64,000 nucleotides of DNA from positions 620,001 to 684,000 of the forward strand of contig NZ_QTJY01000001.1 in NCBI RefSeq assembly GCF_003703975.1, read 5' to 3'. Of this stretch, positions 1 through 64,000 are shown in pieces. This DNA comes from Larkinella soli. GTDB taxonomy: Bacteria; Bacteroidota; Bacteroidia; Cytophagales; Spirosomataceae. Numbering within the stretch: the stretch's first letter is position 1; the number at the start of each line of letters is the position of its first letter. The notes beneath the pieces are model-generated. The model searched no databases. It was given only the letters and a program-made list of their open reading frames with translations, and was not told where the DNA came from. A program made the position numbers and the translations under genes.

Positions 1-301
1 TCGGAATATACGGAATCAGGGTAAACAGGAAAATGGTGAACGGAAAGACGGCCAGCAGCAGACTATAGGACACCGAGGCCGACCGTTCGCTGGTATCCGG
101 GTCGGAGATTTTCGGCAGAAACCGCTGCAAAAATTCAAACCAGGACTGCTTCGAGTCCAGGGCCCGGTGGGTTTTCAGGTATTGAATCAGGTTCTGAACC
201 CAGGAAATTCGTTCGATTCTCTCCCACATACGGAATCCATTGAGGTATCGGGGATAAACGGCGCCGACGGACAACGGCCCAAACCGGCCGATCGTTTCCA
301 T
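1..301 (-). CDS. YihY/BrkB family inner-membrane protein, N-terminal part
   Basis: Reverse-strand translation from the ATG at 301 gives about 100 residues that run off the left edge of the window. The start of a YihY/BrkB-type protein is visible: a charged N-terminus, a segment resembling the family entry (WFEFLQRFLPKISD), then SASVSYSLLLAVFPFTIFLF, which fits the conserved first membrane helix region of this family. An internal Met 23 residues in (MWERIERISW) is an alternative start. The gene lies 12 bp downstream of the thioesterase on the same strand, so it probably ends an mltG-thioesterase-yihY operon. The family is an uncharacterised multi-pass membrane protein; older RNase BN annotations are not supported. 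The rest of the gene is outside the window. Confidence 0.8.
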   Translation of the reverse strand, partial: METIGRFGPLSVGAVYPRYLNGFRMWERIERISWVQNLIQYLKTHRALDSKQSWFEFLQRFLPKISDPDTSERSASVSYSLLLAVFPFTIFLFTLIPYIP

Positions 302-313
302 CTTAACGTAAGC

Positions 314-721
314 TTAGAAAAAAGGTTTGAGCTTTTCAAGCAGTTCATCCGGCGCCCGGCACAGCCGCCCCGTCCGGATCTGCTGAAATACGAGGGTGGT
401 TTCTCCGATATTCAGGTGGTCTCCCTCCTGGTTGTAAATGTCGTATTGAAACACGATCCGGATGGTCGGCAGTTCGCGGATGGACACCCGGACCGTCAGC
501 AGGTCGTCGTACCGGGCGGGTTTCAGATACCGGGACCGGTTTTCGTACACCGGCATCATCACCCCCGAACTTTCCATTTCCTTGTAATGAAAACCAAGGC
601 TTCGCAGGGCCTCTACCCGACCGATCTCGTAATACCGGGCGTAATTACCGTAATAGACATAGCCCATCTGATCGGTATCGGCATAACGGACCCGAATGGG
701 CGGCACACTGTAACTGAACAT
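314..721 (-). CDS. Acyl-CoA thioesterase, 4-hydroxybenzoyl-CoA thioesterase (YbgC/FadM) family
   Basis: A 135-residue single hot-dog domain of normal family length. The signature YADTDQMGYVYYGNYARYYE at residues 13-32 contains the catalytic-type Asp (D17) followed by the G-x-V-x-x-x-N-Y block of 4HBT thioesterases. The expected reaction is hydrolysis of an acyl-CoA to free acid and CoA in the cytoplasm; acyl preference cannot be read from sequence. It starts 25 bp after the mltG stop codon and ends 12 bp before the BrkB-like gene, so the three are probably cotranscribed. YbgC in other bacteria sits with the Tol-Pal envelope genes, so an envelope-lipid link is plausible but not shown here. Confidence 0.9.
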   Translation of the reverse strand: MFSYSVPPIRVRYADTDQMGYVYYGNYARYYEIGRVEALRSLGFHYKEMESSGVMMPVYENRSRYLKPARYDDLLTVRVSIRELPTIRIVFQYDIYNQEGDHLNIGETTLVFQQIRTGRLCRAPDELLEKLKPFF

Positions 722-746
722 GGTTCCGGTTTCTGGTCGACCTTTC

Positions 747-1784
747 CTACTGAAGTATGCCCCGCTGGTTCAGTGCCGCCTGATAAATCCGGGCGTTGCT
801 GAGGTGTTCGTCGTACGTCCGGGCAAAAGTGTGGTACCCGGAGAAATCGGCGCGGGCCACAAAATACAGGTACTCGTGGTTTTCGTGGTTCAGGACGGCA
901 TCGATGGAAGACAGCGTCGGCAGGTTGATGGGGCCGGGAGGCAGTCCCCTGAAGCGGTAGGTATTGTAGGGCGAATCGATGGTTTTGTGCCGATTCAGCA
1001 CCCGGCGAATCGTGAAATCCCGGTGGGCAAAGACCAGCGTCGGGTCGGCCTCCAGCGGCATGCCCCGGTTCAGCCGGTTCAGGTAAACGCCGGCCACGCG
1101 GGGTTTTTCGTCCTCCTTTTTGGTTTCGGCTTCGACAATGGACGCCAGCACCTGCACCTGGGTTTGCGACAATCCGAGTTCTCCGGCCTTTCCCTTCCGG
1201 GCCGGAGTCCAGAACTTCTTATACTCGCTGCCCATCCGCTCCAGAAATTTTTCGGCGCTGGTCGTCCAGAAAAACTCGTAGGTGTTCGGCAGAAACATAC
1301 ACATGATCGTGGTGGTATCGAAACCGAACGATTGGCAGACCTCCGGGTCGTTCAGGAGGGCACTCAGCTTCTGCGGTCCGAACTCGAATTTCGACCCCAG
1401 GCGGGCCACCAGATCGTCTTTCAGGCGGAGGTTGTTGAACGTTACCCGAACCGGGTCCTGATCACCGGACCGCAGTTTCCGAATGGCGTCGTAGTTGGTC
1501 ATGCCCTTTTTGATGACGTAATGACCGAATTTCACGTGCTCCGGATATTTCATCATCCGGGACAGAAACCGAAACGACATCTGGTCGTTCAGCACCTTGT
1601 GTTTATTGAGGGAGTCCATCACCGCTTCGTAGGAAGCCCCGCGCGGGATGAAAAGGTCGAAATTTCCGTCGTTCTCACCGGCCTGCAGGTTCGGCGTCTT
1701 GAAAATTTGCCAGAAATAAAACGAAAACGTAGCTAAGAGAACCGTTAAGGTTACAAAAATCCCAATCTTGAAGTTTCTGGACAT
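747..1784 (-). CDS. mltG: Endolytic murein transglycosylase MltG
   Basis: 345 residues, typical for MltG/YceG. One N-terminal membrane helix (about residues 8-27) anchors a periplasmic domain. The catalytic core carries ASIVEAETKKEDE with Glu218, equivalent to the catalytic Glu of E. coli MltG, followed by VAGVYLNRL and MPLEADPTLVFA, then the C-terminal SPYNTYRFRGLPPGPI block. The enzyme cleaves nascent glycan strands and is thought to set peptidoglycan chain length by terminating elongation. It is the first gene of an apparent three-gene minus-strand unit with the thioesterase and the BrkB-like gene. The ATG at 1784 directly precedes the anchor helix and is the natural start. Confidence 0.95.
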   Translation of the reverse strand: MSRNFKIGIFVTLTVLLATFSFYFWQIFKTPNLQAGENDGNFDLFIPRGASYEAVMDSLNKHKVLNDQMSFRFLSRMMKYPEHVKFGHYVIKKGMTNYDAIRKLRSGDQDPVRVTFNNLRLKDDLVARLGSKFEFGPQKLSALLNDPEVCQSFGFDTTTIMCMFLPNTYEFFWTTSAEKFLERMGSEYKKFWTPARKGKAGELGLSQTQVQVLASIVEAETKKEDEKPRVAGVYLNRLNRGMPLEADPTLVFAHRDFTIRRVLNRHKTIDSPYNTYRFRGLPPGPINLPTLSSIDAVLNHENHEYLYFVARADFSGYHTFARTYDEHLSNARIYQAALNQRGILQ

Positions 1785-1878
1785 ACCAATTCGGGGATTG
1801 GAGTTCGATAGCGGTCCTTCCGTCCGAAACCAATCGCCGTCACAAAGGTAGAAAGGATCAGGGTTGAATTACAAGAAC

Positions 1879-2823
1879 TCACTGCTTTGCCGGTACGGAT
1901 CGGCCCAGTTGCCGGTATTTGGGCAGGTTGACGAGCAGCACCCCGAGCAGAATAATACCGAGCGCCACCATCTGCCGGGTCGATACGGGTTCATGGGCAA
2001 ACAGCCAGCCCAGCATCACGGCAATGACCGGATTGACATAGGCATACGTGCTCACCACCGCCGGCGGCCGTACCTTCAGCAGCCACAGATAGGCCAGAAA
2101 CGCTATGATCGAGCCAAACACGATCATGTATCCGAGGGCCAGCCAGGTTTTCAAACTTACCTCTTCAGGGTGAAAGCCGGTCCATTCGCCGGCCAGCCCG
2201 CTCACCAGCCCGCTGAACAGACCGGCGGCCAGGAGCTGGAGGCTGCCGTTCACGAGCGTCGAAGGCGAAAGGGTCTGGTATTTGGCGTAGAGCGAACCGA
2301 CCGTCCAGGAAATACCGCCCGCAATCAGCACGGCCATGGCGGTCCAGTATTGATCGGTTCCGGAAAATAGACCGCCGGTCTGCTCCGGTTTGGTGAGCAG
2401 CAGAACCACCCCGGTGAATCCGATGAGCAGCCCGGCCGGAATCAGCAGGTTGGCAAAATAATTGGACCACTGCCGGCGGTCCAGAATGACGAACCAGAAC
2501 GGAAGCGAGGTCACGATGATGGCGGCCAGGCCGGAAGGAATATACTGCTCGGCCCAGATCACGGACCCGGTTCCCCCGAACAGCATCAGAATCCCGCCCA
2601 GGGCATTCCGCCCGACCACCCCGACCGACGGACGCGGCTCCCCCGCCATCAGGCACCAGGCAAACAGCAGCGCCCCGGCCAGAAAGAACCGCAAACCGGC
2701 CATCATGAACGGCGGCATGGTTTCCAGGCCCAGCAGCACCGCCAGGTAGGTCGATCCCCAGATGATGTACACGGCCGCAAAAGCCAGGATGACGAGAAGC
2801 TGATTTTCTTTGGGTGGTTTCAT
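1879..2823 (-). CDS. EamA/DMT-superfamily transporter (10 predicted helices)
   Basis: 314 residues with hydrophobic segments spaced as in the two-times-five-helix EamA (drug/metabolite transporter) fold. The N-terminal repeat starts with IIWGSTYLAVLLGLETMPP, a recognisable EamA motif with the proline-rich turn before FMMAGLRFFLAG; the second repeat (about 160-300) ends with AYVNPVIAVMLGWLFAHEPV, also diagnostic. These proteins export amino acids or other metabolites, but the substrate cannot be inferred. The stop lies about 95 bp before the mltG start and the gene begins 36 bp after the Ldh-family stop, so it may be read with that gene. The C-terminus is short and basic as expected. Confidence 0.9.
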   Translation of the reverse strand: MKPPKENQLLVILAFAAVYIIWGSTYLAVLLGLETMPPFMMAGLRFFLAGALLFAWCLMAGEPRPSVGVVGRNALGGILMLFGGTGSVIWAEQYIPSGLAAIIVTSLPFWFVILDRRQWSNYFANLLIPAGLLIGFTGVVLLLTKPEQTGGLFSGTDQYWTAMAVLIAGGISWTVGSLYAKYQTLSPSTLVNGSLQLLAAGLFSGLVSGLAGEWTGFHPEEVSLKTWLALGYMIVFGSIIAFLAYLWLLKVRPPAVVSTYAYVNPVIAVMLGWLFAHEPVSTRQMVALGIILLGVLLVNLPKYRQLGRSVPAKQ

Positions 2824-2859
2824 CCGTATTAGTTACCGGGGTGTTGGCCGGTTTTCTGG

Positions 2860-3930
2860 TCAACCCCAGGGCAGGCCAAACCGTTCCGCCAGCGTCTGTA
2901 AACCCTTTTCTACCGGCTCAAGCAGCGGAATGCCGTGCTGACCGCGTTCGGCTTCCATGTCCCGTTCCGGGTCACCGGGAATCAGCACCTGCTTTCCGGG
3001 AACGGCCCGCGCCCCCCGAAAGGCTGAAATCCACTGGTCCATGTGCTGCTTGAACTCGTCGGCCGGACGGAAGGCATCGACCCGCATGGCTCCGAAGAAA
3101 TGGCCGGTCCCGCTGCCGACCCCTTCCTGCGCCGTCATGAACCCGGCCGTCGCGAACGGGGGTACCCACGGGCCGTAGTTGGCCCCGGATAAGACCCCTG
3201 AAAAAATATCGACGATGGCGCCCAGCCCGTACCCTTTGTGGCTGCCGTGTTCGCGGTCGGAGCCGAGCGGCAGCAGGGCCCCGCCGGAAGGCAACGGGTT
3301 GGCGTCGGTCGTGGGGTTGCCTTCCGCATCCTGGGCCCAGCCGGGCGGGATCGGCAGCCCTTTCCGCTGGAGGATTTCCAGCTTGCCGTAGGCCACGGCC
3401 GTTGAGGCAAAGTCGGCTACGAAGGGCGGCTGGGTCAGGGCCGGAACCGCTACCGCATACGGGTTGGTTCCCAGCAGCTTATCGAGGGAAAACGTAGGAG
3501 CGACGAGCGGAGCGGCATTGGTCATGGCCCACCCGATCATGTCGTGTTCGAGGGCCATCATGGCGTGGTAGCCGGCGATGCCGAAGTGGTTCGAGTTCCG
3601 GACGGCCACCCAGCCGGTGCCGGCGGTCCGGGCCTTCCCGATAGCGATCTGCATGGCTTTCGGACCGACAACCAGCCCGACCCCCCGGTCGCCGTCGACC
3701 ACGGCCGTCGAAGGAGTTTCATGGACGATGCGGATGTCGGGCGTCGGGTTCAGGCGGCCATGGTCGTACAGCCGGACGTACCCGGCCAGCCGGGCCACCC
3801 CGTGGGAATCGACCCCCCGGAGGTCGGCCTGGACCAGGACCGTCGTCGCCAGATCGGCATCGGCATCGGAAAACCCGATGGAAAGAAATACCTGTCTGGT
3901 AAAGTGTTTGAGTTGCTGAACGGAGATCAT
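2860..3930 (-). CDS. Ldh family NAD(P)-dependent oxidoreductase (malate/L-lactate/ureidoglycolate type)
   Basis: 356 residues from the ATG at 3930, which begins MISVQQLKHF. A TTG codon 21 bp upstream (3951) is a weaker alternative. Family hallmarks are DLRGVDSHGVARL near residues 40-52, AVRNSNHFGIAGYHAMMAL around 120-140, LLGTNPYAVAVPA, and the C-terminal KGYGLGAIVDIFSGVLSGA block. The His of SNHFG is the usual catalytic position. Members reduce or oxidise 2-hydroxy acids such as malate, ureidoglycolate or 2,3-diketogulonate; the substrate is not determined here. A TAnnTTTG element lies about 38 bp upstream. The next gene downstream, 36 bp away, is the EamA transporter, so a joint role in metabolite use is possible. 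Confidence 0.88.
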   Translation of the reverse strand: MISVQQLKHFTRQVFLSIGFSDADADLATTVLVQADLRGVDSHGVARLAGYVRLYDHGRLNPTPDIRIVHETPSTAVVDGDRGVGLVVGPKAMQIAIGKARTAGTGWVAVRNSNHFGIAGYHAMMALEHDMIGWAMTNAAPLVAPTFSLDKLLGTNPYAVAVPALTQPPFVADFASTAVAYGKLEILQRKGLPIPPGWAQDAEGNPTTDANPLPSGGALLPLGSDREHGSHKGYGLGAIVDIFSGVLSGANYGPWVPPFATAGFMTAQEGVGSGTGHFFGAMRVDAFRPADEFKQHMDQWISAFRGARAVPGKQVLIPGDPERDMEAERGQHGIPLLEPVEKGLQTLAERFGLPWG

Positions 3931-3967
3931 CGTGATGGGAATCCGTCCCAAAGGGCGGCATTTTCGG

Positions 3968-3975
3968 CAAAAATA
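3968..3975 (-). promoter_or_regulatory. Bacteroidota-type -7 element (TATTTTTG) for the Ldh-family gene
   Basis: On the minus strand this octamer matches TAnnTTTG, the -7 element used by the primary sigma factor of Bacteroidota. The predicted transcription start would be near 3960, giving a leader of about 30 nt to the ATG at 3930. That distance favours the ATG over the TTG at 3951. No clear -33 TTG was found at the usual spacing. Confidence 0.5.
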
Positions 3976-4050
3976 GAAAGCAGACTAAACGAAAGCACGT
4001 CCGGCGGCATCTATATTCACAGGCGTATCCACTTTCACTATTTTCTTTCC

Positions 4051-5673
4051 ATGAGAACCATCCTGCTTTGGGTTATTTTCTGCTGCGGATTCTATCCGGT
4101 TTTAGCCCAGGACGAACAGCGCATTTCCTCGACCATCCGGCAAGTCACTGTTTTTCTCAACCGCGCCCAGATCGACGCACAGGCCCGGGCCACCCTGTCT
4201 CCGGGAACGACCCGCCTGATCATCGACAATGCTTCCGCCCAGACCGATCCGCAAAGCATTCAGGTCAGCGGCCGGGGGGAGGCCGTTATTCAGGGCGTTC
4301 AGTTCCGGACCAACTTTCTGACCAACGTCCCCAAACCTGCATCCCTCCAGCGGCTGGAAGATTCGCTGAAACTGGCCCGCGACGGCTACGAAGCCCTGAC
4401 CCTCCAGAAAGAAGTACTCGACAACGAGAAAAAGCTGGTGCTGGCGAACCAGAAGGTCGGCGGGGAGAAGGGAACGACCGTCGTCGAGGTGAAAACCATG
4501 GCGGATTTCTACCGGGAACGACTCACCGAGATCGGTAAAAAGCTGCTGGTGGTGGAGAAACAGCTTACCGAACAAAAGAAAAAACTCGACCGGCTCGAAG
4601 GGCAGGTCCGGGAGCAGAACGCCCGTCGGGAACGCCCGGTCGGGGAGATCGAGGTCACGCTGAAAGCCGCCGGCCGGGCTACCGTCGAGCTGGCCCTGAG
4701 TTATGTCGTTGCCAACGCCGGCTGGGTTCCCTTCTACGATATCCGGGTTCGGGACACCAAAAGCCCGGCCACCCTGGCGTACAAGGCTAACGTCTACCAG
4801 AACACGGGCTTCGACTGGCAAAACATCAAACTGGCCCTTTCCACCTCCAACCCGGCCCTGCCCGGCACCCAGCCCCGGCTGGAAACGCAGTATATCGGTT
4901 TTTATGAACCCCGCCCCGCTCCCCTGAGCAAACCGGCCTTCCGGGCCAAAACGGCCGAGACGGAAGCAAGCCGGGAAAACGCTCAGGATGCCGGAGCGGC
5001 TGCCCCTGCGGCTGAACCCGCCCTGACCTCCACGGCCGACTTCACCCAGGCCGCCGACCAGCCGACCAGCGTGCGGTTCGATATTTCGATTCCCTACACC
5101 ATCCTTTCCAACAACCGCCCGCAGGTGGTCGACATTCAGACCTCCGAGGTTCCGGCCACCTACCGCTATACCGCCACGCCGAAACTCGATCCCGACGCTT
5201 TCCTGATCGCGACGCTCCAGGGCTGGGAAAAACTGAATCTCCTGAACGGTACGGCCCGGACGTATTTCGAGGGAACGTATGTCGGCGAGTCCCGGGTGGA
5301 AATCCAGAACGCCGGAGACACGCTGGCGTTGAGTCTCGGCCGGGACAAACGAATCACCCTGAAGCGGGAAAAAACGCAGGACCTCAGCAGCCGGAAAACG
5401 CTCGGCTCCTCGGTGCGCGACAGCTACCGTTTCCGGATCACCGTTCGAAACACCAAATCGGAGCCGGTCAGCCTCACGCTTTTCGATCAGATTCCGGTTA
5501 CGACCGACAGCCGCATCGAGGTCGAAGCGGAAAATACCGGCGGGGCTGAACTGAACCGCGAGACCGGCAAACTGAGCTGGAACCTGTCGCTGAAACCGAA
5601 CGAAAGCCGGGAGATTGAATTTTCGTATTCGGTAAAGTACCCGAAAGGGCGGCAGTTAATGTTTGCTGAATAA
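4051..5673 (+). CDS. Mucoidy inhibitor MuiA-like protein (DUF4140/DUF4139)
   Basis: 540 residues. The start is taken at the ATG at 4051 because it opens a Sec signal peptide (MRTILLWVIFCCGFYPVLAQ, cleavage after LAQ). The N-terminal part after cleavage (ISSTIRQVTVFLNRAQIDA) matches the DUF4140 start; residues about 90-200 are a charged coiled-coil rich in Lys/Glu/Gln; the C-terminal half is DUF4139, with VANAGWVPFYDIRV and YKANVYQNTGFDW. These proteins are exported and were named from a mucoidy-inhibition phenotype elsewhere; their biochemical role is unknown. A low-complexity Ala/Glu-rich linker lies near 300-330. The gene is divergent from the Ldh-family gene, and its stop overlaps a putative promoter for the SGNH gene. 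Confidence 0.9.
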   Translation: MRTILLWVIFCCGFYPVLAQDEQRISSTIRQVTVFLNRAQIDAQARATLSPGTTRLIIDNASAQTDPQSIQVSGRGEAVIQGVQFRTNFLTNVPKPASLQRLEDSLKLARDGYEALTLQKEVLDNEKKLVLANQKVGGEKGTTVVEVKTMADFYRERLTEIGKKLLVVEKQLTEQKKKLDRLEGQVREQNARRERPVGEIEVTLKAAGRATVELALSYVVANAGWVPFYDIRVRDTKSPATLAYKANVYQNTGFDWQNIKLALSTSNPALPGTQPRLETQYIGFYEPRPAPLSKPAFRAKTAETEASRENAQDAGAAAPAAEPALTSTADFTQAADQPTSVRFDISIPYTILSNNRPQVVDIQTSEVPATYRYTATPKLDPDAFLIATLQGWEKLNLLNGTARTYFEGTYVGESRVEIQNAGDTLALSLGRDKRITLKREKTQDLSSRKTLGSSVRDSYRFRITVRNTKSEPVSLTLFDQIPVTTDSRIEVEAENTGGAELNRETGKLSWNLSLKPNESREIEFSYSVKYPKGRQLMFAE

Positions 5674-5678
5674 CTTTG
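5671..5678 (+). promoter_or_regulatory. Putative -7 element (TAACTTTG) for the SGNH hydrolase gene
   Basis: A TAnnTTTG match whose first three bases are the TAA stop codon of the MuiA-like gene. A start site near 5685 would leave a leader of about 15 nt before the ATG at 5701. No convincing -33 element is visible, so confidence is moderate. Confidence 0.4.
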
Positions 5679-5700
5679 CCCATCAACTGCCCCTTTCGGT

Positions 5701-6909
5701 ATGCCGTCCCCTGCCCTGCTTCTGTGTTCTGTCCTGGTGTTTCTGTCCGGTTTCAGGACGCCCGACCCGTCTTTCAGGAAAGTGGAGCCATTGCCGAAAA
5801 CGCCCTACGTTCAGGTGAGGGGCGGCCTGCCGAACGCCTTCCGGGCCATGAGTGAGAAAAAGAAGGCGACGGTGGCTTTTCTGGGCGGTTCGATCACCTT
5901 CAACCCCGGTTGGCGGGACAAGGTGTCGGCCTACCTGCAGGAGCGGTTTCCCGACACACGATTCACCTTTATAAAGGCCGGTATTCCCTCGCTCGGCAGC
6001 CTGCCCCATGCCTTCCGGTTTCAGCAGGACGTGGCCGGTCAGGGAACCCCGGACCTGCTGTTTCTCGAAGCCGCCGTCAATGACCGGGTCAACGAGACCG
6101 ACAGCCTGACCCAGCTCCGGGCGCTGGAAGGCATCGTCCGGCAGGCCCGCCGGTTGAACCCGGACATGGACATCGTGCTGATGTCGTTCGTCGATCCCGA
6201 CAAACTGGCCGACTTTGCCGCGAACCGGGTTCCGGCCGAAATAGCGAACCACGAGCGCGTGGCCGCGCACTACGGACTCCCCTCCATCAATCCGGCGAGG
6301 GAGGTTTACGACCGAATTAAAGCTGGTGAATTTTCCTGGGAAGGTGATTTCAAGGACCTTCACCCCTCTCCTTTCGGTCAGGAATTGTATTTCCAGACCA
6401 TCCGGTATCTGCTGGAAACCGCTCCGGCAAAACCGGCCGGAAAACCGGTTTCTCCGAAAAAAACGGCGGCCCTGAACCCGACCAGTTTTGATAAGGGACG
6501 CTATCTGCCTCTCGAAACCGCCTATCTTCAAACCGGCTGGAAACGCCTGGAGAACTGGCATCCGGCGGATGCCGTCGGGACGCGGCCCGGTTTTGTGGAT
6601 CGGCCGGTGCTGGAGGCTTTGACGCCCGGCGCTGTTCTTTCGCTGCCGTTTTCGGGTTCGGCCGTCGGGATGGCGGTGGTATCGGGGCCGGACGCCGGGG
6701 TGGTGGAATACCGGATCGACGGCGGACCCTACCGGAAAATGGACCTCTACACCCAATGGAGCCACCTGCTCCACCTGCCCTGGTACAAACTGTTTGCGGA
6801 AGATCTGCCGGCGAAAAACCATGTCCTCGACCTAAGGATCAGCTCCCAAAAAAATCCGAAGAGTGCCGGCACCGCCTGCCGGATCGTCTACTTTCTGGTG
6901 AATGGTTGA
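5701..6909 (+). CDS. Exported SGNH/GDSL-type esterase
   Basis: 402 residues. An N-terminal hydrophobic signal (about residues 4-19) indicates export. The SGNH hydrolase core is clear: block I is AFLGGSITFNPGW with the nucleophile Ser64, block III supplies the Asn in FLEAAVNDRVN, and block V is KDLHPSPFGQELY carrying the Asp-x-x-His pair. Residues about 260-400 form a second region without catalytic motifs that resembles the carbohydrate-binding-like C-terminus often joined to SGNH domains in Bacteroidota. Likely activity is deacetylation or ester cleavage on a polysaccharide outside the cytoplasm; the substrate is unknown. It is 27 bp downstream of the MuiA-like gene. Confidence 0.85.
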   Translation: MPSPALLLCSVLVFLSGFRTPDPSFRKVEPLPKTPYVQVRGGLPNAFRAMSEKKKATVAFLGGSITFNPGWRDKVSAYLQERFPDTRFTFIKAGIPSLGSLPHAFRFQQDVAGQGTPDLLFLEAAVNDRVNETDSLTQLRALEGIVRQARRLNPDMDIVLMSFVDPDKLADFAANRVPAEIANHERVAAHYGLPSINPAREVYDRIKAGEFSWEGDFKDLHPSPFGQELYFQTIRYLLETAPAKPAGKPVSPKKTAALNPTSFDKGRYLPLETAYLQTGWKRLENWHPADAVGTRPGFVDRPVLEALTPGAVLSLPFSGSAVGMAVVSGPDAGVVEYRIDGGPYRKMDLYTQWSHLLHLPWYKLFAEDLPAKNHVLDLRISSQKNPKSAGTACRIVYFLVNG

Positions 6910-6961
6910 GCGGGAAGCGGTTTTTTTTCAATCTTTATCCGATTTTCCCCGTTATGTATTC

Positions 6962-7555
6962 ATGCTGAACCGTCTGTTTTCAACGATTGCTCTGCTCTGC
7001 TTCGCCCTGACGCTCCGGGCGCAGACCGATACCCTTTCGATTGATTCGCTGATGATCCGGCAGCGTTCGCCGTATGCGGCTCTGATTCGGCCGGGGCAGA
7101 AATATCTGGCGCTGGATGTCATCGGCGGTATCGGCGGGTTCAGACGATACCGGTATTTTCCGGGAGAGGAAATCCGGTTCCGGTACAACGGCCGGAAATA
7201 CCGGGAACCGCTGTATGCCGTCACCGACACCTCGCTGGCCCTGGTGCTGGAAGACCCGAATACCTTTCTGCCCGAAACCATCCATTTCCGGCTCGACCGC
7301 ATCGAAAAAATTTACATGAACCGCCAGATCCCGTTCATCACCCAGGGCACGTACCTTTTTCCGATTGCCGGCACCCTGTTTTTCCTGGCCGACGTGATCA
7401 ATGTGTCGCGGGCGGAACGGCGGCTGGTGGCCGATCCGAGGGCGCTGAAGGCCCCGGCGGTGCTGTTCGCGCTGGGCGCCATCTGCTATAAAATGAGTTT
7501 CCCCCGGTATCGGATCAACAAAAACCACCGGCTTAAAGTACTTGAAACGTATTGA
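6962..7555 (+). CDS. Exported hypothetical protein, 197 residues
   Basis: The reading frame is open from a GTG-type start further upstream, but the ATG at 6962 opens a standard signal peptide (MLNRLFSTIALLCFALTLRA, followed by Gln) and is preferred. The mature protein contains a basic beta-rich part (residues about 50-110, with RYNGRKYREPLYAVTDTSLA and repeated Tyr/Arg) and a hydrophobic stretch around 125-145 (TYLFPIAGTLFFLADVINV) that could be a membrane segment. The C-terminus is basic. I do not recognise the family. It lies 52 bp after the SGNH gene on the same strand and 40 bp before aroA. Confidence 0.7.
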   Translation: MLNRLFSTIALLCFALTLRAQTDTLSIDSLMIRQRSPYAALIRPGQKYLALDVIGGIGGFRRYRYFPGEEIRFRYNGRKYREPLYAVTDTSLALVLEDPNTFLPETIHFRLDRIEKIYMNRQIPFITQGTYLFPIAGTLFFLADVINVSRAERRLVADPRALKAPAVLFALGAICYKMSFPRYRINKNHRLKVLETY

Positions 7556-7559
7556 TTAG

Positions 7560-7567
7560 TAGTTTTG
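7560..7567 (+). promoter_or_regulatory. Putative -7 element (TAGTTTTG) for aroA
   Basis: A TAnnTTTG match just after the stop codon of the upstream gene. A TTG at 7542-7544 could act as a -33 element although the 15 bp gap is shorter than usual. The expected start near 7574 leaves a leader of about 22 nt before the TTG start of aroA. Confidence 0.5.
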
Positions 7568-7595
7568 CACGAACATCAAACCATCCGTTTCTGCT

Positions 7596-8846
7596 TTGAG
7601 TGCCGTACGCTTAACACCTCCCGCCGGCCCGGTTCGGGCCACGATTCCGCTGCCTTCCTCGAAAAGTGAAAGCAACCGCGCCCTGATCATCGACGCGCTG
7701 ACGCAGTTCCGGAGTACGCTGCACAATGTTTCGGCCGCCCGCGATACGCAGACCATGATCCGGCTGCTGCAATCGGAAGAGCCCATTGCCGACGTACTCG
7801 ATGCCGGAACCACAATGCGATTTCTGACCGCCTATTTTGCCGTTACCGGAAAACATAAAACCCTCACCGGCACCCCCCGGATGTGCGAACGGCCCATCGG
7901 GATTCTGGTGGATGCCCTCCGGTCGCTGGGCGCCGACATCGAATACCTGAATCGGGAAGGCTACCCCCCGCTCGTCACCAAAGGTTTCTTCGACAACTCC
8001 CGAACTTCCGGCGATACCAGCCAGGTCTCCATCCGGGGCGACGTCAGCAGCCAGTATATCTCGGCCCTCCTGATGGTGGCCCCGACCTTACCCCGGGGCC
8101 TGACTCTAAAGTTAACCGGCGAGGTCGGCTCCCGGCCCTATATCGAAATGACCCTGCGCCAGATGGAACATTTCAGAGTGAAAGCGAACGTCGACTGGGA
8201 GAAAAACACCATCGCGGTAGCGCCTACCGCCTACGTCCCGCAGGAGTACGCCGTCGAATCCGACTGGTCGGGAGCCAGCTACTGGTTCAGCGTCATGGCC
8301 CTGGCGGAAGAAGGCTCCGAAATCGAACTCCTCGGCCTGAAGGAGCACTCGCTCCAGGGCGACAGCGCCATCGTGGACATCATGCGGCCGCTCGGCGTCC
8401 AAACCACCTTTACCGAAACCGGCGTTAAACTGACCCGGCAACCGGCTGAAACCGCCCTGAGCTGGGATTTCACCAACTGCCCCGATCTGGCCCAGACGGT
8501 GGCGGTCTGCTGCGCCCTCAAAGGCGTGTCCCTTACCCTGACCGGCATTGAAAGCCTCAAGATCAAGGAAACCGACCGCGTATATGCCCTCCAGGCAGAA
8601 CTCCGGAAGATCGGTTCCGAACTGGTAGAGGTGGACGCCAATATCCGGTATGTAGTTCGACCGTCGGCTTCGGGGAAACCGGCCGGCGTCCCGCAGATTC
8701 ATACCTACGACGACCACCGGATGGCGATGGCGTTTGCTCCGGTGGCGATCAAACAGGAAGTGGTTATCGAGGAACCGGGCGTGGTGGCGAAATCCTACCC
8801 GTCCTTCTGGGACGATTTTGGCCGGGTGGCCGGCGTGGCAATGTAG
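7596..8846 (+). CDS. aroA: 3-phosphoshikimate 1-carboxyvinyltransferase (EPSP synthase)
   Basis: 416 residues. It transfers the enolpyruvyl group of PEP to shikimate-3-phosphate in the shikimate pathway, in the cytoplasm. Conserved features include LPSSKSESNRALIIDAL (substrate-binding Lys and Arg; the usual Gly of PGSKS is Ser), DAGTTMRFLTAYFA, VSIRGDVSSQYISALLM, LKIKETDRVYAL and YDDHRMAMAFAPVA. The start is TTG at 7596, placed 22 nt after a predicted transcription start; no ATG lies near the N-terminal conserved lysine. The length is slightly below that of E. coli AroA. Upstream and downstream neighbours are not pathway genes, so it is probably its own unit. Confidence 0.95.
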   Translation: MSAVRLTPPAGPVRATIPLPSSKSESNRALIIDALTQFRSTLHNVSAARDTQTMIRLLQSEEPIADVLDAGTTMRFLTAYFAVTGKHKTLTGTPRMCERPIGILVDALRSLGADIEYLNREGYPPLVTKGFFDNSRTSGDTSQVSIRGDVSSQYISALLMVAPTLPRGLTLKLTGEVGSRPYIEMTLRQMEHFRVKANVDWEKNTIAVAPTAYVPQEYAVESDWSGASYWFSVMALAEEGSEIELLGLKEHSLQGDSAIVDIMRPLGVQTTFTETGVKLTRQPAETALSWDFTNCPDLAQTVAVCCALKGVSLTLTGIESLKIKETDRVYALQAELRKIGSELVEVDANIRYVVRPSASGKPAGVPQIHTYDDHRMAMAFAPVAIKQEVVIEEPGVVAKSYPSFWDDFGRVAGVAM

Positions 8847-8936
8847 GAAACGGCCCGTTAAAAAATCCATCCCGCCCGGAGTAATCCGGAGGTATATTTA
8901 CATCTTAAGGGAAATTTTACTTTAAGCCTATATTCC

Positions 8937-9866
8937 ATGAACCCTAAATTCAGAAAGCTGCTGCCTCTTGCCTTTGCCTTTTTCCTCCAGCAACACGTTC
9001 AGGCCCAGACCATTCCCCGTGACGAACTGGTTTTTCTGACTTCCGAATGGAAAGGAGAACGCTTTCCGGACGGCCGACCCAAAGTGTCGGACGACATGCT
9101 CCGCCGGGCCAGAAACATCGGCATCGAGGAGGCCTGGACGGTCCTGAAAAATGAAGGATACAACTGCCAGTATGAAGGTGGCTGGAAGATCATCCACACG
9201 CAGGAGCCCATTGTCGGGCGCGCCCTGACCGCCTTGTACATGCCGAGCCGCCCGGATGTCGAGAAGAACATTATGGAGCGGGGCAAGAAGGAAGGCCGGA
9301 TCGGAAATACCAACGCCTGGCCCATCGACAAGCTCTCGAAGGGCGATGTGTATGTGGCCGACGGTTTCGGAAAAACCGCCGACGGCACGCTGATCGGCGA
9401 CAACCTCGGCAACTCGATCTTTGCCAAATCCGGCAACGGGGTCATCTTCAACGCGGCCGCCCGCGACCTGGAGGGCCTGCGGCAGATCAAGGGTTTCAAC
9501 GCCTATGTCCGCGACTGGGACCCCTCCTTCCTCAAGGATGTGGTGTTGATGGGGCTGAACACCCCGATCCGGATCGGGCGGGCCATCGTGCTGCCGGGTG
9601 ACCTCGTTCTGGCCAAAGCCGAAGGCGTTCTGTTCGTTCCGGCGCACCTGGTCGAGAAGGTAGTCATGACGGCGGAATTCATCGGCCTGCGCGATAAGTT
9701 CGGGCACGCCATGCTGCGGGAAGGAAAATATACGCCGGGTCAGATCGACAACCAGTGGACCGATGCCATCAAGGAAGACTTCCTGAGATGGCTGGATAAA
9801 AACCCCGGTGAAATGCCCATGAAACGGGCCGAACTGGATGCCTACATGAAAAACCGGACCTGGTGA
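8937..9866 (+). CDS. Exported RraA-like (HMG/CHA aldolase fold) protein
   Basis: 309 residues. The ATG at 8937 opens a Sec signal peptide (about residues 1-23, ending VQAQ). The RraA/dimethylmenaquinone-methyltransferase-like fold covers about residues 90-240, with VGRALTALYMPSRPD, DVYVADGFGKTADGTLIGDN, then GNGVIFNAAARDLEGL. In class II aldolases of this fold the last motif is usually DGAVRD; here the Arg-Asp remains but the DG step is Asn-Ala. A C-terminal extension of about 60 residues follows. RraA proteins are normally cytoplasmic, so export is unusual. The role may be aldolase or decarboxylase chemistry on an extracytoplasmic keto acid, but this is inference. A strong terminator follows. 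Confidence 0.8.
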   Translation: MNPKFRKLLPLAFAFFLQQHVQAQTIPRDELVFLTSEWKGERFPDGRPKVSDDMLRRARNIGIEEAWTVLKNEGYNCQYEGGWKIIHTQEPIVGRALTALYMPSRPDVEKNIMERGKKEGRIGNTNAWPIDKLSKGDVYVADGFGKTADGTLIGDNLGNSIFAKSGNGVIFNAAARDLEGLRQIKGFNAYVRDWDPSFLKDVVLMGLNTPIRIGRAIVLPGDLVLAKAEGVLFVPAHLVEKVVMTAEFIGLRDKFGHAMLREGKYTPGQIDNQWTDAIKEDFLRWLDKNPGEMPMKRAELDAYMKNRTW

Positions 9867-9922
9867 ACGACCTCCTGACTCATTTATCACCCCGACGAAA
9901 GTCCGGTAAAGACCTCCTATCG

Positions 9923-9956
9923 AAAAACCCCGGCCGAAGATCTGCCGGGGTTTTTT
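9923..9956 (+). terminator. Rho-independent terminator after the RraA-like gene
   Basis: A perfect 12 bp stem (AAAAACCCCGGC at 9923-9934 and its complement at 9944-9955) with a 9-base loop, followed by T residues. It also forms in the reverse direction because of the 5' A run, so it may serve both this gene and the converging sugar dehydrogenase gene that ends at 10002. Confidence 0.92.
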
Positions 9957-10001
9957 ATTTATTATGAGAAAATCTGGTTTTGATCGAATGGGATGTCGGC
10001 C

Positions 10002-11450
10002 TCAAAGAGTGTTTTTCCTGCCGTTTTTCGAGCTGACGTTCGATTCCGTCGGCAGGCTGATCCTCCAGAGGTGGCCGCCTTCCCGCCCGCCGTACTCGAT
10101 GATGTACACGTCGCTGCCGACCAGGACCGCATCCGTCGGGCCGGTGAAGCCCTCCACGATCCGTTTGGTTTTGACGGTGTAGTTGTCTTTCCCCTTGTCA
10201 TAGGTCAGGTCCAGGTGCAGCAGGTCGCGGCCCTGGGTGGTGAACGGCCGCATCATGCCGGACCGCGCCCCACCCGAATACCGCATGACGAAACCGTCGC
10301 CCTTCAGGTCGTCGGCCAGAATTTTCCGGGTATCGAAGAACAGGGCCAGCGGGGAGCAGTGGGCCGTGAAGGTGCTGGTGGTGACGCCGGTGGTGTCGCC
10401 GTCCATGATCTTCCCGGTTTGGCGGTCTCGGTATTCGTTGGCGTCCGGGCCGAGGTTCTGCACCGCCGGCGAAAAGGTGACCCCTTCCGGGCGTTTCGGA
10501 AACCCGGGGTCGTTGTGCATGTATTTCATCAGGAAAGCGTGCGAAGACCGCGGGATGAACGGGTCTTTCACGGGGTCGGGCTGCCAGTCGGCAAACTGCT
10601 GCGGGTTGTCGATGCCGCCCATCACCCACGGAAAGCCGTAATGCCTCCCCTCCCGGATCCAGAACATATCCTCGCCGTGGTCGTAGTCGCTGGAGTTCGA
10701 CACCCCGAACAGGTTGCCCTCCGCGTCGAAGGCAATGTCGTAGGCGTTCCGGATGCCGTCGGCGTAAATGTACCCCTGCTGCTTCAGCCTGGCTTCGTCC
10801 GGGGACAGCATCAGGTCATGGGCTTTGATCGGAAACCGGAACACCTTCGAGGTCAGGCCATTGTCGCGGGCATTGGGATAGGCCCCTCCGTTGTCCTGCA
10901 CCTCGCCGTGGTCGGTCCGGGCCCCGGAGTTGACGAAGATGTACTTTCCGTCCGGGCTGATTTCCAGCGCGTTCCAGCCGTGGTCGAAGGTGGTTTTGTT
11001 GGTCGGGTATTCTTCGGTATCGAAGATCACCGTCATTTTGTATTTCCCGCGCCGGTTCGTGAAGCTCACCATCCTGCCCTTCGTGCCCTTCTTGTTGTTG
11101 GCGTCCACGTTGCCCGTCAGAAAAAGCGTGTTTTTATGGAAAGCCGCCCCCTGAAGCCGGTTGATGCCATGATCGGCCAGACTCAGCACTTTCCGGGCCA
11201 CCGGCCCGTTTCCGTCGAAACCGGTAATTTCAAACACGTCGCCGGGGAAGGTGGTGTAATACAGCTTCCCGTCCACCGGGTTCAGCAGGATGCGGACCGC
11301 TTCCGGCTCGACGGTCATGACGTGGGCAATCCGGATGTCAGGTCGAAGGGCCGTGGGCATTTTCAGGTCCTGGGCCGCGGCCGGCTCCCGGCCGGCTATA
11401 AGGCTCGCCAGCAGGCCGAAGGCGGCAATCGTTGAGCGAAAGGATGACAT
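10002..11450 (-). CDS. Exported PQQ-dependent sugar dehydrogenase-like protein (GSDH/sorbosone dehydrogenase type)
   Basis: 482 residues with a Sec signal peptide (about residues 1-26, ending PAAAQ). The six-bladed beta-propeller of the soluble glucose/sorbosone dehydrogenase family is indicated by RLQGAAFHKNTLFLTGNVD, ISPDGKYIFVNSG, YADGIRNAYDIAFDAEGNLF, and the characteristic SSDYDHGEDMFWIREGRHYG followed by FPWVMGG. Members use PQQ to oxidise sugars or alcohols in the periplasm. Calcium/PQQ ligands were not checked residue by residue. The gene follows the cytochrome c gene by 18 bp on the same strand, a natural electron acceptor pair. It may be the last gene of the SusCD-linked minus-strand locus. 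Confidence 0.85.
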   Translation of the reverse strand: MSSFRSTIAAFGLLASLIAGREPAAAQDLKMPTALRPDIRIAHVMTVEPEAVRILLNPVDGKLYYTTFPGDVFEITGFDGNGPVARKVLSLADHGINRLQGAAFHKNTLFLTGNVDANNKKGTKGRMVSFTNRRGKYKMTVIFDTEEYPTNKTTFDHGWNALEISPDGKYIFVNSGARTDHGEVQDNGGAYPNARDNGLTSKVFRFPIKAHDLMLSPDEARLKQQGYIYADGIRNAYDIAFDAEGNLFGVSNSSDYDHGEDMFWIREGRHYGFPWVMGGIDNPQQFADWQPDPVKDPFIPRSSHAFLMKYMHNDPGFPKRPEGVTFSPAVQNLGPDANEYRDRQTGKIMDGDTTGVTTSTFTAHCSPLALFFDTRKILADDLKGDGFVMRYSGGARSGMMRPFTTQGRDLLHLDLTYDKGKDNYTVKTKRIVEGFTGPTDAVLVGSDVYIIEYGGREGGHLWRISLPTESNVSSKNGRKNTL

Positions 11451-11468
11451 GATTAAGGGGTTCAGGAT

Positions 11469-11897
11469 CTATGGGGTTTGGGATAACTTCCGCAGGTAAG
11501 CCACAAGCTGCCAGCGCTGATCTTCGGAAAAGACCTCTTTGAAGGGCGGCATGTTGCCTCTGCCGGTGGTCATTTTCCAGAATAGGGCGCCGTCGGACTG
11601 TTTCACCGAGAGCGAGTCGTGAAAGTTGGCGGGTTTGACCCCTAGGGCCCCGCCCGCAGCGCCGTCGCCATACCCTTTTTCTCCATGACACGACTCGCAG
11701 TACAGCCCGTAGAGTTCTTCGCCCTGCGCCAGCACCAGCGGGCCGGGCTGGAGGGAACTCTTCAGGGTGTCGGCCCAGACCGGCGCTTTCCACCGGTCCT
11801 GAAACACGGACCGGGGGCCGGCCGTGAACGCAAATCCGCTCACGGCCAGCCCGGTTACTGCGACCCAGAGTGTTGTTATTTTATGTGGTTTCATCAT
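11469..11897 (-). CDS. Class I c-type cytochrome, monohaem, exported
   Basis: 142 residues with an N-terminal signal or anchor (about residues 8-26). One haem-binding CxxCH motif is present (YCESCH, Cys67, Cys70, His71), inside LYGLYCESCHGEKGYGDG, and the likely sixth ligand Met is in TGRGNMPPFKEVF near residue 115. This is a typical small periplasmic electron carrier or enzyme-associated cytochrome. It is 18 bp upstream of the PQQ-type dehydrogenase gene, which strongly suggests the two work together, passing electrons from sugar oxidation to the respiratory chain. About 138 bp containing an inverted repeat separate it from the PLP enzyme gene upstream. Confidence 0.9.
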   Translation of the reverse strand: MMKPHKITTLWVAVTGLAVSGFAFTAGPRSVFQDRWKAPVWADTLKSSLQPGPLVLAQGEELYGLYCESCHGEKGYGDGAAGGALGVKPANFHDSLSVKQSDGALFWKMTTGRGNMPPFKEVFSEDQRWQLVAYLRKLSQTP

Positions 11898-11930
11898 TTA
11901 CGGGTTTAGAACCGGTTTACCTCCCAACTG

Positions 11931-12034
11931 ACCACCCCCCGGCCACCTCCTTACCAAGGAGGGGGTGGCTCCGCAGACACGAATAGTGGCAGCGCACTCT
12001 CCCCCTCCTTGGTAAGGAGGGGGCCGGGGGTGGT
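11931..12034. repeat. Pair of inverted copies of a GC-rich palindromic intergenic repeat
   Basis: Copy A (11931-11965) and copy B (12001-12034) are nearly exact reverse complements of each other. Each contains its own small hairpin, CCTCCTT plus AAGGAGG around a three-base loop. The pair is separated by about 35 bp and could also fold as one long stem. A third copy of the core is at 53812-53832. The element fills most of the gap between the PLP enzyme and cytochrome c genes of the minus-strand locus. It looks like a dispersed REP-type element. Confidence 0.85.
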
Positions 12035-12035
12035 A

Positions 12036-13256
12036 TCAGGCGGAGGCTTTGGAAAGCTCCTCCCGAAGCCGTTTGGCCACGATTTTCTCCTGACCGGGTT
12101 TCATCATCCACACCGTCACGTTGACGCCGTTGGGGCCGCCCCCGCCGACTTCGATGGAAGGGTCACCGGCGCGCAGGCGGTCCTGAAGGTCTTTTCCGGT
12201 CAGCCTGATTTTGGCGGCATCCCAGCGAATCCGGAGGGTGGGCGTGTGGTTGCCCATGGGCGGCACATGCACCTCCGTCTGGATGCCGGGCAGGGGTTTC
12301 ACGGTGCCTTCAATGTGGGCGATGCCGTCTTCCCACGACTTCCAAAGTTTGGCGTGGTCGGTATTGATGAACTTCTCCAGCGCCACATACATCCCCAGAA
12401 CTTCCTCCTTGTTCACTTTCATGCCCCGCCCGATGTTGAAACCCCGGGGCGGCATATGCAGACGGGCGGCCGCGATGATGTCCTTTCTGCCCATCAGCAG
12501 GCCGGCGCTCTGAGGTCCCCGCATGGCCTTTCCGCCGGAAACCACCACGAAGCTGAAACCCATGTCGTTGAACCGCCAGAGGTTCTCGACCGGAGGCACG
12601 TCGGCCGCGATGTCGATGGAGGTCGGGATGTTGTGTTTCTTTCCAAGCGCCACCCATTCCTCGTGCATGATTTTGCCCTTGTCGGCTTCGATGTGCAGGA
12701 AGTGCATGAGGGCGGTCCGCTCGTTGATGGCCTTCTCGACGTCCTCCGCCGTTTCGACCTGAACGATCTTACAGCCGGTATTGGTCAGGGCGTGGTTGTA
12801 GACGATGTCGTGGGCCTTCTGACAGATCACCTCCGACTTCATGCCGGTGTATTCGAGGTGCGGCAGCTGCTCGACTTTCTTTAAGTCCATCCCGGTCAGG
12901 ATACCGGCGAGGCCGAGGGTCATCCCGGAAAAGGCACCGGAGGTAACTACGGCGGCTTCGGAGTGAACCAGTCTGGCGATCTTCTCGCCCACCTTGTCCT
13001 GAAGTTCATCGAGGAGGCAGAACTCGGTCGCGCCGTAATTGATGGCTTCCAGCACCTCGTCGTGCATCAGCGAACCGGTCATGTAGGTGAGGGTGCCGGC
13101 GCCGTTGATGAACGTCCGGACGCCCAGCTCCCGGAACAGGTCGCGCTTCGGGGCAGCGGCTGCCAGCGCCTGCGAAAGGGGTACGCCCGAGCCGATCAGC
13201 CCGCCGACGAGCGGAAAGGACGACAGGCGCTGAATCAGTTTTCTTCTGCTTAACAT
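12036..13256 (-). CDS. Tat-exported SelA-like PLP-dependent enzyme (aminotransferase class V fold)
   Basis: 406 residues. The N-terminus MLSRRKLIQRLSSFPLVGG is a twin-arginine-type leader, ending near PLSQALAAAAP. The core begins RELGVRTFINGAGTLTYMTG, as in the SelA/D-glucosaminate-6-phosphate ammonia-lyase-like family, and has TSGAFSGMTLGLAGILTG for phosphate binding and SGGKAMRGPQSAGLLMG with the Schiff-base Lys243. ISIDIAADVPP-type Asp (PTSIDIAADVPP) is the expected pyridine-nitrogen ligand. Members catalyse eliminations or isomerisations of amino acids or amino-sugar acids; this one probably works in the periplasm, since Tat export suits a PLP protein folded in the cytoplasm. It follows ridA by 19 bp. 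Confidence 0.85.
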   Translation of the reverse strand: MLSRRKLIQRLSSFPLVGGLIGSGVPLSQALAAAAPKRDLFRELGVRTFINGAGTLTYMTGSLMHDEVLEAINYGATEFCLLDELQDKVGEKIARLVHSEAAVVTSGAFSGMTLGLAGILTGMDLKKVEQLPHLEYTGMKSEVICQKAHDIVYNHALTNTGCKIVQVETAEDVEKAINERTALMHFLHIEADKGKIMHEEWVALGKKHNIPTSIDIAADVPPVENLWRFNDMGFSFVVVSGGKAMRGPQSAGLLMGRKDIIAAARLHMPPRGFNIGRGMKVNKEEVLGMYVALEKFINTDHAKLWKSWEDGIAHIEGTVKPLPGIQTEVHVPPMGNHTPTLRIRWDAAKIRLTGKDLQDRLRAGDPSIEVGGGGPNGVNVTVWMMKPGQEKIVAKRLREELSKASA

Positions 13257-13275
13257 GGCAGTGTCGGGTCAGGGA

Positions 13276-13731
13276 TCAGATGTAGGCGATGCAGTCCATT
13301 TCCACGAGCGAATCGCCCGGAACCCCTCCGTAAACCGCCACCGTGGTTCGGACGGGCGGCTTGCTGCCGAACCGGCCTTTATACACTTCGTTCATCGCTT
13401 TGTAGTCGTTCAGGTCGTGCAGAAAAACACTGACCTTCAGCACCTTTTCCATGGAAGATCCGGCCTTGATCAGTTCTCTCTCCAACTCTTTCAGGACTTC
13501 GTCGGTATGGACCCGAATGTCGCCTTCCTTGTGATACCCTTTGCCGGCTACAAAAACGAGGTTGCCGAATTTAGTAGAGCCGGAAAACAGCGGTACATCC
13601 TGCATCGTCTGCACATTGAACACTTCCTTTTCGGGAGCAGCCGGTTTGGCATTAGCGGCTACGCTCAGCCCGGTTACCCCAGCCAGAGAAGAAAACAGTC
13701 GTTTCAGGATGGATCTGCGTTGTGATTTCAT
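13276..13731 (-). CDS. RidA family protein with a twin-arginine-type leader
   Basis: 151 residues. The leader MKSQRRSILKRLFSSLAGVTG has a Tat-like RRxxLK pattern and the mature part starts after AANA. The RidA (YjgF) domain spans about residues 40-151, with DEVLKELERELIKAGSSMEK, VLKVSVFLHDLNDYKAMNEVY and PPVRTTVAVYGGVPGDSLVEM near the C-terminus, containing the Arg that binds substrate carboxylate in RidA imine deaminases. Family members hydrolyse reactive enamine/imine intermediates released by PLP enzymes. Placement 19 bp upstream of a PLP enzyme with the same leader type fits that job in the periplasm. Most RidA proteins are cytoplasmic. Confidence 0.85.
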   Translation of the reverse strand: MKSQRRSILKRLFSSLAGVTGLSVAANAKPAAPEKEVFNVQTMQDVPLFSGSTKFGNLVFVAGKGYHKEGDIRVHTDEVLKELERELIKAGSSMEKVLKVSVFLHDLNDYKAMNEVYKGRFGSKPPVRTTVAVYGGVPGDSLVEMDCIAYI

Positions 13732-13771
13732 TGGTTATCAGGTAAGTGGTTAAAAATGAAACAGCTAAATT

Positions 13772-15307
13772 TTACTTATCCCACCAGACGCGGGTCATGA
13801 ACGTGTTCGGCCCCTGGCGGGCAATGGCCTTGCCGTATTCGTCCGGATTCAGATTTTCCTCGGTCGGCGGATAGAGCATCCTCCTGAAAATCTGACCGCC
13901 GGTCGAATTGCCGGGATAGACGTTCGGCCTCAGCGTCGGGTACCCCGTCCGTCGCCAGTTGGAAAAAACCTCCTGGGCATTCGGAAACAGAGCGATCCAG
14001 AACTGGGTATGAATCTGTTCGAGCTGCTGCCCGGGCGTACCGCCCGACCGGAACGGGTGGGCTTTCAGGTAGGCCTCGATGCGGCTTTCCGGAATGACGC
14101 CCGCGCTGCCGTACAGCGCCCACTGCCGCAGTCCGGCGCGGGTGCCGTTCTCAAACAAACGGGCCGCCGGCGCTTCGGAATACCAGCCCCGCACCGCGGC
14201 TTCGGCCAGCAGGAGGTTCACCTCCGCCGGAGTCAGCAGCAGCATCGGCGCATCCAGCCGCAGCAGGGTGGCGGGGTTCGGCTCCGAATACGTCACGAAA
14301 TCCGCCGGTTTGGAGCTGACGCTCGACGCCATGCCTTTCTGGAGAGCCGCCGTAGTATCCGGTTTCTGGTTGACGTATACCACCGACAGTACCCCGAGCC
14401 GGGGGTCTCCGGTCGTCTTCAGGAAATCGATGAAGGTCTTCTGGTACTTCCCCCCTTCCGGGTTGCTGTACCCGTCGGCCCTGATATAATCGGTATTGAG
14501 CAGGTATAGTGCCAGCGGGTTTTTGTTGATGTCCTGCCCGCCGGTCTGATAGCGGATGCGGGCGATGTCGGCCGCTTCGGTGATCAGCTCTCCCGAAACG
14601 GCTTTCCGGACCCAGGATTCGGCCAGCGCCGGGTTCACCTTCGTCAGCCGCAGGGCGAGCCGGAGCATCAGTGAATTGGCGAAACGCTTCCACTTCAGGA
14701 TGTCACCCCCGTAGACTACATCGGCCCCGCCGAACGTCGGTTTGGCAGTATCGAACAGGCGGGGCGCTTCCTCCAGCTCGTTCAGCATATTCCGGTAAAT
14801 CTCCTCCTGCCGGTCATATTTCGGCTTGAAGACACTTCCTGAATACCCCCGTCCGGCTTCCGAATAGGGAATTTCACCGTACAGATCCGTCATCCGATGG
14901 AAGCAGTACACCCGCCAGATGCGGGCCACGGCCAGTTTGTTGACCTGTTCGGGTGAGCCGGAAACGGCCCGGATCACCTCCCCGATCTCGTTGATTTCGT
15001 TCGGATACCCGTTGTTGAATACCGTGTAGGGCGCCGTGCCCTGGTTGAAGATGTATTTGGCCCCGAAACCGGCAATTTCATTGTAACTCGTCGTGTACTG
15101 CATGGCTCCCTGCAGTCCGTGAAGCTGGTTTGAAGCGGCATCGTACTGGGATTTGCTGAAAACGTACTCCGGTATGATCTGCGTCGACGCATCCGGATTG
15201 GTATTCACCTCCTCGAACCCCTTCTCGCAGGAGATCAGCAGGGCCACGGCAGAAACCAGGGCCAGCCGGCAATTCGGGCGGGGAATCATTTTCAGGGTCC
15301 GTTTCAT
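13772..15307 (-). CDS. SusD/RagB-family outer-membrane nutrient-binding lipoprotein
   Basis: 511 residues with a lipoprotein signal (ALVSAVALLISC, Cys27). The mature start EKGFEEVNTNPDASTQIIPEY is typical of the SusD-like_2 group. The helical TPR-like core and the C-terminus (LFPNAQEVFSNWRRTGYPTL, then a R-M-x-Y-P-x-x-E block) match that family. SusD proteins sit on the cell surface as a lid over the SusC transporter and bind the incoming oligosaccharide or peptide. The start codon overlaps the susC-like stop by one base (TGATG on the coding strand), so the two are translationally coupled. The ligand is unknown; no glycoside hydrolase is encoded beside it. Confidence 0.95.
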   Translation of the reverse strand: MKRTLKMIPRPNCRLALVSAVALLISCEKGFEEVNTNPDASTQIIPEYVFSKSQYDAASNQLHGLQGAMQYTTSYNEIAGFGAKYIFNQGTAPYTVFNNGYPNEINEIGEVIRAVSGSPEQVNKLAVARIWRVYCFHRMTDLYGEIPYSEAGRGYSGSVFKPKYDRQEEIYRNMLNELEEAPRLFDTAKPTFGGADVVYGGDILKWKRFANSLMLRLALRLTKVNPALAESWVRKAVSGELITEAADIARIRYQTGGQDINKNPLALYLLNTDYIRADGYSNPEGGKYQKTFIDFLKTTGDPRLGVLSVVYVNQKPDTTAALQKGMASSVSSKPADFVTYSEPNPATLLRLDAPMLLLTPAEVNLLLAEAAVRGWYSEAPAARLFENGTRAGLRQWALYGSAGVIPESRIEAYLKAHPFRSGGTPGQQLEQIHTQFWIALFPNAQEVFSNWRRTGYPTLRPNVYPGNSTGGQIFRRMLYPPTEENLNPDEYGKAIARQGPNTFMTRVWWDK

Positions 15308-18300
15308 CAGAGTTTGACCAGCAGGTTCAGACCGTAACTTCTCGTCCGGGGCATCCCGAACGACTCGAACCCCTGGCTCGAACTGTTGGTATACCCGGAT
15401 TCCGGATCGAAATTGGGCGTTTTCCGGTAGAGGATCGCCAGATTGCGCGACACCAGCGACAGGGAGGCCGCCTGGAGTTTCAGCGCCTTCAGCCAGCTAC
15501 CCGGAAACCGGTACGAAACGATCATCTGCCGGAGTTTCACGAAGCTGCCGTCGTGCAGGAACAGCTCCGAAAACGACTTCTGATTGTCGTAGTATCCCCG
15601 CAACTGCCCGACCGTAACCGTACGCGAATAGGCATCGCCCTCCGGGGTAACGCCCTGCAAAACGAGTCCGTTTTCCCGACCCGGCAGCGTGGTTTTGAGC
15701 AAACCCATCCGCATGGCGTACACTTCCATGACGGAAAAAACCTTGTTTCCGAATTTTCCGTCGACCAGGAAGCCCAGCGAGAACGGGCCGCAGCTGAACT
15801 CATTGGTCAGGCCCATCGTCAGCGGGGGCACGCCGTTGCCGAGTTCCTGCAAACCGGTTGCCAGGGCGTAGCCGGTCGTGGGATTGTAAACGGTGTTGCC
15901 CTGCGCATCCTTCCGCACCCGCGTTCCGACGATGGTACCGTACGGTTTTCCGACCATGTTATTGATGTAGGCGTAATTATTGACCGTGGTCGCCATCTGG
16001 ATCGAATTGAGCCCGTCGGCCAGCCGGATCACCTGATTCCGGTTGTAGGCGACGTTGTAGGTGACGTTCCAGGTGAGGGCACCGGTTTTCACGGGGGTGC
16101 CCGTCAGCAGAACCTCGATGCCCCGGTTGCTCAGTTCACCCACGTTCAGAATGACGCTGGTATAGCCGGTCGTGGGCGAAAGCGCCGTGTTGACGATGTC
16201 GTCGGTGGTTTTGCGGTTATACAGAGTCAGGTCCAGGCCGAGCCGTCGCTTCATGAGCTGGAGGTCCAACCCGACCTCCCAGGTGGTGGAGGTCAGCGGT
16301 TTCAGCCGGGCGTTCGTGATGGAGGGGCTGGTAACGTTCTGCAGAGGCACCCCCGAACTGGGCACCATGCTGTAGGTCAGGTTGATGACGTAAGGATCGG
16401 GGGTGGCCCCGCCCACCTGCGCCCAGGAAGCGCGGATTTTGGCAAAATCCACGATCCGGGGCAACGTCAATGCCTGGGAAAGCACCAGACTTCCTCCCAC
16501 GGCCGGGTAGAAAATGCTGTTGTTCTTCGGGCTGAGGGTCGAGAACCAGTCCTGGCGGCCGGTCACGGTCAGGTAGGCAAACCCTTTAAAATCCAGATCA
16601 GCCGAGCCGAAGACGGAGTTGGTCAGCGTCTGCTGGGTCGTCGGAACGGTGGAGGAGGTGGTCAGGTTGGTGGGGCTGTAAAAATACGGGATGACGAACT
16701 GGGAGCCGGTCGTACTTTGCTGGCGGTATTCATACCGGCGACGGTTCAGCCCGGCCACGGCCGTCAGCCCGAAATGGCGGGAGAGCGCCCGGCTGTAGTT
16801 GACCGTCAGCATGGAGTTGGTTTCGGCCACATCGGCCTGAAGGCCCCAATACTGCCCTTTCGGTACGTACCGGGCACCCGTCGGCAGCACGTACGAATAA
16901 GTATAGCTGTAAAAATCCCGACTGACGGTCCCCTTCACGCTGAGGTTCTTCCCCAGCCGATACCCCGCCGAAGCCTGCCCGATAAAGCGGTTTTTGAGGT
17001 CTTCCTGCCGGTATTTGGCCGATACGAAATAACTGTTGGAAGCAATGTCGGCGTCGTTCCAGCCGATCTCGTTGCCGCCGGCGTCGTAGCCCGGTGCAAA
17101 CCAGCGGATATCGACGGTATTGGCCAGCATGTAGGGCATCCAGTTCGGGTTGCCGAGGGCGTCGCCGGCGGTGGGGCGGTTGCGGCCCTTTTCGATGTTG
17201 TACTGCCCCACTACCTCGAGGGACAGCCGCTCCCCGAGTTTGCCGTTGAGGTTCAGGTTGGCGGTTTTCCGGCCGAAGGTGGTGTTCGGGAGGATGCTTC
17301 GGCTGGTGAGGTCGGAAAGTGAAAACCGGTAGTTGAGATTTTCCGAACCGCCGGTGAAAGCCAGGGTGTTGGTGAACGTGGTGCCGGTCTGGTAAAAGTT
17401 GCGGAGGTTGTTTTTCCGGGCGGTATAGGAATGGATCCGGCCGTCGGCGGCCACGTACTCCGACCCGTCGATCCGGGCACCCCACGACCGACGGCCGGTC
17501 TGGATGGCTTCCCCGGGTCCGGCGGGTTTCTGGCCTCGGTCGCCCTGCCCGTATTCGTACTGCCAGTCGGGAAAAACCGCTGCGTTTTCCAGCATCAGGG
17601 TGCTGTTGTATTCGATCCCGATGCCTTTCCGGGTTTTGCCTTTTTTGGTCGTAATGAGGATGACCCCGTTGGCCGCCCGCGATCCGTAAAGAGCCGCAGC
17701 CGTGCCGCCCTTCAGCACGCTGATGGATTCGATGTCGTCCGGGTTGATGCCCGCAATGCCGTCGCCCCGGTCTACATTGCCGGCGCTGCCGTTGGTGGTG
17801 GGGCTTCCGCCCGGGGTGGTATTGTCGATGGGCATGCCGTTGACGACGTACAACGGCTGGTTGGCGCCGGTCATCGAGCCGTTGCCCCGGATGATGACCC
17901 GGCTCGACCCGCCCGGACCGGTGGACAGCCCGGTCACATTCACCCCGGCTATTTTCCCGGTCAGGGCGTTGGCGACGTTGTTTTCGCGCGCCTGCGTAAA
18001 TTCATTGCCCTTCATCTCGGCTACCGAGTAGGCCAGCGCCTTTTTATCCCGGGTGATCCCGAGCGCCGTCACGACCACTTCGTTCAGTGTGCTAGTTTCC
18101 GGCTCCATCCGGATGGAGAGCAACGACCCCTTACCGGCGTCTACCTCCAGCCGTTTGTAACCCAGCGAACTGATGATCAGTATGGGGTCTTCCGCCGGAA
18201 TTTCCAGGCTGAACCGGCCTTCGGCGTCGGTGGCGGTGCCGTGCCGGCTCCCTTTGATCACGACGTTGGTACCCGGCAATCCGGCCCCTTTTTCATCCAG

Positions 18301-18726
18301 AATGACCCCGTTCAGCCGCCGTTTCAGCGGCTCCGCCGGTACGGACGTTTCCGGTTCGAGGGGGGGATCTGTGCGTTTCAGAATGATGCGCTCGTTGACG
18401 ACCTCGAAAGTTACCCGATGCGGAGCCAGCACGCGCGCCAGCACCTCCCGAAGCGGAACCTCCCGGAACCGGTACGTGCTTTTCTGATCATAACTGAAAA
18501 TCTGGTAGTTATACATGAACTTTACGCGGGCAACGGATTCGAGCTTTTCAAGCACCTTTTCAATACCGGCGTCGGCAATGTGAAAGGAAATCTTCTGTTC
18601 CAGCATTTTCTGGGCGCCGGGGTTGTCGGCCCGGGCACCGGTCAGCAGGAGCAGAACAACCAGGTGGAGCAGAACCGGACCAACGAAGCGATGCAAGGCT
18701 TTCGGAAACAATAGACGTTTAGCCAT
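15307..18726 (-). CDS. SusC/RagA-family TonB-dependent transporter with N-terminal STN domain
   Basis: 1139 residues from the ATG at 18726, which opens the signal peptide (MAKRLLFPKALHRF, then a Leu-rich helix to GARAD); an upstream in-frame extension of 33 codons has no signal character. Domain order: STN (about 40-100, MLEQKISFHIADAGIEKVLE), carboxypeptidase-regulatory-like beta-sandwich (about 120-205), TonB plug (RDKKALAYSVAEMKGNEF, then VIIRGNGSMTGANQPLYVVN) and a 22-strand-type barrel ending in LNLLVKL. It imports SusD-bound ligand through the outer membrane, energised by TonB. The STN domain marks it as a signalling receptor that talks to the adjacent FecR/sigma pair. Confidence 0.96.
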   Translation of the reverse strand: MAKRLLFPKALHRFVGPVLLHLVVLLLLTGARADNPGAQKMLEQKISFHIADAGIEKVLEKLESVARVKFMYNYQIFSYDQKSTYRFREVPLREVLARVLAPHRVTFEVVNERIILKRTDPPLEPETSVPAEPLKRRLNGVILDEKGAGLPGTNVVIKGSRHGTATDAEGRFSLEIPAEDPILIISSLGYKRLEVDAGKGSLLSIRMEPETSTLNEVVVTALGITRDKKALAYSVAEMKGNEFTQARENNVANALTGKIAGVNVTGLSTGPGGSSRVIIRGNGSMTGANQPLYVVNGMPIDNTTPGGSPTTNGSAGNVDRGDGIAGINPDDIESISVLKGGTAAALYGSRAANGVILITTKKGKTRKGIGIEYNSTLMLENAAVFPDWQYEYGQGDRGQKPAGPGEAIQTGRRSWGARIDGSEYVAADGRIHSYTARKNNLRNFYQTGTTFTNTLAFTGGSENLNYRFSLSDLTSRSILPNTTFGRKTANLNLNGKLGERLSLEVVGQYNIEKGRNRPTAGDALGNPNWMPYMLANTVDIRWFAPGYDAGGNEIGWNDADIASNSYFVSAKYRQEDLKNRFIGQASAGYRLGKNLSVKGTVSRDFYSYTYSYVLPTGARYVPKGQYWGLQADVAETNSMLTVNYSRALSRHFGLTAVAGLNRRRYEYRQQSTTGSQFVIPYFYSPTNLTTSSTVPTTQQTLTNSVFGSADLDFKGFAYLTVTGRQDWFSTLSPKNNSIFYPAVGGSLVLSQALTLPRIVDFAKIRASWAQVGGATPDPYVINLTYSMVPSSGVPLQNVTSPSITNARLKPLTSTTWEVGLDLQLMKRRLGLDLTLYNRKTTDDIVNTALSPTTGYTSVILNVGELSNRGIEVLLTGTPVKTGALTWNVTYNVAYNRNQVIRLADGLNSIQMATTVNNYAYINNMVGKPYGTIVGTRVRKDAQGNTVYNPTTGYALATGLQELGNGVPPLTMGLTNEFSCGPFSLGFLVDGKFGNKVFSVMEVYAMRMGLLKTTLPGRENGLVLQGVTPEGDAYSRTVTVGQLRGYYDNQKSFSELFLHDGSFVKLRQMIVSYRFPGSWLKALKLQAASLSLVSRNLAILYRKTPNFDPESGYTNSSSQGFESFGMPRTRSYGLNLLVKL

Positions 18727-18812
18727 ATTTCGGGTCTTGTCGGGTAACTGGGCTTTTCCATCACACTCCCTTTCCGGTCGGAACCATTCGGGGCATCCCC
18801 CGGCGCTCACAC

Positions 18813-19922
18813 TCAGGGTCTGCAACCCCGGCTGCTGATGATAATATGGGCATCGGTCTGCGTGTATTCGGCACCGATGGTCCGGCAGATCAGGTCAATT
18901 TTTTCAAACAGCGGCTCGTCCGACAGCGAAGCCGTCAGGTAGCAATCCTTCATGACCTCCCGGTCGAACACGAACTGTACGCCGTAGGACTCCTCCAGGG
19001 TGGAAAATACCTCGGCGATGGGCGTCCGGCGAAAATGAAACGACTGACGCTGGATCGGCAGGGCCAGCAGGGCCGGTTTTTCGACCAGACTCCGGACGAG
19101 CCGGGTTTCCTTCGGGCTATACACCACCTGCTGGTTCGGAGTCAGCACGACGCCCTCCGCCTTTTTTTCGTCCAGGGTTCCGGCCCCGGTTTCCTTCGGG
19201 CGGGCAAACACCGAGACGGTTCCGGTTTTCACCACCACCTTCAGCTGGGAATCGGCTTCAAAGGCCCGGACCGTAAAACTGGTTCCCAGCACTTTGGTTA
19301 CGAGGCTGTTGGCGTAGACATAAAACGGTTTTTCAGGGTTTTTGGCGACCTCGAAAAAAGCCTCTCCGGAGAGATACACCTCCCGCTTTGCGCCCGAAAA
19401 CCGGCGGGGAAAACCGGCGCGGCTATGGGGCTGGAGCAGAATCGTGCTACCGTCGGACAACACCACGAGACTCGGCTTTTCGGAGTCGTTGATCCGCTCT
19501 TCCAGCGGTTCCGACGCCTGCTTCACCAGATCGGCATAGGTAGCCGACGGGCCGTTTTCCGGAACCGACCGGCCCGCGAGCCAGCCGAGCAGGCCCAGCA
19601 CCGCCAGAACGGAAGCGGCCACGGCGAATTTCATCCGCGACGACCAGAGCCTCCGGACGGGCGTTTCACTTTCAGCCTCCTCCAGCGAGTGTGACAGGCG
19701 GTGTATCTCCTCCCCGATCTCCCGGCTGGAAATCTGGTCGTATGCCCGGTATATATTTTCAAGCAGCTGCCCCGCTTTTTCGACAAAATCGGCTTTCTCC
19801 GGATGCGCCAGAAGCCAGGCTTCCCAGAACTTCCGGTCTTCCGGTTCGTCGAATAATTTCCATCGTCGGAAGGAAGAATCGGCGGCAAAATCCTCCGGTT
19901 CGAATTGCTGGTATGGGGGCAT
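18813..19922 (-). CDS. FecR-family anti-sigma factor
   Basis: 369 residues. A cytoplasmic N-terminal part (about 1-100, starting MPPYQQFEPEDFAADSSFRR) is followed by one membrane helix (about 105-125, AVAASVLAVLGLLGWLAG) and a periplasmic FecR domain with LSDGSTILLQPHSRAGFP and REVYLSGEAFFEVAKNPEKP, then the C-terminal DUF4974 domain that contacts the receptor STN domain. It relays ligand occupancy of the SusC-like receptor to the ECF sigma factor encoded just upstream. It ends 87 bp before the receptor start, and the sigma stop is about 115 bp upstream. Confidence 0.95.
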   Translation of the reverse strand: MPPYQQFEPEDFAADSSFRRWKLFDEPEDRKFWEAWLLAHPEKADFVEKAGQLLENIYRAYDQISSREIGEEIHRLSHSLEEAESETPVRRLWSSRMKFAVAASVLAVLGLLGWLAGRSVPENGPSATYADLVKQASEPLEERINDSEKPSLVVLSDGSTILLQPHSRAGFPRRFSGAKREVYLSGEAFFEVAKNPEKPFYVYANSLVTKVLGTSFTVRAFEADSQLKVVVKTGTVSVFARPKETGAGTLDEKKAEGVVLTPNQQVVYSPKETRLVRSLVEKPALLALPIQRQSFHFRRTPIAEVFSTLEESYGVQFVFDREVMKDCYLTASLSDEPLFEKIDLICRTIGAEYTQTDAHIIISSRGCRP

Positions 19923-20036
19923 CAGATCATGCTTTTACTGTTCCGGCAGGAAGGATGCCGAAAGGCTTCGTTCATACTCTTTTTTCAGGTTATTTTTTGA
20001 TTTTTTCATACGAGGCCCGGAACCTCCGGCAAGCCC

Positions 20037-20663
20037 TCAGTCGGGCCGGTTACCCACGAAAAAATACAGGAGAAACAGCAGCGTATAAAGCGAAAACAGC
20101 AGGCTGCCGCGCAGGGTGGATATGGCTTTGAAAAGCAGATTGGCGACCGACTGGCGGTTGATGTGCATAACCTCGGCGATCTGTTCGTTTTCCAGACCTT
20201 CATAAAACTTCAGAAAAACCACCTCCTGCTGTCGTTTGGGCAGCCCGCCGATTGCCTGGTGAAGCTTCCGTCGGTGTTCGCTCACGGCCTCCCCCTGTTC
20301 GATGTCGGTTTCGACGGTCCGGAAATCCGTCAGGTAACCGGCATCCTGCACGTTCACCGACCAGGCGGTGCGTTTGCTCCGGCGAAATTCCTGCAGCAGC
20401 TGGTTCCGCAAGGCCCTCAGGAAATAAATGGAAACATACTGAATCGTGATCGACTGACGGCGTTCCCAGATGTGAATGAACAGATCCTGAAGCGCATCCT
20501 TAATCACTTCCCGGTCCGCCGTGAAGTTGGTGGCGTAATTGAACAGGGTCCGATACTGCGAATCGGCCAGCCGGCAATAAGCCGCCTTGTCACCCGCCCG
20601 GGCCTGCCGCCAGAGTTCGAGAAGCGTTTCGTTTTCGTCAGAAATGCGCTGTTCCCTATTCAT
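20037..20663 (-). CDS. ECF RNA polymerase sigma-70 factor (FecI/Bacteroidota type) with hydrophobic C-terminal tail
   Basis: 208 residues. Region 2 is visible in VIKDALQDLFIHIWERRQSI and region 4 in LPKRQQEVVFLKFYEGLENE followed by QIAEVMHINRQSVANLLFKA, a helix-turn-helix. It should direct RNA polymerase to the FecR-SusC-SusD locus once released by the anti-sigma factor. The last 25 residues (after TLRGSL) form a hydrophobic run, LLFSLYTLLFLLYFF, before a short polar end. This is long enough to enter the membrane. The same trait occurs in the second ECF sigma of the window (46754-47335). Confidence 0.94.
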   Translation of the reverse strand: MNREQRISDENETLLELWRQARAGDKAAYCRLADSQYRTLFNYATNFTADREVIKDALQDLFIHIWERRQSITIQYVSIYFLRALRNQLLQEFRRSKRTAWSVNVQDAGYLTDFRTVETDIEQGEAVSEHRRKLHQAIGGLPKRQQEVVFLKFYEGLENEQIAEVMHINRQSVANLLFKAISTLRGSLLFSLYTLLFLLYFFVGNRPD

Positions 20664-20986
20664 AAAGTCCGCCCCGGTTTTTGGGTAGTCCGTGGTTAAT
20701 GCGGTAAATCTAAAAAATTTTAAAATATAATTGGGCAGTTCGGCGGGAAGACTTCCATTTTATATTACAAAGTATAGTTATTCCAATTTAAACTTTTATT
20801 TAGCACCAGCATTCCGCTTCCTAAATTGCAATTTTTCCATATTTAAATCCTCTTTCTGCTGTATTTAAATCCTCTTTCTGCTGTTCAGAATTTTTCGCCT
20901 TTCGTCACTCGGTTTTCATATTCAGTCATCCGGCTTCCGGGGCTTCCGCCCGACCTTTGTATCACACAAAAACACACAAAGACAAG
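20664..20986. other. Divergent AT-rich intergenic region between the sigma gene and the DUF4260 gene
   Basis: About 320 bp. It should hold the promoters of both flanking genes. On the minus strand TAGATTTA at 20705-20712 resembles the -7 element and would give the sigma gene a leader of about 35 nt. A 22 bp tandem duplication (see separate entry) lies in the middle. I see no RNA gene or further ORF. Confidence 0.6.
20841..20884. repeat. 22-bp perfect tandem duplication
   Basis: Two adjacent identical copies (20841-20862 and 20863-20884) of a 22-base unit that begins ATTTAAATCC and ends TTCTGCTGT. The unit contains the 8-base palindrome ATTTAAAT. It lies about 100 bp upstream of the DUF4260 gene and about 180 bp upstream of the sigma gene. 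It may be a recent slippage event or two operator copies at two-helical-turn spacing. Confidence 0.9.
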
Positions 20987-21388
20987 ATGAAAACGCTTTT
21001 AAAAACCGAAGAAATCGCCCAGTTCCTGGTATCTATCGTCCTCTTTAGCCAACTTCCTTTCGCCTGGTGGTGGTTTCCGGCTCTCATCCTGCTGCCGGAT
21101 GTGGGTATGCTGGGTTACCTGGTCAATCCGAAAGTGGGCGCTTATCTCTACAACCTGTTTCACCACAAAGGCGTCGCGTTGCTGGTCGGGTCGGTCGGCC
21201 TGTTAATGAATGAACCGGTGGTGATGCTGGCCGGAGTGATCCTGTTCGGACACGCGGCCATGGACCGGATGATGGGCTACGGGCTGAAGTATACCGACAG
21301 TTTCCACCATACCCACCTCGGCGGGATCGGGAAGGAAGACCGGGCAAAAGAGAAGCCCTTCGGATCTACCCAGAAGCTAGTTGCCTGA
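20987..21388 (+). CDS. DUF4260 family membrane protein
   Basis: 133 residues from the ATG at 20987; a TTG ten codons upstream is less likely. The sequence begins MKTLLKTEEIAQFLVSIVLF and continues with three to four hydrophobic segments (LPFAWWWFPALILLPDVGML, GVALLVGSVGLLMNEPVVML, AGVILFGHAAMDRMMGYGLK) in the order usual for DUF4260. Conserved polar residues include Asp in LLPDVGM, His in ILFGHAAMDR and the FHHTHLGGIGK tail. It is predicted to be an inner-membrane protein of unknown function. It converges on the AraC-type gene, with only 3 bp between stop codons. Confidence 0.85.
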   Translation: MKTLLKTEEIAQFLVSIVLFSQLPFAWWWFPALILLPDVGMLGYLVNPKVGAYLYNLFHHKGVALLVGSVGLLMNEPVVMLAGVILFGHAAMDRMMGYGLKYTDSFHHTHLGGIGKEDRAKEKPFGSTQKLVA

Positions 21389-21391
21389 TAA

Positions 21392-22411
21392 TCAGTGGGC
21401 AACGGCCCTGCCTTCCCGAAAAGCGCCGGGCGTCGAACCGGTCCACTTCTTAAAGGAACGGTAGAATACGCTGGGTTCGGAGAAACCGAGGAGATAGGCG
21501 ATATCGATGGTGCTCAGATACGGGTCGCGCAGATGACGGACGGCCAGTTCCTGACGCACCTCATCCAGGAGCTGGCGGTAGGTTACGCCTTTCTCCTTCA
21601 GGTGCAGCTGGAGGGTCCGGACACCCACCGCCAGCCGGTCGGCCACGGTAGCCAGCGTCGGCTCCTCTCCTTTAAGCAGGCCCAGAATCTCCTTTTTGAC
21701 CCGGAAAATCAGATCGGGCTGCCGAAGCCGGCGAAGCAGTTCCACGGCGTGCTGTTCGAATACCGGAAACAGACTCGGGTTGGCGTTCAGGATCGGTGTT
21801 TCCAGCCAGGCCATGTTCAGAATCAGCTGCGTCTCCTGGGCGTCGAAAATCAGGTCCGCGCCGGCAAATACCCGGTTATAAACGGACAGATCGGCCGGGC
21901 GGGGGTAGGAAAACCGGATTTCCTCCGGTGTGAACGGGCGGCCGATTAGGGTCCGGATCGTGGGAATATAAAGTGAAAGCTCCGACCCGAGGGTATAGTC
22001 GGGATACCGGATTTCGGGGCTGGTAATGGTCAGGGAAAGCACAAACCGGCCTCCCTCCTTCCGACCGGCGGTCCGGACGCCTTCACAGACAATATCCTGA
22101 TACTGACAAAGTTTGTCGAAAGCATGGCCCAGAGTGGGGCAGTGCATCATGACATAGGCCAGCACCCCGAGCGACAGCGGATTGACCAGTTCGCCGAGCC
22201 GCAGCGGCAAAAACCGGTCCCCCGTCATGACGACGGATTCATGCCAGAGGTCCTGAACGGCCCGCAGGGGAATCCGGGCATCGGGGTTGGTGAGCAGGGC
22301 GGGATCGACGCCGACGGCCCGGCAAAGCGCGCCCGTATCGGCTCCGCTCTGCCCGATCGCCAGCAGAATGAGATTGAAAGAACCGGCGGAAAGTGTATCG
22401 TTCGAGGCCAT
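21392..22411 (-). CDS. AraC-family transcriptional regulator (arabinose-binding-like N-domain)
   Basis: 339 residues from the ATG at 22411; a longer in-frame version of 24 codons is not needed by the family. The N-terminal part (about 1-230) matches the OruR/ArgR-type effector-binding region of about 190 residues, with CQYQDIVCEG and LSLGVLAYVMMHCPTLGHAF. The C-terminal 100 residues form the AraC double helix-turn-helix: PTLATVADRLAVGVRTLQLH for the first, and YLSTIDIAYLLGFSEPSVFY, then RSFKKWTGSTPGAFRE, for the second. The regulated gene is not evident; the gene ends 3 bp from the DUF4260 stop and starts 34 bp downstream of the DUF1080-like gene. Confidence 0.9.
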   Translation of the reverse strand: MASNDTLSAGSFNLILLAIGQSGADTGALCRAVGVDPALLTNPDARIPLRAVQDLWHESVVMTGDRFLPLRLGELVNPLSLGVLAYVMMHCPTLGHAFDKLCQYQDIVCEGVRTAGRKEGGRFVLSLTITSPEIRYPDYTLGSELSLYIPTIRTLIGRPFTPEEIRFSYPRPADLSVYNRVFAGADLIFDAQETQLILNMAWLETPILNANPSLFPVFEQHAVELLRRLRQPDLIFRVKKEILGLLKGEEPTLATVADRLAVGVRTLQLHLKEKGVTYRQLLDEVRQELAVRHLRDPYLSTIDIAYLLGFSEPSVFYRSFKKWTGSTPGAFREGRAVAH

Positions 22412-22445
22412 GCTCACGAAGATACGCAAGCCGATCAAAAGCCGC

Positions 22446-23123
22446 TTACCGGGCGGAGGTAATTTTGAGGTTGGCGAAGTCACCGCCCGACTCGTTCCCG
22501 ACCCAGAGTCCGATCCGGCCGGTCCGACGGTCGTTCAGTTTGGTGACGACCAGGCTCGGTGCCGCACTGCCGTCCACAAACACGCTGACCTGCTTTCCTT
22601 CCACCACGATCCGGGCGTGGAACCAGCCGTTCGGATCGGGGGCGGGTTCGACGGCTTTTTCAAACTGGTCGGTGCGTTCCTTCCGCAGCCGCTGCCAGTC
22701 GAAATCGGGCAGGGACATATACTGCACGGCATGGACCCGTCGAACGGGGTCACTGGCCCGGAAATTGAACGGCCGGAAATAAACGGCGTCGAAGGTGCGG
22801 TCGTCGGTGCCGTGAAAAGCGATGCCGACAAAGCTTTTCTGGAGCATGTCTTTCCCCCGGATGTCGACTTCGATGACCCCTTCGCCGAAGGTTTCTTTTT
22901 CGATCCAGGCTACGCCGTCCCCCGGTTTTTCGTCGAAACGGACGGCCTCTTTTCCTCCTTCCCGTATTGGGCTCAGGCTGCGGTTCTGCACCTGAAATGC
23001 CTGTTTATCAGCCAGTTCTGATAGGTTCAACGTTTTAGACCTGCCGTTCTGCGCGATCAAAACGACAGGGAGGAACAGCCCCAGGAAAGCCAGGGCCGTT
23101 CTCACATTCGGAAATCGTTTCAT
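22446..23123 (-). CDS. Exported DUF1080-like (concanavalin/LamG-type) protein
   Basis: 225 residues with a signal peptide (about 1-25, ending LIAQ). The mature protein is a single beta-jelly-roll-like domain with GKEAVRFDEKPGDGVAWIEK, FVGIAFHGTDDRTFDAVYFR, then a C-terminal GRIGLWVGNESGGDFANLKI strand typical of DUF1080/laminin-G-like domains. DUF1080 members include 3-keto-disaccharide hydrolases, but many are binding modules, so catalytic activity is not claimed. It starts 8 bp after the DUF2911 stop, so the two exported proteins form an operon. Confidence 0.75.
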   Translation of the reverse strand: MKRFPNVRTALAFLGLFLPVVLIAQNGRSKTLNLSELADKQAFQVQNRSLSPIREGGKEAVRFDEKPGDGVAWIEKETFGEGVIEVDIRGKDMLQKSFVGIAFHGTDDRTFDAVYFRPFNFRASDPVRRVHAVQYMSLPDFDWQRLRKERTDQFEKAVEPAPDPNGWFHARIVVEGKQVSVFVDGSAAPSLVVTKLNDRRTGRIGLWVGNESGGDFANLKITSAR

Positions 23124-23131
23124 TTCCGGCC

Positions 23132-23647
23132 TTATTTTACGTTGAAATCGACCTTCGTGTCGGCCCAGAGCATGGAAACCATCCCTTTGGGTGAAACGTC
23201 GATGGTGAATTTTTCGGTAAAGTCATTCGATTTTTTGGCCGGAACGGTCACCCGCAGCACGTCCTCATCCTGCTTGTAGCTGAAAGCGCCCCATTTGATG
23301 GTCTTGTTCAGGATAACGGTCCAGTTTTTCTCTCCCGGAATCGTAAACAGGGCGTATTTCCCTTTCGGCACCGACTTGCCTTCCAGCTTCACATCGTCGG
23401 AAAATTCGATGGTGGTCGTTTCGTTGGCCCCGGTCCGCCAGACCTGGCCGTAGGGAGCCACTTTTCCGGCGGGGTCCCAGACGCTGCGGCCTTTGACGGA
23501 GGGCCGGCTGTAGTCGATGGTGACGGTTTTTCCTCCCACCGTAGCTTTAGCCTGGGCGGGCGGACTCGGGCGTTTCGATTTGTCGTCCTGGCCGAAAGCG
23601 AGTCCGGCGATCATCAGCATCGTGGTAAGAACCAGTAACTTTTTCAT
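23132..23647 (-). CDS. DUF2911 family exported protein
   Basis: 171 residues from the ATG at 23647, which opens a clear signal peptide (MKKLLVLTTMLMIAGLAFGQ). The DUF2911 domain follows with ATVGGKTVTIDYSRPSVKGR, VWDPAGKVAPYGQVWRTGAN, ETTTIEFSDDVKLEGKSVPK, and GKYALFTIPGEKNWTVILNK, all in family order, and the domain fills the protein. Function is unknown; the proteins are periplasmic or secreted and common in Bacteroidota. It is first in a two-gene unit with the DUF1080-like gene, 8 bp apart. Confidence 0.93.
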   Translation of the reverse strand: MKKLLVLTTMLMIAGLAFGQDDKSKRPSPPAQAKATVGGKTVTIDYSRPSVKGRSVWDPAGKVAPYGQVWRTGANETTTIEFSDDVKLEGKSVPKGKYALFTIPGEKNWTVILNKTIKWGAFSYKQDEDVLRVTVPAKKSNDFTEKFTIDVSPKGMVSMLWADTKVDFNVK

Positions 23648-23764
23648 GTCAGTTTGCGGGGTTTTGGTAAATGGATTGAAAACCGCTCCCAATTACGGAA
23701 AAATTACCGCTTTCCGGTATAAGGTCAACTGTTCAAATCGGTTCAAGTTGAATCAGGCTGAGAA

Positions 23765-24517
23765 TCAGCGAATCCGGAGACTGCGGAGGTAGTCCGGAGT
23801 TTTCATAAGCCGGCTGCCGTACCAGCTGAACAGCTCCCCGTCGACCAGAATCACGCGGGCGTCGGGAATGTGGGCCTGAAGTTCGGCCCGGTGGTATTCC
23901 TGAAACGGATAGGGTTCGGAGGACAGAAAGATCAGGTCGGGCCGGACGGCCTGAAGCTCGGCTTCCGAAATCTCGGGATACCGCTCCCGGCTGGAGAAAG
24001 CGTTCCGGAAACCGCCGGCCGTCAGCATGGCGTCGATGAACGTCCGACCGGCCGCCACCATCCAGGGTTTCCGCCAGATCAAATAGGCCACCGTCTGCCC
24101 GGAAGCCGGTTCCGAAAGCAGGGAATCGAATTTTTGCCGGATGGAATCGGCCAGCACTTCGCCCTCCCCCGCCCTGCCCACCAGCCCCCCAACGGTCCGA
24201 ATCATCAAGAGCGCATCGCTCAGGGTTGCAATATCGGTGACGTGAACCGGATAGTGCCGTTGCAGTTCCTCGATCTGTTCGCGGGTATTCTCTTCCTTAT
24301 TGGCCAGAATCAGATCCGGTTTCAGAGCGTGGATGCGGCCGAGATTCAGCGTCTTCGTGCCGCCCACCCGGGTTCTGGATTTTACCTGATCGGCCGGGTG
24401 AATGCAGAATTTAGTCACACCCACAATTTCCTGATCCAGCCCGAGATCGAACAGCAGTTCGGTCTGCGAGGGTACGACGGAAACGATGCGCCGAGGCGGC
24501 TGAGGCAGAAGGTTCAT
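23765..24517 (-). CDS. Helical-backbone metal receptor (BtuF/PF01497-type) protein without signal peptide
   Basis: 250 residues. It matches the periplasmic-binding-protein type 2-like fold used for cobalamin and siderophore uptake: RRIVSVVPSQTELLFDLGLD at residues 9-28, then VVGVTKFCIHPAD-like IVGVTKFCIHPAD, KTLNLGRIHALKPDLILANK, a long backbone helix, and FLSSEPYPFQEYHRAEL. There is no signal peptide or lipobox: the first conserved strand starts at residue 10. That predicts a cytoplasmic protein unless the true start was lost. No permease or ATPase gene lies nearby. It is divergent from the TolB-like gene. Confidence 0.85.
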   Translation of the reverse strand: MNLLPQPPRRIVSVVPSQTELLFDLGLDQEIVGVTKFCIHPADQVKSRTRVGGTKTLNLGRIHALKPDLILANKEENTREQIEELQRHYPVHVTDIATLSDALLMIRTVGGLVGRAGEGEVLADSIRQKFDSLLSEPASGQTVAYLIWRKPWMVAAGRTFIDAMLTAGGFRNAFSSRERYPEISEAELQAVRPDLIFLSSEPYPFQEYHRAELQAHIPDARVILVDGELFSWYGSRLMKTPDYLRSLRIR

Positions 24518-24610
24518 CCCTGCAAAGTTGGTAAAGAAATCGGGAACCGGCAGCCGGACGGGTTCGATATTCCCGTATCATTACCCAATTGAATTCCCTA
24601 AACCCTATAA

Positions 24611-26137
24611 ATGATGAAAACTTCCATGATGGTAAAAGCAATAGCCGGCCTGGCTGTTGCGCTGTGCGCTCATTTCGCGGACGCCCAGCAGAAGAACCTC
24701 GGCCCCTTCGAAGGGCAGGCCGATGTGGGGAGGGTAAAGCGCCCCGGTTCAGCAGTGTACAATCCCGAAACCCAGGAATTTACCCTGGTCGGCTCCGGCA
24801 CCAACATGTGGTTCGGGAAGGATGAATTTCACCTGGTCTGGAAAAAGATGAAGGGAGATTTCATTCTCCAGACCAGCGCCGAATTCGTAGGCAAAGGGGT
24901 AGACGCCCATCGAAAAATCGGATGGATCGTGCGGACGAGCCTCGATTCCAATGCCACCCATATCAATGCCGCCGTTCACGGCGACGGCCTGACTTCCCTC
25001 CAGTTCCGCCGGAAACCGGGGGCTGAGACGGAAGAGAAAAAATCCACCCTCACCTCGGCCGACGTCATTCAGCTGGCCCGCAAGGGTAACACCTACACCA
25101 TGTCCGTGGCCCGGAAAGGCGAAGCGTTCGTGACTGAGCAGGTTACCGACCTGGACCTGGGCGGGGAGGTCTATGTGGGCCTGTTCGTGTGTTCGCACAA
25201 CCCCGACGTTTCCGAAAAGGCGGTTTTCCGGAACGTCCGGATCATCGTTCCGGCCCGCGACAACTTCGTGCCCTACCGCGAATACATCGGCAGCAACCTC
25301 GAAATCATGGACGTGGCGACCGGGCACCGCCGGATTCTCTACCGCTCGGCCGAATCGCTCCAGGCACCGAACTGGACCCCGGACAACAAAGCGCTGATCT
25401 ACAACCACAACGGCCTGCTGTACCGCTTCGATCTGGCGTCCCGAACTCCAAAAGTGATCAATACCGACTTTGCCACCCGCAACAATAACGACCACGTGCT
25501 GTCGTTCGACGGAAAAATGCTGGGAATCAGCCACCACAGCAAAGACGACGGCGGGAAGTCCATCGTTTACACGGTGCCGGTCGGGGGCGGGACGCCGAAG
25601 AAGATTACACCGGTAGGCCACTCCTATCTGCACGGCTGGTCGCCCGACAGGAAGTACCTGATCTATACCGGAGAGCGGAACGGCGAGTACGACATTTACC
25701 GGATTCCCTCAGCCGGCGGCCCCGAAACCCGCCTGACGACCTCTCCCGGCCTCGACGACGGTTCCGAATACAGCCCCGACGGCAAATTCATCTACTTCAA
25801 CTCGACCCGGAGCGGGACCATGCAGATCTGGCGCATGAAGGCCGACGGCAGCGAGCAGACCCAGATGACCAACGACGAATTCAACAACTGGTTTCCGCAC
25901 GTGTCGCCCGACGGCAAATGGATCGTGATCCTGTCGTTTCAGAAGGACGTCAACCCCGACGATCACCCCTTTTACAAACCCGTTTACCTGCGGCTGATGC
26001 CGGTTTCGGGCGGCACCCCGAAAGTCATCGCCTACGTCTACGGCGGTCAGGGCACGATCAACACGCCCTCCTGGTCGCCCGACAGTAAGAAGGTCGCGCT
26101 GGTCAGCAATACCGATATGAGTGGGGAGCAGTTGTGA
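24611..26137 (+). CDS. Exported TolB-like protein: concanavalin-like N-domain plus PD40 beta-propeller
   Basis: 508 residues with a signal peptide (about 1-25; ATG at 24611, 24614 or 24623 all open it). Residues about 40-215 form a DUF1349/LamG-like domain (DFILQTSAEFVGKGVDAHRK, then RKIGWIVRTSLDSNATHI). From about 220 onward WD40-like PD40 repeats recur, with NWTPDNKALIYNHNGLLYRF, GWSPDRKYLIYTGERNGEYD, DGSEYSPDGKFIYFNSTRSG and the final SWSPDSKKVALVSNT. Exported or periplasmic propellers of this kind are often annotated as TolR-like transporters, which I consider wrong. The binding partner is unknown. A perfect-palindrome terminator follows 27 bp after the stop. Confidence 0.85.
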   Translation: MMKTSMMVKAIAGLAVALCAHFADAQQKNLGPFEGQADVGRVKRPGSAVYNPETQEFTLVGSGTNMWFGKDEFHLVWKKMKGDFILQTSAEFVGKGVDAHRKIGWIVRTSLDSNATHINAAVHGDGLTSLQFRRKPGAETEEKKSTLTSADVIQLARKGNTYTMSVARKGEAFVTEQVTDLDLGGEVYVGLFVCSHNPDVSEKAVFRNVRIIVPARDNFVPYREYIGSNLEIMDVATGHRRILYRSAESLQAPNWTPDNKALIYNHNGLLYRFDLASRTPKVINTDFATRNNNDHVLSFDGKMLGISHHSKDDGGKSIVYTVPVGGGTPKKITPVGHSYLHGWSPDRKYLIYTGERNGEYDIYRIPSAGGPETRLTTSPGLDDGSEYSPDGKFIYFNSTRSGTMQIWRMKADGSEQTQMTNDEFNNWFPHVSPDGKWIVILSFQKDVNPDDHPFYKPVYLRLMPVSGGTPKVIAYVYGGQGTINTPSWSPDSKKVALVSNTDMSGEQL

Positions 26138-26163
26138 GGTCGTTCTATCTTCCCCATGCTAAC

Positions 26164-26193
26164 AAAAAGTTGTCCGATCGGACAACTTTTTTT
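26164..26193 (+). terminator. Rho-independent terminator, 28-bp perfect palindrome
   Basis: A perfectly self-complementary segment 26164-26191 centred on CCGATCGG, with the half-site AAAAAGTTGTCCGA, followed by two more T residues. It ends the TolB-like transcript and works in either direction. A HigB-type pseudogene begins just downstream. Confidence 0.9.
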
Positions 26194-26222
26194 AGTTTTA
26201 CAGTCATTCATGTCAATCCACC

Positions 26223-26561
26223 GTGCGAAAAATTCTTTTCTTTAAGGATTACTTCCTTGAGTTTTACCAAAAATAGCGTCCCCAGGTAAAGGAAAAAATA
26301 AACTGGACCTTACGACTAATTCAGGAGATACCGATGGTACCGGAGACTTACCTGAAACACATAGAAAATACAGACGGCCTTTTCGAGATCAGGGTTCTGT
26401 CGCGATCTGACATCTTTCGAATCTTCTGCTTTTTCGATGAAGGAAACCTGATTATTATCGGGAACGGTTTTCAAAAGAAAAGCCAGAAAACGCCGAAAAC
26501 CGAAATTGATAAAGCTCTGACAATTAAACGGGAATATGAAGAACAAAAACAAAAGTCTTAA
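26223..26561 (+). pseudogene. HigB/RelE-family toxin gene interrupted by an in-frame amber codon
   Basis: Reading from the GTG at 26223 gives VRKILFFKDYFLEFYQK, then TAG at 26274-26276, then RPQVKEKINWTLRLIQE and onward in the same frame to a stop at 26561. Together these make a full-length Gp49/HigB-type toxin of about 112 codons, with the conserved ETYLKHIENTDGLFEIRV, SDIFRIFCFFDEGNLIIIGN and GFQKKSQKTPKTEIDKAL blocks. Without the TAG the gene would look intact. Translation from the internal ATG at 26334 would give only 75 residues, lacking the N-terminal helices. The gene overlaps the antitoxin start by 26 bp, as usual for higBA. It may be inactivated by mutation; a sequencing error or suppression is possible. 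Confidence 0.85.
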
Positions 26562-26841
26562 ATCACTCGACGAATTAATCAACGAGGAATACGGCCCCCG
26601 GGGTTTGGAGAAAAGGGAGAAATTCGAAGAAGGTTATGAAGCCTTCCGACTGGGCGTCCTTATTCATGAAGCCCGGTTAGAAAAGGGATTGACTCAGGAG
26701 GAACTGGCCCGACGCTGCGGGACGAACAAGTCGTTTATTTCGAAAATTGAAAATGACGCCAAAGACGTTAAAATCTCTACCCTTCGGCGGATTATCGAAA
26801 ACGGGCTTGGCGGGCACCTCCATCTTTCCATTAAATTTTAA
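26536..26841 (+). CDS. HigA-type antitoxin, XRE helix-turn-helix
   Basis: 101 residues, intact. The charged N-terminal 40 residues are followed by a Cro/C1-type helix-turn-helix at about 40-95: FRLGVLIHEARLEKGLTQEE, LARRCGTNKSFISKIENDAK, then DVKISTLRRIIENGLGGHLH. It overlaps the end of the toxin reading frame, the normal layout of toxin-first higBA modules. It should bind the toxin and repress the operon; with the toxin broken it may survive as a regulator or anti-addiction protein. Its stop is 3 bp from the stop of the converging response regulator gene. Confidence 0.9.
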   Translation: MKNKNKSLKSLDELINEEYGPRGLEKREKFEEGYEAFRLGVLIHEARLEKGLTQEELARRCGTNKSFISKIENDAKDVKISTLRRIIENGLGGHLHLSIKF

Positions 26842-26844
26842 CCT

Positions 26845-27522
26845 TCACACGATCAGCTTGTAGCCGATGCCCCGGACGTTGACGATCTGAACCTGAGGGT
26901 CGTCTTTGAGGTGACGACGAAGCCGGGTAATGAAGACGTCGAGGCTGCGGCCGTTGAAAAAGCTGTCGTCGCCCCAGAGTTCAAGCAGCACCCCGGATCG
27001 CTCCAGCACCTGATTGCGCTGCTCGTAAAGCCGCTTCAGCAGTTCCGATTCGCGGTGGGAAAGGGGGGTTTCGGTGCCGTTCAGGAACAGTTTCTGTTTT
27101 GGATAGTCGAACGCGTAGCGGCCGATGGTCAGGCGGCCCGGAGCCGTCGGTCGGGTGGGCGCGTGACGGTTCAGCAGGGCTTTGATCCGGACGATCAACT
27201 CGTCGATGCTAAACGGCTTTTTCAGGTAATCGTTGCCGCCCAGCTCGAAACCCCGGACCACATCGGCGGTCTGCGAACGGGCCGTCAGGAAGATGATGGG
27301 CACGTAGGGATGTTCCTGACGGACACGCTCGGCCAGCGTGAAGCCGTCGAGCCGCGGCATCATTACGTCGGCCACGATCAGGTCCGGGTTCTTCTCCCGG
27401 AACACGGCCAACCCCTCCTCTCCATCGGCGGCATACAGCACCTCGAACCCGCGCACTTCCAGACTGTCGCGCACGATCATTCCCAGGGCCGGTTCATCTT
27501 CGATCAGTAAAATGGTCGGCAT
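26845..27522 (-). CDS. OmpR/PhoB-type response regulator
   Basis: 225 residues. The receiver domain (about 1-115) has the acidic pair in LLIEDEPALG, the phosphoacceptor Asp52 in LIVADVMMPRLDG, the Thr of IIFLTARS and the conserved Lys of DYLKKPFS. The C-terminal winged helix (about 128-223) has LTIGRYAFDYPKQKLFLNG and SLDVFITRLRRHLKDDPQVQ, ending VRGIGYKLIV. It should be phosphorylated by the histidine kinase encoded 34 bp upstream. OmpR-type regulators bind direct repeats with about 10 bp spacing; such repeats occur upstream of the kinase gene and of the GLPGLI gene at 35 kb. Confidence 0.96.
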   Translation of the reverse strand: MPTILLIEDEPALGMIVRDSLEVRGFEVLYAADGEEGLAVFREKNPDLIVADVMMPRLDGFTLAERVRQEHPYVPIIFLTARSQTADVVRGFELGGNDYLKKPFSIDELIVRIKALLNRHAPTRPTAPGRLTIGRYAFDYPKQKLFLNGTETPLSHRESELLKRLYEQRNQVLERSGVLLELWGDDSFFNGRSLDVFITRLRRHLKDDPQVQIVNVRGIGYKLIV

Positions 27523-27556
27523 GGTGTTTTGTATCTCAATACCTAAAATCTACCCG

Positions 27557-29032
27557 TCACCTCTCCCTCGGAATCCACAGTTCAAACCGGCTCCCAACGC
27601 CCGGTTCGCTGGTGACCTCGATCCGTCCGCCGTGTTTTTCAACCACCTGCCGGACATACGACAACCCCAGGCCGAAGCCCTTGACGGGGTGAAGGTTTCC
27701 GGTCGGGACGCGGAAAAACCGGTCGAAAATCGCTTCCTGGTAATTCTTCGGGATACCGATGCCGTTGTCTTCCACGGCCAGCCGCCAGCCCCGCTCGTCG
27801 GAACGGCTGTCGATCCGGATCTCGACCGACTCGCGGGAATATTTGATGGCATTGTCGATCAGGTTGTTGATGGCGTTGCCGATGTGCAACCGGTCCGCTT
27901 CGACCGGGGCCTGGGACGGCTCCGCCCGCACTTCGATGGACACCGGTTTGGGGGCTTTCAGGCGGTGAATGCCCACGAGTTCTTGGAGCAGTTCGGCCGG
28001 CTGAAGCCGTTCGCGGTGAATCTCCAGCTCCCGGTTTTCCTCAACGGCCATATTCAGCACCTTCTCGACCAGGTCGGACAGCCGCTGAAGTTCGTTTCCG
28101 GAAATGGTCAGGTAGGTCCGGGTTTTCTGCGGGTCGTCGAGCGCCCCGAAATGCTGAAGGGCTTCCACGGCCGCCGACACCGTTGCGATGGGGGTTTTCA
28201 GCTCGTGAGTCATGTTGTTGATGAAGTCGTTCTTGATCTCCGACAGCTTTTTCTGTTTCAGGATCGTCGACAGCATGTACAGGAAACACCAGGTGGTGAG
28301 GGCCAGCAGAACCACGGACCCGCCCAGCGGCCAGCCCATCCGGCGGACGACATAGCCCATCGGTCGGTCAAAAGTGGCCTGAAGAAACTGGTTTTTGACC
28401 GGGTTGATCGGCATGGGCGGGGTTTTGATCCTGCCCCCAGCCGAGACCAGGCTGTCCATCTTCATTTCATAGCGCCCGGGTCTGATGAAAACCGTATCGA
28501 GCCGGTATTCCTCGCGGATGTCGCGCAGGCGGAGTTCAGCGCGGTAGGTGGAATCGAACCGGCGGAGGTCGAACGGGTGGCGTCCGGCCCAGTCGACGAT
28601 GAGCATGCGGGTCAGGCGGTGCGCCAGCGTGTCGATCAGCAGGGAGTCTCCGGCTTTCCCGGGCGCTCTGCCGACGGTGTAGTTCATCACCCGGGTTCCC
28701 TTTTGGTCTTCCTGCCGAAACCGCACTTCCATCCCGTCCCTGATCCGGCGGTTGATTACCACGCGTTCGCCGATTTCGTCGTCCAGCGGTTCGGTATTTC
28801 GGAAAAAGACGCGCCGGGGCGGTTCGCCGGGTTTCAGTTTGGCGCCCATCAGCCGCCGGGCCTCGGCAAACTGCTGCTTCTCGACGGCGGAGATGAAGGC
28901 CGTCCGGACGGTCCGACGAAACTGGAGTTCGTGGATCTGATAGGTGGAAATGAGCCAGTAGCCCTGGAAGGCGATCACTCCCAGGATGCAGACCGTCATC
29001 AGTACAAATATGGAACGGATCCGGCGTTTCAT
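27557..29032 (-). CDS. Membrane sensor histidine kinase
   Basis: 491 residues. Two membrane helices (about 8-30 and 232-257) enclose a periplasmic sensor of about 200 residues with no motif I recognise. The cytoplasmic part has the HisKA dimerisation domain with the phospho-accepting His276 in NNMTHELKTPIATVS, and a HATPase domain with the N box (NAINNLIDNAIKYS), G1 (VEDNGIGIPKNYQ) and G2 (GFGLGLSYVRQVVEKHGG) motifs. There is no HAMP domain. It is cotranscribed with the response regulator, kinase gene first. Four 10-bp-phased TTAAC-like repeats lie just upstream and suggest autoregulation. Confidence 0.96.
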   Translation of the reverse strand: MKRRIRSIFVLMTVCILGVIAFQGYWLISTYQIHELQFRRTVRTAFISAVEKQQFAEARRLMGAKLKPGEPPRRVFFRNTEPLDDEIGERVVINRRIRDGMEVRFRQEDQKGTRVMNYTVGRAPGKAGDSLLIDTLAHRLTRMLIVDWAGRHPFDLRRFDSTYRAELRLRDIREEYRLDTVFIRPGRYEMKMDSLVSAGGRIKTPPMPINPVKNQFLQATFDRPMGYVVRRMGWPLGGSVVLLALTTWCFLYMLSTILKQKKLSEIKNDFINNMTHELKTPIATVSAAVEALQHFGALDDPQKTRTYLTISGNELQRLSDLVEKVLNMAVEENRELEIHRERLQPAELLQELVGIHRLKAPKPVSIEVRAEPSQAPVEADRLHIGNAINNLIDNAIKYSRESVEIRIDSRSDERGWRLAVEDNGIGIPKNYQEAIFDRFFRVPTGNLHPVKGFGLGLSYVRQVVEKHGGRIEVTSEPGVGSRFELWIPRER

Positions 29033-29073
29033 CTCTTCACAAAACTACCCCATTTCGGCGGCCGGGCAACGCG

Positions 29074-29113
29074 TGTTAACGTTGTTTAACACTATTTTAC
29101 GCTGCTTAACACT
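29074..29113. promoter_or_regulatory. Four 10-bp-phased TTAAC-type direct repeats upstream of the kinase/regulator operon
   Basis: Read on the plus strand, TTAAC occurs at 29076, 29086 and 29106, with a degenerate TTTAC at 29096, giving an exact 10 bp period. The best copies extend to TTTAACACT and CTTAACACT. The array begins about 42 bp upstream of the kinase start codon (29032). OmpR-family regulators recognise tandem half-sites at helical spacing, so this is a candidate operator for the response regulator. The same pattern occurs at 35011-35037. Confidence 0.7.
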
Positions 29114-29136
29114 GAAGAGGAATGTACCCAAAACCC

Positions 29137-29346
29137 TCACTCATACGGACCATACTTTTCCATCCATTCACATTCCAGAACGGTGGCGCGGGCGGTGCCG
29201 GCACGTTTGTGCCGGAAGGTACCCTCCTTACAGCGGTGAACTTCGCAAAACTTTTCACGGGCTTTCCGACGCAGGTTGAACGGGATTCGTTTGTAGGCTT
29301 CGCTCAGCCGGATGCTCAGATCGATGTTAGTTTTTTGCACAAGCAT
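29137..29346 (-). CDS. Small basic hypothetical protein, 69 residues
   Basis: The ATG at 29346 starts MLVQKTNIDLSIRLSEAYKR; a TTG 12 codons upstream is possible. The protein is rich in Arg and Lys, with IPFNLRRKAREKFCEVHRCK and a C-terminal RATVLECEWMEKYGPYE. It has no export signal. I do not recognise the family; the compact basic composition and its position divergent from an XRE regulator gene suggest a small DNA- or RNA-binding protein. Small related-looking proteins are frequent next to regulators in Cytophagales, but this is a recollection rather than a search. Confidence 0.55.
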   Translation of the reverse strand: MLVQKTNIDLSIRLSEAYKRIPFNLRRKAREKFCEVHRCKEGTFRHKRAGTARATVLECEWMEKYGPYE

Positions 29347-29481
29347 CTTTAATTTTACGGGAAGATTGGTAAACTTGTTCAAATTTGTGAGCGAAACAAT
29401 AACAAATTAAACTTTTTGTCAAGCATACTGAATTATTTTCTTTACATATTGTAAAAATATTTTTAAACATTAGATAACAGC

Positions 29482-29841
29482 GTGTCGGTTTCAGTCAATG
29501 CCAGAAGAATGGAAGGGCGGATGAAAGAGTTAGAACTAACTCAGGGGTTATTTGCTGAAAAACTTGGCGTTAGCCGGCAAACGGTTGCTGCCATCCTTTC
29601 AAGGGGCAAACTACCGAAAGACAAATACCTTTCATTGATAGCAGAGATTCTTCAGGTTTCGGAGGAATACCTTCTACAAGACTCGAAGCCGGGTTACCTC
29701 TCACCAGAACCAGCCAGCGACACCGGAAAAGGCGACCTGGATGTATATATTCTTCGGCTGGAAACTGAAAACAGAATGCTGCGGGAGGAAAACGAGCGGC
29801 TGCGGGAATTGATCAGAAAGATTAAGCAGAAGCCCGAATAA
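29482..29841 (+). CDS. XRE-type helix-turn-helix regulator with C-terminal coiled coil
   Basis: 119 residues. The start is GTG at 29482; an alternative ATG at 29509 would cut the first nine residues, before the helix-turn-helix. The N-terminal domain (about 5-68) is a Cro/C1-type fold: KELELTQGLFAEKLGVSRQT, VAAILSRGKLPKDKYLSLIA. After a Pro/Ser linker, residues 88-115 form a heptad-like coiled coil (YILRLETENRMLREENERLR). It probably dimerises through the coil and acts as a DNA-binding regulator. It is divergent from the small basic gene, with a very AT-rich 135 bp gap between them. Confidence 0.88.
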   Translation: MSVSVNARRMEGRMKELELTQGLFAEKLGVSRQTVAAILSRGKLPKDKYLSLIAEILQVSEEYLLQDSKPGYLSPEPASDTGKGDLDVYILRLETENRMLREENERLRELIRKIKQKPE

Positions 29842-29854
29842 CTCGAAAAATAGT

Positions 29855-29862
29855 TACGTTTG
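29855..29862 (+). promoter_or_regulatory. Putative -7 element (TACGTTTG) for the cupin gene
   Basis: A TAnnTTTG match 13 bp after the regulator stop. A start near 29869 would give the cupin gene a leader of about 92 nt, longer than for other genes in the window, so a further promoter closer to 29962 cannot be excluded. Confidence 0.4.
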
Positions 29863-29961
29863 TCTTCATTTGTCGGCTCAGCCTGCCGCTGGGACGGGTC
29901 AGCTTCGGTTAGGAGTCAACCTTCTGAATATCAATCCATAAAAGACCCCAATCTTCGTATT

Positions 29962-30501
29962 ATGGAACGCCGAGCCTTTCTCCGGTTTCCCCTGAGTGCC
30001 TCCATCCTGGCTTTCTTCGGCCGGCCTCCGCTGGCCCCGGTGAAAGGTTTCAAGGTAGAGGCCGGAAAAGACCGATTCAGCAACAGCCTCTCCTACATCG
30101 GCGCCCGCTTCGACCTGAAGGTTTCGGGCAAGGATACCAATGGGGCCATTTCCGTCTACGAAACCACCCGATACGAGAAGAGAGGGCCGGTTCTGCACAT
30201 TCACCCTGATCTCGACGAATGGTTTTATGTCCTCGACGGCGAGTTCAAGTTCCGGCTGGGAGACGAAATTCTTTACCTGAAGACCGGGGATTCGCTGTTT
30301 GGTCCGCGGGGCATACCGCATGCCTTCGTCAAAATCAGCGAAGGGCCGGCGCGGCTGCTGCTCCACCACCAGCCCGCCGGGCGGATGGAAGAACAGTTCT
30401 TTGAAGGAAGTCAGATGAAGAACCCGACCATCGCCGAACGGGAAGCCAGCATGCGGAAATACAACATCATACCGGTCGGGCCGCCCCTCAGTCCGGACTG
30501 A
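29962..30501 (+). CDS. Cupin-domain protein with a twin-arginine-type leader
   Basis: 179 residues from the ATG at 29962. The leader MERRAFLRFPLSASILAFFG has an ERRAFLR core like Tat signals, with a probable cleavage before the mature GFKVEAG. The single cupin domain (about 75-150) has motif 1 GPVLHIHPDLDEWFYVLDGE with two His and a Glu placed as metal ligands, and motif 2 GDSLFGPRGIPHAFVKISEG with the third His. Export of a folded metal-loaded cupin by Tat is consistent. The substrate is unknown; related proteins include quercetin-dioxygenase-like enzymes and simple binding proteins. Confidence 0.85.
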   Translation: MERRAFLRFPLSASILAFFGRPPLAPVKGFKVEAGKDRFSNSLSYIGARFDLKVSGKDTNGAISVYETTRYEKRGPVLHIHPDLDEWFYVLDGEFKFRLGDEILYLKTGDSLFGPRGIPHAFVKISEGPARLLLHHQPAGRMEEQFFEGSQMKNPTIAEREASMRKYNIIPVGPPLSPD

Positions 30502-30519
30502 TTTAAAGTATGAGAAATA

Positions 30520-31074
30520 TCAAAGCGATCGAAGTGTTGTATATTCCGTTGGACTACTAAAAATATAGGTGATTTCATTCCAGACATTTCCTCCATGAAT
30601 GGTTAAACCTGCTTTCCGCTTTTCGACTTTACCGTTAAAATCTTTTATGTCAAAATAGCGGTCCGGCTGATGAACGGGTCGTAAGTACAACTGCTTTCCA
30701 ACTGCCTTGGATAAACAATCCAATAGTTCTTCAGAGGGACTGGCCGGTATCTTATTGCCGTTGGAATCCCCTTTATAAATTAAAACAAGGTTTCCATTTA
30801 CATCGGCAAATTGTGTTGGCGGAGCCTCTTTATACCGGTCATCAATTAAGGCACTTAAGTGTATTCTACGACGGCCGGTTGTATCGACAAAGTCAATCAT
30901 TTCTACGGCCCCAATATTTTCTTTAAAAAAATTTTCCCTTACACATTCGCCGGCATAATCGATAATGATTTTTCTTATCACAAGATCGGTAATTTCTACC
31001 TCGGCACAAGGTTTATTTTGTCCAAAACCCTTGAACGAAAACAAAAACATAAAGAAAATCAGAGCCTTTTTCAT
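30520..31074 (-). CDS. Exported hypothetical protein, 184 residues
   Basis: A signal peptide is clear (MKKALIFFMFLFSFKGFGQ). The mature part has two Cys (NKPCAEVEI and AGECVREN), then an alternation of charged and beta-rich segments with LSALIDDRYKEAPPTQFADV and VNGNLVLIYKGDSNGNKIPA. No known family is recognised. Its base composition is more AT-rich than the genes before 30 kb. It lies 94 bp downstream of the JAMM lipoprotein gene on the same strand, so the two may be expressed together. Confidence 0.7.
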   Translation of the reverse strand: MKKALIFFMFLFSFKGFGQNKPCAEVEITDLVIRKIIIDYAGECVRENFFKENIGAVEMIDFVDTTGRRRIHLSALIDDRYKEAPPTQFADVNGNLVLIYKGDSNGNKIPASPSEELLDCLSKAVGKQLYLRPVHQPDRYFDIKDFNGKVEKRKAGLTIHGGNVWNEITYIFSSPTEYTTLRSL

Positions 31075-31167
31075 AGGGTTGAAGCAGTTAAAATAAGATG
31101 CTTCCCAAAAATTTAAAATGCACTAGACAAAAATTAATAGAGAAGCATCTCATTCTTGTTTAAAGGA

Positions 31168-32436
31168 TTAATTAAGGCATGGCATTCGCTCATTGCTTAC
31201 AACTCCATTCGGCGTAAACGTGAGTAAACGATTACCGGTAACTATTTGATGTCGAATTCCTGGATAACTCGCAGCGGCCTTTTTATCTTTTGGACTTGGA
31301 TTTAAATGGTCATATCCGGGTTCAATGGGATGAGTGTGCACCAAAGCGGCCAACTCCCAGGTCTGACTGGTTCTTTGACTCCAATCATAATAAGTCACCT
31401 CATATTTGCTTGTCATCACATTCAAATCGACACGAAAAATAATTTGTCCACTTATATCACGCACTTCACCTGGCCAATAACAATCATGCACTTCATTTAA
31501 AGCGTATGGTAAAATAAAAACTTTCCCGTCTGTGGTAACGTAAGCACTCATCTCCCTCTGAACCATTTTCTGGTGCGCTTGCATGATTAAATACCCTCCA
31601 CATGGGTTATTGCTGAATCCCATTCTCGTTTCGCTGGGAGGGCCATAGGGAAGAATCGGCTGCATCACATTTTTGGGATCGAAGATGATCCATGCCCCTG
31701 CTGATCCGGATGGCACATCGTAGGTAATACCGGTAAAAGCCGGGTCAAGTGCATATTCAGACATTACACAATTGTAGCCGGTCTGGCAATTTGTCCCGTG
31801 GACAATAAATCCCATTACATCAATCGTCCAATTTTGGCATAATGTATTGATTCCACAAATCACCCCTCTTTTTCTGGTTTGAGGATTGGAAACCGGAGTA
31901 GCTTTTTCTAAACCGCCACCGGTATCTACTTCACCTACAACGCCCGTAATTATATTATTCTTTAGGGTCAACCCAATTAAAAACTGATTTTCCCAGTTCC
32001 TGAACAGAATGACACCGGTATAATTCCTAAAATCCGTTGGCTTTTTAGCCCATTCCTTCAAGTCCTGAATGTACTCAACGACCTTAGAAACCATTTTTCC
32101 GTTTTTGTCCCGGTAGATCCATAAATGCTTAAAACCAGAATAAACACCTTCTTTTTTGTGAACTATAGGGACCACGACCATTTGGGCCTTTGTTGCGTCA
32201 TTCCTATTCCTGTATTCATAAGCGTCTTTCCAAAAAAGCGTCCGGTGTAAATCTCCGGAATCCCCTAAATTTCCAGTATAGGTTCGCTCAAACCAGGATC
32301 TGGCAGTTGCCAGGTCAACGTCCAGGGAATGAGAATGATGTGTGACTTCAAAGTTGCATGTACAAGAAAATATTAGAATACAAATGAAAATACCGGAGAT
32401 TGTAGGCCGAAACATGGTCAGATATGAAGCTTTCAT
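31168..32436 (-). CDS. Lipoprotein with C-terminal JAMM/JAB-type (DUF4329-like) metalloprotease motif
   Basis: 422 residues. A lipoprotein signal (IFICILIFSC, Cys25) anchors it. Residues about 40-280 have no recognised domain and contain a Cys-rich part (GVICGINTLCQNW, GTNCQTGYNCVM). Near the C-terminus the elements of a JAB/JAMM zinc-peptidase motif appear in order: Glu296 in REMSAYVTTDGKVFILPY, His367-x-His369 in ALVHTHPIEPG, then Ser381-x-x-Asp384 in NPSPKDKKA. The Glu block resembles the EYGGxI-type start of DUF4329. JAMM enzymes cut isopeptide or peptide bonds, and DUF4329 occurs in polymorphic toxins. Activity and substrate here are inferred only. The gene is AT-rich. Confidence 0.7.
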   Translation of the reverse strand: MKASYLTMFRPTISGIFICILIFSCTCNFEVTHHSHSLDVDLATARSWFERTYTGNLGDSGDLHRTLFWKDAYEYRNRNDATKAQMVVVPIVHKKEGVYSGFKHLWIYRDKNGKMVSKVVEYIQDLKEWAKKPTDFRNYTGVILFRNWENQFLIGLTLKNNIITGVVGEVDTGGGLEKATPVSNPQTRKRGVICGINTLCQNWTIDVMGFIVHGTNCQTGYNCVMSEYALDPAFTGITYDVPSGSAGAWIIFDPKNVMQPILPYGPPSETRMGFSNNPCGGYLIMQAHQKMVQREMSAYVTTDGKVFILPYALNEVHDCYWPGEVRDISGQIIFRVDLNVMTSKYEVTYYDWSQRTSQTWELAALVHTHPIEPGYDHLNPSPKDKKAAASYPGIRHQIVTGNRLLTFTPNGVVSNERMPCLN

Positions 32437-32900
32437 AGAAGTAAGGAAAAAGTTTTATAACTAATTCGAAGATTTAAAACTTTTAGACCACAAAAGTCAT
32501 CCTTATCCGAATACGGAAGGCATTCAGATAAAAAACCGGGCAGCCATGAAATAACCTGATATCAGGAAGGGATAGTTAAAGTTTAGTAAATAATGTGTAA
32601 GATCAAAATTCAGCCATTCATTAAGAACTTATACTTAATTTTTCCATAATTTAATACGTACTTACTATAAATCACATCCCTCATTCCCAATACAATACGA
32701 AAATCCGATGATAATTTTCACCAAAGTAACATAGCTTACAACGGCATTTGTATTCGGATGATTTTAAGAATAACTGACCTTTCCTTTATATAATGAAACG
32801 ATTTTAGCACCTTTTTTTAGGAAAAAGTTAAAAACCCCCTGCAATCCAATAATTCATATTTCGTTCAAGTTTTTATTTTAAAATAAACGGTAACTTAACT
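32437..32900. other. AT-rich intergenic region with no visible gene
   Basis: About 464 bp, low in GC, with runs of A and T. I see no ORF with coding character, no tRNA-like fold and no clear terminator. It lies between the JAMM lipoprotein start (minus strand) and the stop of the next minus-strand gene. Short palindromes such as CCTGATATCAGG are present but not obviously functional. Confidence 0.6.
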
Positions 32901-33122
32901 TTACGGCACGGAGTCACCCGTCTTGTCTCCCTCTGCGTTTCGCTTCCGCAACCGTCGTCCGATTACCACACAGACCCGACCATCCGAAAATTGCACCAGC
33001 ATACTGCCGTTGCGGCCCCGGATCGTTTTACCGTCGGTTCGTCGGACGGCCCGACAGGCAGCCCCCTTCAACTTTGGGTCCGTCATCCGGTCGCCGAGGT
33101 AGATATATTCTGCGTTTTGCAT
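32901..33122 (-). CDS. Small hypothetical protein, 73 residues
   Basis: Begins MQNAEYIYLGDRMTDPKLKG and continues ACRAVRRTDGKTIRGRNGSM, then LVQFSDGRVCVVIGRRLRKR. The composition is basic with a beta-rich pattern, compatible with a small SH3-like barrel; the repeated short strands VQFSDGRVCVVIGRRL support that shape. No signal peptide, so it is cytoplasmic. I believe similar small proteins occur in Cytophagales but cannot name a family. It is divergent from the DNRLRE lipoprotein gene, 99 bp apart. Confidence 0.6.
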   Translation of the reverse strand: MQNAEYIYLGDRMTDPKLKGAACRAVRRTDGKTIRGRNGSMLVQFSDGRVCVVIGRRLRKRNAEGDKTGDSVP

Positions 33123-33221
33123 TAAATGATCAGTCTTTCAGGTATTTCAGATAATTTAGAGTCCAGGATTCCCGGAAGGCCCGGAAATCCGGGCTTCATT
33201 TTCAAACAGAAACCACCGTCG

Positions 33222-33869
33222 ATGAACACCGCTTTCCGCTTCGCCTTCCTGGCCGTCTTGCTGATTTTTCAGGGTTGTAAAAAAGACCATCCCGTGACGG
33301 CCCGACTTGTCCTGCAGCCGGGACCGGAAGCCGGGCAGGACGCCATTCTCAGCCGGGTCGTTCCCGACCGGAACCAGAGCCTCCACCCCGACCTTCCGCT
33401 GTCGGCCATTTTCGTAGAAGGGGAACTGAACATCAACCGGGTAGCCATTCTGTTCGATCTGAGTTCCATATCGGCGAAAGCCAACGTCAAAAAAGCACTG
33501 CTAACTCTTTATTTTAACCCTAAGTCGGTTTACCTTGCCAGCAATGGGGCAACGGGGCACTACCCTGAAAACGCTTTTCAGATTCAGCGTATCACCGCGC
33601 CCTGGAAGGAAACCATCATTACCTGGAACAACCAGCCCGCCACTTCCTCCGAACTCCAGGTGCTGGTGCCGGCTGCTACCTCCCCTACCCAAAACTACAC
33701 CGTCGACGTGACGGACCTGGTCAGGGAGATGGTCCGCAACCCGGCCGCCAATTACGGCTTCCTGCTGAAACACCAGAACGAAACGCCCTACCGCATCACG
33801 TTCCTGGCCTCCAGCGACCACCCCGACGCAGAACTGCGCCCGAAACTGGAAGTTGAATACGAAAACTAA
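33222..33869 (+). CDS. DNRLRE-domain lipoprotein (CBM96-like beta-sandwich)
   Basis: 215 residues from the ATG at 33222, chosen because it opens a lipoprotein signal (MNTAFRFAFLAVLLIFQGC, Cys19). A 32-codon upstream extension has no signal character. The domain shows GPEAGQDAILSRVVPDRN, INRVAILFDLSSISAKANVK with ALLTLYF after it, then ITAPWKETIITWNNQPATSS, and NYTVDVTDLVREMVRNPAAN, then NYGFLLKHQNETPYRITFLA, the layout of DNRLRE domains. Such domains bind carbohydrates or act as spacers in surface proteins. Here it is the whole protein, so a surface-exposed binding lipoprotein is likely. Confidence 0.8.
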   Translation: MNTAFRFAFLAVLLIFQGCKKDHPVTARLVLQPGPEAGQDAILSRVVPDRNQSLHPDLPLSAIFVEGELNINRVAILFDLSSISAKANVKKALLTLYFNPKSVYLASNGATGHYPENAFQIQRITAPWKETIITWNNQPATSSELQVLVPAATSPTQNYTVDVTDLVREMVRNPAANYGFLLKHQNETPYRITFLASSDHPDAELRPKLEVEYEN

Positions 33870-34015
33870 AGCGCAGACAAGCCCCCCTTTTTAGAGATTG
33901 TTTGGGAGATTCCTTACGATCAAAATATCTGATTTCACTCTGAAAAACCAGAAGAAATTCGTATTTATGAAGCCATTACCGTATGAGGGAACCGGTGACC
34001 TCTATACGAGAATAG

Positions 34016-34051
34016 TAAAAAAACAGTCCTTCCCCAGCGGAGAAGGACTGT
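34016..34051 (-). terminator. Terminator-like hairpin reading on the minus strand
   Basis: ACAGTCCTTC at 34023-34032 pairs with GAAGGACTGT at 34042-34051 around a 9-base loop. On the minus strand the stem is followed by seven U residues (A run 34017-34023). No minus-strand gene is visible just to the right, so it may end an unseen small transcript. Confidence 0.7.
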
Positions 34052-34135
34052 AACAATTACTTGTTATTTGTTTAAAAATTTCCCAAAATTCCAATTATTT
34101 CTTTCTTTAATCAAGAGAAAGAAAGCAAAAGCATT

Positions 34136-34162
34136 AAAACCAGCTAAACGGCTGGTTTTTTA
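34136..34162 (+). terminator. Terminator-like hairpin on the plus strand
   Basis: AAAACCAGC at 34136-34144 pairs with GCTGGTTTT at 34151-34159 over a 6-base loop, followed by more T residues. It is about 267 bp past the DNRLRE lipoprotein stop, so it may end that transcript or a small RNA. Confidence 0.75.
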
Positions 34163-34372
34163 TTAGCTTATGGCCTGATTCTTCCCCATTGATTCTTTTA
34201 AGCCTTTCCTCGCAAAAAAGGTATACTTAAGTACCCGCAGAAACTTTTTCATCTTTTCCGTTGATTCGGCTTTTCGATCCATTTACTCGGAATCTCATCC
34301 TTCCTTTACCGGGATTGGTTTTTCTTTCGTTCCACTTCTGAAGTGGTATGAATAATCAATCTCCGTATTTGG

Positions 34373-34408
34373 TAAAGCCGAGCCTCCTGGGTTTCGGCTT
34401 TATTTTTT
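34373..34408 (+). terminator. Terminator-like hairpin on the plus strand, upstream of the 34.5 kb membrane gene
   Basis: TAAAGCCGA at 34373-34381 pairs perfectly with TCGGCTTTA at 34394-34402, followed by six T residues at 34403-34408. It lies about 130 bp before the next plus-strand gene, so it could be an attenuator for it or the end of a small RNA starting after 34162. Confidence 0.75.
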
Positions 34409-34538
34409 GCCGGAGCCTCATCAGTGACCTGATATCGGAATCCGGCCTCCTAACGGGCGAAAGTTGGAAAAGCCCTGTCCGGGGAAGAATATACGGCACT
34501 CCGGAAAAAAATAGGCCGATATATGAAGGAATGAGATT

Positions 34539-35024
34539 GTGAAGCGAATCGATTTTTATTTTCTTAGCACCTCTGTCCTAAAACCGAAAAAAATGCTGTC
34601 CTGGCGAAAGCCCACCCCTACCCTGGTCGGAGACGATCCCGAGGTGAAATCTGAGCCGGTCACCAATGCGGCCAAATCGGGGAAACGCGCGAAATCCGGA
34701 AAGAAAAAGGCCCGCCGACCCGGAAAACCGTATCGAATGAATCTCCCCAAAGCGCTGCTCTGGCTGCTTATTCTTCTCATTGGTTTATTGACCGCCTTCT
34801 TCTGGTACCGTCTGGCGCTTTGGATCTTTGCCAAACCCGATCACGACTCGGTGGGCTGGTTCACGGTGCTGTGCCTCCCCGCCGTCTATGTAGGCCGGCT
34901 GCTGGGCAGAATTACCCTTGCGATTCAGGCGTTGAAATCCTTTTTAAATCGCGTCCCTTCCCTGATTTCGGTGGTTAAACGGTCGCCGGAAACGACCGGG
35001 GACCGTCGATTTAACACTACTTAA
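34539..35024 (+). CDS. Hypothetical membrane protein, 161 residues
   Basis: The start is GTG at 34539, preceded by AAGGA at 8 bp; an ATG at 34593 (MLSWRKPTPTLVGD) is an alternative but lacks a ribosome-binding site. A very basic N-terminal tail (about 45-65, KSGKRAKSGKKKARRPGKPY) precedes two hydrophobic segments (about 72-95, LLWLLILLIGLLTAFFWY, and about 105-130). It is predicted to be an inner-membrane protein with a cytoplasmic basic tail. I do not recognise the family. The start GTG overlaps the TGA of a 64-codon frame. Its last codons overlap TTAAC repeats that may control the next gene. Confidence 0.6.
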   Translation: MKRIDFYFLSTSVLKPKKMLSWRKPTPTLVGDDPEVKSEPVTNAAKSGKRAKSGKKKARRPGKPYRMNLPKALLWLLILLIGLLTAFFWYRLALWIFAKPDHDSVGWFTVLCLPAVYVGRLLGRITLAIQALKSFLNRVPSLISVVKRSPETTGDRRFNTT

Positions 35025-35037
35025 CACTAAATAACAG
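35011..35037. promoter_or_regulatory. Three 10-bp-phased TTAAC-type direct repeats upstream of the GLPGLI gene
   Basis: TTAACACTAC at 35011-35020, TTAACACTAA at 35021-35030 and the degenerate ATAACAGTCC at 35031-35040 form a 10 bp array ending about 55 bp before the ATG at 35095. The first copy overlaps the stop region of the preceding gene. The pattern matches the array upstream of the histidine kinase operon at 29074-29113, so the response regulator at 26845-27522 is the natural candidate to bind it. Confidence 0.7.
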
Positions 35038-35094
35038 TCCTTTACAAGCCGGGTCGCCAACTTTGGGGCATCGATCAATCAACCCGTTTCGACG

Positions 35095-35892
35095 ATGCAA
35101 ACCAACCGATTCCTGGCCGGAACCCTCCTGGCCCTGACCCTGGCCGCCACAACCGCCGACGCCCAGACCACATCCCGGACTGTCAAGTCCGGAACTATCC
35201 AGTATGAGGTCAGCCGGCGCATCGATCCGTCCCAGATGCGGATCGTCATCAACGGCGCCGAAGTGAAACCCGGCAGCGCCGACTTCCCGGCCGACATCCC
35301 CGACACCCGGACCTTCTCCCAGAAACTGACCTTCGCCGGCAACTACGCCCGGGAAGAACACGACGAAGCCGTAGGCATGATCCGCCGGATCGACGGCAAC
35401 GGCCCCGGCCAGGCCGTCCGGATCGAACCGCCCGTCCGGGAATGGACCTATTTCGATCTGGCCAACCGGAAACTGATTCAGGTGCTTCAGGTCAAAAAAG
35501 ACTCCGTCCAAACGGAAAGTTTCCGCGCCGAATCGCCCTTCAACCAGGTGGCCGGCTGGAAAGATATCGACAAGACCAAAAAAATTGCGGGTCTCAGCTG
35601 CCGGAAAGCCACCGTCCCGTTCAAAAACGAAACCTATACGGTCTGGTACACGACCGAACTCCCCTTCACCTACTCGCCCGTCAACGGTCTGATGCCGGAA
35701 AAAGGCGTCGTGCTGGAAATTGAAGGCTCACAGGAAGCCTACAAAGCCGTTAAAATCGACACCAGTCCGGTCGCTGAAGCCGACTTGAAACCCGGCATCC
35801 AGGCCAAAACCATCACGCCCGACGAGCTGCAGGAGCAACGCCGGAAAGCCATGGCCGGCTTTCGGCAAAGGACGATGCGGAGACTTGACTAA
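35095..35892 (+). CDS. GLPGLI family exported protein
   Basis: 265 residues with a signal peptide (about 1-24, ending TADAQ). The protein follows the GLPGLI family pattern: SRTVKSGTIQYEVSRRIDPS near the start, QKLTFAGNYAREEHDEA, DIDKTKKIAGLSCRKATVPF, and the namesake segment, here NGLMPEKGVVLEIEG rather than GLPGLI. The C-terminal part is charged (PDELQEQRRKAMAGF). The function is unknown; these proteins are periplasmic or surface exposed and are often followed by an outer-membrane barrel protein, as here (63 bp downstream). TTAAC repeats upstream point to control by a two-component regulator. Confidence 0.88.
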   Translation: MQTNRFLAGTLLALTLAATTADAQTTSRTVKSGTIQYEVSRRIDPSQMRIVINGAEVKPGSADFPADIPDTRTFSQKLTFAGNYAREEHDEAVGMIRRIDGNGPGQAVRIEPPVREWTYFDLANRKLIQVLQVKKDSVQTESFRAESPFNQVAGWKDIDKTKKIAGLSCRKATVPFKNETYTVWYTTELPFTYSPVNGLMPEKGVVLEIEGSQEAYKAVKIDTSPVAEADLKPGIQAKTITPDELQEQRRKAMAGFRQRTMRRLD

Positions 35893-36041
35893 TTGTTGAA
35901 TTGTTGAATGATAGAATTGTTGAATTTGCTCCGCAACGTTTGACGACAGATACTGATGAACATCCTTAAAAAATTTCGGAGGCTCCGGGCCGGCAGCGCA
36001 GCCCATTCTATCCTTCAGCAATTCATTTATTCAACAATTCT
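35891..36041. repeat. AATTGTTG short repeats and a 13-bp inverted repeat around the barrel gene start
   Basis: AATTGTTG occurs three times between 35891 and 35922. AGAATTGTTGAAT (35913-35925) is the exact reverse complement of ATTCAACAATTCT (36029-36041), which lies inside the signal-peptide coding part of the barrel gene. The arms enclose the start codon at 35956, so the mRNA could fold over the start. Confidence 0.75.
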
Positions 36042-38871
36042 CATGCTTCCCCACCTCGCCTTCCCCCAGTCCCTCCTGCGCGGGGTGGTGCTGGATTCGG
36101 TGTCGCAAAAGCCGCTGATGGAAGCGACGGTTTCGCTGCTCTCGGCACGCGACTCCGCTCTGGTAGAGTATATCATTACCGACGGCGAGGGCGGCTATTT
36201 CTTTAAGAATGTGGCCGAAGGGCGGTATCGGGTGCTGGTTACCTACGTCGGTTACCGAAACGGGGCGCTGGCCCTCACGATCCCGAAAGGCAAACAGACC
36301 GTGGTCGCCGACACCATCCGGATGAACCCCCGTTCCATCGACCTGAACGAGGTGATCGTGAAGCAGGAAGCTCCGCCGATCACGGTAAAACAGGATACCG
36401 TCGAGTTCAATGCCGGCTCGTTCAAAACCCGGCCCAACGCCCAGGTGGAGGAAATGCTGAAGAAACTACCGGGCGTGGAGGTCGACCGCGACGGCACCAT
36501 CAAGGCGCAGGGCCAGGAAGTCAAAAAGGTGCTGGTAGACGGAAAACCGTTTTTCGGAGACGACCCTAAAATGGCCACCCGCAACCTCCCCGCCGATATC
36601 ATCGACAAAATTCAGCTCTACGACCAGCAGAACGACCAGTCGCAGTTTTCGGGAATCGACGACGGGAACCGGGAGAAAACCATCAACCTGACGACTAAAA
36701 AAGACAAACGCAAAGGTACCTTCGGGCAGCAGTCCATCGGCATCGGGTCAAACGAAAACGACAGGAATCAGCCCCGGTATGCAGCCCGGGTCAACCTGAA
36801 CCGTTTCAACGGCAACCGCCAGTTTTCGCTCATCACCCAGGCCAACAACATCAACCAGCAGGGTTTTACCAATCAGAGCCTGTTTGGCGGAGGAGCCGGG
36901 CTGGGGGCCGGTTTCGGAGGGGGCGGGCAAGTGGTCATCGACGGGGGCCGGGGTTCAAGCCGAGGGGGCGGTAATTCAGGCGGTAACAACAACGCCATCA
37001 CCCGCACACTGGCCGGGGGGCTGAACTACCACGACGAAATCGGCAAAAAAGTAGACCTGACGGCCAGCTACTTCCTGAACAATCTCAACACCCTGACCGA
37101 ACAGCAAAGCCGGCGGCAATACGCCCTGCCCGATACCTCCTACCTAACCGATCAGGACAGCCGTTCGCGGAACGAAACCATGAGCCATCGGTTCAATATG
37201 CGGCTCAACTACCAGCTCGATTCGCTCACCACGCTTCGAATTGTTCCGTCGTTTACGGTCCAGAACTCGGCTTACAACAGCACCAACTTCTCCCAAACCT
37301 TTGCCGACGACCGGAGCCTGCTGAACACCAGCCGGACGGCCTACCGCTCGAACGGGGACGGCATTTCCGGAAATAACAACCTCTTGCTGATGAGGAAGTT
37401 CCGACGAAAAGGAAGAACGCTTTCGCTGAACTGGAACACGGCCGTCAATAACCAGGACACGGAGGGTTTCATCGAGTCGGCCAATGAATTTTTCGGATCG
37501 GCGGGCGGGTCGCGCAGCCAGAATTTTCGCCAGCGAAGCGAGCAGGAAAGCCGGTCGGTGACCCATACCGTCAATCTGGCCTATACCGAGCCGCTTTCAC
37601 TGACCAAATCGCTGGAGTTCCATTATAATATCCAGGCCAACCGGAACCGCTCTAACCGCACAGTTGCCGATTTTAACGAACAGACGGGCCAGTTCGACCG
37701 GTTTAACCCCGCGCTGAGCAATGAGTTCCTGAACAACTTCTCGACGAACCGGGCCGGGTCCACCTTTCAGAACAAACGGCTCAAATTTACCTACGCCCTC
37801 GGGCTGGACCTTCAGGTGGCGAACCTTCGCAGCGATAACCGCTCCCGCGACAGCGTCCTGAACCGGCAGTTTACAAACCTGCTGCCCAATGCCCTGTTCA
37901 CCTACACCTTCGCCCGGAATCGTTCGCTTCGGATCAATTACCGGAGCCGGATCAACGCGCCCTCGGTGTCGCAGCTCCAGCCGGTGCCCGACAATACCAA
38001 TCCGCTGAACATCCGCATCGGAAACCCGAACCTGAAGCCGGAATATATCCATGCGGTTTCGCTGATGTACAATACCTTTCAGCAGACCACCTTCCGCAGC
38101 TTCTTCGCGGCCCTGAATGCCTCCCGCACGGACAACAGGATCGTGAGCGCCACGACCTTCGACAACCGGGGCGCCCAAACCACCCGGCCGGTCAACACCG
38201 ACGGCAATTACAGCCTCAACGGGTTTATGGGCATCGGCCGGCGGATTCGACCCCTCAAGGCGAACCTGAACTTCAACACAAATGTCGCCTACAACCGGAA
38301 CAACAGCTTCGTCAACCGCCAGTTGAACCGGTCCGACAACTGGACGGTCGGGCAGGGCGTCGGTCTGAGTTCGAACTTCAACGAAAAACTGGAGTTCAGC
38401 GTGGGCGGAAACGTCAACTACCAGACGGCCCGGTATTCCCTCCAGAGCAGCCAGAATACCGAATTTTTCAACAAATCACTGACGGCAGACGTCTATTACC
38501 AGCTTCCGTTTCGATTCTTCGTCACCTCGGATATGGTATGGAATAATTACTCGGGAAAGTCGGCCGGGGCGGTGCAGAATTTCGCGCTCTGGAACGCGGC
38601 GATCGCGCGGCAGCTGTTCAAAAACCGGCAGGGCGAACTTCGGCTTCAGGTCTACGACCTGCTGAACCAGAACCGGAGCATCAACCGAAATGTGACGGAA
38701 ATTTATACGGAGGAAATCAGAAGCCGGGTCCTGAACCGGTATTTCATGATCAGTTTTACGTATAATCTGAGAAGGTTCGGCAGCCCGGCGGGCCGCAGAA
38801 ACGGAGCGCCGGAAGATCGCGACCGCTTTTTCGACCAGCCGGGACTACCCCGGCCCCGGATCGGAGGTTAG
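35956..38871 (+). CDS. Outer-membrane beta-barrel protein (TonB-receptor-like) with carboxypeptidase-regulatory domain
   Basis: 971 residues. The signal region is long (residues 1-38, with LQQFIYSTILMLPHLAFPQ). Next come a carboxypeptidase-regulatory-like sandwich (about 40-115, RGVVLDSVSQKPLMEATVSL), a plug-like domain (VKQDTVEFNAGSFKTRPNAQ, VEEMLKKLPGVEVDRDGTIK, KKVLVDGKPFFGDDPKMATR) and an OMP_b-brl_3-type barrel. A Gly-rich low-complexity insert lies at about 313-348. There is no SusD partner and no STN domain. It follows the GLPGLI gene by 63 bp, a pairing common in Bacteroidota, and is likely coregulated with it. The substrate is unknown. Its stop overlaps the stop of the converging gene by 4 bp. 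Confidence 0.9.
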   Translation: MNILKKFRRLRAGSAAHSILQQFIYSTILMLPHLAFPQSLLRGVVLDSVSQKPLMEATVSLLSARDSALVEYIITDGEGGYFFKNVAEGRYRVLVTYVGYRNGALALTIPKGKQTVVADTIRMNPRSIDLNEVIVKQEAPPITVKQDTVEFNAGSFKTRPNAQVEEMLKKLPGVEVDRDGTIKAQGQEVKKVLVDGKPFFGDDPKMATRNLPADIIDKIQLYDQQNDQSQFSGIDDGNREKTINLTTKKDKRKGTFGQQSIGIGSNENDRNQPRYAARVNLNRFNGNRQFSLITQANNINQQGFTNQSLFGGGAGLGAGFGGGGQVVIDGGRGSSRGGGNSGGNNNAITRTLAGGLNYHDEIGKKVDLTASYFLNNLNTLTEQQSRRQYALPDTSYLTDQDSRSRNETMSHRFNMRLNYQLDSLTTLRIVPSFTVQNSAYNSTNFSQTFADDRSLLNTSRTAYRSNGDGISGNNNLLLMRKFRRKGRTLSLNWNTAVNNQDTEGFIESANEFFGSAGGSRSQNFRQRSEQESRSVTHTVNLAYTEPLSLTKSLEFHYNIQANRNRSNRTVADFNEQTGQFDRFNPALSNEFLNNFSTNRAGSTFQNKRLKFTYALGLDLQVANLRSDNRSRDSVLNRQFTNLLPNALFTYTFARNRSLRINYRSRINAPSVSQLQPVPDNTNPLNIRIGNPNLKPEYIHAVSLMYNTFQQTTFRSFFAALNASRTDNRIVSATTFDNRGAQTTRPVNTDGNYSLNGFMGIGRRIRPLKANLNFNTNVAYNRNNSFVNRQLNRSDNWTVGQGVGLSSNFNEKLEFSVGGNVNYQTARYSLQSSQNTEFFNKSLTADVYYQLPFRFFVTSDMVWNNYSGKSAGAVQNFALWNAAIARQLFKNRQGELRLQVYDLLNQNRSINRNVTEIYTEEIRSRVLNRYFMISFTYNLRRFGSPAGRRNGAPEDRDRFFDQPGLPRPRIGG

Positions 38872-39464
38872 GAGAGTCGAAGAACGCGTCTGACCGCGGC
38901 CAGCGCCTTTGAAAAAGCGGCCGGGTCGGCGGTTTTCACCTCCGGCTTCAGGTCGGTTTCCAGCCCGGTTTTCCGCAGTTCGGGAAGGCCGGTGTAGGCC
39001 CACATCACGAGGGTGGTGTGGGCCTTTTTTGCCAGCAGGGTATCGTCGCTCTGGAGCAAATCCCACAGGAACGCAGCGGCTTCGGGGCTGCCTTTCATTT
39101 CGATCAGGGCTAAAAATACCTCGTCGAGGCAGGTTTCCCGATGTTCTTTCAGGATTCCGACCAGTTTCGAAAAGGCCGCCGGATAGCCGGTCATCCGCCA
39201 CAACTGACTGACCAGTACGGTTTTCCGCCGGGAAGAAGCCGTTTCCAGCAGGGACTCCACCTGGGGAATCAGCCCTTCGGCCTGGTGGTATTCGAGATTT
39301 TCGATGATCTGTTTCAGAATGGAGGGGCTGTCCTCCACGGAAAGCCGGTCCCGGTACTGGTCGAGGAGTTCGGCTTTCCATTGGGCTTCCTCGGCGGGGG
39401 TGGCGTTGTAGACGTCGCCGAAACCATCCTTATAAATGTAGAAGGTTTTGCCGCCGTTCATCAT
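38868..39464 (-). CDS. HEAT-repeat-like hypothetical protein, 198 residues
   Basis: The ATG at 39464 is preceded by AAGGAG at a good distance on the coding strand and is preferred over the GTG 21 bp upstream. The protein has a short N-terminal part (MNGGKTFYIYKDGFGDVYNA) then helix-rich repeats of HEAT type: IIENLEYHQAEGLIPQVESL, SSRRKTVLVSQLWRMTGYPA, EVFLALIEMKGSPEAAAFLW, LLAKKAHTTLVMWAYTGLPE. No signal peptide, so it is cytoplasmic and probably a binding scaffold. It ends 4 bp inside the converging barrel gene and starts 30 bp after the M42 peptidase stop, forming a probable two-gene unit with it. Confidence 0.75.
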   Translation of the reverse strand: MMNGGKTFYIYKDGFGDVYNATPAEEAQWKAELLDQYRDRLSVEDSPSILKQIIENLEYHQAEGLIPQVESLLETASSRRKTVLVSQLWRMTGYPAAFSKLVGILKEHRETCLDEVFLALIEMKGSPEAAAFLWDLLQSDDTLLAKKAHTTLVMWAYTGLPELRKTGLETDLKPEVKTADPAAFSKALAAVRRVLRLS

Positions 39465-39494
39465 GTACAACTCCTTCGAAGTCACGGCGACCGG

Positions 39495-40565
39495 TTATTT
39501 GAGGTATCGAAAATCTTCGTTGCCTTTGAGTGCCAGCAGAGTTTCGTACATCAGCCGGATCACCGCCGTCACGTCGTCCTTGTGAACCGTTTCGACGGTA
39601 GTGTGCATGTATTTCAGCGGCAGGGAAATCAGCGCCGAAGCGATGCCCTCGGTGGCATAGGCGAACGAGTCCGTATCGGTTCCGGTCGACCGGCTCACGG
39701 CCTGTCGCTGGAACGGTATTTCCTTTTCCTGCGCCACCCGGATGATGAAATCCCGCACGTTGTTCTGGACCGCCGGGCCGTAACAGATCACCGGGCCGCC
39801 CCCGGCTTTCAGATCGCCCTGCTCCTTTTTATCATATTTGGGGGATTGGGTGTCATGGGTAACATCGGTAATGATCGCCAGATCAGGCCGTAAGCGCCGG
39901 GCAATCATCTCCGCCCCCCGCAGGCCGATCTCCTCCTGCACCGAATTGACGACATACAGGGTGAACGGAAGCCGAACGTTGTTTTCCTTCAGTTGCCGGG
40001 CCACCTCTGCGATCATGTAACCGCCCATCCGGTTGTCGAGCGCCCGGCCGACGAAATACCGGTTGTTGAGTTCGAACAGGCCGTCGGAGAAGGTGCAGAC
40101 CGTTCCGACGTGAATGCCCTTCTCCTCCACCTCCTGGCGGCTGGCGGCTCCTACGTCGATGAACAGTTCATTTACTTTCGGAACGGTGTCCTTCGCCAGA
40201 TCGCGGACGTGGATGGCCGGCCATCCGAACACGCCCTGCACCGGACCGTTCGGAGTGTGCAGATTGACCCGCATCGAAGGGGCAATCAGCGCATCCGAGC
40301 CGCCGTTGCGCCGGACATAAATGTAACCGTCGTCGGAGATATAATTGACGAACCAGGAGATTTCGTCGGAATGGGCTTCGATTACCACCTTATAGTTCTG
40401 CCCCGGATTGATCACCCCCACGACGGTGCCGTAGGTGTCGACGATGTATTCATCGGTGAAGGGCCTGAGGTAATCGAGCCAGATCTGCTGCCCCGACGAC
40501 TCGAAACCGGTCGGGGAGGCATTGTTGAGGTACTCGTAGAGGAATTTCTTACTTTGGTCGGTCAT
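39495..40565 (-). CDS. M42 family metallopeptidase (glutamyl aminopeptidase/endoglucanase type)
   Basis: 356 residues from the ATG at 40565 (MTDQSKKFLYEYLNNASPTG), the family-typical beginning; an 18-codon upstream extension is not expected. The two-metal site is visible: VIEAHSDEISWFV (His, Asp), GRALDNRMGGYMIAEV (Asp), SVQEEIGLRGAEMI (Glu-Glu), TDVTHDTQSP (Asp) and KYMHTTVETV (His). Tetrahedral aminopeptidases of this type release N-terminal residues from peptides in the cytoplasm; the M42 family is often misnamed cellulase. A terminator separates it from the TonB receptor operon upstream. Confidence 0.94.
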   Translation of the reverse strand: MTDQSKKFLYEYLNNASPTGFESSGQQIWLDYLRPFTDEYIVDTYGTVVGVINPGQNYKVVIEAHSDEISWFVNYISDDGYIYVRRNGGSDALIAPSMRVNLHTPNGPVQGVFGWPAIHVRDLAKDTVPKVNELFIDVGAASRQEVEEKGIHVGTVCTFSDGLFELNNRYFVGRALDNRMGGYMIAEVARQLKENNVRLPFTLYVVNSVQEEIGLRGAEMIARRLRPDLAIITDVTHDTQSPKYDKKEQGDLKAGGGPVICYGPAVQNNVRDFIIRVAQEKEIPFQRQAVSRSTGTDTDSFAYATEGIASALISLPLKYMHTTVETVHKDDVTAVIRLMYETLLALKGNEDFRYLK

Positions 40566-40603
40566 TCTGTCCTTTGGGTTATCGAGCCATGCTTCAAACC
40601 AAA

Positions 40604-40642
40604 CAAAAACAGCCGACAATTCCCAACTGCCGACTGTTTTTG
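40604..40642 (-). terminator. Long-stem terminator after the TonB receptor gene
   Basis: CAAAAACAG at 40604-40612 pairs with CTGTTTTTG at 40634-40642; inner bases extend the stem further with one mismatch. On the minus strand the stem is followed by U-rich sequence. It closes the sigma-FecR-solenoid-receptor locus and separates it from the M42 peptidase gene. Confidence 0.75.
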
Positions 40643-40668
40643 TATGGGCTGCGGAAGTCCGGCCCGGA

Positions 40669-43032
40669 TCAGAAAGCGATCCGGTAACTCAGGACCGGAA
40701 TCAGACCGGCCATATAGCTGGTCCTGATGGTGCCGGTGTGCGGGTCGAAATACTGACCCCAGATGTTCTGGCGGTTCGTGACGTTCTGGATGTCCAGGGA
40801 TAAGGTGCGGGTTGAATGCAGGCGGTTTTTCTTCCAGCTCAGCCGGATGTCGGTGCGGAAATAGTCAGGCTGCTTCTGCGTAAAGGCCAGATCTTCGACA
40901 AATACCGTTTCCCCCTTCCGGACCGACGCGTCGAGGTCGATGGGCGTTTGCCGGTAGCCGCCGTAATAGACCAGCTTGACGTTCAGCCCGATCACGCTCT
41001 TTTTGAAGAGGCCGGTTTCCCCCGTCGTAATCTCCTTCCCGGCCAGAAAGGTACTCGCGTAATTGCCGTTGAACCGCGTATCTCTCCAGACGAGGTCCGA
41101 ACCCCGGTATTTCGATTCATACAGCGACGACGACCACAGGAAGTAGAAGTTGTTGTGCAGAAACTGTTCGACGGTCAGTTCCAGCCCGTAATTTTTCCCG
41201 ATCCCCTTGTTTACCAGCGCCTTGTTTTCCAGACCATCGAAGCTGTTGATGAGCGCAAAGGGGTTCCGTTCGTCGGCGCTGACGGGAATGTTGAACAGGG
41301 ACTGGTAGTAGGTTTCGGCTTTTACGCGCAGGTGTTCGTTCAGCAGCCAGTCGTAGGCCAGCACGAAATGATGGGACCGCGTGAATCCGAGGTTGCGGTT
41401 CGGCATGGTTTCCCGGTCGCCGACGGTTTTGGTGATGAAATAGGAGCCGATGTTCTGAAGCTGGCTGTGCAGGCCGTACCCCACGCTGAGCGACTGACCC
41501 GGCCGGAAAGCCCACTTTACCGAACCGCGCGGCTCGAGGGCCTGGCTTCCATTGAGTTGAAGCCGCAAATAATGAACTCCGGCGTTGAGGGTCAGCTTCT
41601 CGGTCGGGCGGTAGTTCCACTGGGCAAACGCCTGCATCGTGTGCGTCGAGTTGCGGTTCTGAATCCGGGTGATGAGTTGTTCCTGTTCGTTATCCCATGT
41701 TTTCTGGTTCAGGTCAAAGATCAGTTCCGTTCCGATAGCACCGGCCCGGAGCGTGTGCCGGGGGGAGAATTTGTAGGTCAGCGTCGAGGAGGCAATCCGC
41801 TTCCGGGTCGTGAAAGACTCTTTCGCACGCAGGGAGGGTTCGTAAAATTCGTTCAGCCAGTCGGAGCTATAGGCGTTGCGGAAGGCCGAATTCAAAAAAA
41901 CCGTTTTCAGGAAGGCCTTCTTATTCAGGTTGATGGAGTGTGTCAGACCGACGGCTCCGGTGTTGGAAACAAAGCGGTCGGTATAGCGATCGTATTCATT
42001 TTCCCACTTTGTGGAATCCTTCTCGGCCGAAGACCGGTCGCTGCTCAGCCCGCCGAAACCGAAGACCGTGAAGCTGCCCGCTTTTCCCGCCGGAAAGAAC
42101 AGATTGAACGAGAGGTCCTGGAAGGTCTGCGCGCCGGTTCCGACATCGACTCCGATCTTACCGATCAGGCCCAGGGTCGAATACCGGTAATTGAACAGGT
42201 AGGAACCTTTGTAGTTTTTGGAAAACGGTCCTTCACTGGCGACGTCGATGCCCAGCACCCCGGCCTGGATGGTGTGTTCGTGTTTGGTATTGTTGCCTTT
42301 CCGAAGCCTCAGGTCGAACACCCCCGCCAGGGCGTTTCCGTATTCGGCCGGGAACGCGCCGGTCATAAAATCGGAGTTGGTAAGAAGCTGGGCGCTCAGG
42401 ATTGAAATCCCACCGCCGGCGGTGCCGAGGCCCGCAAAGTGATTGGGGTTCGGAATTTCGACCCCTTCCATTCGCCAGAGCAGGCCGTTCGGCGCGTTGC
42501 CCCGGATCACGATGGTATTGTTGCCGTCGTCCGCACCCACCACCCCGGCATACGCCGTCGCCATCCGGGCGGGGTCGTTGACCGCGGCCGCAAACTTCTG
42601 GGTCTCCTCCACCGAAAAGGTGCGGGCGCTGACGGCCGCCATCTCGTTCAGCGGCTTGTCTTTCTCGATCTGCGGTTTTACGGTCACCTCGGCCACCTGC
42701 ACGACGGTTTCCTCCAGGTTGATGTTCAGGACCAGTTCCTTACCGGCGTCGACCACCATATTGGAAATAACCCGGTCCTTGTATCCCACGAAGGAAATTT
42801 TAAGGCTTTGACGGCCCACGGGCACCTGAGCGATGCGGAAACTGCCGTCGGCATCGGTGGAGACTCCTTTCAGGGGGCTGGAATTGAGCAGCACTACCGT
42901 AGCGCCGGGGATGGGCGTTTGAAGGCTCTGGTCTACGACGGTGCCCCGGATGGTCTGCGTGATGGTCTGGGCCTGGGCGTTCAGGAGAAAGATTCCGAAA
43001 ATCAGGGTAAAAAGAAAGTGACGGAGGAACAT
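40669..43032 (-). CDS. TonB-dependent receptor with carboxypeptidase-regulatory domain, no STN
   Basis: 787 residues with a signal peptide (MFLRHFLFTLIFGIFLLNAQAQ). The carboxypeptidase-regulatory-like domain spans about 25-110 (RGTVVDQSLQTPIPGATVVL), the plug about 120-250 (VEETQKFAAAVNDPARMATA, then NNTIVIRGNAPNGLLWRMEG), and the rest is barrel ending in LIPVLSYRIAF. There is no STN domain and no SusD partner. It is the last gene of a minus-strand locus with a sigma factor, FecR and an STN-containing solenoid protein. I infer it is the transport partner whose signalling domain resides on that neighbour. The substrate may be a siderophore or peptide, but this is not shown. Confidence 0.92.
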   Translation of the reverse strand: MFLRHFLFTLIFGIFLLNAQAQTITQTIRGTVVDQSLQTPIPGATVVLLNSSPLKGVSTDADGSFRIAQVPVGRQSLKISFVGYKDRVISNMVVDAGKELVLNINLEETVVQVAEVTVKPQIEKDKPLNEMAAVSARTFSVEETQKFAAAVNDPARMATAYAGVVGADDGNNTIVIRGNAPNGLLWRMEGVEIPNPNHFAGLGTAGGGISILSAQLLTNSDFMTGAFPAEYGNALAGVFDLRLRKGNNTKHEHTIQAGVLGIDVASEGPFSKNYKGSYLFNYRYSTLGLIGKIGVDVGTGAQTFQDLSFNLFFPAGKAGSFTVFGFGGLSSDRSSAEKDSTKWENEYDRYTDRFVSNTGAVGLTHSINLNKKAFLKTVFLNSAFRNAYSSDWLNEFYEPSLRAKESFTTRKRIASSTLTYKFSPRHTLRAGAIGTELIFDLNQKTWDNEQEQLITRIQNRNSTHTMQAFAQWNYRPTEKLTLNAGVHYLRLQLNGSQALEPRGSVKWAFRPGQSLSVGYGLHSQLQNIGSYFITKTVGDRETMPNRNLGFTRSHHFVLAYDWLLNEHLRVKAETYYQSLFNIPVSADERNPFALINSFDGLENKALVNKGIGKNYGLELTVEQFLHNNFYFLWSSSLYESKYRGSDLVWRDTRFNGNYASTFLAGKEITTGETGLFKKSVIGLNVKLVYYGGYRQTPIDLDASVRKGETVFVEDLAFTQKQPDYFRTDIRLSWKKNRLHSTRTLSLDIQNVTNRQNIWGQYFDPHTGTIRTSYMAGLIPVLSYRIAF

Positions 43033-43224
43033 GGTATGTGTGTTTCAGAGTACGTCCTAAAGACCCTCCTGGACTTCATACCCCCTATTCACATTTAAAA
43101 ATTTTTCATGACAAGCCTTTGATTAACAATAAATTACCGCAAATAAAGGCAACAGGACTCCTGAGAACCGGGTCTTTCGGTGGACGGTTCCCATTGAATC
43201 CTGCAACCCGCTTCGGGTTGACGG

Positions 43225-45213
43225 TCAGTTTTTGTTGGTAATCCGGAGGGCGGCATGAAAACCGACCCACCCGGAGTAGAAGGTGTTGAAATAGGCGTCG
43301 GTTTTCCGGAAGATCGGCACGTCGAAACGGGTAGAGGGTTTATTCTGCGTAAAATCGCTGATGAACAGACTAACGGCCGGACCGAAAGCCAGGGCCAGGC
43401 GCCCGCCCAGTTTTTTCTCAATCGCGGTACTTAACCGAACCGTACTGCTCAGTTCATCCCAGTAAAACCGGTCGGGGGCGCTCAGGACGTGGCCGGTCAG
43501 GTCGATGTTCCACATCCAGGTGCGGCCCAGGTTGAAGGCGGTGCCGAAGCCATACCCGAGGCTCCAGAGCGGTTTCCCCGCAATGCCCAGATTGGAACCG
43601 CCCGTAAAGATGTTGTAAAAGCGCCGGACCCCGGTTTTGAAGGTCAGGTTGGCGGTCATCAGCTCATCGGTGGAGATTTCAAGCCGACGGTACCCATTGC
43701 GCTGGACATAGCTGAGCAGACCGATCGGGGTGGTTTCCGAAGCGCCCGCAATGTTGATGATGGCGATCTGGTGGCCCCGTTCGACTTCTCCCGCATAGTT
43801 CAGGAAGCCGCTGATCTGCCAGCCTGAAAGCCGTTTGATGGCCAGATTCGAAAAGCCGGACAACTGGAAGCCGCTGATATTCCCGCCGGTGATGTTGCCG
43901 AAGCCGGCCAGCTGGAAGCCGTTCATATCACTCCCCGTAAAGTTGGAAAATCCGGCCAGCTGGAAACCGCTCAGGCTCCGGACGGCGATGTTGCCGAAAC
44001 CGGCCGCCTGCACGCTGTTGGGCATATCGCTCAGCGTCATGTTGTAAAATCCGGCGCCCTGAATCCCCCGAACGGTCCCGATCACCGTGTTGCCGAAACC
44101 GGCCGCCTGAATGCCCACCACGTTGCCCCGCACCCCGTTGATGAACCCGGCCGCCTGAACCCCTTTCGTGTTTTCTCCGACAATATTCGCAAAACCGGCC
44201 GCCTGCACCCCTTCCACATCCCCCCGGACCATGTTCAGAAAGCCGCCTAACTCCACCGACCGGACGCCCAGCGAATAGCCGGCCACCAGGTTGAACGAGT
44301 ACTCGTTGATGACGCGGCCGCTCAGGGTGTGGTTGGTCCCTACGAACGGAAAGAGGGAGAACTGGACATACCGATGCAGGGTGTCGCCGGCGAGGTTGGC
44401 ATCGTGGATGGCCTGCTTGGTGGACTTGAACCAGTCGGCGAAATCAGCGGACGTTTCCTCCACCACGGACTTGCTCCGGTCCCAGAGGGTCGGGCCGGTT
44501 TTCGGTTCCGGGACCGAATCCACCGGAACGGCTACGGCCATCGGCTGCGGAACGATCGGAGCCGGACGGGTGGTGTCCACCGACCGGCGGACGGCCATCG
44601 GCTGAAGGTCGGGCTGGAGCGGGGAGGGAGTCAGCAGAATCCGGAGCGTGTGGGTCTGCCGGTTCGGGATGGCGACGGTTTCCGGGAAATAATACTTACG
44701 CCGGACTTCCAGACGCACCGTCGGGATGTCCGTGGAGAGTTTGATGCGGTAATAGCCGTATGGGTTCGAGACGGTGGAGGCCAGGGTGGTTTTTTCGTAG
44801 ATACTGACCTGGCTGACGCGCTGGCCCGTCTGCCGGTCGATGATGTAGCCGTCGAGGATAAAGCTTTTGGGCGCTTCTTCGGGTGCTTCCGCCCGCTGGA
44901 GGATGATGTGGTTCCCCCGGGACCGGAAGCTGATCGCATTCCGGAACAGCTGGGTCAGCACCTCCCGAACCGGTGTCCGGTCGACCCGCAGCGTCACGGG
45001 GCTGTTTTCGTTGATGATGTCGGAATTGTAGGAGAAGTTGAAACGGCCTTCCCGACTGATGATTTTCAGGGCATTCCCCAGCCGCTCGTTGCGCAGATCG
45101 ACCGAAATGATACGCTCCAGGGGCGGCCGATCATTGGAAGAGGATTGGGCCCGGGCGGAAAAGACGGTCGAAGCGATAATTACTAAAAGCGTTACGATAC
45201 GGAACGGGTACAT
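43225..45213 (-). CDS. STN-domain protein with 16-residue GxQxxGFxN solenoid and C-terminal barrel-like region
   Basis: 662 residues with a signal peptide (about 1-22, ending SARAQ). Order of parts: STN domain (about 35-105, ISVDLRNERLGNALKIISRE), carboxypeptidase-regulatory-like sandwich (about 118-195), a Pro-rich linker (about 200-245), then, from about residue 335 to 510, ten or so repeats of 16 residues such as GVQAAGFINGVRGNVV and GFQLAGFSNFTGSDMN. The last 150 residues are beta-rich (YRRLEISTDELMTANLTF, LWSLGYGFGTAFNLGRTWMW), like an outer-membrane anchor. The repeat resembles G-x-Q-rich surface repeats known in Leptospira-type proteins. Between FecR and the receptor gene, it probably links extracellular sensing to FecR. 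Confidence 0.85.
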   Translation of the reverse strand: MYPFRIVTLLVIIASTVFSARAQSSSNDRPPLERIISVDLRNERLGNALKIISREGRFNFSYNSDIINENSPVTLRVDRTPVREVLTQLFRNAISFRSRGNHIILQRAEAPEEAPKSFILDGYIIDRQTGQRVSQVSIYEKTTLASTVSNPYGYYRIKLSTDIPTVRLEVRRKYYFPETVAIPNRQTHTLRILLTPSPLQPDLQPMAVRRSVDTTRPAPIVPQPMAVAVPVDSVPEPKTGPTLWDRSKSVVEETSADFADWFKSTKQAIHDANLAGDTLHRYVQFSLFPFVGTNHTLSGRVINEYSFNLVAGYSLGVRSVELGGFLNMVRGDVEGVQAAGFANIVGENTKGVQAAGFINGVRGNVVGIQAAGFGNTVIGTVRGIQGAGFYNMTLSDMPNSVQAAGFGNIAVRSLSGFQLAGFSNFTGSDMNGFQLAGFGNITGGNISGFQLSGFSNLAIKRLSGWQISGFLNYAGEVERGHQIAIINIAGASETTPIGLLSYVQRNGYRRLEISTDELMTANLTFKTGVRRFYNIFTGGSNLGIAGKPLWSLGYGFGTAFNLGRTWMWNIDLTGHVLSAPDRFYWDELSSTVRLSTAIEKKLGGRLALAFGPAVSLFISDFTQNKPSTRFDVPIFRKTDAYFNTFYSGWVGFHAALRITNKN

Positions 45214-45278
45214 GATTCATGGTGCGTTTGGGTAAAAGACACGCAGACGGCCCCACCCCCCTATGCACGTTGTGAGGT

Positions 45279-46313
45279 TTATTGGCAGGCGGTTCCGTCG
45301 AGGATCCAGCGCGACCCTTCCCGACGGGTTTTCAGATTCATGGTTTCGGCCGTAATCTGGATGACGTAGTCCAGGCTATCTTTTTCATCGAAAACAACGT
45401 CGATGGGGCAGTTGCCCAGGCGGTTGTTCCCGAGCCGGACATCGGCATGGTAGACCTGATTGATGGTTTGGATCACCTCCCGCAGCGGCTCGTTATCGAA
45501 CTCCAGCCGGCCGGTTTTAAAAGACCAGATGTTGGTGTCGACGCGGGGAGCCTTCAGAATCGTATCACTTTTGGCGAGGAAGGCCGCCTGTTCGTTCTTT
45601 TCCAGCGTAACGGCCTTGTCCCGGGCCGAAAACTTCACCTTGCCGGTCCGCACCGCCACTTTGACGTCGGCATTATAAGCCTGCACGCTGAAGGAAGTCC
45701 CCAGTACCTGCACGGTCGTATTCCGGGCCCGGATGCGGAACGGTCGGGCGGCATCCGGCGTCACTTCGAAAAAGGCTTCTCCGGTGAGTGTTACCTCCCG
45801 GCGGTCGGCGGCAAAGGATTCGGGATAGGTCAGGCGGCTATTTTTGTTCAGAAGTACCCGGGTACCGTCGGGCAGGATTTTTTCGATTTTACCGGTAGTC
45901 CCGGCCACGGCCAGCTGCTCGGCGGGTTTCGTCTCCGTTTCTTTCAGGAAAAACCACATCAGGCCGGAAAGCAGCACGACCGCTGCGGCTACGCGCCAGA
46001 CCATCGTCCACTCGTTCCGGCGGGGCACGGTAGGCAGCGGTTTGACGGCGGCTTCGGTGCGGCCCGGTGCGGCTGATGCCGGCTGCATCCGGCTTTTCAT
46101 CTTCATCCAGGCGGCATCCGTGTCGACCGGGGCCTTTTGGGCGACCTCACCGGCGGTTTCCCAGATTTTTTCGAACCGGCCGAACTCCTGCTGTTCCGTT
46201 TCCCCCTGGCTCAACCAATGGCGGACCCGTTCCGACTCGGCAGTATCGGTCTCTCCGGCCAGGAATTTCCCCAGCAGGTTGTCGTCGATTCGGTTTTCGG
46301 GTTGGTCCGCCAC
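45279..46313 (-). CDS. FecR-family anti-sigma factor (second)
   Basis: 344 residues. The start is GTG at 46313 (ADQPENRIDDNLLGKFLAGE). The cytoplasmic part is about 1-105, with the helix-forming VRHWLSQGETEQQEFGRFEK; one membrane helix follows at about 107-128 (VWRVAAAVVLLSGLMWFFL), then the FecR domain (LPDGTRVLLNKNSRLTYPES, REVTLTGEAFFEVTPDAARP) and the C-terminal DUF4974-like part (EPLREVIQTINQVYHADVRL). It should hold the sigma factor encoded upstream and be released by the STN domain of the neighbouring solenoid protein. Confidence 0.95.
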   Translation of the reverse strand: MADQPENRIDDNLLGKFLAGETDTAESERVRHWLSQGETEQQEFGRFEKIWETAGEVAQKAPVDTDAAWMKMKSRMQPASAAPGRTEAAVKPLPTVPRRNEWTMVWRVAAAVVLLSGLMWFFLKETETKPAEQLAVAGTTGKIEKILPDGTRVLLNKNSRLTYPESFAADRREVTLTGEAFFEVTPDAARPFRIRARNTTVQVLGTSFSVQAYNADVKVAVRTGKVKFSARDKAVTLEKNEQAAFLAKSDTILKAPRVDTNIWSFKTGRLEFDNEPLREVIQTINQVYHADVRLGNNRLGNCPIDVVFDEKDSLDYVIQITAETMNLKTRREGSRWILDGTACQ

Positions 46314-46363
46314 GATTGATCTTTTGTTTTCCGGACTCTTAAATGTATTCTGAACCGCCCGGG

Positions 46364-46744
46364 TCAGGCGGCATTCTGCAGCCGCTGCTCCACCCAGTTG
46401 ATAATGATTTCTGCTCGTTTCAGCCCTGCCTGAGCGACTTCCGCATCAGGATTTCCGTCATACGACATCGACAAATGCAACGTGTCGTAAACGGCGACGA
46501 ACTGGCCTAACAGTTTTTTGTCGAGTTGAGACAACTGGTTTTTGTACCAGTCGACGTCTTTCCGACCTTTTTTCTTCCTGCCCAAAAGTTCGTCAAGCGC
46601 CACCAGAACTCCGGCATAAGCCGTGTGACCGGCCATTTTGACGTACTTTTTATCCTGGTAGATACCATCTTCCTTCTTCGCTTTCTCCCGAAGAATGCCT
46701 TTGGCGTTATCGATATAACGCTTCGCTTCGTGTACGGTTTTCAT
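46364..46744 (-). CDS. DUF5618 family protein
   Basis: 126 residues. The sequence MKTVHEAKRYIDNAKGILRE, then KYVKMAGHTAYAGVLVALDE, and the C-terminal ADAEVAQAGLKRAEIIINWVE-like segment match the helical DUF5618 family, which is found mainly in Bacteroidota and resembles small HEPN-like helical bundles. It has no signal, so it is cytoplasmic. It is inserted between the sigma and FecR genes (10 bp and 50 bp gaps), an unusual place, so it may be coregulated with them. The function is unknown. Confidence 0.85.
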   Translation of the reverse strand: MKTVHEAKRYIDNAKGILREKAKKEDGIYQDKKYVKMAGHTAYAGVLVALDELLGRKKKGRKDVDWYKNQLSQLDKKLLGQFVAVYDTLHLSMSYDGNPDAEVAQAGLKRAEIIINWVEQRLQNAA

Positions 46745-46753
46745 AGGTTAGTG

Positions 46754-47335
46754 TTACGGATTATTTTCCAATAACAGGAAAAACAGCAAAATCGGCAAAT
46801 AATCCGCCAATTCGGTGCGCAGGATCCGTAACGCCTTCCCGATCTGATTTTCCACCGTTTTGATGGAAAGCCCCAGCCGGTCCGCGATCTCCTGGTACTT
46901 CAATTCTTCATATCGGCTCATGATGAAAATAAGCCGGCACTGTTCGGGTAGCCGCTGAATGGCCTGCTGCAGCCGGTCGGACAATTCGTCGGCAATCAGC
47001 GACTGGGCGGGCGCTTCGGCGACCTGGTACATCTCATAAGCGGCCCGCTCACGGTGTTCGGCCTGCACGGCAAGGTGCCGGATGCGATTCAGACACCGGT
47101 TATGAACGGCCCGGTAGAGATAGGACTTCAGAGAAACGTTGATTTCCAGCCCGTCCCGCTTCTCCCAAATGGTCAGAAAGACGGCCTGAACCGTTTCTTC
47201 GGCATCGTCATAATCATGCAGGAAGGTACGTGCGTACTGACATAACGGAGCGTAGTGTTGCCGAAACACGGCCTCAAACACCTGCTCGTTACCCAGTCGG
47301 ATGGCATGAACCAATTCCTGATCAGTGAGTTGCAC
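46754..47335 (-). CDS. ECF RNA polymerase sigma-70 factor (second) with hydrophobic C-terminal tail
   Basis: 193 residues from a GTG at 47335 (QLTDQELVHAIRLGNEQVFE). Region 2 is visible in DDAEETVQAVFLTIWEKRDG and region 4 in RLPEQCRLIFIMSRYEELKY and QEIADRLGLSIKTVENQIGK. The final residues (ADYLPILLFFLLLENNP) are hydrophobic, as in the other ECF sigma of the window. It heads a minus-strand unit with DUF5618, FecR, the solenoid protein and the TonB receptor, and should activate that locus when FecR signals. A -7-like element precedes it. Confidence 0.94.
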   Translation of the reverse strand: MQLTDQELVHAIRLGNEQVFEAVFRQHYAPLCQYARTFLHDYDDAEETVQAVFLTIWEKRDGLEINVSLKSYLYRAVHNRCLNRIRHLAVQAEHRERAAYEMYQVAEAPAQSLIADELSDRLQQAIQRLPEQCRLIFIMSRYEELKYQEIADRLGLSIKTVENQIGKALRILRTELADYLPILLFFLLLENNP

Positions 47336-47360
47336 GTAGTTACGTCGATTTTTCCCAAGG

Positions 47361-47368
47361 CAAATCTA
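47361..47368 (-). promoter_or_regulatory. Bacteroidota-type -7 element (TAGATTTG) for the second sigma gene
   Basis: Exact TAnnTTTG match on the minus strand. The start near 47354 gives a leader of about 19 nt to the GTG at 47335. No well-spaced -33 TTG was seen. Confidence 0.5.
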
Positions 47369-47462
47369 CCAATCTTTTTTCATACGGAACTACCACAATC
47401 GATATGAAGACACCCAATTGGCACTTTCCCCCCACGAATGGTTAAAAATATTTTCTGAACGG

Positions 47463-49019
47463 TTACAGGGGGATGTTGCCGTGCTTCTTCTTCGGCAGCG
47501 TGGCGACCTTGTTTTCCAGCATCCGGAACGCCCGGATGAGCTTCTGGCGGGTTTGTTCGGGATAAATCACCTCGTCGATATAGCCCCGGTGGGCCGCCCG
47601 GTAGGGATTGGCGAATTTGCTGGTGTAGTCCTGTACTTTCTCCTGCAGTTTGGCCTGCGGGTCGTCGGCTTCCGCGATTTCCCGTTTGAAGATGATCTCT
47701 GCCGCCCCGCTGGCCCCCATTACGGCAATTTCGGCCGTCGGCCAGGCGTAGTTCATATCGGCTCCGATGTGTTTGGAGTTCATTACGTCGTAAGCCCCGC
47801 CATAGGCTTTCCGCGTAATGACCGTCACCCGGGGAACGGTGGCTTCACAGAAGGCGTAGAGCAGCTTGGCCCCGTTGGTAATGATGGCGTTCCACTCCTG
47901 GTCGGTGCCGGGCAGAAAACCGGGAACGTCCTCCAGCACCAGCAGCGGGATGTTGAAGCTGTCGCAGAACCGCACGAAGCGGGCGGCTTTGGTGCTGGCG
48001 TGGATGTCGAGCACCCCGGCCAGGACGGCCGGCTGGTTGCCCACCACCCCGATGCTGCGTCCCTCCAGCCGGGCGAAACCGACCACGATGTTCTCCGCGA
48101 AGTTCCTATGCACCTCGAAGAAGCTGTCGGCGTCCACCACCTCCCCGATCACCTCCCGCATGTCGTACGGCTGGTTGGGATTTTCCGGGATGAGGTTCGT
48201 CAGCTTCGGGCGGGTTTCGTCGGCCGGTGCGTAGGGCAGCCGGGCGGGTTCGTCCTCGCAGTTCTGCGGGATATAGCTCAGCAGCTTCTTGATATATTGG
48301 ATACAGGTGAGTTCGTTCTCGCAGGCAAAATGAGTAACGCCCGACTTCGTGCTGTGCGTGCCGGCCCCGCCCAGTTCCTCCGCCGTGACGGTTTCGTGGG
48401 TGACGGTTTTGACCACGTTCGGGCCAGTCACGAACATATACGAGGTATTCTCGACCATCAGAATGAAGTCGGTAATGGCCGGGCTGTACACCGCTCCGCC
48501 CGCGCAGGGGCCCATGACGGCCGAAATCTGGGGAATGACGCCGGAAGCGAGCGTATTCCGGTAAAATATATCGGCGTAACCGGCCAGCGAAAGTACGCCT
48601 TCCTGAATCCGGGCACCACCCGAGTCGTTCAGGCCGATGATGGGCGCGCCGTTTTTCATGGCCAGGTCCATGATTTTGCAGATCTTCTCGGCATGGGTTT
48701 CGGAAAGGGCTCCGCCGAACACCGTAAAATCCTGGGCAAAGACGTAAACCAGCCGTCCGTCGATGGTCCCGTAGCCGGTCACCACGCCGTCACCGAGGTA
48801 GTATTCCTTATCCAGCCCGAAATCTTTGGTCCGGTGCATGACGAACTTGCCGATTTCCTCGAACGACCCTTCATCCACGAGCAGGGCGATGCGCTCCCGC
48901 GCGGTCAGCTTCCCTTTTTTATGCTGGGCGTCGATGCGTTTCTGGCCGCCACCCAGTTCGGCTTCGGCATTTTTTCGGTCCAGGGTTTCGGTTTTGGAAG
49001 ACTTGATCTCGGTGTCCAT
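47463..49019 (-). CDS. Acyl-CoA carboxylase beta (carboxyltransferase) subunit, propionyl/methylmalonyl-CoA type
   Basis: 518 residues from the ATG at 49019 ([20 protein letters not shown]). A much longer open frame upstream has no coding character. Features include [20 protein letters not shown], the oxyanion-hole segments [20 protein letters not shown] and [18 protein letters not shown], and in the second domain [37 protein letters not shown] and [19 protein letters not shown]. It transfers carboxyl from biotin to an acyl-CoA such as propionyl-CoA in the cytoplasm. The biotin carrier and carboxylase subunits are not in the window. It is divergent from the LVIVD lipoprotein gene. Confidence 0.95.
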
Positions 49020-49124
49020 GCACGGGTTGAATTGAAGTTTCGCAACAAAATTAATTTTTCCTGAACAATCCAACGGACAAACCGCATTTTGTATCCTGTT
49101 CTCAGGCAATGTTATTATAGGCCC

Positions 49125-49676
49125 ATGAAACACCGTTTTACATTCCATCTCCCTTTCCGTCGCCTGGTGGTTCCGTTCCTGCTCCTGCTGGGGCCGGCCT
49201 GCCGGCAGAATGCCGAAGAAGAACCCGACCGCCAGGTCCAGGCCCTCCGGCCGGTTTACGCCACTTACGAGGAGGTCGCCACCATCAAAACCCTCGGTCC
49301 GCAACCGCTGAAAAGCCCCGGCAAGATTTACGTCAAAGACCGCTACCTGTTCATCAACGAGCAGGGTAAAGGCGTCCACGTCATCGACAATGCCGACCCC
49401 GCCCGTCCGCGGAAGCTCTCCTTCATTTCCGTTCCCGGGAATGTCGACATGGCCGTGAAAGGCACTATTCTCTATGTCGACAATACGGTGGACCTGGTGG
49501 CGCTGGACATCAGCGACCCGGCGCAGGTAAAGGTGGTAAAACGGATCAAAAACGCCTATCCGAATCCCTCCTACCCGCAGGAACGCGGGGTTCAGTTCGA
49601 GTGCGCCGACCCGGCCCGCGGCATCGTGGTCCGCTGGGAGACGGCGATGGTCAGCAATCCCAAGTGTTACCGTTAA
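49125..49676 (+). CDS. LVIVD-repeat lipoprotein, short form
   Basis: 183 residues from the ATG at 49125, which opens a lipoprotein signal ([13 protein letters not shown], Cys26). The mature part contains LVIVD-type repeats: [40 protein letters not shown], then [40 protein letters not shown]. It ends soon after with a Cys (SNPKCYR), so it has fewer repeats than full propellers. It precedes a second LVIVD lipoprotein gene by 11 bp, and the two may form a pair on the same membrane face. Confidence 0.85.
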
Positions 49677-49687
49677 CCGATCCATCC

Positions 49688-50452
49688 ATGAAAAATCTTC
49701 TGATTCTCACGATGATCGGTCTGGCGGTCCTGGCCGGCTGTTCCGAAACGGGCACGAGAGACAGTTCCGGAATGCCCAATCCGGACGGCGGTTCGGGGCA
49801 GGGCGGGTCCATGGCGCGTTTTACGGTGGCCGGCAATTACCTGTATGTGGTCAACACCCACAGCCTGAACGTGTATGACGTCACTCAGAATGCCGATCCA
49901 AAAAGCCTCGGCAAGGTTACCCTCGGCTTTGGGGTGGAAACCATCTTTCCGTATAAAAACCACCTCTTCATCGGCACCCAGACCGGCATGCACATCATGA
50001 ACCTGGCGAATCCGGCCCAGCCGCAGCAAACCTCGTTTTACCGGCACATCTACAGCTGCGACCCGGTGGTGGCCCAGGGGGATTATGCCTATGTGACGCT
50101 GCGCAGCGGAACGGCCTGCAACACGGGGCCCAACCGACTGGAGGTGGTAGACATTAAGAACCTGGCTAACCCGGTGCGGGTCAGCACCATTCCGATGACG
50201 AACCCGCACGGCCTCGGCATCGACGGCAACCTGCTGTTCGTGTCCGAAGGCGACCATGGGCTGAAGGTCTTCGACGCCACCGATCCGCTGAACCTGCGTC
50301 TGTTGAAGAATTTCACCGACCTGCGCTCCTACGACGTCATCCCCGGCAACCACCTGCTGATCGTCACCGGCAGGGACGGTATTTTTCAGTATAGGTACGA
50401 CGACTCCCAGGAACTCACCCTTCTCAGCAAACTCCCGATCGACAATCAATGA
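49688..50452 (+). CDS. LVIVD-repeat lipoprotein
   Basis: 254 residues with a lipoprotein signal ([18 protein letters not shown], Cys18). The mature protein has a Gly-rich start ([20 protein letters not shown]) and a series of LVIVD-type beta-propeller repeats: [80 protein letters not shown]. Such proteins are surface or periplasmic and of unknown function. The stop overlaps the next gene start by 4 bp (ATGA), so translation is coupled to the DUF3575 protein. Confidence 0.9.
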
Positions 50453-51183
50453 AACGTTTTCCTGTCCGTGCCCTGGCGCTGGTGTTGCTGGCGGCCGGCG
50501 GCCTTCACGCCCAATCCCTGGCGGTGGATACGCTGGCGCCCCAGATGCCGCGTCCGCCGAAATGGGTCGTCAAGCCGGCTCCGCTCGCGCTGTTCGATCC
50601 GCATAATACGATCCAGGCGGGGGCCGAGCGGCTCCTGGGGGGTCGTCACTCGGTGCAGGGCGAATTCGGCTACGGCTGGCAGGGCATCAACCTGTATCCG
50701 GACCTACGGGACGACTATGACCGGTTCGAGGTCTGGCGCGGCCGGGCCGAATGGCGACGGTATTCGGGCCGGTACCGCAGCCACCGGAAACCGCATTTCG
50801 CCACGGTTCCCCTCGGGCGCTATATCGCCGTGGAGGTCTTTTACAAGCAGATTTCTACGCTTCAAAATACCGCCGTCGGCCGCGAATGTGTCGACGGCAC
50901 CTGCGCCTTCTTCGAGCGGGGCACTTTCCCGATCAGCCGGACGGTCTGGGGCAGCCACTTCAAAATCGGGCGGCAGTTTGTGATGACCATGCCCGGCGAT
51001 AATCGGTGGGTGCTGGACTTCTACATGGGCCTGGGCTTCCGGTCGGTGAACTCGCCCCGGATCAGTGGGACGCCGGAGGAGGTGGTCCGGGACATCAGCC
51101 TGCCGCTCAACCTCTGGGACACCGGGGAGCGGGGCCTGCGGCTGAGCGGAACGCTGGGTCTTAAAGTTGGGTATATTTTGTAG
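50449..51183 (+). CDS. DUF3575-like exported protein
   Basis: 244 residues with a signal peptide (about 1-22, ending LHAQ). The region PLALFDPHNTIQAGAERLLG, then RHSVQGEFGYGWQGINLYPD, matches the start of DUF3575 domains, and the protein continues with beta-strand-rich repeats (RAEWRRYSGRYRSHRKPHFA, RYIAVEVFYKQISTLQNTAV), ending GLKVGYIL, which looks like a beta-barrel C-terminus. It contains two Cys (RECVDGTCAFF) that may pair. It probably lies in the outer membrane. It starts by a 4 bp overlap with the LVIVD gene. Confidence 0.75.
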   Translation: MKRFPVRALALVLLAAGGLHAQSLAVDTLAPQMPRPPKWVVKPAPLALFDPHNTIQAGAERLLGGRHSVQGEFGYGWQGINLYPDLRDDYDRFEVWRGRAEWRRYSGRYRSHRKPHFATVPLGRYIAVEVFYKQISTLQNTAVGRECVDGTCAFFERGTFPISRTVWGSHFKIGRQFVMTMPGDNRWVLDFYMGLGFRSVNSPRISGTPEEVVRDISLPLNLWDTGERGLRLSGTLGLKVGYIL

Positions 51184-51216
51184 GAATCGTACCTTAGGGC
51201 CGTCGCTGAACGGTCA

Positions 51217-52281
51217 GTGCGGGAAATCAGGCGTCACCGATTGAGAGCATTTTTATTCGTCATTCTATCCCTGTTCGTTCCTCCGGCCCTCGCCCAGCCT
51301 CCCGGCGGACAGGGCAGTTTTTCGTTTCTGAACATTCCCCCGAACGCCCGGGTTGCGGCCCTCGGAGGCACGGCGGCCACCGCCCTTTCCCCCGAGGGCC
51401 ACTATTTTCTGAATAATCCGGCCCTGCTGGATTCGGCCGCCCGCCACCAGCTGACCCTGAGCTTCGTTCCTTATTTTGCCTCCACCCGGTATTATACGGT
51501 TCAATACGGTTTGCCGGTCAAAAGCCGGGGTTACTGGGCCGCCGGCCTGCAATACCTTTCTTTCGGGACCTTCGATCAGACGGACCTGCTCGGCAACCCG
51601 ACCGGCACCTTCAGCGCCAATGATTTTGCTCTCAGTCTCACCCACGCCCGAACGGAGGGAAATTTTACCCTCGGGGCCACCCTGAAAGCCGTCGGTTCGT
51701 CCATCGACACCTACTCGGCCTTTGCGGTGGCCTTCGATCTCGGCGGCACCTGGAAACACCCAAAGAAAGACCTCGTGATCGGGCTCGTGGCCCGGAATGC
51801 CGGTTTTCGGCTGAAAGAATACACCCAGGGCGCCGACCCGCCCGATCTGCCGTTCGACCTACAGATGGGCGTGACGGTCAAACCGGAACACCTGCCGGTG
51901 CGCGCTACGCTCACGGCCCACCACCTCCAGCGGTTCGACATCGTCTACAACGACCCGGCCCAGAACGTCACCTACGACCTGAACGGCAACCCCCTTCCCC
52001 GGAAGGTATCCTTTCCGGAAAAGGTGCTGCGGCATCTGGCCCTGGGTCTGGAATTTCTGGTTCACCGCAACGTCCACCTGATGGCCGGTTACCATCACCT
52101 TCACCGGCAGGAAGGCAAACTCGCGACAGGTTCGGGCGCGGCCGGGTTTTCGTTCGGGGCGGCCGTGCAGGCCAAAGGCTTCCAGCTGGCCTACGCCCGA
52201 TCTCTGTATACACCCGTGGCCGGCGGCAGCAGCCACCTGTCACTGCGGCTCGACCTGAACCGCATCCTGCCAAAAAAATAA
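51217..52281 (+). CDS. porQ: Type IX secretion system protein PorQ
   Basis: 354 residues from a GTG at 51217; the signal sequence (LRAFLFVILSLFVPPALAQ) follows. The body is a beta-barrel of PorV/PorQ type: FSFLNIPPNARVAALGGTAA, EGHYFLNNPALLDSAARHQL, GYWAAGLQYLSFGTFDQTDL, and the C-terminal YARSLYTPVAGGSSHLSLRL. PorQ works with PorU/PorZ at the outer membrane in attachment of T9SS cargo. It is 33 bp after the DUF3575 gene. It is consistent with the T9SS type-B cargo protein at 58-61 kb. Confidence 0.92.
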   Translation: MREIRRHRLRAFLFVILSLFVPPALAQPPGGQGSFSFLNIPPNARVAALGGTAATALSPEGHYFLNNPALLDSAARHQLTLSFVPYFASTRYYTVQYGLPVKSRGYWAAGLQYLSFGTFDQTDLLGNPTGTFSANDFALSLTHARTEGNFTLGATLKAVGSSIDTYSAFAVAFDLGGTWKHPKKDLVIGLVARNAGFRLKEYTQGADPPDLPFDLQMGVTVKPEHLPVRATLTAHHLQRFDIVYNDPAQNVTYDLNGNPLPRKVSFPEKVLRHLALGLEFLVHRNVHLMAGYHHLHRQEGKLATGSGAAGFSFGAAVQAKGFQLAYARSLYTPVAGGSSHLSLRLDLNRILPKK

Positions 52282-52396
52282 ACCGGCCGGGGTACATATT
52301 GCCGTTTACTGTGTTTCTTTGCTGTGAACCCAGCACCGATACAATTTTGCGTAAACCGATTTTACCGAAAGGCCCGGCTGCTTTGAAGTTAAGAGA

Positions 52397-53791
52397 ATGA
52401 CGACAACAGAATTGAAAGATTTGACCCCCCGGCAGATTGTCGCCGAACTGGATCAATATATTATTGGGCAGCACGATGCCAAGCGAAACGTTTCCATCGC
52501 CCTCCGCAACCGCTGGCGACGCATGAACAGCACGCCCGAAATGCAGCGGGAAATTACCCCGAACAACATCCTGATGATCGGGGCGACGGGAGTTGGAAAA
52601 ACCGAGATTGCCCGGCGGCTGGCCAAAATTGCCGACGCCCCTTTCACCAAGGTGGAAGCCTCCAAGTTTACGGAAGTCGGCTATGTCGGCCGGGATGTGG
52701 AGAGCATGGTCCGCGACCTGGTCGAGCAATCGGTCAGCATGGTCAAGGCGGCCAAGAAGGAACAGGTTAAAACCCGGGCCCTTCAAATCGTCGAGGATAT
52801 GATCCTGGACATTCTGATTCCGCCCGTCAAGCAGGCCCCCGGTTTTATGATGGAAGACCGCAACAACGACAGCATCCCGGATTCGGACGCCGAACTGAAC
52901 GAACGCACCCGGGAGCGGTTCCGCGAAAAAATCCGCCTGGGCGAAATGGATGAGCGCAAGATCGAGATCGAAGTTCAGCAGAACCAGGCTCCCAACATCG
53001 GCATGATCGGCGGAACGGTGGACGAACTGTCGATGATGAATATTCAGGAAATGATCGGCGGAATGATGCCGCGCCGGGGCCGCCGGCGGAAAGTGACCAT
53101 CGGGGAAGCCAAGAAGATTCTGCTCGAAGAGGAAGCCGCCAAACTCATCGACATGGACGAGGTGAAGGAGGAAGCCATCCGGAAAGCCGAAAATACCGGC
53201 ATCATCTTCATCGATGAAATCGACAAAATCGCTTCCAGCCGCGGGGGCGGTTCGGGCGGACCGGACGTCAGCCGGGAGGGCGTGCAGCGCGACCTGCTGC
53301 CGATCGTCGAAGGTAGCACGGTCAACACCAAATACGGCAGCATCAATACCGACCATATTCTGTTCGTTGCCGCCGGGGCCTTCCACGTTTCCAAGCCGTC
53401 GGACCTGATTCCGGAGCTTCAGGGCCGGTTTCCGATCCGGGTGGAGCTGCAAAGCCTGTCGGAAGAGGATTTCTTCCAGATCCTGAAAGCGCCCAAAAAC
53501 GCCCTCACGAAGCAGTATGTCGCCATGATGGCCGCCGAGGGGGTGGAACTGAGTTTTCAGGAAGATGCCCTGCTGGAAATCGCCCGGATTGCCTTCCAGG
53601 TGAATTCGGAGGTTGAAAATATCGGTGCCCGCCGGCTGCAGACGGTAATGAGTCAGCTGCTCAACGACTTCATGTTCGACATTCCGGACGTGATCGGCCC
53701 GAACGCTCATGTGGTGGTGACGAAGGAAATGGTGCAGGAAAAGCTGACCGAACTGGTTAAGAACCGGGACCTGAGCCAGTTTATACTGTAA
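52397..53791 (+). CDS. hslU: HslU, ATPase subunit of the HslUV (ClpYQ) protease
   Basis: 464 residues, AAA+ unfoldase. N-terminal LTPRQIVAELDQYIIGQHDA leads to the Walker A motif GATGVGKTEIARRLA (about 56-70). The I-domain (about 110-240) includes IGGMMPRRGRRRKVTIGEAK. Walker B is IIFIDEIDKIASS, then sensor and arginine-finger segments (VEGSTVNTKYGSINTDHILF, FPIRVELQSLSEEDFFQILK), ending in RDLSQFIL, the tail that docks into HslV. The protease HslV is not encoded in the window. A palindromic repeat with a T run forms its terminator. Confidence 0.97.
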   Translation: MTTTELKDLTPRQIVAELDQYIIGQHDAKRNVSIALRNRWRRMNSTPEMQREITPNNILMIGATGVGKTEIARRLAKIADAPFTKVEASKFTEVGYVGRDVESMVRDLVEQSVSMVKAAKKEQVKTRALQIVEDMILDILIPPVKQAPGFMMEDRNNDSIPDSDAELNERTRERFREKIRLGEMDERKIEIEVQQNQAPNIGMIGGTVDELSMMNIQEMIGGMMPRRGRRRKVTIGEAKKILLEEEAAKLIDMDEVKEEAIRKAENTGIIFIDEIDKIASSRGGGSGGPDVSREGVQRDLLPIVEGSTVNTKYGSINTDHILFVAAGAFHVSKPSDLIPELQGRFPIRVELQSLSEEDFFQILKAPKNALTKQYVAMMAAEGVELSFQEDALLEIARIAFQVNSEVENIGARRLQTVMSQLLNDFMFDIPDVIGPNAHVVVTKEMVQEKLTELVKNRDLSQFIL

Positions 53792-53811
53792 TTCACTCCC
53801 AACCACCCCAA

Positions 53812-53840
53812 CCCCTCCTTGGTAAGGAGGGGCTTTTTTT
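53812..53840 (+). terminator. Terminator of hslU formed by the dispersed CCCCTCCTT/AAGGAGGGG palindrome
   Basis: CCCCTCCTT at 53812-53820 pairs with AAGGAGGGG at 53824-53832 over a 3-base loop, then a C and seven T residues. It is the same palindromic core as the pair at 11931-12034, here with a T run, so the repeat serves as a terminator at this place. Confidence 0.88.
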
Positions 53841-53873
53841 GTTGAATGGACTTTCTTACCGGGGCTTTTTCTG

Positions 53874-55430
53874 TTACCGTCTGCGTCCGAACCGCTTCCA
53901 GTAACCGCCTTCCTGCGGTGGAAAAAAACATTTGTTCGGGTTGACGGGGCCTTTCCGGAACAGGGGGATCGCGGCCCCGGCGTACAGATTGGCCCCGCGC
54001 GGCTTGCCGATAGTGGTCAGGCCGCCGAGGTGATCGGTGCCGATGAAGACCGGCCCCAGCCGGGCGGCCAGCCCCACCGTAAACAGGGTGTAATTGTCCT
54101 GAAGGGTGAACGGTACGGCCAGCTCGACCCAGCGGCTCTCCCAGCGCGGCACCACCGCCACCATCGAGGGTACCATCATGGCCACCGATTGAGCCGGCTT
54201 CAGGCTCTGGGTCCAGAGTCCGCCCAGGTAAACCTTTTCCTGCACCCGGTAATCGACGCTGACGTTGAGGGCCGTCGGCAGGCCCGAGCGGAAAGAGGTC
54301 CGTTTTTGAGCCGGATTCAGGTCCAGCACGTCCACGATCCGGTTCTGGATTTCATCCGGCGATTTGGCGTCCCGAAACGTCGTATTGGTGATCAGTTTGT
54401 TGGCGGCATCGACGTCGTACAGGTTGACATACCCGGCGTTCCGGTAGCGAATACCGCCGATGTCGACGAGTGAGGCCGAGATTTTGTAGAGGTATTTGTT
54501 TTTGGTCGGGTCCCGGCGCAGTTCTCCTTTTTCCCGGTAGGTGTATTTCCGGATTTCCGGCCGGTACTCGTACGTCATGCCGAGGTCGAAGCCCCATCCA
54601 CCTCCGGCCGACCGGCCGCCCAGAAGCCAGGCCGGAGAAAGGCCGGCGCTTTCAAAGGCGCCCTGGGACGTATATCCGTAAACCCCGTTGAACTTCCGGA
54701 TCATCAGGGCCTGAAAACCGATCTGGTTCGGATCACGGACGATCTCATGCGCGCCGTCGTTGACCACCATATGGGTGTTGTACAGCCCGATGAGTCGTTT
54801 GACCGTCAGGCCGGCTTTCCAGAACCGGTCGTCGTTGTCCAGAAGGACGGCCCCGAAGGTTCCGGCCAGTTCGCCGTAGGCATTGAGGTTGGCGTAGCCG
54901 CTCTGATTCTCAAACACCTTGCGCTGCTGCTCCAGAATCTGGGTTCCGTTCAGCATCAGCCGCGCCATTTCCTCCGAGACCTGCCGCATGGAAATGCCGG
55001 TCCGAATCCGGGTCATCCCCGCAACGGCAAACCGATCGTTGAGGTTGACGAGTGCCGACGGCCCCCGCACTTCCCCCCCGATCGAAATCCGCTTGTCGCG
55101 GCCGTTGAGCTGTTCCTCCATGTAACCGGTCTGCCGCAGGCTTCGGCCCCGCTCGGCGCGGTACTGGTTCGGAATGTTCCCGGTAAGGTATCTGGGAAAG
55201 GAAAAGGGCGCCACCCAGCGGACGTAGTTATTGGCGGCATACAGATCGAAGGAAGCCAGGTTCAGATACAAACGGTACCGGGAATCCACCACCTCGGAAG
55301 GATGCCGGTACACGGACTGCGTCCCTGCATAATTACTGTTCACGATGCCCGTCAGGTACTGCCCTGCAACGGGTAAGGCCAGCCCCAGACCCATCGCCGT
55401 GGCTAACAATCGGCCAACTCTTCTAATCAT
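53874..55430 (-). CDS. DUF5723 family exported protein
   Basis: 518 residues with a signal peptide (about 1-24, ending VAGQ). The mature start YLTGIVNSNYAGTQSVYRHP followed by SEVVDSRYRLYLNLASFDLY matches the DUF5723 family, which is outer-membrane beta-rich and widespread in Cytophagales. Further blocks include RAERGRSLRQTGYMEEQLNG, GGWGFDLGMTYEYRPEIRKY and LRSGLPTALNVSVDYRVQEK-like. C-terminal GLAARLGPVFIGTDHLGGL is barrel-like. The function is unknown. It converges with hslU across the terminator and is divergent from the ATP-grasp gene. Confidence 0.88.
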   Translation of the reverse strand: MIRRVGRLLATAMGLGLALPVAGQYLTGIVNSNYAGTQSVYRHPSEVVDSRYRLYLNLASFDLYAANNYVRWVAPFSFPRYLTGNIPNQYRAERGRSLRQTGYMEEQLNGRDKRISIGGEVRGPSALVNLNDRFAVAGMTRIRTGISMRQVSEEMARLMLNGTQILEQQRKVFENQSGYANLNAYGELAGTFGAVLLDNDDRFWKAGLTVKRLIGLYNTHMVVNDGAHEIVRDPNQIGFQALMIRKFNGVYGYTSQGAFESAGLSPAWLLGGRSAGGGWGFDLGMTYEYRPEIRKYTYREKGELRRDPTKNKYLYKISASLVDIGGIRYRNAGYVNLYDVDAANKLITNTTFRDAKSPDEIQNRIVDVLDLNPAQKRTSFRSGLPTALNVSVDYRVQEKVYLGGLWTQSLKPAQSVAMMVPSMVAVVPRWESRWVELAVPFTLQDNYTLFTVGLAARLGPVFIGTDHLGGLTTIGKPRGANLYAGAAIPLFRKGPVNPNKCFFPPQEGGYWKRFGRRR

Positions 55431-55643
55431 TCAGCTTTCCGGAATAGATCCAACCTCTTATTGCCACGTTGAGGGGTTAAATATACATTTTGTATACGGA
55501 AATTTAGGAACTGGTATACAACGAAAATCCTGTACTTTTTCCAACATTCTTTATAAAATCGGAGAGTTCTACTCCATCCCATATTTTATTTTGTATATTA
55601 TTGCATTCTAAATACTTTATTTGTTTAAAACCGCAACCCACCA

Positions 55644-57128
55644 ATGCAATTTCAGACTCAGTCGCAGAGAGGCCAAACGCAGACCCAGTCACAAAGCCAT
55701 TCGTTCTCGTTTGGCGACTATCAGACCGAAAGTTTTTACGACGAAATGTTTGCGGTCGACGGAACGGTCCGTTCCGGTTATGAGCCTTTTAAACAACGCG
55801 TTGAGCAACTGACGAAGGAGGAACTGGTCAGCCGGCAGCACGCTGCGGAACGCGCCCTGATGTCGATGGGGATTACCTTCAACGTCTATTCGGAGGGCGA
55901 AGGAACGGAGCGGATCATGCCGATCGACATTATTCCGCGCATCATCCCGTCGGAGGAGTGGAACCGGCTCGAACGGGGCCTCATCCAGCGCATTCAGGCC
56001 ATCAACCTGTTCATTCACGACGTTTATAACGAGCAGAAAATCCTGAACGACGGCATCGTTCCCCGCGATCTGATTGAATCCAGCAAGTGTTTTCTCCCGG
56101 CCTGCATGGGTCTGAAGCCTCCCAAAAATATCTGGTGCCACATTACCGGAACCGACCTGATCCGGGGAGACGACGGCCAGTTCATGGTGCTGGAAGACAA
56201 TCTCCGCTCCCCCTCGGGCGTATCCTACATGCTTGAAAACCGGGAACTTACGAAACAGACCTTCCCGGAAGTGCTGGCCCGCACGGGCGTCCGGCCGGTG
56301 TCCGACTACCCGACCCGCCTGCTTCAGATGCTCCAGTTCATTGCCGACCGGCCGGACCCGACGGTTGTCGTGCTGACGCCCGGTATTTACAACTCCGCCT
56401 ATTTCGAACATTCCTACCTGGCCCAGCAGATGGGCGTCGAACTGGTGGATTCCCGGGATCTGGTGGTTTCGGGCGGCTACGTCAAGATGCGGACGACCAA
56501 AGGCTTCCAGACCGTCGACGTCATCTACCGCCGGATCGACGATACCTTTCTGGACCCGCACGTCTTCAATCCCGAGTCGCTGATCGGCATTCCGGGCATC
56601 TTCGAGGTCTATAAAAAAGGCCGGGTGGCGCTCGCAAACGCTCCCGGAACCGGCGTCGCCGACGACAAGGTGATCTATGCCTATGTGCCGCGGATCATCA
56701 AATACTACCTCGACGAGGAGCCGATCATCCCGAATGTGCAAACCTATATCTGCCGGGAGGAAGACGACTGCAAATACGTCCTCGAAAACATTGAACAGCT
56801 GGTGGTGAAGGAAGCCAACGAAGCGGGCGGCTACGGCATGCTGATCGGCCCGAAAGCCACGGCGGCCGAACATGAACTGTTCCGCCGGAAGATCAAGGAA
56901 AACCCGCGTAACTACATCGCCCAGCCGACGATTTCCCTCTCCCGCGTTCCCTGCATCGTGGGCGATTCGGCCGAGGGCCGGCACGTCGACCTTCGTCCGT
57001 ATATTCTGTACGGCGACGGGGTGAACGTCATCCCCGGCGGTCTGACCCGCGTCGCGCTCCGCAAGGGTTCTTTAGTGGTCAACTCCTCGCAGGGCGGGGG
57101 CGGAAAGGATACGTGGGTATTGTACTGA
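55644..57128 (+). CDS. Circularly permuted ATP-grasp type 2 protein
   Basis: 494 residues. The N-terminal helical part (about 1-110) is followed by SSKCFLPACMGLKPPKNIWC, DDGQFMVLEDNLRSPSGVSY, PTVVVLTPGIYNSAYFEHSY and the ATP-grasp blocks with RRIDDTFLDPHVFNPESLIG, NAPGTGVADDKVIYAYVPRI, ANEAGGYGMLIGPKATAAEH. This family (DUF404/DUF407) ligates an unknown carboxylate, probably to a peptide amine. It is usually encoded beside an alpha-E domain protein and a transglutaminase-like protease; neither occurs here. It lies 18 bp before a glycosyltransferase gene. Confidence 0.94.
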   Translation: MQFQTQSQRGQTQTQSQSHSFSFGDYQTESFYDEMFAVDGTVRSGYEPFKQRVEQLTKEELVSRQHAAERALMSMGITFNVYSEGEGTERIMPIDIIPRIIPSEEWNRLERGLIQRIQAINLFIHDVYNEQKILNDGIVPRDLIESSKCFLPACMGLKPPKNIWCHITGTDLIRGDDGQFMVLEDNLRSPSGVSYMLENRELTKQTFPEVLARTGVRPVSDYPTRLLQMLQFIADRPDPTVVVLTPGIYNSAYFEHSYLAQQMGVELVDSRDLVVSGGYVKMRTTKGFQTVDVIYRRIDDTFLDPHVFNPESLIGIPGIFEVYKKGRVALANAPGTGVADDKVIYAYVPRIIKYYLDEEPIIPNVQTYICREEDDCKYVLENIEQLVVKEANEAGGYGMLIGPKATAAEHELFRRKIKENPRNYIAQPTISLSRVPCIVGDSAEGRHVDLRPYILYGDGVNVIPGGLTRVALRKGSLVVNSSQGGGGKDTWVLY

Positions 57129-57133
57129 GTTCG

Positions 57134-57141
57134 TATCTTTG
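57134..57141 (+). promoter_or_regulatory. Putative -7 element (TATCTTTG) giving a near-leaderless glycosyltransferase transcript
   Basis: Exact TAnnTTTG match only 5 bp before the ATG at 57147. A start at the usual 5-7 bases past the G would fall at or next to the A of ATG, so the mRNA would be leaderless or nearly so. No Shine-Dalgarno sequence is visible before the start codon. The gene may also be read through from the ATP-grasp gene. Confidence 0.45.
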
Positions 57142-57146
57142 CCGGC

Positions 57147-58142
57147 ATGCAGCCCGTTTCCCCGCCTGACCTGTCGATCATCATAGTCAATTATAAAACC
57201 CCGCAGTTAGTTGTCGATTGCCTTCGCTCCATCGCCGAACATACCACCGGCCTGACCTACGAGGTCATCGTGGTCAACAATGATTCGGAACCGGCCAGCC
57301 GGGAAACCGTCCTGACGGCCTTTCCCGGGGTTCGGTGGTTCGAGACGGGGTACAATGCCGGGTTTTCCAGAGCCAACAACCTCGGCATCGACGAATCGAA
57401 GGGACGGCTGGTGCTGCTGCTGAACTCCGATACCCTGCTGGTCGACAATGTGCTGAAATACTGCGCCGACCTTCTCGATGCCCGGCCCGAAGTAGCGGCC
57501 GTCGGGCCGATGCAGATCAACCGGGAGGGCCAGGTCCATACGGAGGCCTACCATGGTTTCAACCAGCTCCGCCGGTATTTCTTTCTCTTTCCCGGTACCG
57601 GTTTTTTCGGTCGGCTGATCCGGCGGGCGCTCCCCGACCGCACCTACACCGACCCGGAGCAGGTCGACTGGCTGATCGGCTCCTTCATCATGACCCGCCG
57701 GGAGACGATCCGGAAAGCGGGCAGGCTCGACGGCAATTTTTTCATGTACGCCGAAGACGTGGAGTGGTCGGCCCGGCTGGGTCGGCAGGGCAAAATGCTC
57801 CTGCTCCGCGACCGGTTTTACATCCACCTCGAATACGGCAGCAGCACCGACTATCAGGAGCGAAGAGTGACGCACATCAACCGGTTCAAACCCCAGATGC
57901 AGGTATCGAACCTCCTGTGGGTCCGGAAGCAGTATGGCGTCGGTGCCTACCTCCTGCTTATTTTGCATTACCTGACCATGCTTCCCGTGGTGTTTGGGTG
58001 GAAAATGCTGGTCAACCTCCGGTCCGGCCGACCCCTCCTCTCCGACCTTGAGAATCAGCGGGAGTTTGCCCGGCACGTCGGAATTTTTCTGCGGTTCTTT
58101 TGGAAGACGCTGTTCAACCGAAGAGGGTTTTATAAAGTTTAG
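57147..58142 (+). CDS. Glycosyltransferase family 2 (rhamnosyltransferase-like)
   Basis: 331 residues, GT-A fold. The start PDLSIIIVNYKTPQLVVDCL is typical. Nucleotide and metal binding motifs are ETGYNAGFSRANNLGIDESK and VLLLNSDTLLVDN (the NSD acts as the DXD-like motif). The acceptor part has GSFIMTRRETIRKAGRLDGN followed by FFMYAEDVEWSARLGRQGKM, as in WbbL-type rhamnosyltransferases. A short hydrophobic run near 265-285 may touch the membrane. It should transfer a sugar onto a lipid-linked surface polysaccharide. It follows the ATP-grasp gene by 18 bp. Confidence 0.92.
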   Translation: MQPVSPPDLSIIIVNYKTPQLVVDCLRSIAEHTTGLTYEVIVVNNDSEPASRETVLTAFPGVRWFETGYNAGFSRANNLGIDESKGRLVLLLNSDTLLVDNVLKYCADLLDARPEVAAVGPMQINREGQVHTEAYHGFNQLRRYFFLFPGTGFFGRLIRRALPDRTYTDPEQVDWLIGSFIMTRRETIRKAGRLDGNFFMYAEDVEWSARLGRQGKMLLLRDRFYIHLEYGSSTDYQERRVTHINRFKPQMQVSNLLWVRKQYGVGAYLLLILHYLTMLPVVFGWKMLVNLRSGRPLLSDLENQREFARHVGIFLRFFWKTLFNRRGFYKV

Positions 58143-58406
58143 GAGTGGAGGGATTAAAGAGTTAAGGGGTTAGGGATCCCGTGCTTCAGCGCCCCATCAG
58201 CCGGGTCATTCAGCCGCAAGGTCTCTCCTGCGTCGGGGTGACAAATTCCGGCTATTTTTCCACTCCCAAACCCCTAATTTCTCAAACTCTTTCACTTCCT
58301 TTCCTCTTCCCTCAACTTTATTACTATTATTGCCTCAAATGGACACATTTCTTATACCTCTGCCTGCTAATTGTACGTTGTTGTAAGTATAGAAATTCTT
58401 CGGTGT

Positions 58407-61283
58407 ATGAAAACATATTTCCTCTCGTTGCTGGGGACAATCCTGCTCGGTTTGCTGGCACTTTCCGAAGTACGGGCCACTCACCTGAGGGCGGGTGAAA
58501 TCACCACCCGTCGGGTCTCCAGCACCTCGCTCACCTATGAAGTTACCCTGACCACCTACCACGACGAAATCGGCGGCAGGCAGGCCAGTGAACAACAGGA
58601 CCCGTCCTATTTCTGCTTTGGAATTGGGCCGGCCGTGGCCGTAAAGCGGACCACCCGAAACTTTATCAACCGGGCCACCTCGGTGAACACCTATGTGGCC
58701 ACCTTTACCTATCCGGGCCCCGGAACGTACAACATCATCTGTACGATCACGAACCGGAACGAAAACGTCCGGAACATTCCCGGCTCCATCGAAACCAGCT
58801 TTCAGCTCCGGACCACCATCGTCGTCAATGCCTCGCTCGGCCTGAACAGCACCCCGGTTCTGTTGAACCCCCCGCTGGACTCGGCCCGCGTCGGTCAGAG
58901 ATGGTGCCATAACCCGGCCGCTTTCGACACCGACGGGGACAGCCTCGCCTACCGGCTTTACGTTCCTTCCGGCAAGCGCGGTGACGAGCAGGGCAACTGC
59001 AACATCCTCCGGGTAGCCGGCTATTCCGATCCGAACCGCATCGGCGCCAACCCCGTCAATGAAGCCGGCACCGCCCCGGCCACTCTGACCGTCGACCCCA
59101 TCACCGGCGACGTCTGCTGGGACGCTCCCGCCGAGGTCGGGCAGTACAACATCGCCTTCATCGTGGAAGAATGGCGCGACGGCGTCAAGATTGGAGAAAT
59201 CATCCGTGATATGCAGATCATCGTCACTCCCTCCCAGAACCGGCGACCGGCCATTCTGGTGCCGCCCGATATCTGCGTGCAGGCCGGCACCCTGATCCGT
59301 CAGACCATTACCGCTACCGACCCTGACAACAACCGTCTGGAAATCACCGGGTTCGGCGGGCCTTTCAACCGGAGCCCGGATAACCAGCCGCTTTCGCTGG
59401 TGGCAGCCCCGTCGGCCACCCTGACGCCCGGCGGTGCCCAGAATGCCCCGGCCACTTCCATTTTCCAGTGGCAGACCAACTGCGCTCACGTCCGCCAGGA
59501 ACCGTATGACGTCGTGTTTCGGGTGGTCGACCAGCCCCGGGGAGCCGGACAAACCCAGCTCGCCACCCTGGAGTCCTTCCGCATCCGGGTGTATGCCCCG
59601 CAGCCCCAGAACCTGACCGCCCGGGCGGCCGCCGATGCCTCGGGCCGGGCCATCGCCCTCACCTGGACGCCCTACTCCTGCGGGCAGGGCTCGCTGCCGA
59701 CCGGTACGGAGATGATTATTTTCCGGAAGGAAGGCTGCGCCGACGTCAATCTCGACCCCTGTGCCGCCAACGATCCTACCAGCCTCGGCTATACCCAAAT
59801 CGGCAAGGTCGGGATCGGAACGAGCAACTTTACGGATAACAACAGCAACCAGGGCCTCAAGCGGGGGGTTCAGTACAGCTACGTCATCATGGTGCAATAT
59901 CCGCGCCCGGGCAACGGAACGAGCGTGGTTTCCCAACAGGTCTGCGTCAACCTGCCCCAGCAGGTACCCCTGATCACGAACGTCACCGTCGATACGACCG
60001 ACGCCACCCGCGGGGTGATCACCGTACGCTGGACCCGGCCTCCGGGTATCAATGCGCAGGACGGCAGCGGCCCCTTCCAGTACCGGCTGTTCCGGGCCAC
60101 CGATCTGAACGGGACCAACTTTACGCAGGTGGCCTCGATCAACACGACCCTTCAGCCCACCGCTCCCGACACCGTGTATACCGACCGGGGCCTGAACACG
60201 GTCGCCAATGCTTACCGTTACCGGATCGACTTTTATTTCACCGACCCGGCTACCGGCCAGCTGCAGCGGCTCGATGCCACAGAACCGGCCTCTTCCGTAC
60301 GTCTGACGGCCACGGCGGGTGTGCGTCGTGTCCAGCTGAACTGGCAGGCGAACACCCCCTGGAGCAATGAAAACCAGCAACACCGCGTCTACCGCAGTAA
60401 AAATGGCCCCAACGGTCCGTTCAACCTCGTCGCGCTGGTGAATGTGCAAGCCGCCAATACGTTTACTTATACCGACACCGGCAGCGACACTTACGCCCAG
60501 GACGGGGTAATTCCGGCCACCATGTCCATCGACAGCAATTACTGCTACCGGGTGGAAACCGTCGGGCGGTATGCGGCCCCGCTGCCGACGACGCTTCTGT
60601 ACAACTTTTCGCAGGGAGTATGCGCCATGCCCATCGACACCACCCGGCCCTGCCCGCCCCAGCTGCGGGTCGACTCGCTGAACTGTGCCGCCCTGGTCCC
60701 GGACGCGTTCTGTAATTCGACCACCTTTGCCAATACGCTGACCTGGCAAAACCCCACGACGGGAACCTGTGACCGGAACATTGCCCAGTACAAGCTTTAT
60801 TTCACACCCTGCCAGGGAGGGGAAATGCAGCTGCTGGCGACGATCAACGCGCCGGCCATGACCTTCCGGCAAGAAAACCTGACCTCGCTGGCGGGCTGCT
60901 ATCAGGTGACGGCCGTCAGCCGCAGCGGCCAGGAGAGCGCGCCCTCGAATGTAGCCTGCAAGGACAATTGTACCTTTGTTCAGATGCCGAACGTGTTTAC
61001 CCCCAACGGCGACGGCAAGAACGACGTGTTCCAGCCCACCCGCTGCCCTCGGTTCGTGGAATCGGCCGAGCTGTCGATCTTCAATCGCTGGGGGCAGAAG
61101 GTCTTTCAGACCAGCGACGTCAATATGCGGTGGGACGGCAAAACGGCCAAAGGTCAGGAACTGCCCGGCGGCCTGTATTACTACCAGGTATCGGTCAAGT
61201 TCTTCCGGCTGGATTGCAGCAGCCAGCCTGAGGTCTACAAAGGCTGGGTCGAAATGCTCCGCGAATCCGGAGGAACCAACTGA
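58407..61283 (+). CDS. Large exported protein with gliding-motility-associated (T9SS type B) C-terminal domain
   Basis: 958 residues. The ATG at 58407 opens a signal peptide (MKTYFLSLLGTILLGLLALS, cleavage near VRA); an upstream TTG adds 12 codons of no signal character. The N-terminal part (THLRAGEITTRRVSSTSLTY) recurs in Bacteroidota surface proteins, and Ig/fibronectin type III-like domains follow (about 270-880). The last 90 residues have the type B sorting domain: MPNVFTPNGDGKNDVFQPTR, LSIFNRWGQKVFQTSDVNMR, LPGGLYYYQVSVKFF. It should be exported by T9SS and displayed or released. The domain repeats suggest adhesin function. PorQ of this system is at 51.2 kb. Confidence 0.93.
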   Translation: MKTYFLSLLGTILLGLLALSEVRATHLRAGEITTRRVSSTSLTYEVTLTTYHDEIGGRQASEQQDPSYFCFGIGPAVAVKRTTRNFINRATSVNTYVATFTYPGPGTYNIICTITNRNENVRNIPGSIETSFQLRTTIVVNASLGLNSTPVLLNPPLDSARVGQRWCHNPAAFDTDGDSLAYRLYVPSGKRGDEQGNCNILRVAGYSDPNRIGANPVNEAGTAPATLTVDPITGDVCWDAPAEVGQYNIAFIVEEWRDGVKIGEIIRDMQIIVTPSQNRRPAILVPPDICVQAGTLIRQTITATDPDNNRLEITGFGGPFNRSPDNQPLSLVAAPSATLTPGGAQNAPATSIFQWQTNCAHVRQEPYDVVFRVVDQPRGAGQTQLATLESFRIRVYAPQPQNLTARAAADASGRAIALTWTPYSCGQGSLPTGTEMIIFRKEGCADVNLDPCAANDPTSLGYTQIGKVGIGTSNFTDNNSNQGLKRGVQYSYVIMVQYPRPGNGTSVVSQQVCVNLPQQVPLITNVTVDTTDATRGVITVRWTRPPGINAQDGSGPFQYRLFRATDLNGTNFTQVASINTTLQPTAPDTVYTDRGLNTVANAYRYRIDFYFTDPATGQLQRLDATEPASSVRLTATAGVRRVQLNWQANTPWSNENQQHRVYRSKNGPNGPFNLVALVNVQAANTFTYTDTGSDTYAQDGVIPATMSIDSNYCYRVETVGRYAAPLPTTLLYNFSQGVCAMPIDTTRPCPPQLRVDSLNCAALVPDAFCNSTTFANTLTWQNPTTGTCDRNIAQYKLYFTPCQGGEMQLLATINAPAMTFRQENLTSLAGCYQVTAVSRSGQESAPSNVACKDNCTFVQMPNVFTPNGDGKNDVFQPTRCPRFVESAELSIFNRWGQKVFQTSDVNMRWDGKTAKGQELPGGLYYYQVSVKFFRLDCSSQPEVYKGWVEMLRESGGTN

Positions 61284-61295
61284 TCCGGATTGACG

Positions 61296-61529
61296 ATGTG
61301 GTATTTCATGATCAAGCAGAACGACCTGACCGCCGGGCAGTATCGAAATCTTCAGAAAAAATCCATGCTGACCGAAGTGGAGATTTTTAACGAGCCGTAC
61401 GACAACTTCTGTCTCTTCGAGGTGGATGACTATGCCGGTTTCGTCGATTTTCTGGACGTCGAAGGGCTGAACTACCAGGTCCAGTCCGAGCGCCCGACCC
61501 GACGGCAACTGATGGATTCCATGCAATAA
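61296..61529 (+). CDS. Small hypothetical protein, 77 residues
   Basis: The ATG at 61296 (MWYFMIKQNDLTAGQYRNLQ) is used; a TTG two codons upstream and the ATG at 61308 are alternatives. The rest is KKSMLTEVEIFNEPYDNFCL, then FEVDDYAGFVDFLDVEGLNY and a polar tail. It is acidic with a beta/alpha mix, with no signal, and I do not recognise the family. It lies 12 bp after the large T9SS cargo gene, so it is probably cotranscribed with it. A strong terminator follows. Confidence 0.6.
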   Translation: MWYFMIKQNDLTAGQYRNLQKKSMLTEVEIFNEPYDNFCLFEVDDYAGFVDFLDVEGLNYQVQSERPTRRQLMDSMQ

Positions 61530-61538
61530 AGTGGAAAC

Positions 61539-61575
61539 AAAAAAGCCCCTTCCGGTTGCCGGAAGGGGCTTTTTT
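61539..61575. terminator. Bidirectional terminator between converging genes
   Basis: AAAAAAGCCCCTTCCGG at 61539-61555 pairs with CCGGAAGGGGCTTTTTT at 61559-61575 over a 3-base loop. The A and T flanks let it work in both directions: for the plus-strand small gene ending at 61529 and the minus-strand YebC gene ending at 61601. Confidence 0.95.
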
Positions 61576-61600
61576 GTGGGCGGCCGGGCCAAAGCCGGAA

Positions 61601-62314
61601 TTACCGCATATTGTGAAAGACGTTCAGGACGTCCTCATCCTCTTCGATCTTTTCCAGCAGCTTTTCCACATCGGCCTGCTCTTCTTCGGAAAGCTCCTTC
61701 GTATCGTTCGGAATCCGCTCAAACTCGGCCTGTTTCAATTCAAAGCCTTTTTCTTCGAGGTGTTTCTGAATGGCTCCGAAAGAAGCAAACTCCCCGTAGA
61801 TCACGATCTGGTTGGCCTCTTCATCGAGAGAAATGTCGTCGGCGCCGAAATCGATCAGTTCCAGTTCGAGTTCTTCCAGATCGATGTTTTCGGCCGGAAT
61901 CCGGAAGACCGACTTGCGGTCGAACATAAAGTCGAGCATTCCGGAGGTGCCCAGGCTGCCGCCGTATTTGCTGAAATAGCTGCGGATGTTGGCGACCGTC
62001 CGGTTGATGTTGTCCGTGGCGGTTTCGATCACGACGGCGATGCCGTGGGGGCCGTAGCCTTCGTAGGTAATTTCCTTATAATCTTCCTGCTCTTTGGAAG
62101 AAGCTTTCTTGATGGCCCGCTCCACGTTTTCCTTGGGCATGTTGGCCGCCTTGGCGTTCTGGATGGCGGCCCGCAGGCGACCGTTGGCCGTCGGGTCGGA
62201 GCCACCGCTTTTTACAGCCAGAGCAATGTCTTTACCAATTTTGGTGAAGGTTTTGGCCATCATCCCCCACCGTTTGAATTTTCGGGCTTTTCGGTATTCG
62301 AATGCGCGTCCCAT
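61601..62314 (-). CDS. YebC/PmpR family DNA-binding/translation-associated regulator
   Basis: 237 residues, the usual length. It starts MGRAFEYRKARKFKRWGMMA and has KTFTKIGKDIALAVKSGGSD, LRAAIQNAKAANMPKENVER, YEGYGPHGIAVVIETATDNI, NRTVANIRSYFSKYGGSLGT. The acidic C-terminus (SEEEQADVEKLLEKIEEDED) is typical. Proteins of the family are linked to gene regulation and, for related YeeN/YebC proteins, to relief of ribosome stalling on proline stretches. It is cytoplasmic and starts 20 bp after the lysA stop, so it may be cotranscribed with it. Confidence 0.95.
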   Translation of the reverse strand: MGRAFEYRKARKFKRWGMMAKTFTKIGKDIALAVKSGGSDPTANGRLRAAIQNAKAANMPKENVERAIKKASSKEQEDYKEITYEGYGPHGIAVVIETATDNINRTVANIRSYFSKYGGSLGTSGMLDFMFDRKSVFRIPAENIDLEELELELIDFGADDISLDEEANQIVIYGEFASFGAIQKHLEEKGFELKQAEFERIPNDTKELSEEEQADVEKLLEKIEEDEDVLNVFHNMR

Positions 62315-62334
62315 GGGTCTGACTTAAACTTTTC

Positions 62335-63594
62335 CTATCTGATTTTCTCGGTTATTTCTTCTTCAAAATTCACCTCGACCTGGTTCCGGATCAGGTCCTC
62401 GAAGGTTTCGCGCCGGCGGATCAGGAACGGCCGGCCTTCGTAGACGAGGACCTCGGCCGGCCGAAACCGGGAGTTGTAATTGGAACTCATGCTGTAGCCG
62501 TAGGCCCCGGCGTTGCGGAACATCAGAATGTCGCCGGGCCGTACTTCAGAGAGAGTGCGGTCCCAGCCGAAGGTGTCGGTTTCGCAAATATAGCCAACGA
62601 CGCTATACGTTTTCTGCTCACCGGCCGGGTTCGAAATATTGACGATTTCGTGGTAGGCATCGTACATCATCGGCCGGATGAGGTGGTTTAGGCCGGAATC
62701 CACCCCGACAAACGTCCGATTCGGGTTCTCCTTGACCACATTGACGCCGACCAGAAGAAAACCGCTCTCGCTGACGAGGAATTTCCCGGGTTCGAACCAG
62801 AGTTCCACTTCCCGTCCATACCGCCCGCAGAAGGCCTGAAAGGCCGCCGACACGTTCCGCCCCAGGTCCTCGACATCCGTGACGTGATCCCCTTCCCGGT
62901 ACGACACCTTGAAACCGCTGCCGAAATCCAGAAACTCCAGATGCGGGTACTCCATCGCCAGATCGAAAAGCACGGCGGCCCCTTTCAGGAAGGCATCGGC
63001 ATTCTTGAAGTCGGAACCCGTGTGAATGTGCAGACCGATGATCCGAAGGCCGTACCGGTCGACCAGCGATTTGATCCGGTCCCGCTGTTCGACGGAGATG
63101 CCGAACTTGGAATCGGCGTGGCCGGTCTGGATCTTGATGTTGCCGCCTTCGGCAATGTGAGGATTGATGCGGATACCGACCGGAACCTCCGCCCCGTAGG
63201 TTTGTCCGATCCATTCCAGCAAAGGCAGGCTGTCCACGTTCAGGCGGACGCCCAGACCGAGGGCGTCCCGGATTTCGGAAAAGGAAACCCCGCTGGGGGT
63301 ATACATGATCTGGCGGGGTTCGAAGCCGGCGAGCAGCGCCAGCCGGATCTCATTGATCGAAACCACCTCCACATCGATGCCCCGGCTCCGCATCAGTTTC
63401 AGGATCGAAACGTTGGTCAGGGCTTTGGCCGCGTATTTTATCTTAAGGTTAACTCCCGAAAAAGCCGACTGGAGCGTACCGATCTTTTCAATAATTTTGT
63501 CGGCATCATACACGTACAGGGGTAAGCCGAAATCCCCGGCCATCCCGCGCAGGTCGACGCCCTGAATGGTAAACTGATTATGGTCTGTCTGCAT
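62335..63594 (-). CDS. lysA: Diaminopimelate decarboxylase
   Basis: 419 residues from the ATG at 63594 (MQTDHNQFTIQGVDLRGMAG), supported by the -7 element at 63622-63629 that would put the transcript start just upstream, excluding an ATG at 63624. The fold III PLP enzyme has Lys57 in IKYAAKALTNVSILKLMRSR, HIHTGSDFKNADAFLKG, LDFGSGFKVSYR, EPGKFLVSESGFLL, and the C-terminal FRNAGAYGYSMSSNYNSRFR. It makes L-lysine and CO2 from meso-diaminopimelate, the last step of lysine biosynthesis. It is followed by yebC on the same strand. Confidence 0.96.
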   Translation of the reverse strand: MQTDHNQFTIQGVDLRGMAGDFGLPLYVYDADKIIEKIGTLQSAFSGVNLKIKYAAKALTNVSILKLMRSRGIDVEVVSINEIRLALLAGFEPRQIMYTPSGVSFSEIRDALGLGVRLNVDSLPLLEWIGQTYGAEVPVGIRINPHIAEGGNIKIQTGHADSKFGISVEQRDRIKSLVDRYGLRIIGLHIHTGSDFKNADAFLKGAAVLFDLAMEYPHLEFLDFGSGFKVSYREGDHVTDVEDLGRNVSAAFQAFCGRYGREVELWFEPGKFLVSESGFLLVGVNVVKENPNRTFVGVDSGLNHLIRPMMYDAYHEIVNISNPAGEQKTYSVVGYICETDTFGWDRTLSEVRPGDILMFRNAGAYGYSMSSNYNSRFRPAEVLVYEGRPFLIRRRETFEDLIRNQVEVNFEEEITEKIR

Positions 63595-63621
63595 GAATGG
63601 GTATTCACCAAATTTGAGGTG

Positions 63622-63629
63622 CAAATATA
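63622..63629 (-). promoter_or_regulatory. Bacteroidota-type -7 element (TATATTTG) for lysA
   Basis: Exact TAnnTTTG match on the minus strand. A start near 63615 gives a leader of about 20 nt to the ATG at 63594 and makes the upstream ATG at 63624 unusable. Confidence 0.5.
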
Positions 63630-63743
63630 AGTGAAATTATGGCTTATTCTCCAGGCCGGCGGGTTCTTCCGGCCCCATCTCACCCCTGAAAATCATTTGA
63701 TTCACCCTAAATTTTCCACCGGTTTACTCAAAATTTTCATCTT

Positions 63744-64000
63744 ATGAAAAAATTCTCCTTCCTGACCGCATTCATGGTGCTTTCCCTTTCGGCCTATTGT
63801 CAGTTGCAGTCCGGTCCGATGCTGGGTTATTCGGATATGCGGGAAGTACTGATCTGGGCGCAGACCGTGAAACCGGCCCGGGTGAAGGTCCAATACTGGG
63901 AACAGGGCGCCCCGGCCCGGAAATTCAGTACGGAGGAAGTGCTGACGTCCGCGAAAACCGCCCATACCGCCAAACTCGTGGCCGACCGGCTGCTGCCGGG
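63744..64000 (+). CDS. PhoD-type alkaline phosphatase, N-terminal part
   Basis: The frame from the ATG at 63744 is open to the window edge (85 codons). It starts with a signal peptide (MKKFSFLTAFMVLSLSAYCQ) and continues LQSGPMLGYSDMREVLIWAQ, then TVKPARVKVQYWEQG, the usual start of PhoD N-terminal domains in Bacteroidota. Metal-binding residues are beyond the edge. PhoD phosphatases release phosphate from phosphoesters outside the cytoplasm. It is divergent from lysA. Confidence 0.75.
   Translation, partial: MKKFSFLTAFMVLSLSAYCQLQSGPMLGYSDMREVLIWAQTVKPARVKVQYWEQGAPARKFSTEEVLTSAKTAHTAKLVADRLLP

Follow-up and report, generated by a model that had tools for sequence, protein, structure and literature searches.

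RidA proteins are regarded as cytoplasmic guards against the enamines made by PLP enzymes. Why, then, does a SusCD locus of Larkinella soli encode a RidA-family protein and a PLP enzyme that both begin with a twin-arginine leader, and what would the two proteins do outside the cytoplasm? The window analyzed here is a 64,000-nt stretch of contig NZ_QTJY01000001.1, and the locus lies at positions 20663-10002 on its minus strand (Table 1).

Organization of the locus

A sequence-only reading of this DNA had proposed a run of sigma factor, FecR, SusC, SusD, RidA, PLP enzyme, cytochrome c and dehydrogenase-like genes on one strand, and all of them are present in this order on the minus strand. SusC and SusD are adjacent, as in SusCD polysaccharide-utilisation loci. 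The longest open reading frame of SusC starts at 18825 and overlaps FecR, so that an internal start is likelier. The tight spacing also claimed for RidA and the PLP gene holds, with RidA 40 bp after SusD and the PLP gene 19 bp after RidA. The cytochrome c gene is 138 bp further away, behind a hairpin.

Table 1. Features of the Larkinella soli locus, in window coordinates
Feature	Coordinates	Strand	Evidence
ECF sigma factor, FecI-type (Bacteroidota)	20037..20663	-	Sigma70_r4_2, TIGR02985
FecR anti-sigma regulator	18813..19922	-	FecR and FecR_C domains
SusC outer-membrane transporter	about 15307..18741	-	TIGR04056, 610 bits, above cut-off
SusD-like lipoprotein	13772..15307	-	PF12771, 280 bits; PF12741
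RidA-family protein with twin-arginine leader	13276..13731	-	PF01042
Twin-arginine leader of RidA, MKSQRRSILKRLFSSLAGVTGLSVAANA, then K	13648..13731	-	Sequence and conservation
DgaE/SelA-type PLP enzyme with twin-arginine leader	12036..13256	-	TIGR01437, 170 bits; NF047797, 144 bits (cut-off 600 bits); both below cut-off
Twin-arginine leader of the PLP enzyme, MLSRRKLIQRLSSFPLVGGLIGSGVPLSQALA, then A	13161..13256	-	Sequence; RR invariant
Hairpin-forming spacer with paired palindromes	11898..12035	-	MFE -86.7 kcal/mol, z -7.5
Exported mono-haem cytochrome c	11469..11897	-	PF13442
GSDH-like beta-propeller, putative aldose dehydrogenase	10002..11450	-	PF07995, 26 bits (cut-off 25)
Exported RraA-like protein (pyruvate-aldolase superfamily), convergent	8937..9866	+	PF03737

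The paired palindromes of this spacer fold as one long hairpin, and the palindrome is a high-copy repeat of the organism's own genome, with 182 genome matches at one mismatch or fewer. Because the spacer forms a very stable hairpin and is a genome repeat, the cytochrome c and propeller genes may form a unit separate from the PLP gene, and we are less sure of their co-transcription with the upstream genes. A terminator scan returned fewer matches than in shuffled sequence and no usable candidate. When gene orders are compared, relatives carry deacetylase and PQQ dehydrogenase genes where the window has the hairpin spacer.

The last gene of the run had been read as a PQQ-type dehydrogenase, a label that survives in part. 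A moderate-confidence model of the propeller is most like the PQQ aldose dehydrogenases 2ism and 2g8s, but the match to the GSDH family is weak and any PQQ binding putative. Comparison with the sequences of solved structures gave no match up to E 0.1, and a search of the genome for pqqC gave no match, with controls that were equally empty, so that it speaks neither for nor against PQQ synthesis. Cytochromes c of the window type occur in 32 loci (window included), and that of the window would be the electron acceptor.

Twin-arginine leaders of RidA and the PLP enzyme

In both leaders the RR motif is followed by a long uncharged stretch, with predicted cleavage after ANA in RidA and at the end of the tabulated leader in the PLP enzyme, whose AlphaFold model has low confidence at residues 12-33, the leader region. 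The RR pair is kept in 94/94 PLP enzymes and 72/72 RidA proteins (each count includes the genome's own two). A TATFIND-like rule, with false positives in 7/51 sigma factors and 8/432 other ORFs, is passed by 89/94 and 71/72 of them, respectively. The same rule scores zero for the deacetylase, PQQ dehydrogenase, cytochrome c, SMP-30, CBM9 and RraA proteins of the same loci. Since these other exported families score zero, the Tat-type leaders are a property of the PLP and RidA families and not of the neighbourhood. The genome also encodes TatC (227 bits in a profile search). The Granulicella (Acidobacteriota) module likewise carries RR leaders on its PLP enzyme and RidA, and a Sec-like leader on its deacetylase.

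Export of both proteins by Tat, as the twin-arginine-type leaders had first suggested, is thus very likely as predicted from sequence. A reading in which the RR segments serve as N-terminal membrane anchors or as Sec signals, leaving the enzymes cytoplasm-facing or Sec-exported, could point to the default TatP expression RR.[FGAVML][LITMVF] (PMC1182353), which the PLP leader fits and the RidA leader misses by one residue (Ile at the fourth position). We nevertheless find it very improbable, given the invariant RR pair, the recurrence of the same leader type in Acidobacteria, and the modestly hydrophobic core and A-x-A-like ends seen in most PLP and RidA relatives, compared with the Sec-type leaders of their neighbours. 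Moreover, the nearest non-exported relatives begin some 35 residues further in and have no leader.

The PLP enzyme, RidA and their neighbours

The PLP enzyme had been described as a SelA-like lyase. The relationship to ammonia-lyases stands, although its nearest relatives are DGL and DgaE and not SelA, even if it falls under both curated cut-offs. Selenocysteine synthase itself is ruled out, because the score is 29 bits where the cut-off is 268, and the fold is closer to DGL. Structure prediction, which had been suggested as a check, gave a model with pLDDT 89.6 in which the leader region alone is uncertain. Its best solved match is DGL (7lc0; TM 0.78/0.85, E 1.2e-30), followed by the O2-dependent enzyme Cap15 (8t7j; TM 0.80/0.88). 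In a tree, the Tat-type PLP enzymes lie on one side of a branch of modest support (78/72), and DGL and Cap15 share a group to which the exported clade does not belong.

In an alignment of relatives, the PLP lysine is conserved in 94/94, and 93/94 have Lys or Arg at the position of DGL Arg226, near the carboxylate in the DGL work. In the docking model of that work three arginines lie near the phosphate; one of them, Arg301, is replaced in the exported clade, mostly by Thr, a loss that suits a non-phosphorylated substrate. The His162/His163 loop of DGL is not conserved, with His at 163 in 0/94, a mapping that depends on a gapped alignment. The H163A mutant of DGL releases an enamine and not an imine (PMC9529869), and because the exported clade is without His163, this analogy hints, and only hints, that its PLP enzyme could need RidA. 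Loss of His163 alone does not hold up as a predictor of RidA linkage: the plasmid-borne homologues of Rhizobium, Thalassospira and Martelella keep the HH pair, yet also have a Rid-protein neighbour. Two PTS-type dga operons, which carry DgaE and a KDGP aldolase, have the HH pair and no Rid gene within the stretch covered. Altogether, the PLP enzyme is probably an amino-aldonate ammonia-lyase, judging by its relatives and its model. The SelA-like fold also includes the O2-dependent Cap15, so this activity is not certain.

The window RidA carries the Ribonuc_L-PSP domain (68.9 bits, cut-off 27.3) and stays under the TIGR00004 cut-off (65 bits against 106). Its R128 and E144 are invariant in 28/28 relatives and align with the active site of solved Rid proteins; from this alignment, we take them to be R105 and E120 of RidA. 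Among sequenced plasmids, the RidA that matches it best comes from the Granulicella module (63%).

A scan of 84,980 species genomes yielded 549 relatives of the PLP enzyme, and the best 73 loci of these were read. Together with the genome's own second copy they make 74 loci outside the window, many of them from Dyadobacter and therefore non-independent. RidA is near the PLP gene in 63/74, which supports its proposed role as the partner of the PLP enzyme. A deacetylase is near it in 72/74; this family is of the PRK09237 type, over cut-off, and related to 2ogj, which is Atu3266 of the amidohydrolase group cog3964. SusD and SusC lie on the same strand no more than 6 kb away in 31/74 and 29/74 (about 40%), the second copy included. 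The linkage of the pair to SusCD is thus found elsewhere, as a neighbourhood search had been proposed to show, but the idea of SusCD as part of the pathway needs tempering: on these gene counts SusCD is an optional feeder, and the exported amidohydrolase/deacetylase is the constant partner. The remaining neighbours are a cytochrome-fused dehydrogenase (54/74), a GSDH-like propeller (36/74), CBM9 (26/74), a BASS carrier (17/74), lactonase (14/74), SMP-30 (11/74) and MFS-type carriers. The Acidobacteria module of Granulicella also has a lactonase and a BBE-type oxidase. Exported RraA is near the PLP gene in 11/74, and its family occurs in 13 loci; the RraA protein of the window is convergent, whereas its orthologue lies inside the operon after the deacetylase in L008, L020 and L022. 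A sample of 392 Bacteroidota genomes that spans the phylum contained clear homologues in about 10.

Compared with related loci, the window locus has no deacetylase and no cytochrome-fused dehydrogenase. It appears to have lost both and may rely on copies elsewhere in the genome. The second copy, on another contig (C24), reads SusC-SusD-RidA-PLP-deacetylase at 72% identity, and on a third contig (C8) a further deacetylase has HGSNAT/DUF5009 and SMP-30 proteins as neighbours. A profile scan also found no glycoside hydrolase or lyase among the window genes scanned, an absence from which it had been argued that the ligand is unlikely to be a plain polysaccharide. The absence stands, but the argument is weakened because Spirosoma relatives have GH20 hexosaminidases and the L. 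soli genome has GH20 genes elsewhere than the window. In the Spirosoma locus L006 the GH20 gene lies between SusD and RidA, and in L007 and L009 it is further downstream; with L032, these are the loci with GH20 in or near the cluster. It is close to the module in few loci.

A proposed periplasmic amino-sugar route

We consider it somewhat probable, on sequence and models, that the locus serves a periplasmic amino-sugar route that includes C1 oxidation, deacetylation, deamination and clearing by RidA. SusCD, under its own sigma/FecR pair, would import a ligand containing N-acetylhexosamine to the periplasm, where the dehydrogenase and cytochrome c would oxidise C1 and lactonases would open the resulting lactone. 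An exported cog3964-type amidohydrolase, encoded elsewhere in the genome, would remove acetate. The Tat-exported PLP enzyme would then catalyse beta-elimination of ammonia from a 2-amino-2-deoxyaldonate such as D-glucosaminate, probably releasing an enamine, as it lacks the proton-donor His found in its nearest solved relative. The Tat-exported RidA would convert the enamine/imine to 2-keto-3-deoxyaldonate and ammonia. Cleavage of this keto acid to pyruvate may fall to the exported RraA-like protein, and the BASS- or MFS-type carriers of relatives may import the products. We infer the substrate, each reaction and the order of steps from what the sequence shows, namely gene content, leaders, families, conservation and the predicted fold.

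An amino-sugar acid, one of the two kinds of substrate already proposed, remains the most likely, with neighbours of sugar type and DGL as the nearest enzyme. Oxidation had tentatively been placed after deamination, an order that we reverse. The substrate of a DGL-type lyase has to be a 2-amino-3-hydroxy acid, and a hexosamine becomes one on C1 oxidation. Because the module contains lactonases and dehydrogenases and the DGL-type step needs a 2-amino aldonate, deamination most likely follows C1 oxidation. We put forward more tentatively, and with more doubt than confidence, the whole picture of a periplasmic oxidative amino-sugar pathway in Bacteroidota and Acidobacteriota, in which a Tat-exported RidA polices the enamine and a lyase without its own proton donor depends on it.

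The same genes could instead serve N-acyl-D-amino acids or hydroxy amino acids such as D-serine and D-threonine, with the amidohydrolase deacylating, the PLP enzyme dehydrating D-Ser or D-Thr, and RidA clearing the aminoacrylate. The cog3964 amidohydrolases lend this some weight, with weak activity towards N-acetyl-D-serine and good activity towards acetyl-(R)-mandelate. So does OngC of an analogous pathway, which also deaminates D-Ser and D-Thr (PMC9537276). We judge this substrate class unlikely all the same, since the neighbours (lactonases, aldose-dehydrogenase-like propellers, CBM9 and GH20) are of sugar type and the nearest enzyme is a glucosaminate-phosphate lyase. Less likely still is that the PLP enzyme works oxidatively with O2, as Cap15 does, or is a decarboxylase, with RidA hydrolysing the oxidation imine and the compound being modified rather than a sugar degraded. 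The rank of Cap15 among the fold matches and the position of the exported clade outside the group of DGL and Cap15 speak for it, but the closest family models are DgaE and DGL, and the deacetylase, lactonase and aldolase neighbours fit catabolism.

A conserved Tat-exported PLP-RidA pair would extend enamine chemistry to the periplasm. Because the two enzymes would be a dedicated pair and their compartment holds few other PLP targets, they would offer a clean test of the need for RidA. The recently described oxidative chitin pathway would also gain a periplasmic equivalent, and families labelled only 'SelA-like', 'amidohydrolase/deacetylase' and 'RraA family' would gain functions. The parts are known; their compartment and combination were not found described in the open-access literature searched, which likewise yielded no RidA that is exported and no glucosaminate pathway in the periplasm.

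Among known systems, DGL (PDB 7lc0, 7lce) shares with the window PLP enzyme its fold, PLP lysine, basic Arg226 position, and similar length and catalytic-domain start. The window enzyme differs in being only 26% identical, with an RR leader, no PTS partner, neither the proton donor His163 nor Arg301, and scores below both curated cut-offs. The window RidA similarly has the Ribonuc_L-PSP domain and invariant catalytic Arg and Glu of the Rid enamine-imine deaminases, but it carries a twin-arginine leader, sits under the TIGR00004 cut-off, and would serve a single exported PLP enzyme and not general housekeeping. Precedent for Tat export of a PLP-loaded enzyme comes from PvdN and PtaA of Pseudomonas, which are exported folded and act in the periplasm; they serve siderophore tailoring, and the parts of that source consulted mention no exported RidA partner (PMC6206403). 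An independent parallel, likewise a prediction, comes from haloarchaeal chitin clusters, in which glucosamine would be oxidised and then deaminated by a DGL homologue; these clusters also have a RutC-family gene (PMC12343721). That prediction matches the order and the Rid-family neighbour proposed here, but it runs via a phosphorylated intermediate, and the homologues are about 33% identical and, where examined, leaderless.

A close parallel is the oxidative chitin utilisation (Ong) pathway of Pseudoalteromonas prydzensis (PMC9537276, PMC12017989). It breaks down GlcNAc1A with a TBDT, GH20, deacetylase, deaminase and RidA, and growth is abolished when RidA is deleted (PMC9537276). Both systems have TonB-type import, an amidohydrolase deacetylase, a PLP deaminase and RidA in one cluster (RidA in 63/74 loci and the window), and an amino-sugar acid as the substrate, here a proposed one; GH20 lies in or near the cluster in some related loci and is absent from the window. 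Ong catabolism is cytoplasmic, whereas the window pathway would be periplasmic. OngC is of fold type III and the window PLP enzyme, by its model, of the DGL-type (SelA-like) fold type I; OngB is D-aminoacylase-like and the window-type deacetylase is of the cog3964 type; and here an exported RraA and dehydrogenases are present and the window locus has no kinase. What the essential RidA of Ong does is, according to its authors, unknown (PMC9537276), a question that a periplasmic PLP-RidA system would make testable.

Rid and PLP proteins in related loci

In 13 loci a second Rid subfamily, YjgF_endoribonc (PF14588), is encoded close to the PLP gene; some of these loci also carry the Tat-type RidA. 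Judged by their leaders, which are Sec-type in most PF14588 proteins, these are two Rid families predicted to be exported separately. In Chitinophagaceae and Granulicella, the main PLP enzyme is accompanied by a longer paralogue (~530-570 aa) that itself bears an RR leader.

Oxidase, carrier and upstream genes

The FAD/BBE-type oxidase of the Granulicella module possibly stands in for the PQQ dehydrogenase in C1 oxidation, and the MFS carrier found in Sphingobacterium and Parapedobacter is a candidate importer of the product. Genes upstream of the window locus are included in the table.

Features of the window and of related loci (L-numbers)
Feature	Position	Strand	Context
PF14588 Rid protein	L056 12554-13105; also L044, L057, L062, L065, L068, L073, L074		
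Longer PLP paralogue	L024 13310-14941; L039, L058, L068; L116 9701-11299		
FAD/BBE-type oxidase	L116 14011-15480		Granulicella module
MFS carrier	L033 13048-14316; L059 13247-14512		between deacetylase and RidA
3-keto-disaccharide hydrolase domain protein (PF06439)	window 22446-23123	-	upstream of locus
AraC-type regulator	window 21392-22483		adjoins PF06439 protein gene
Palindromic repeat CCCCTCCTTGGTAAGGAGG	window 11898-12035, 53811-53830		

A palindromic repeat within the locus

The first of the two tabulated repeat sites occupies the place of the deacetylase and PQQ dehydrogenase genes of relatives. The palindrome, frequently paired, has 182 matches in the genome with at most one mismatch (reversed control, 0), and resembles an element of the REP or MITE type.
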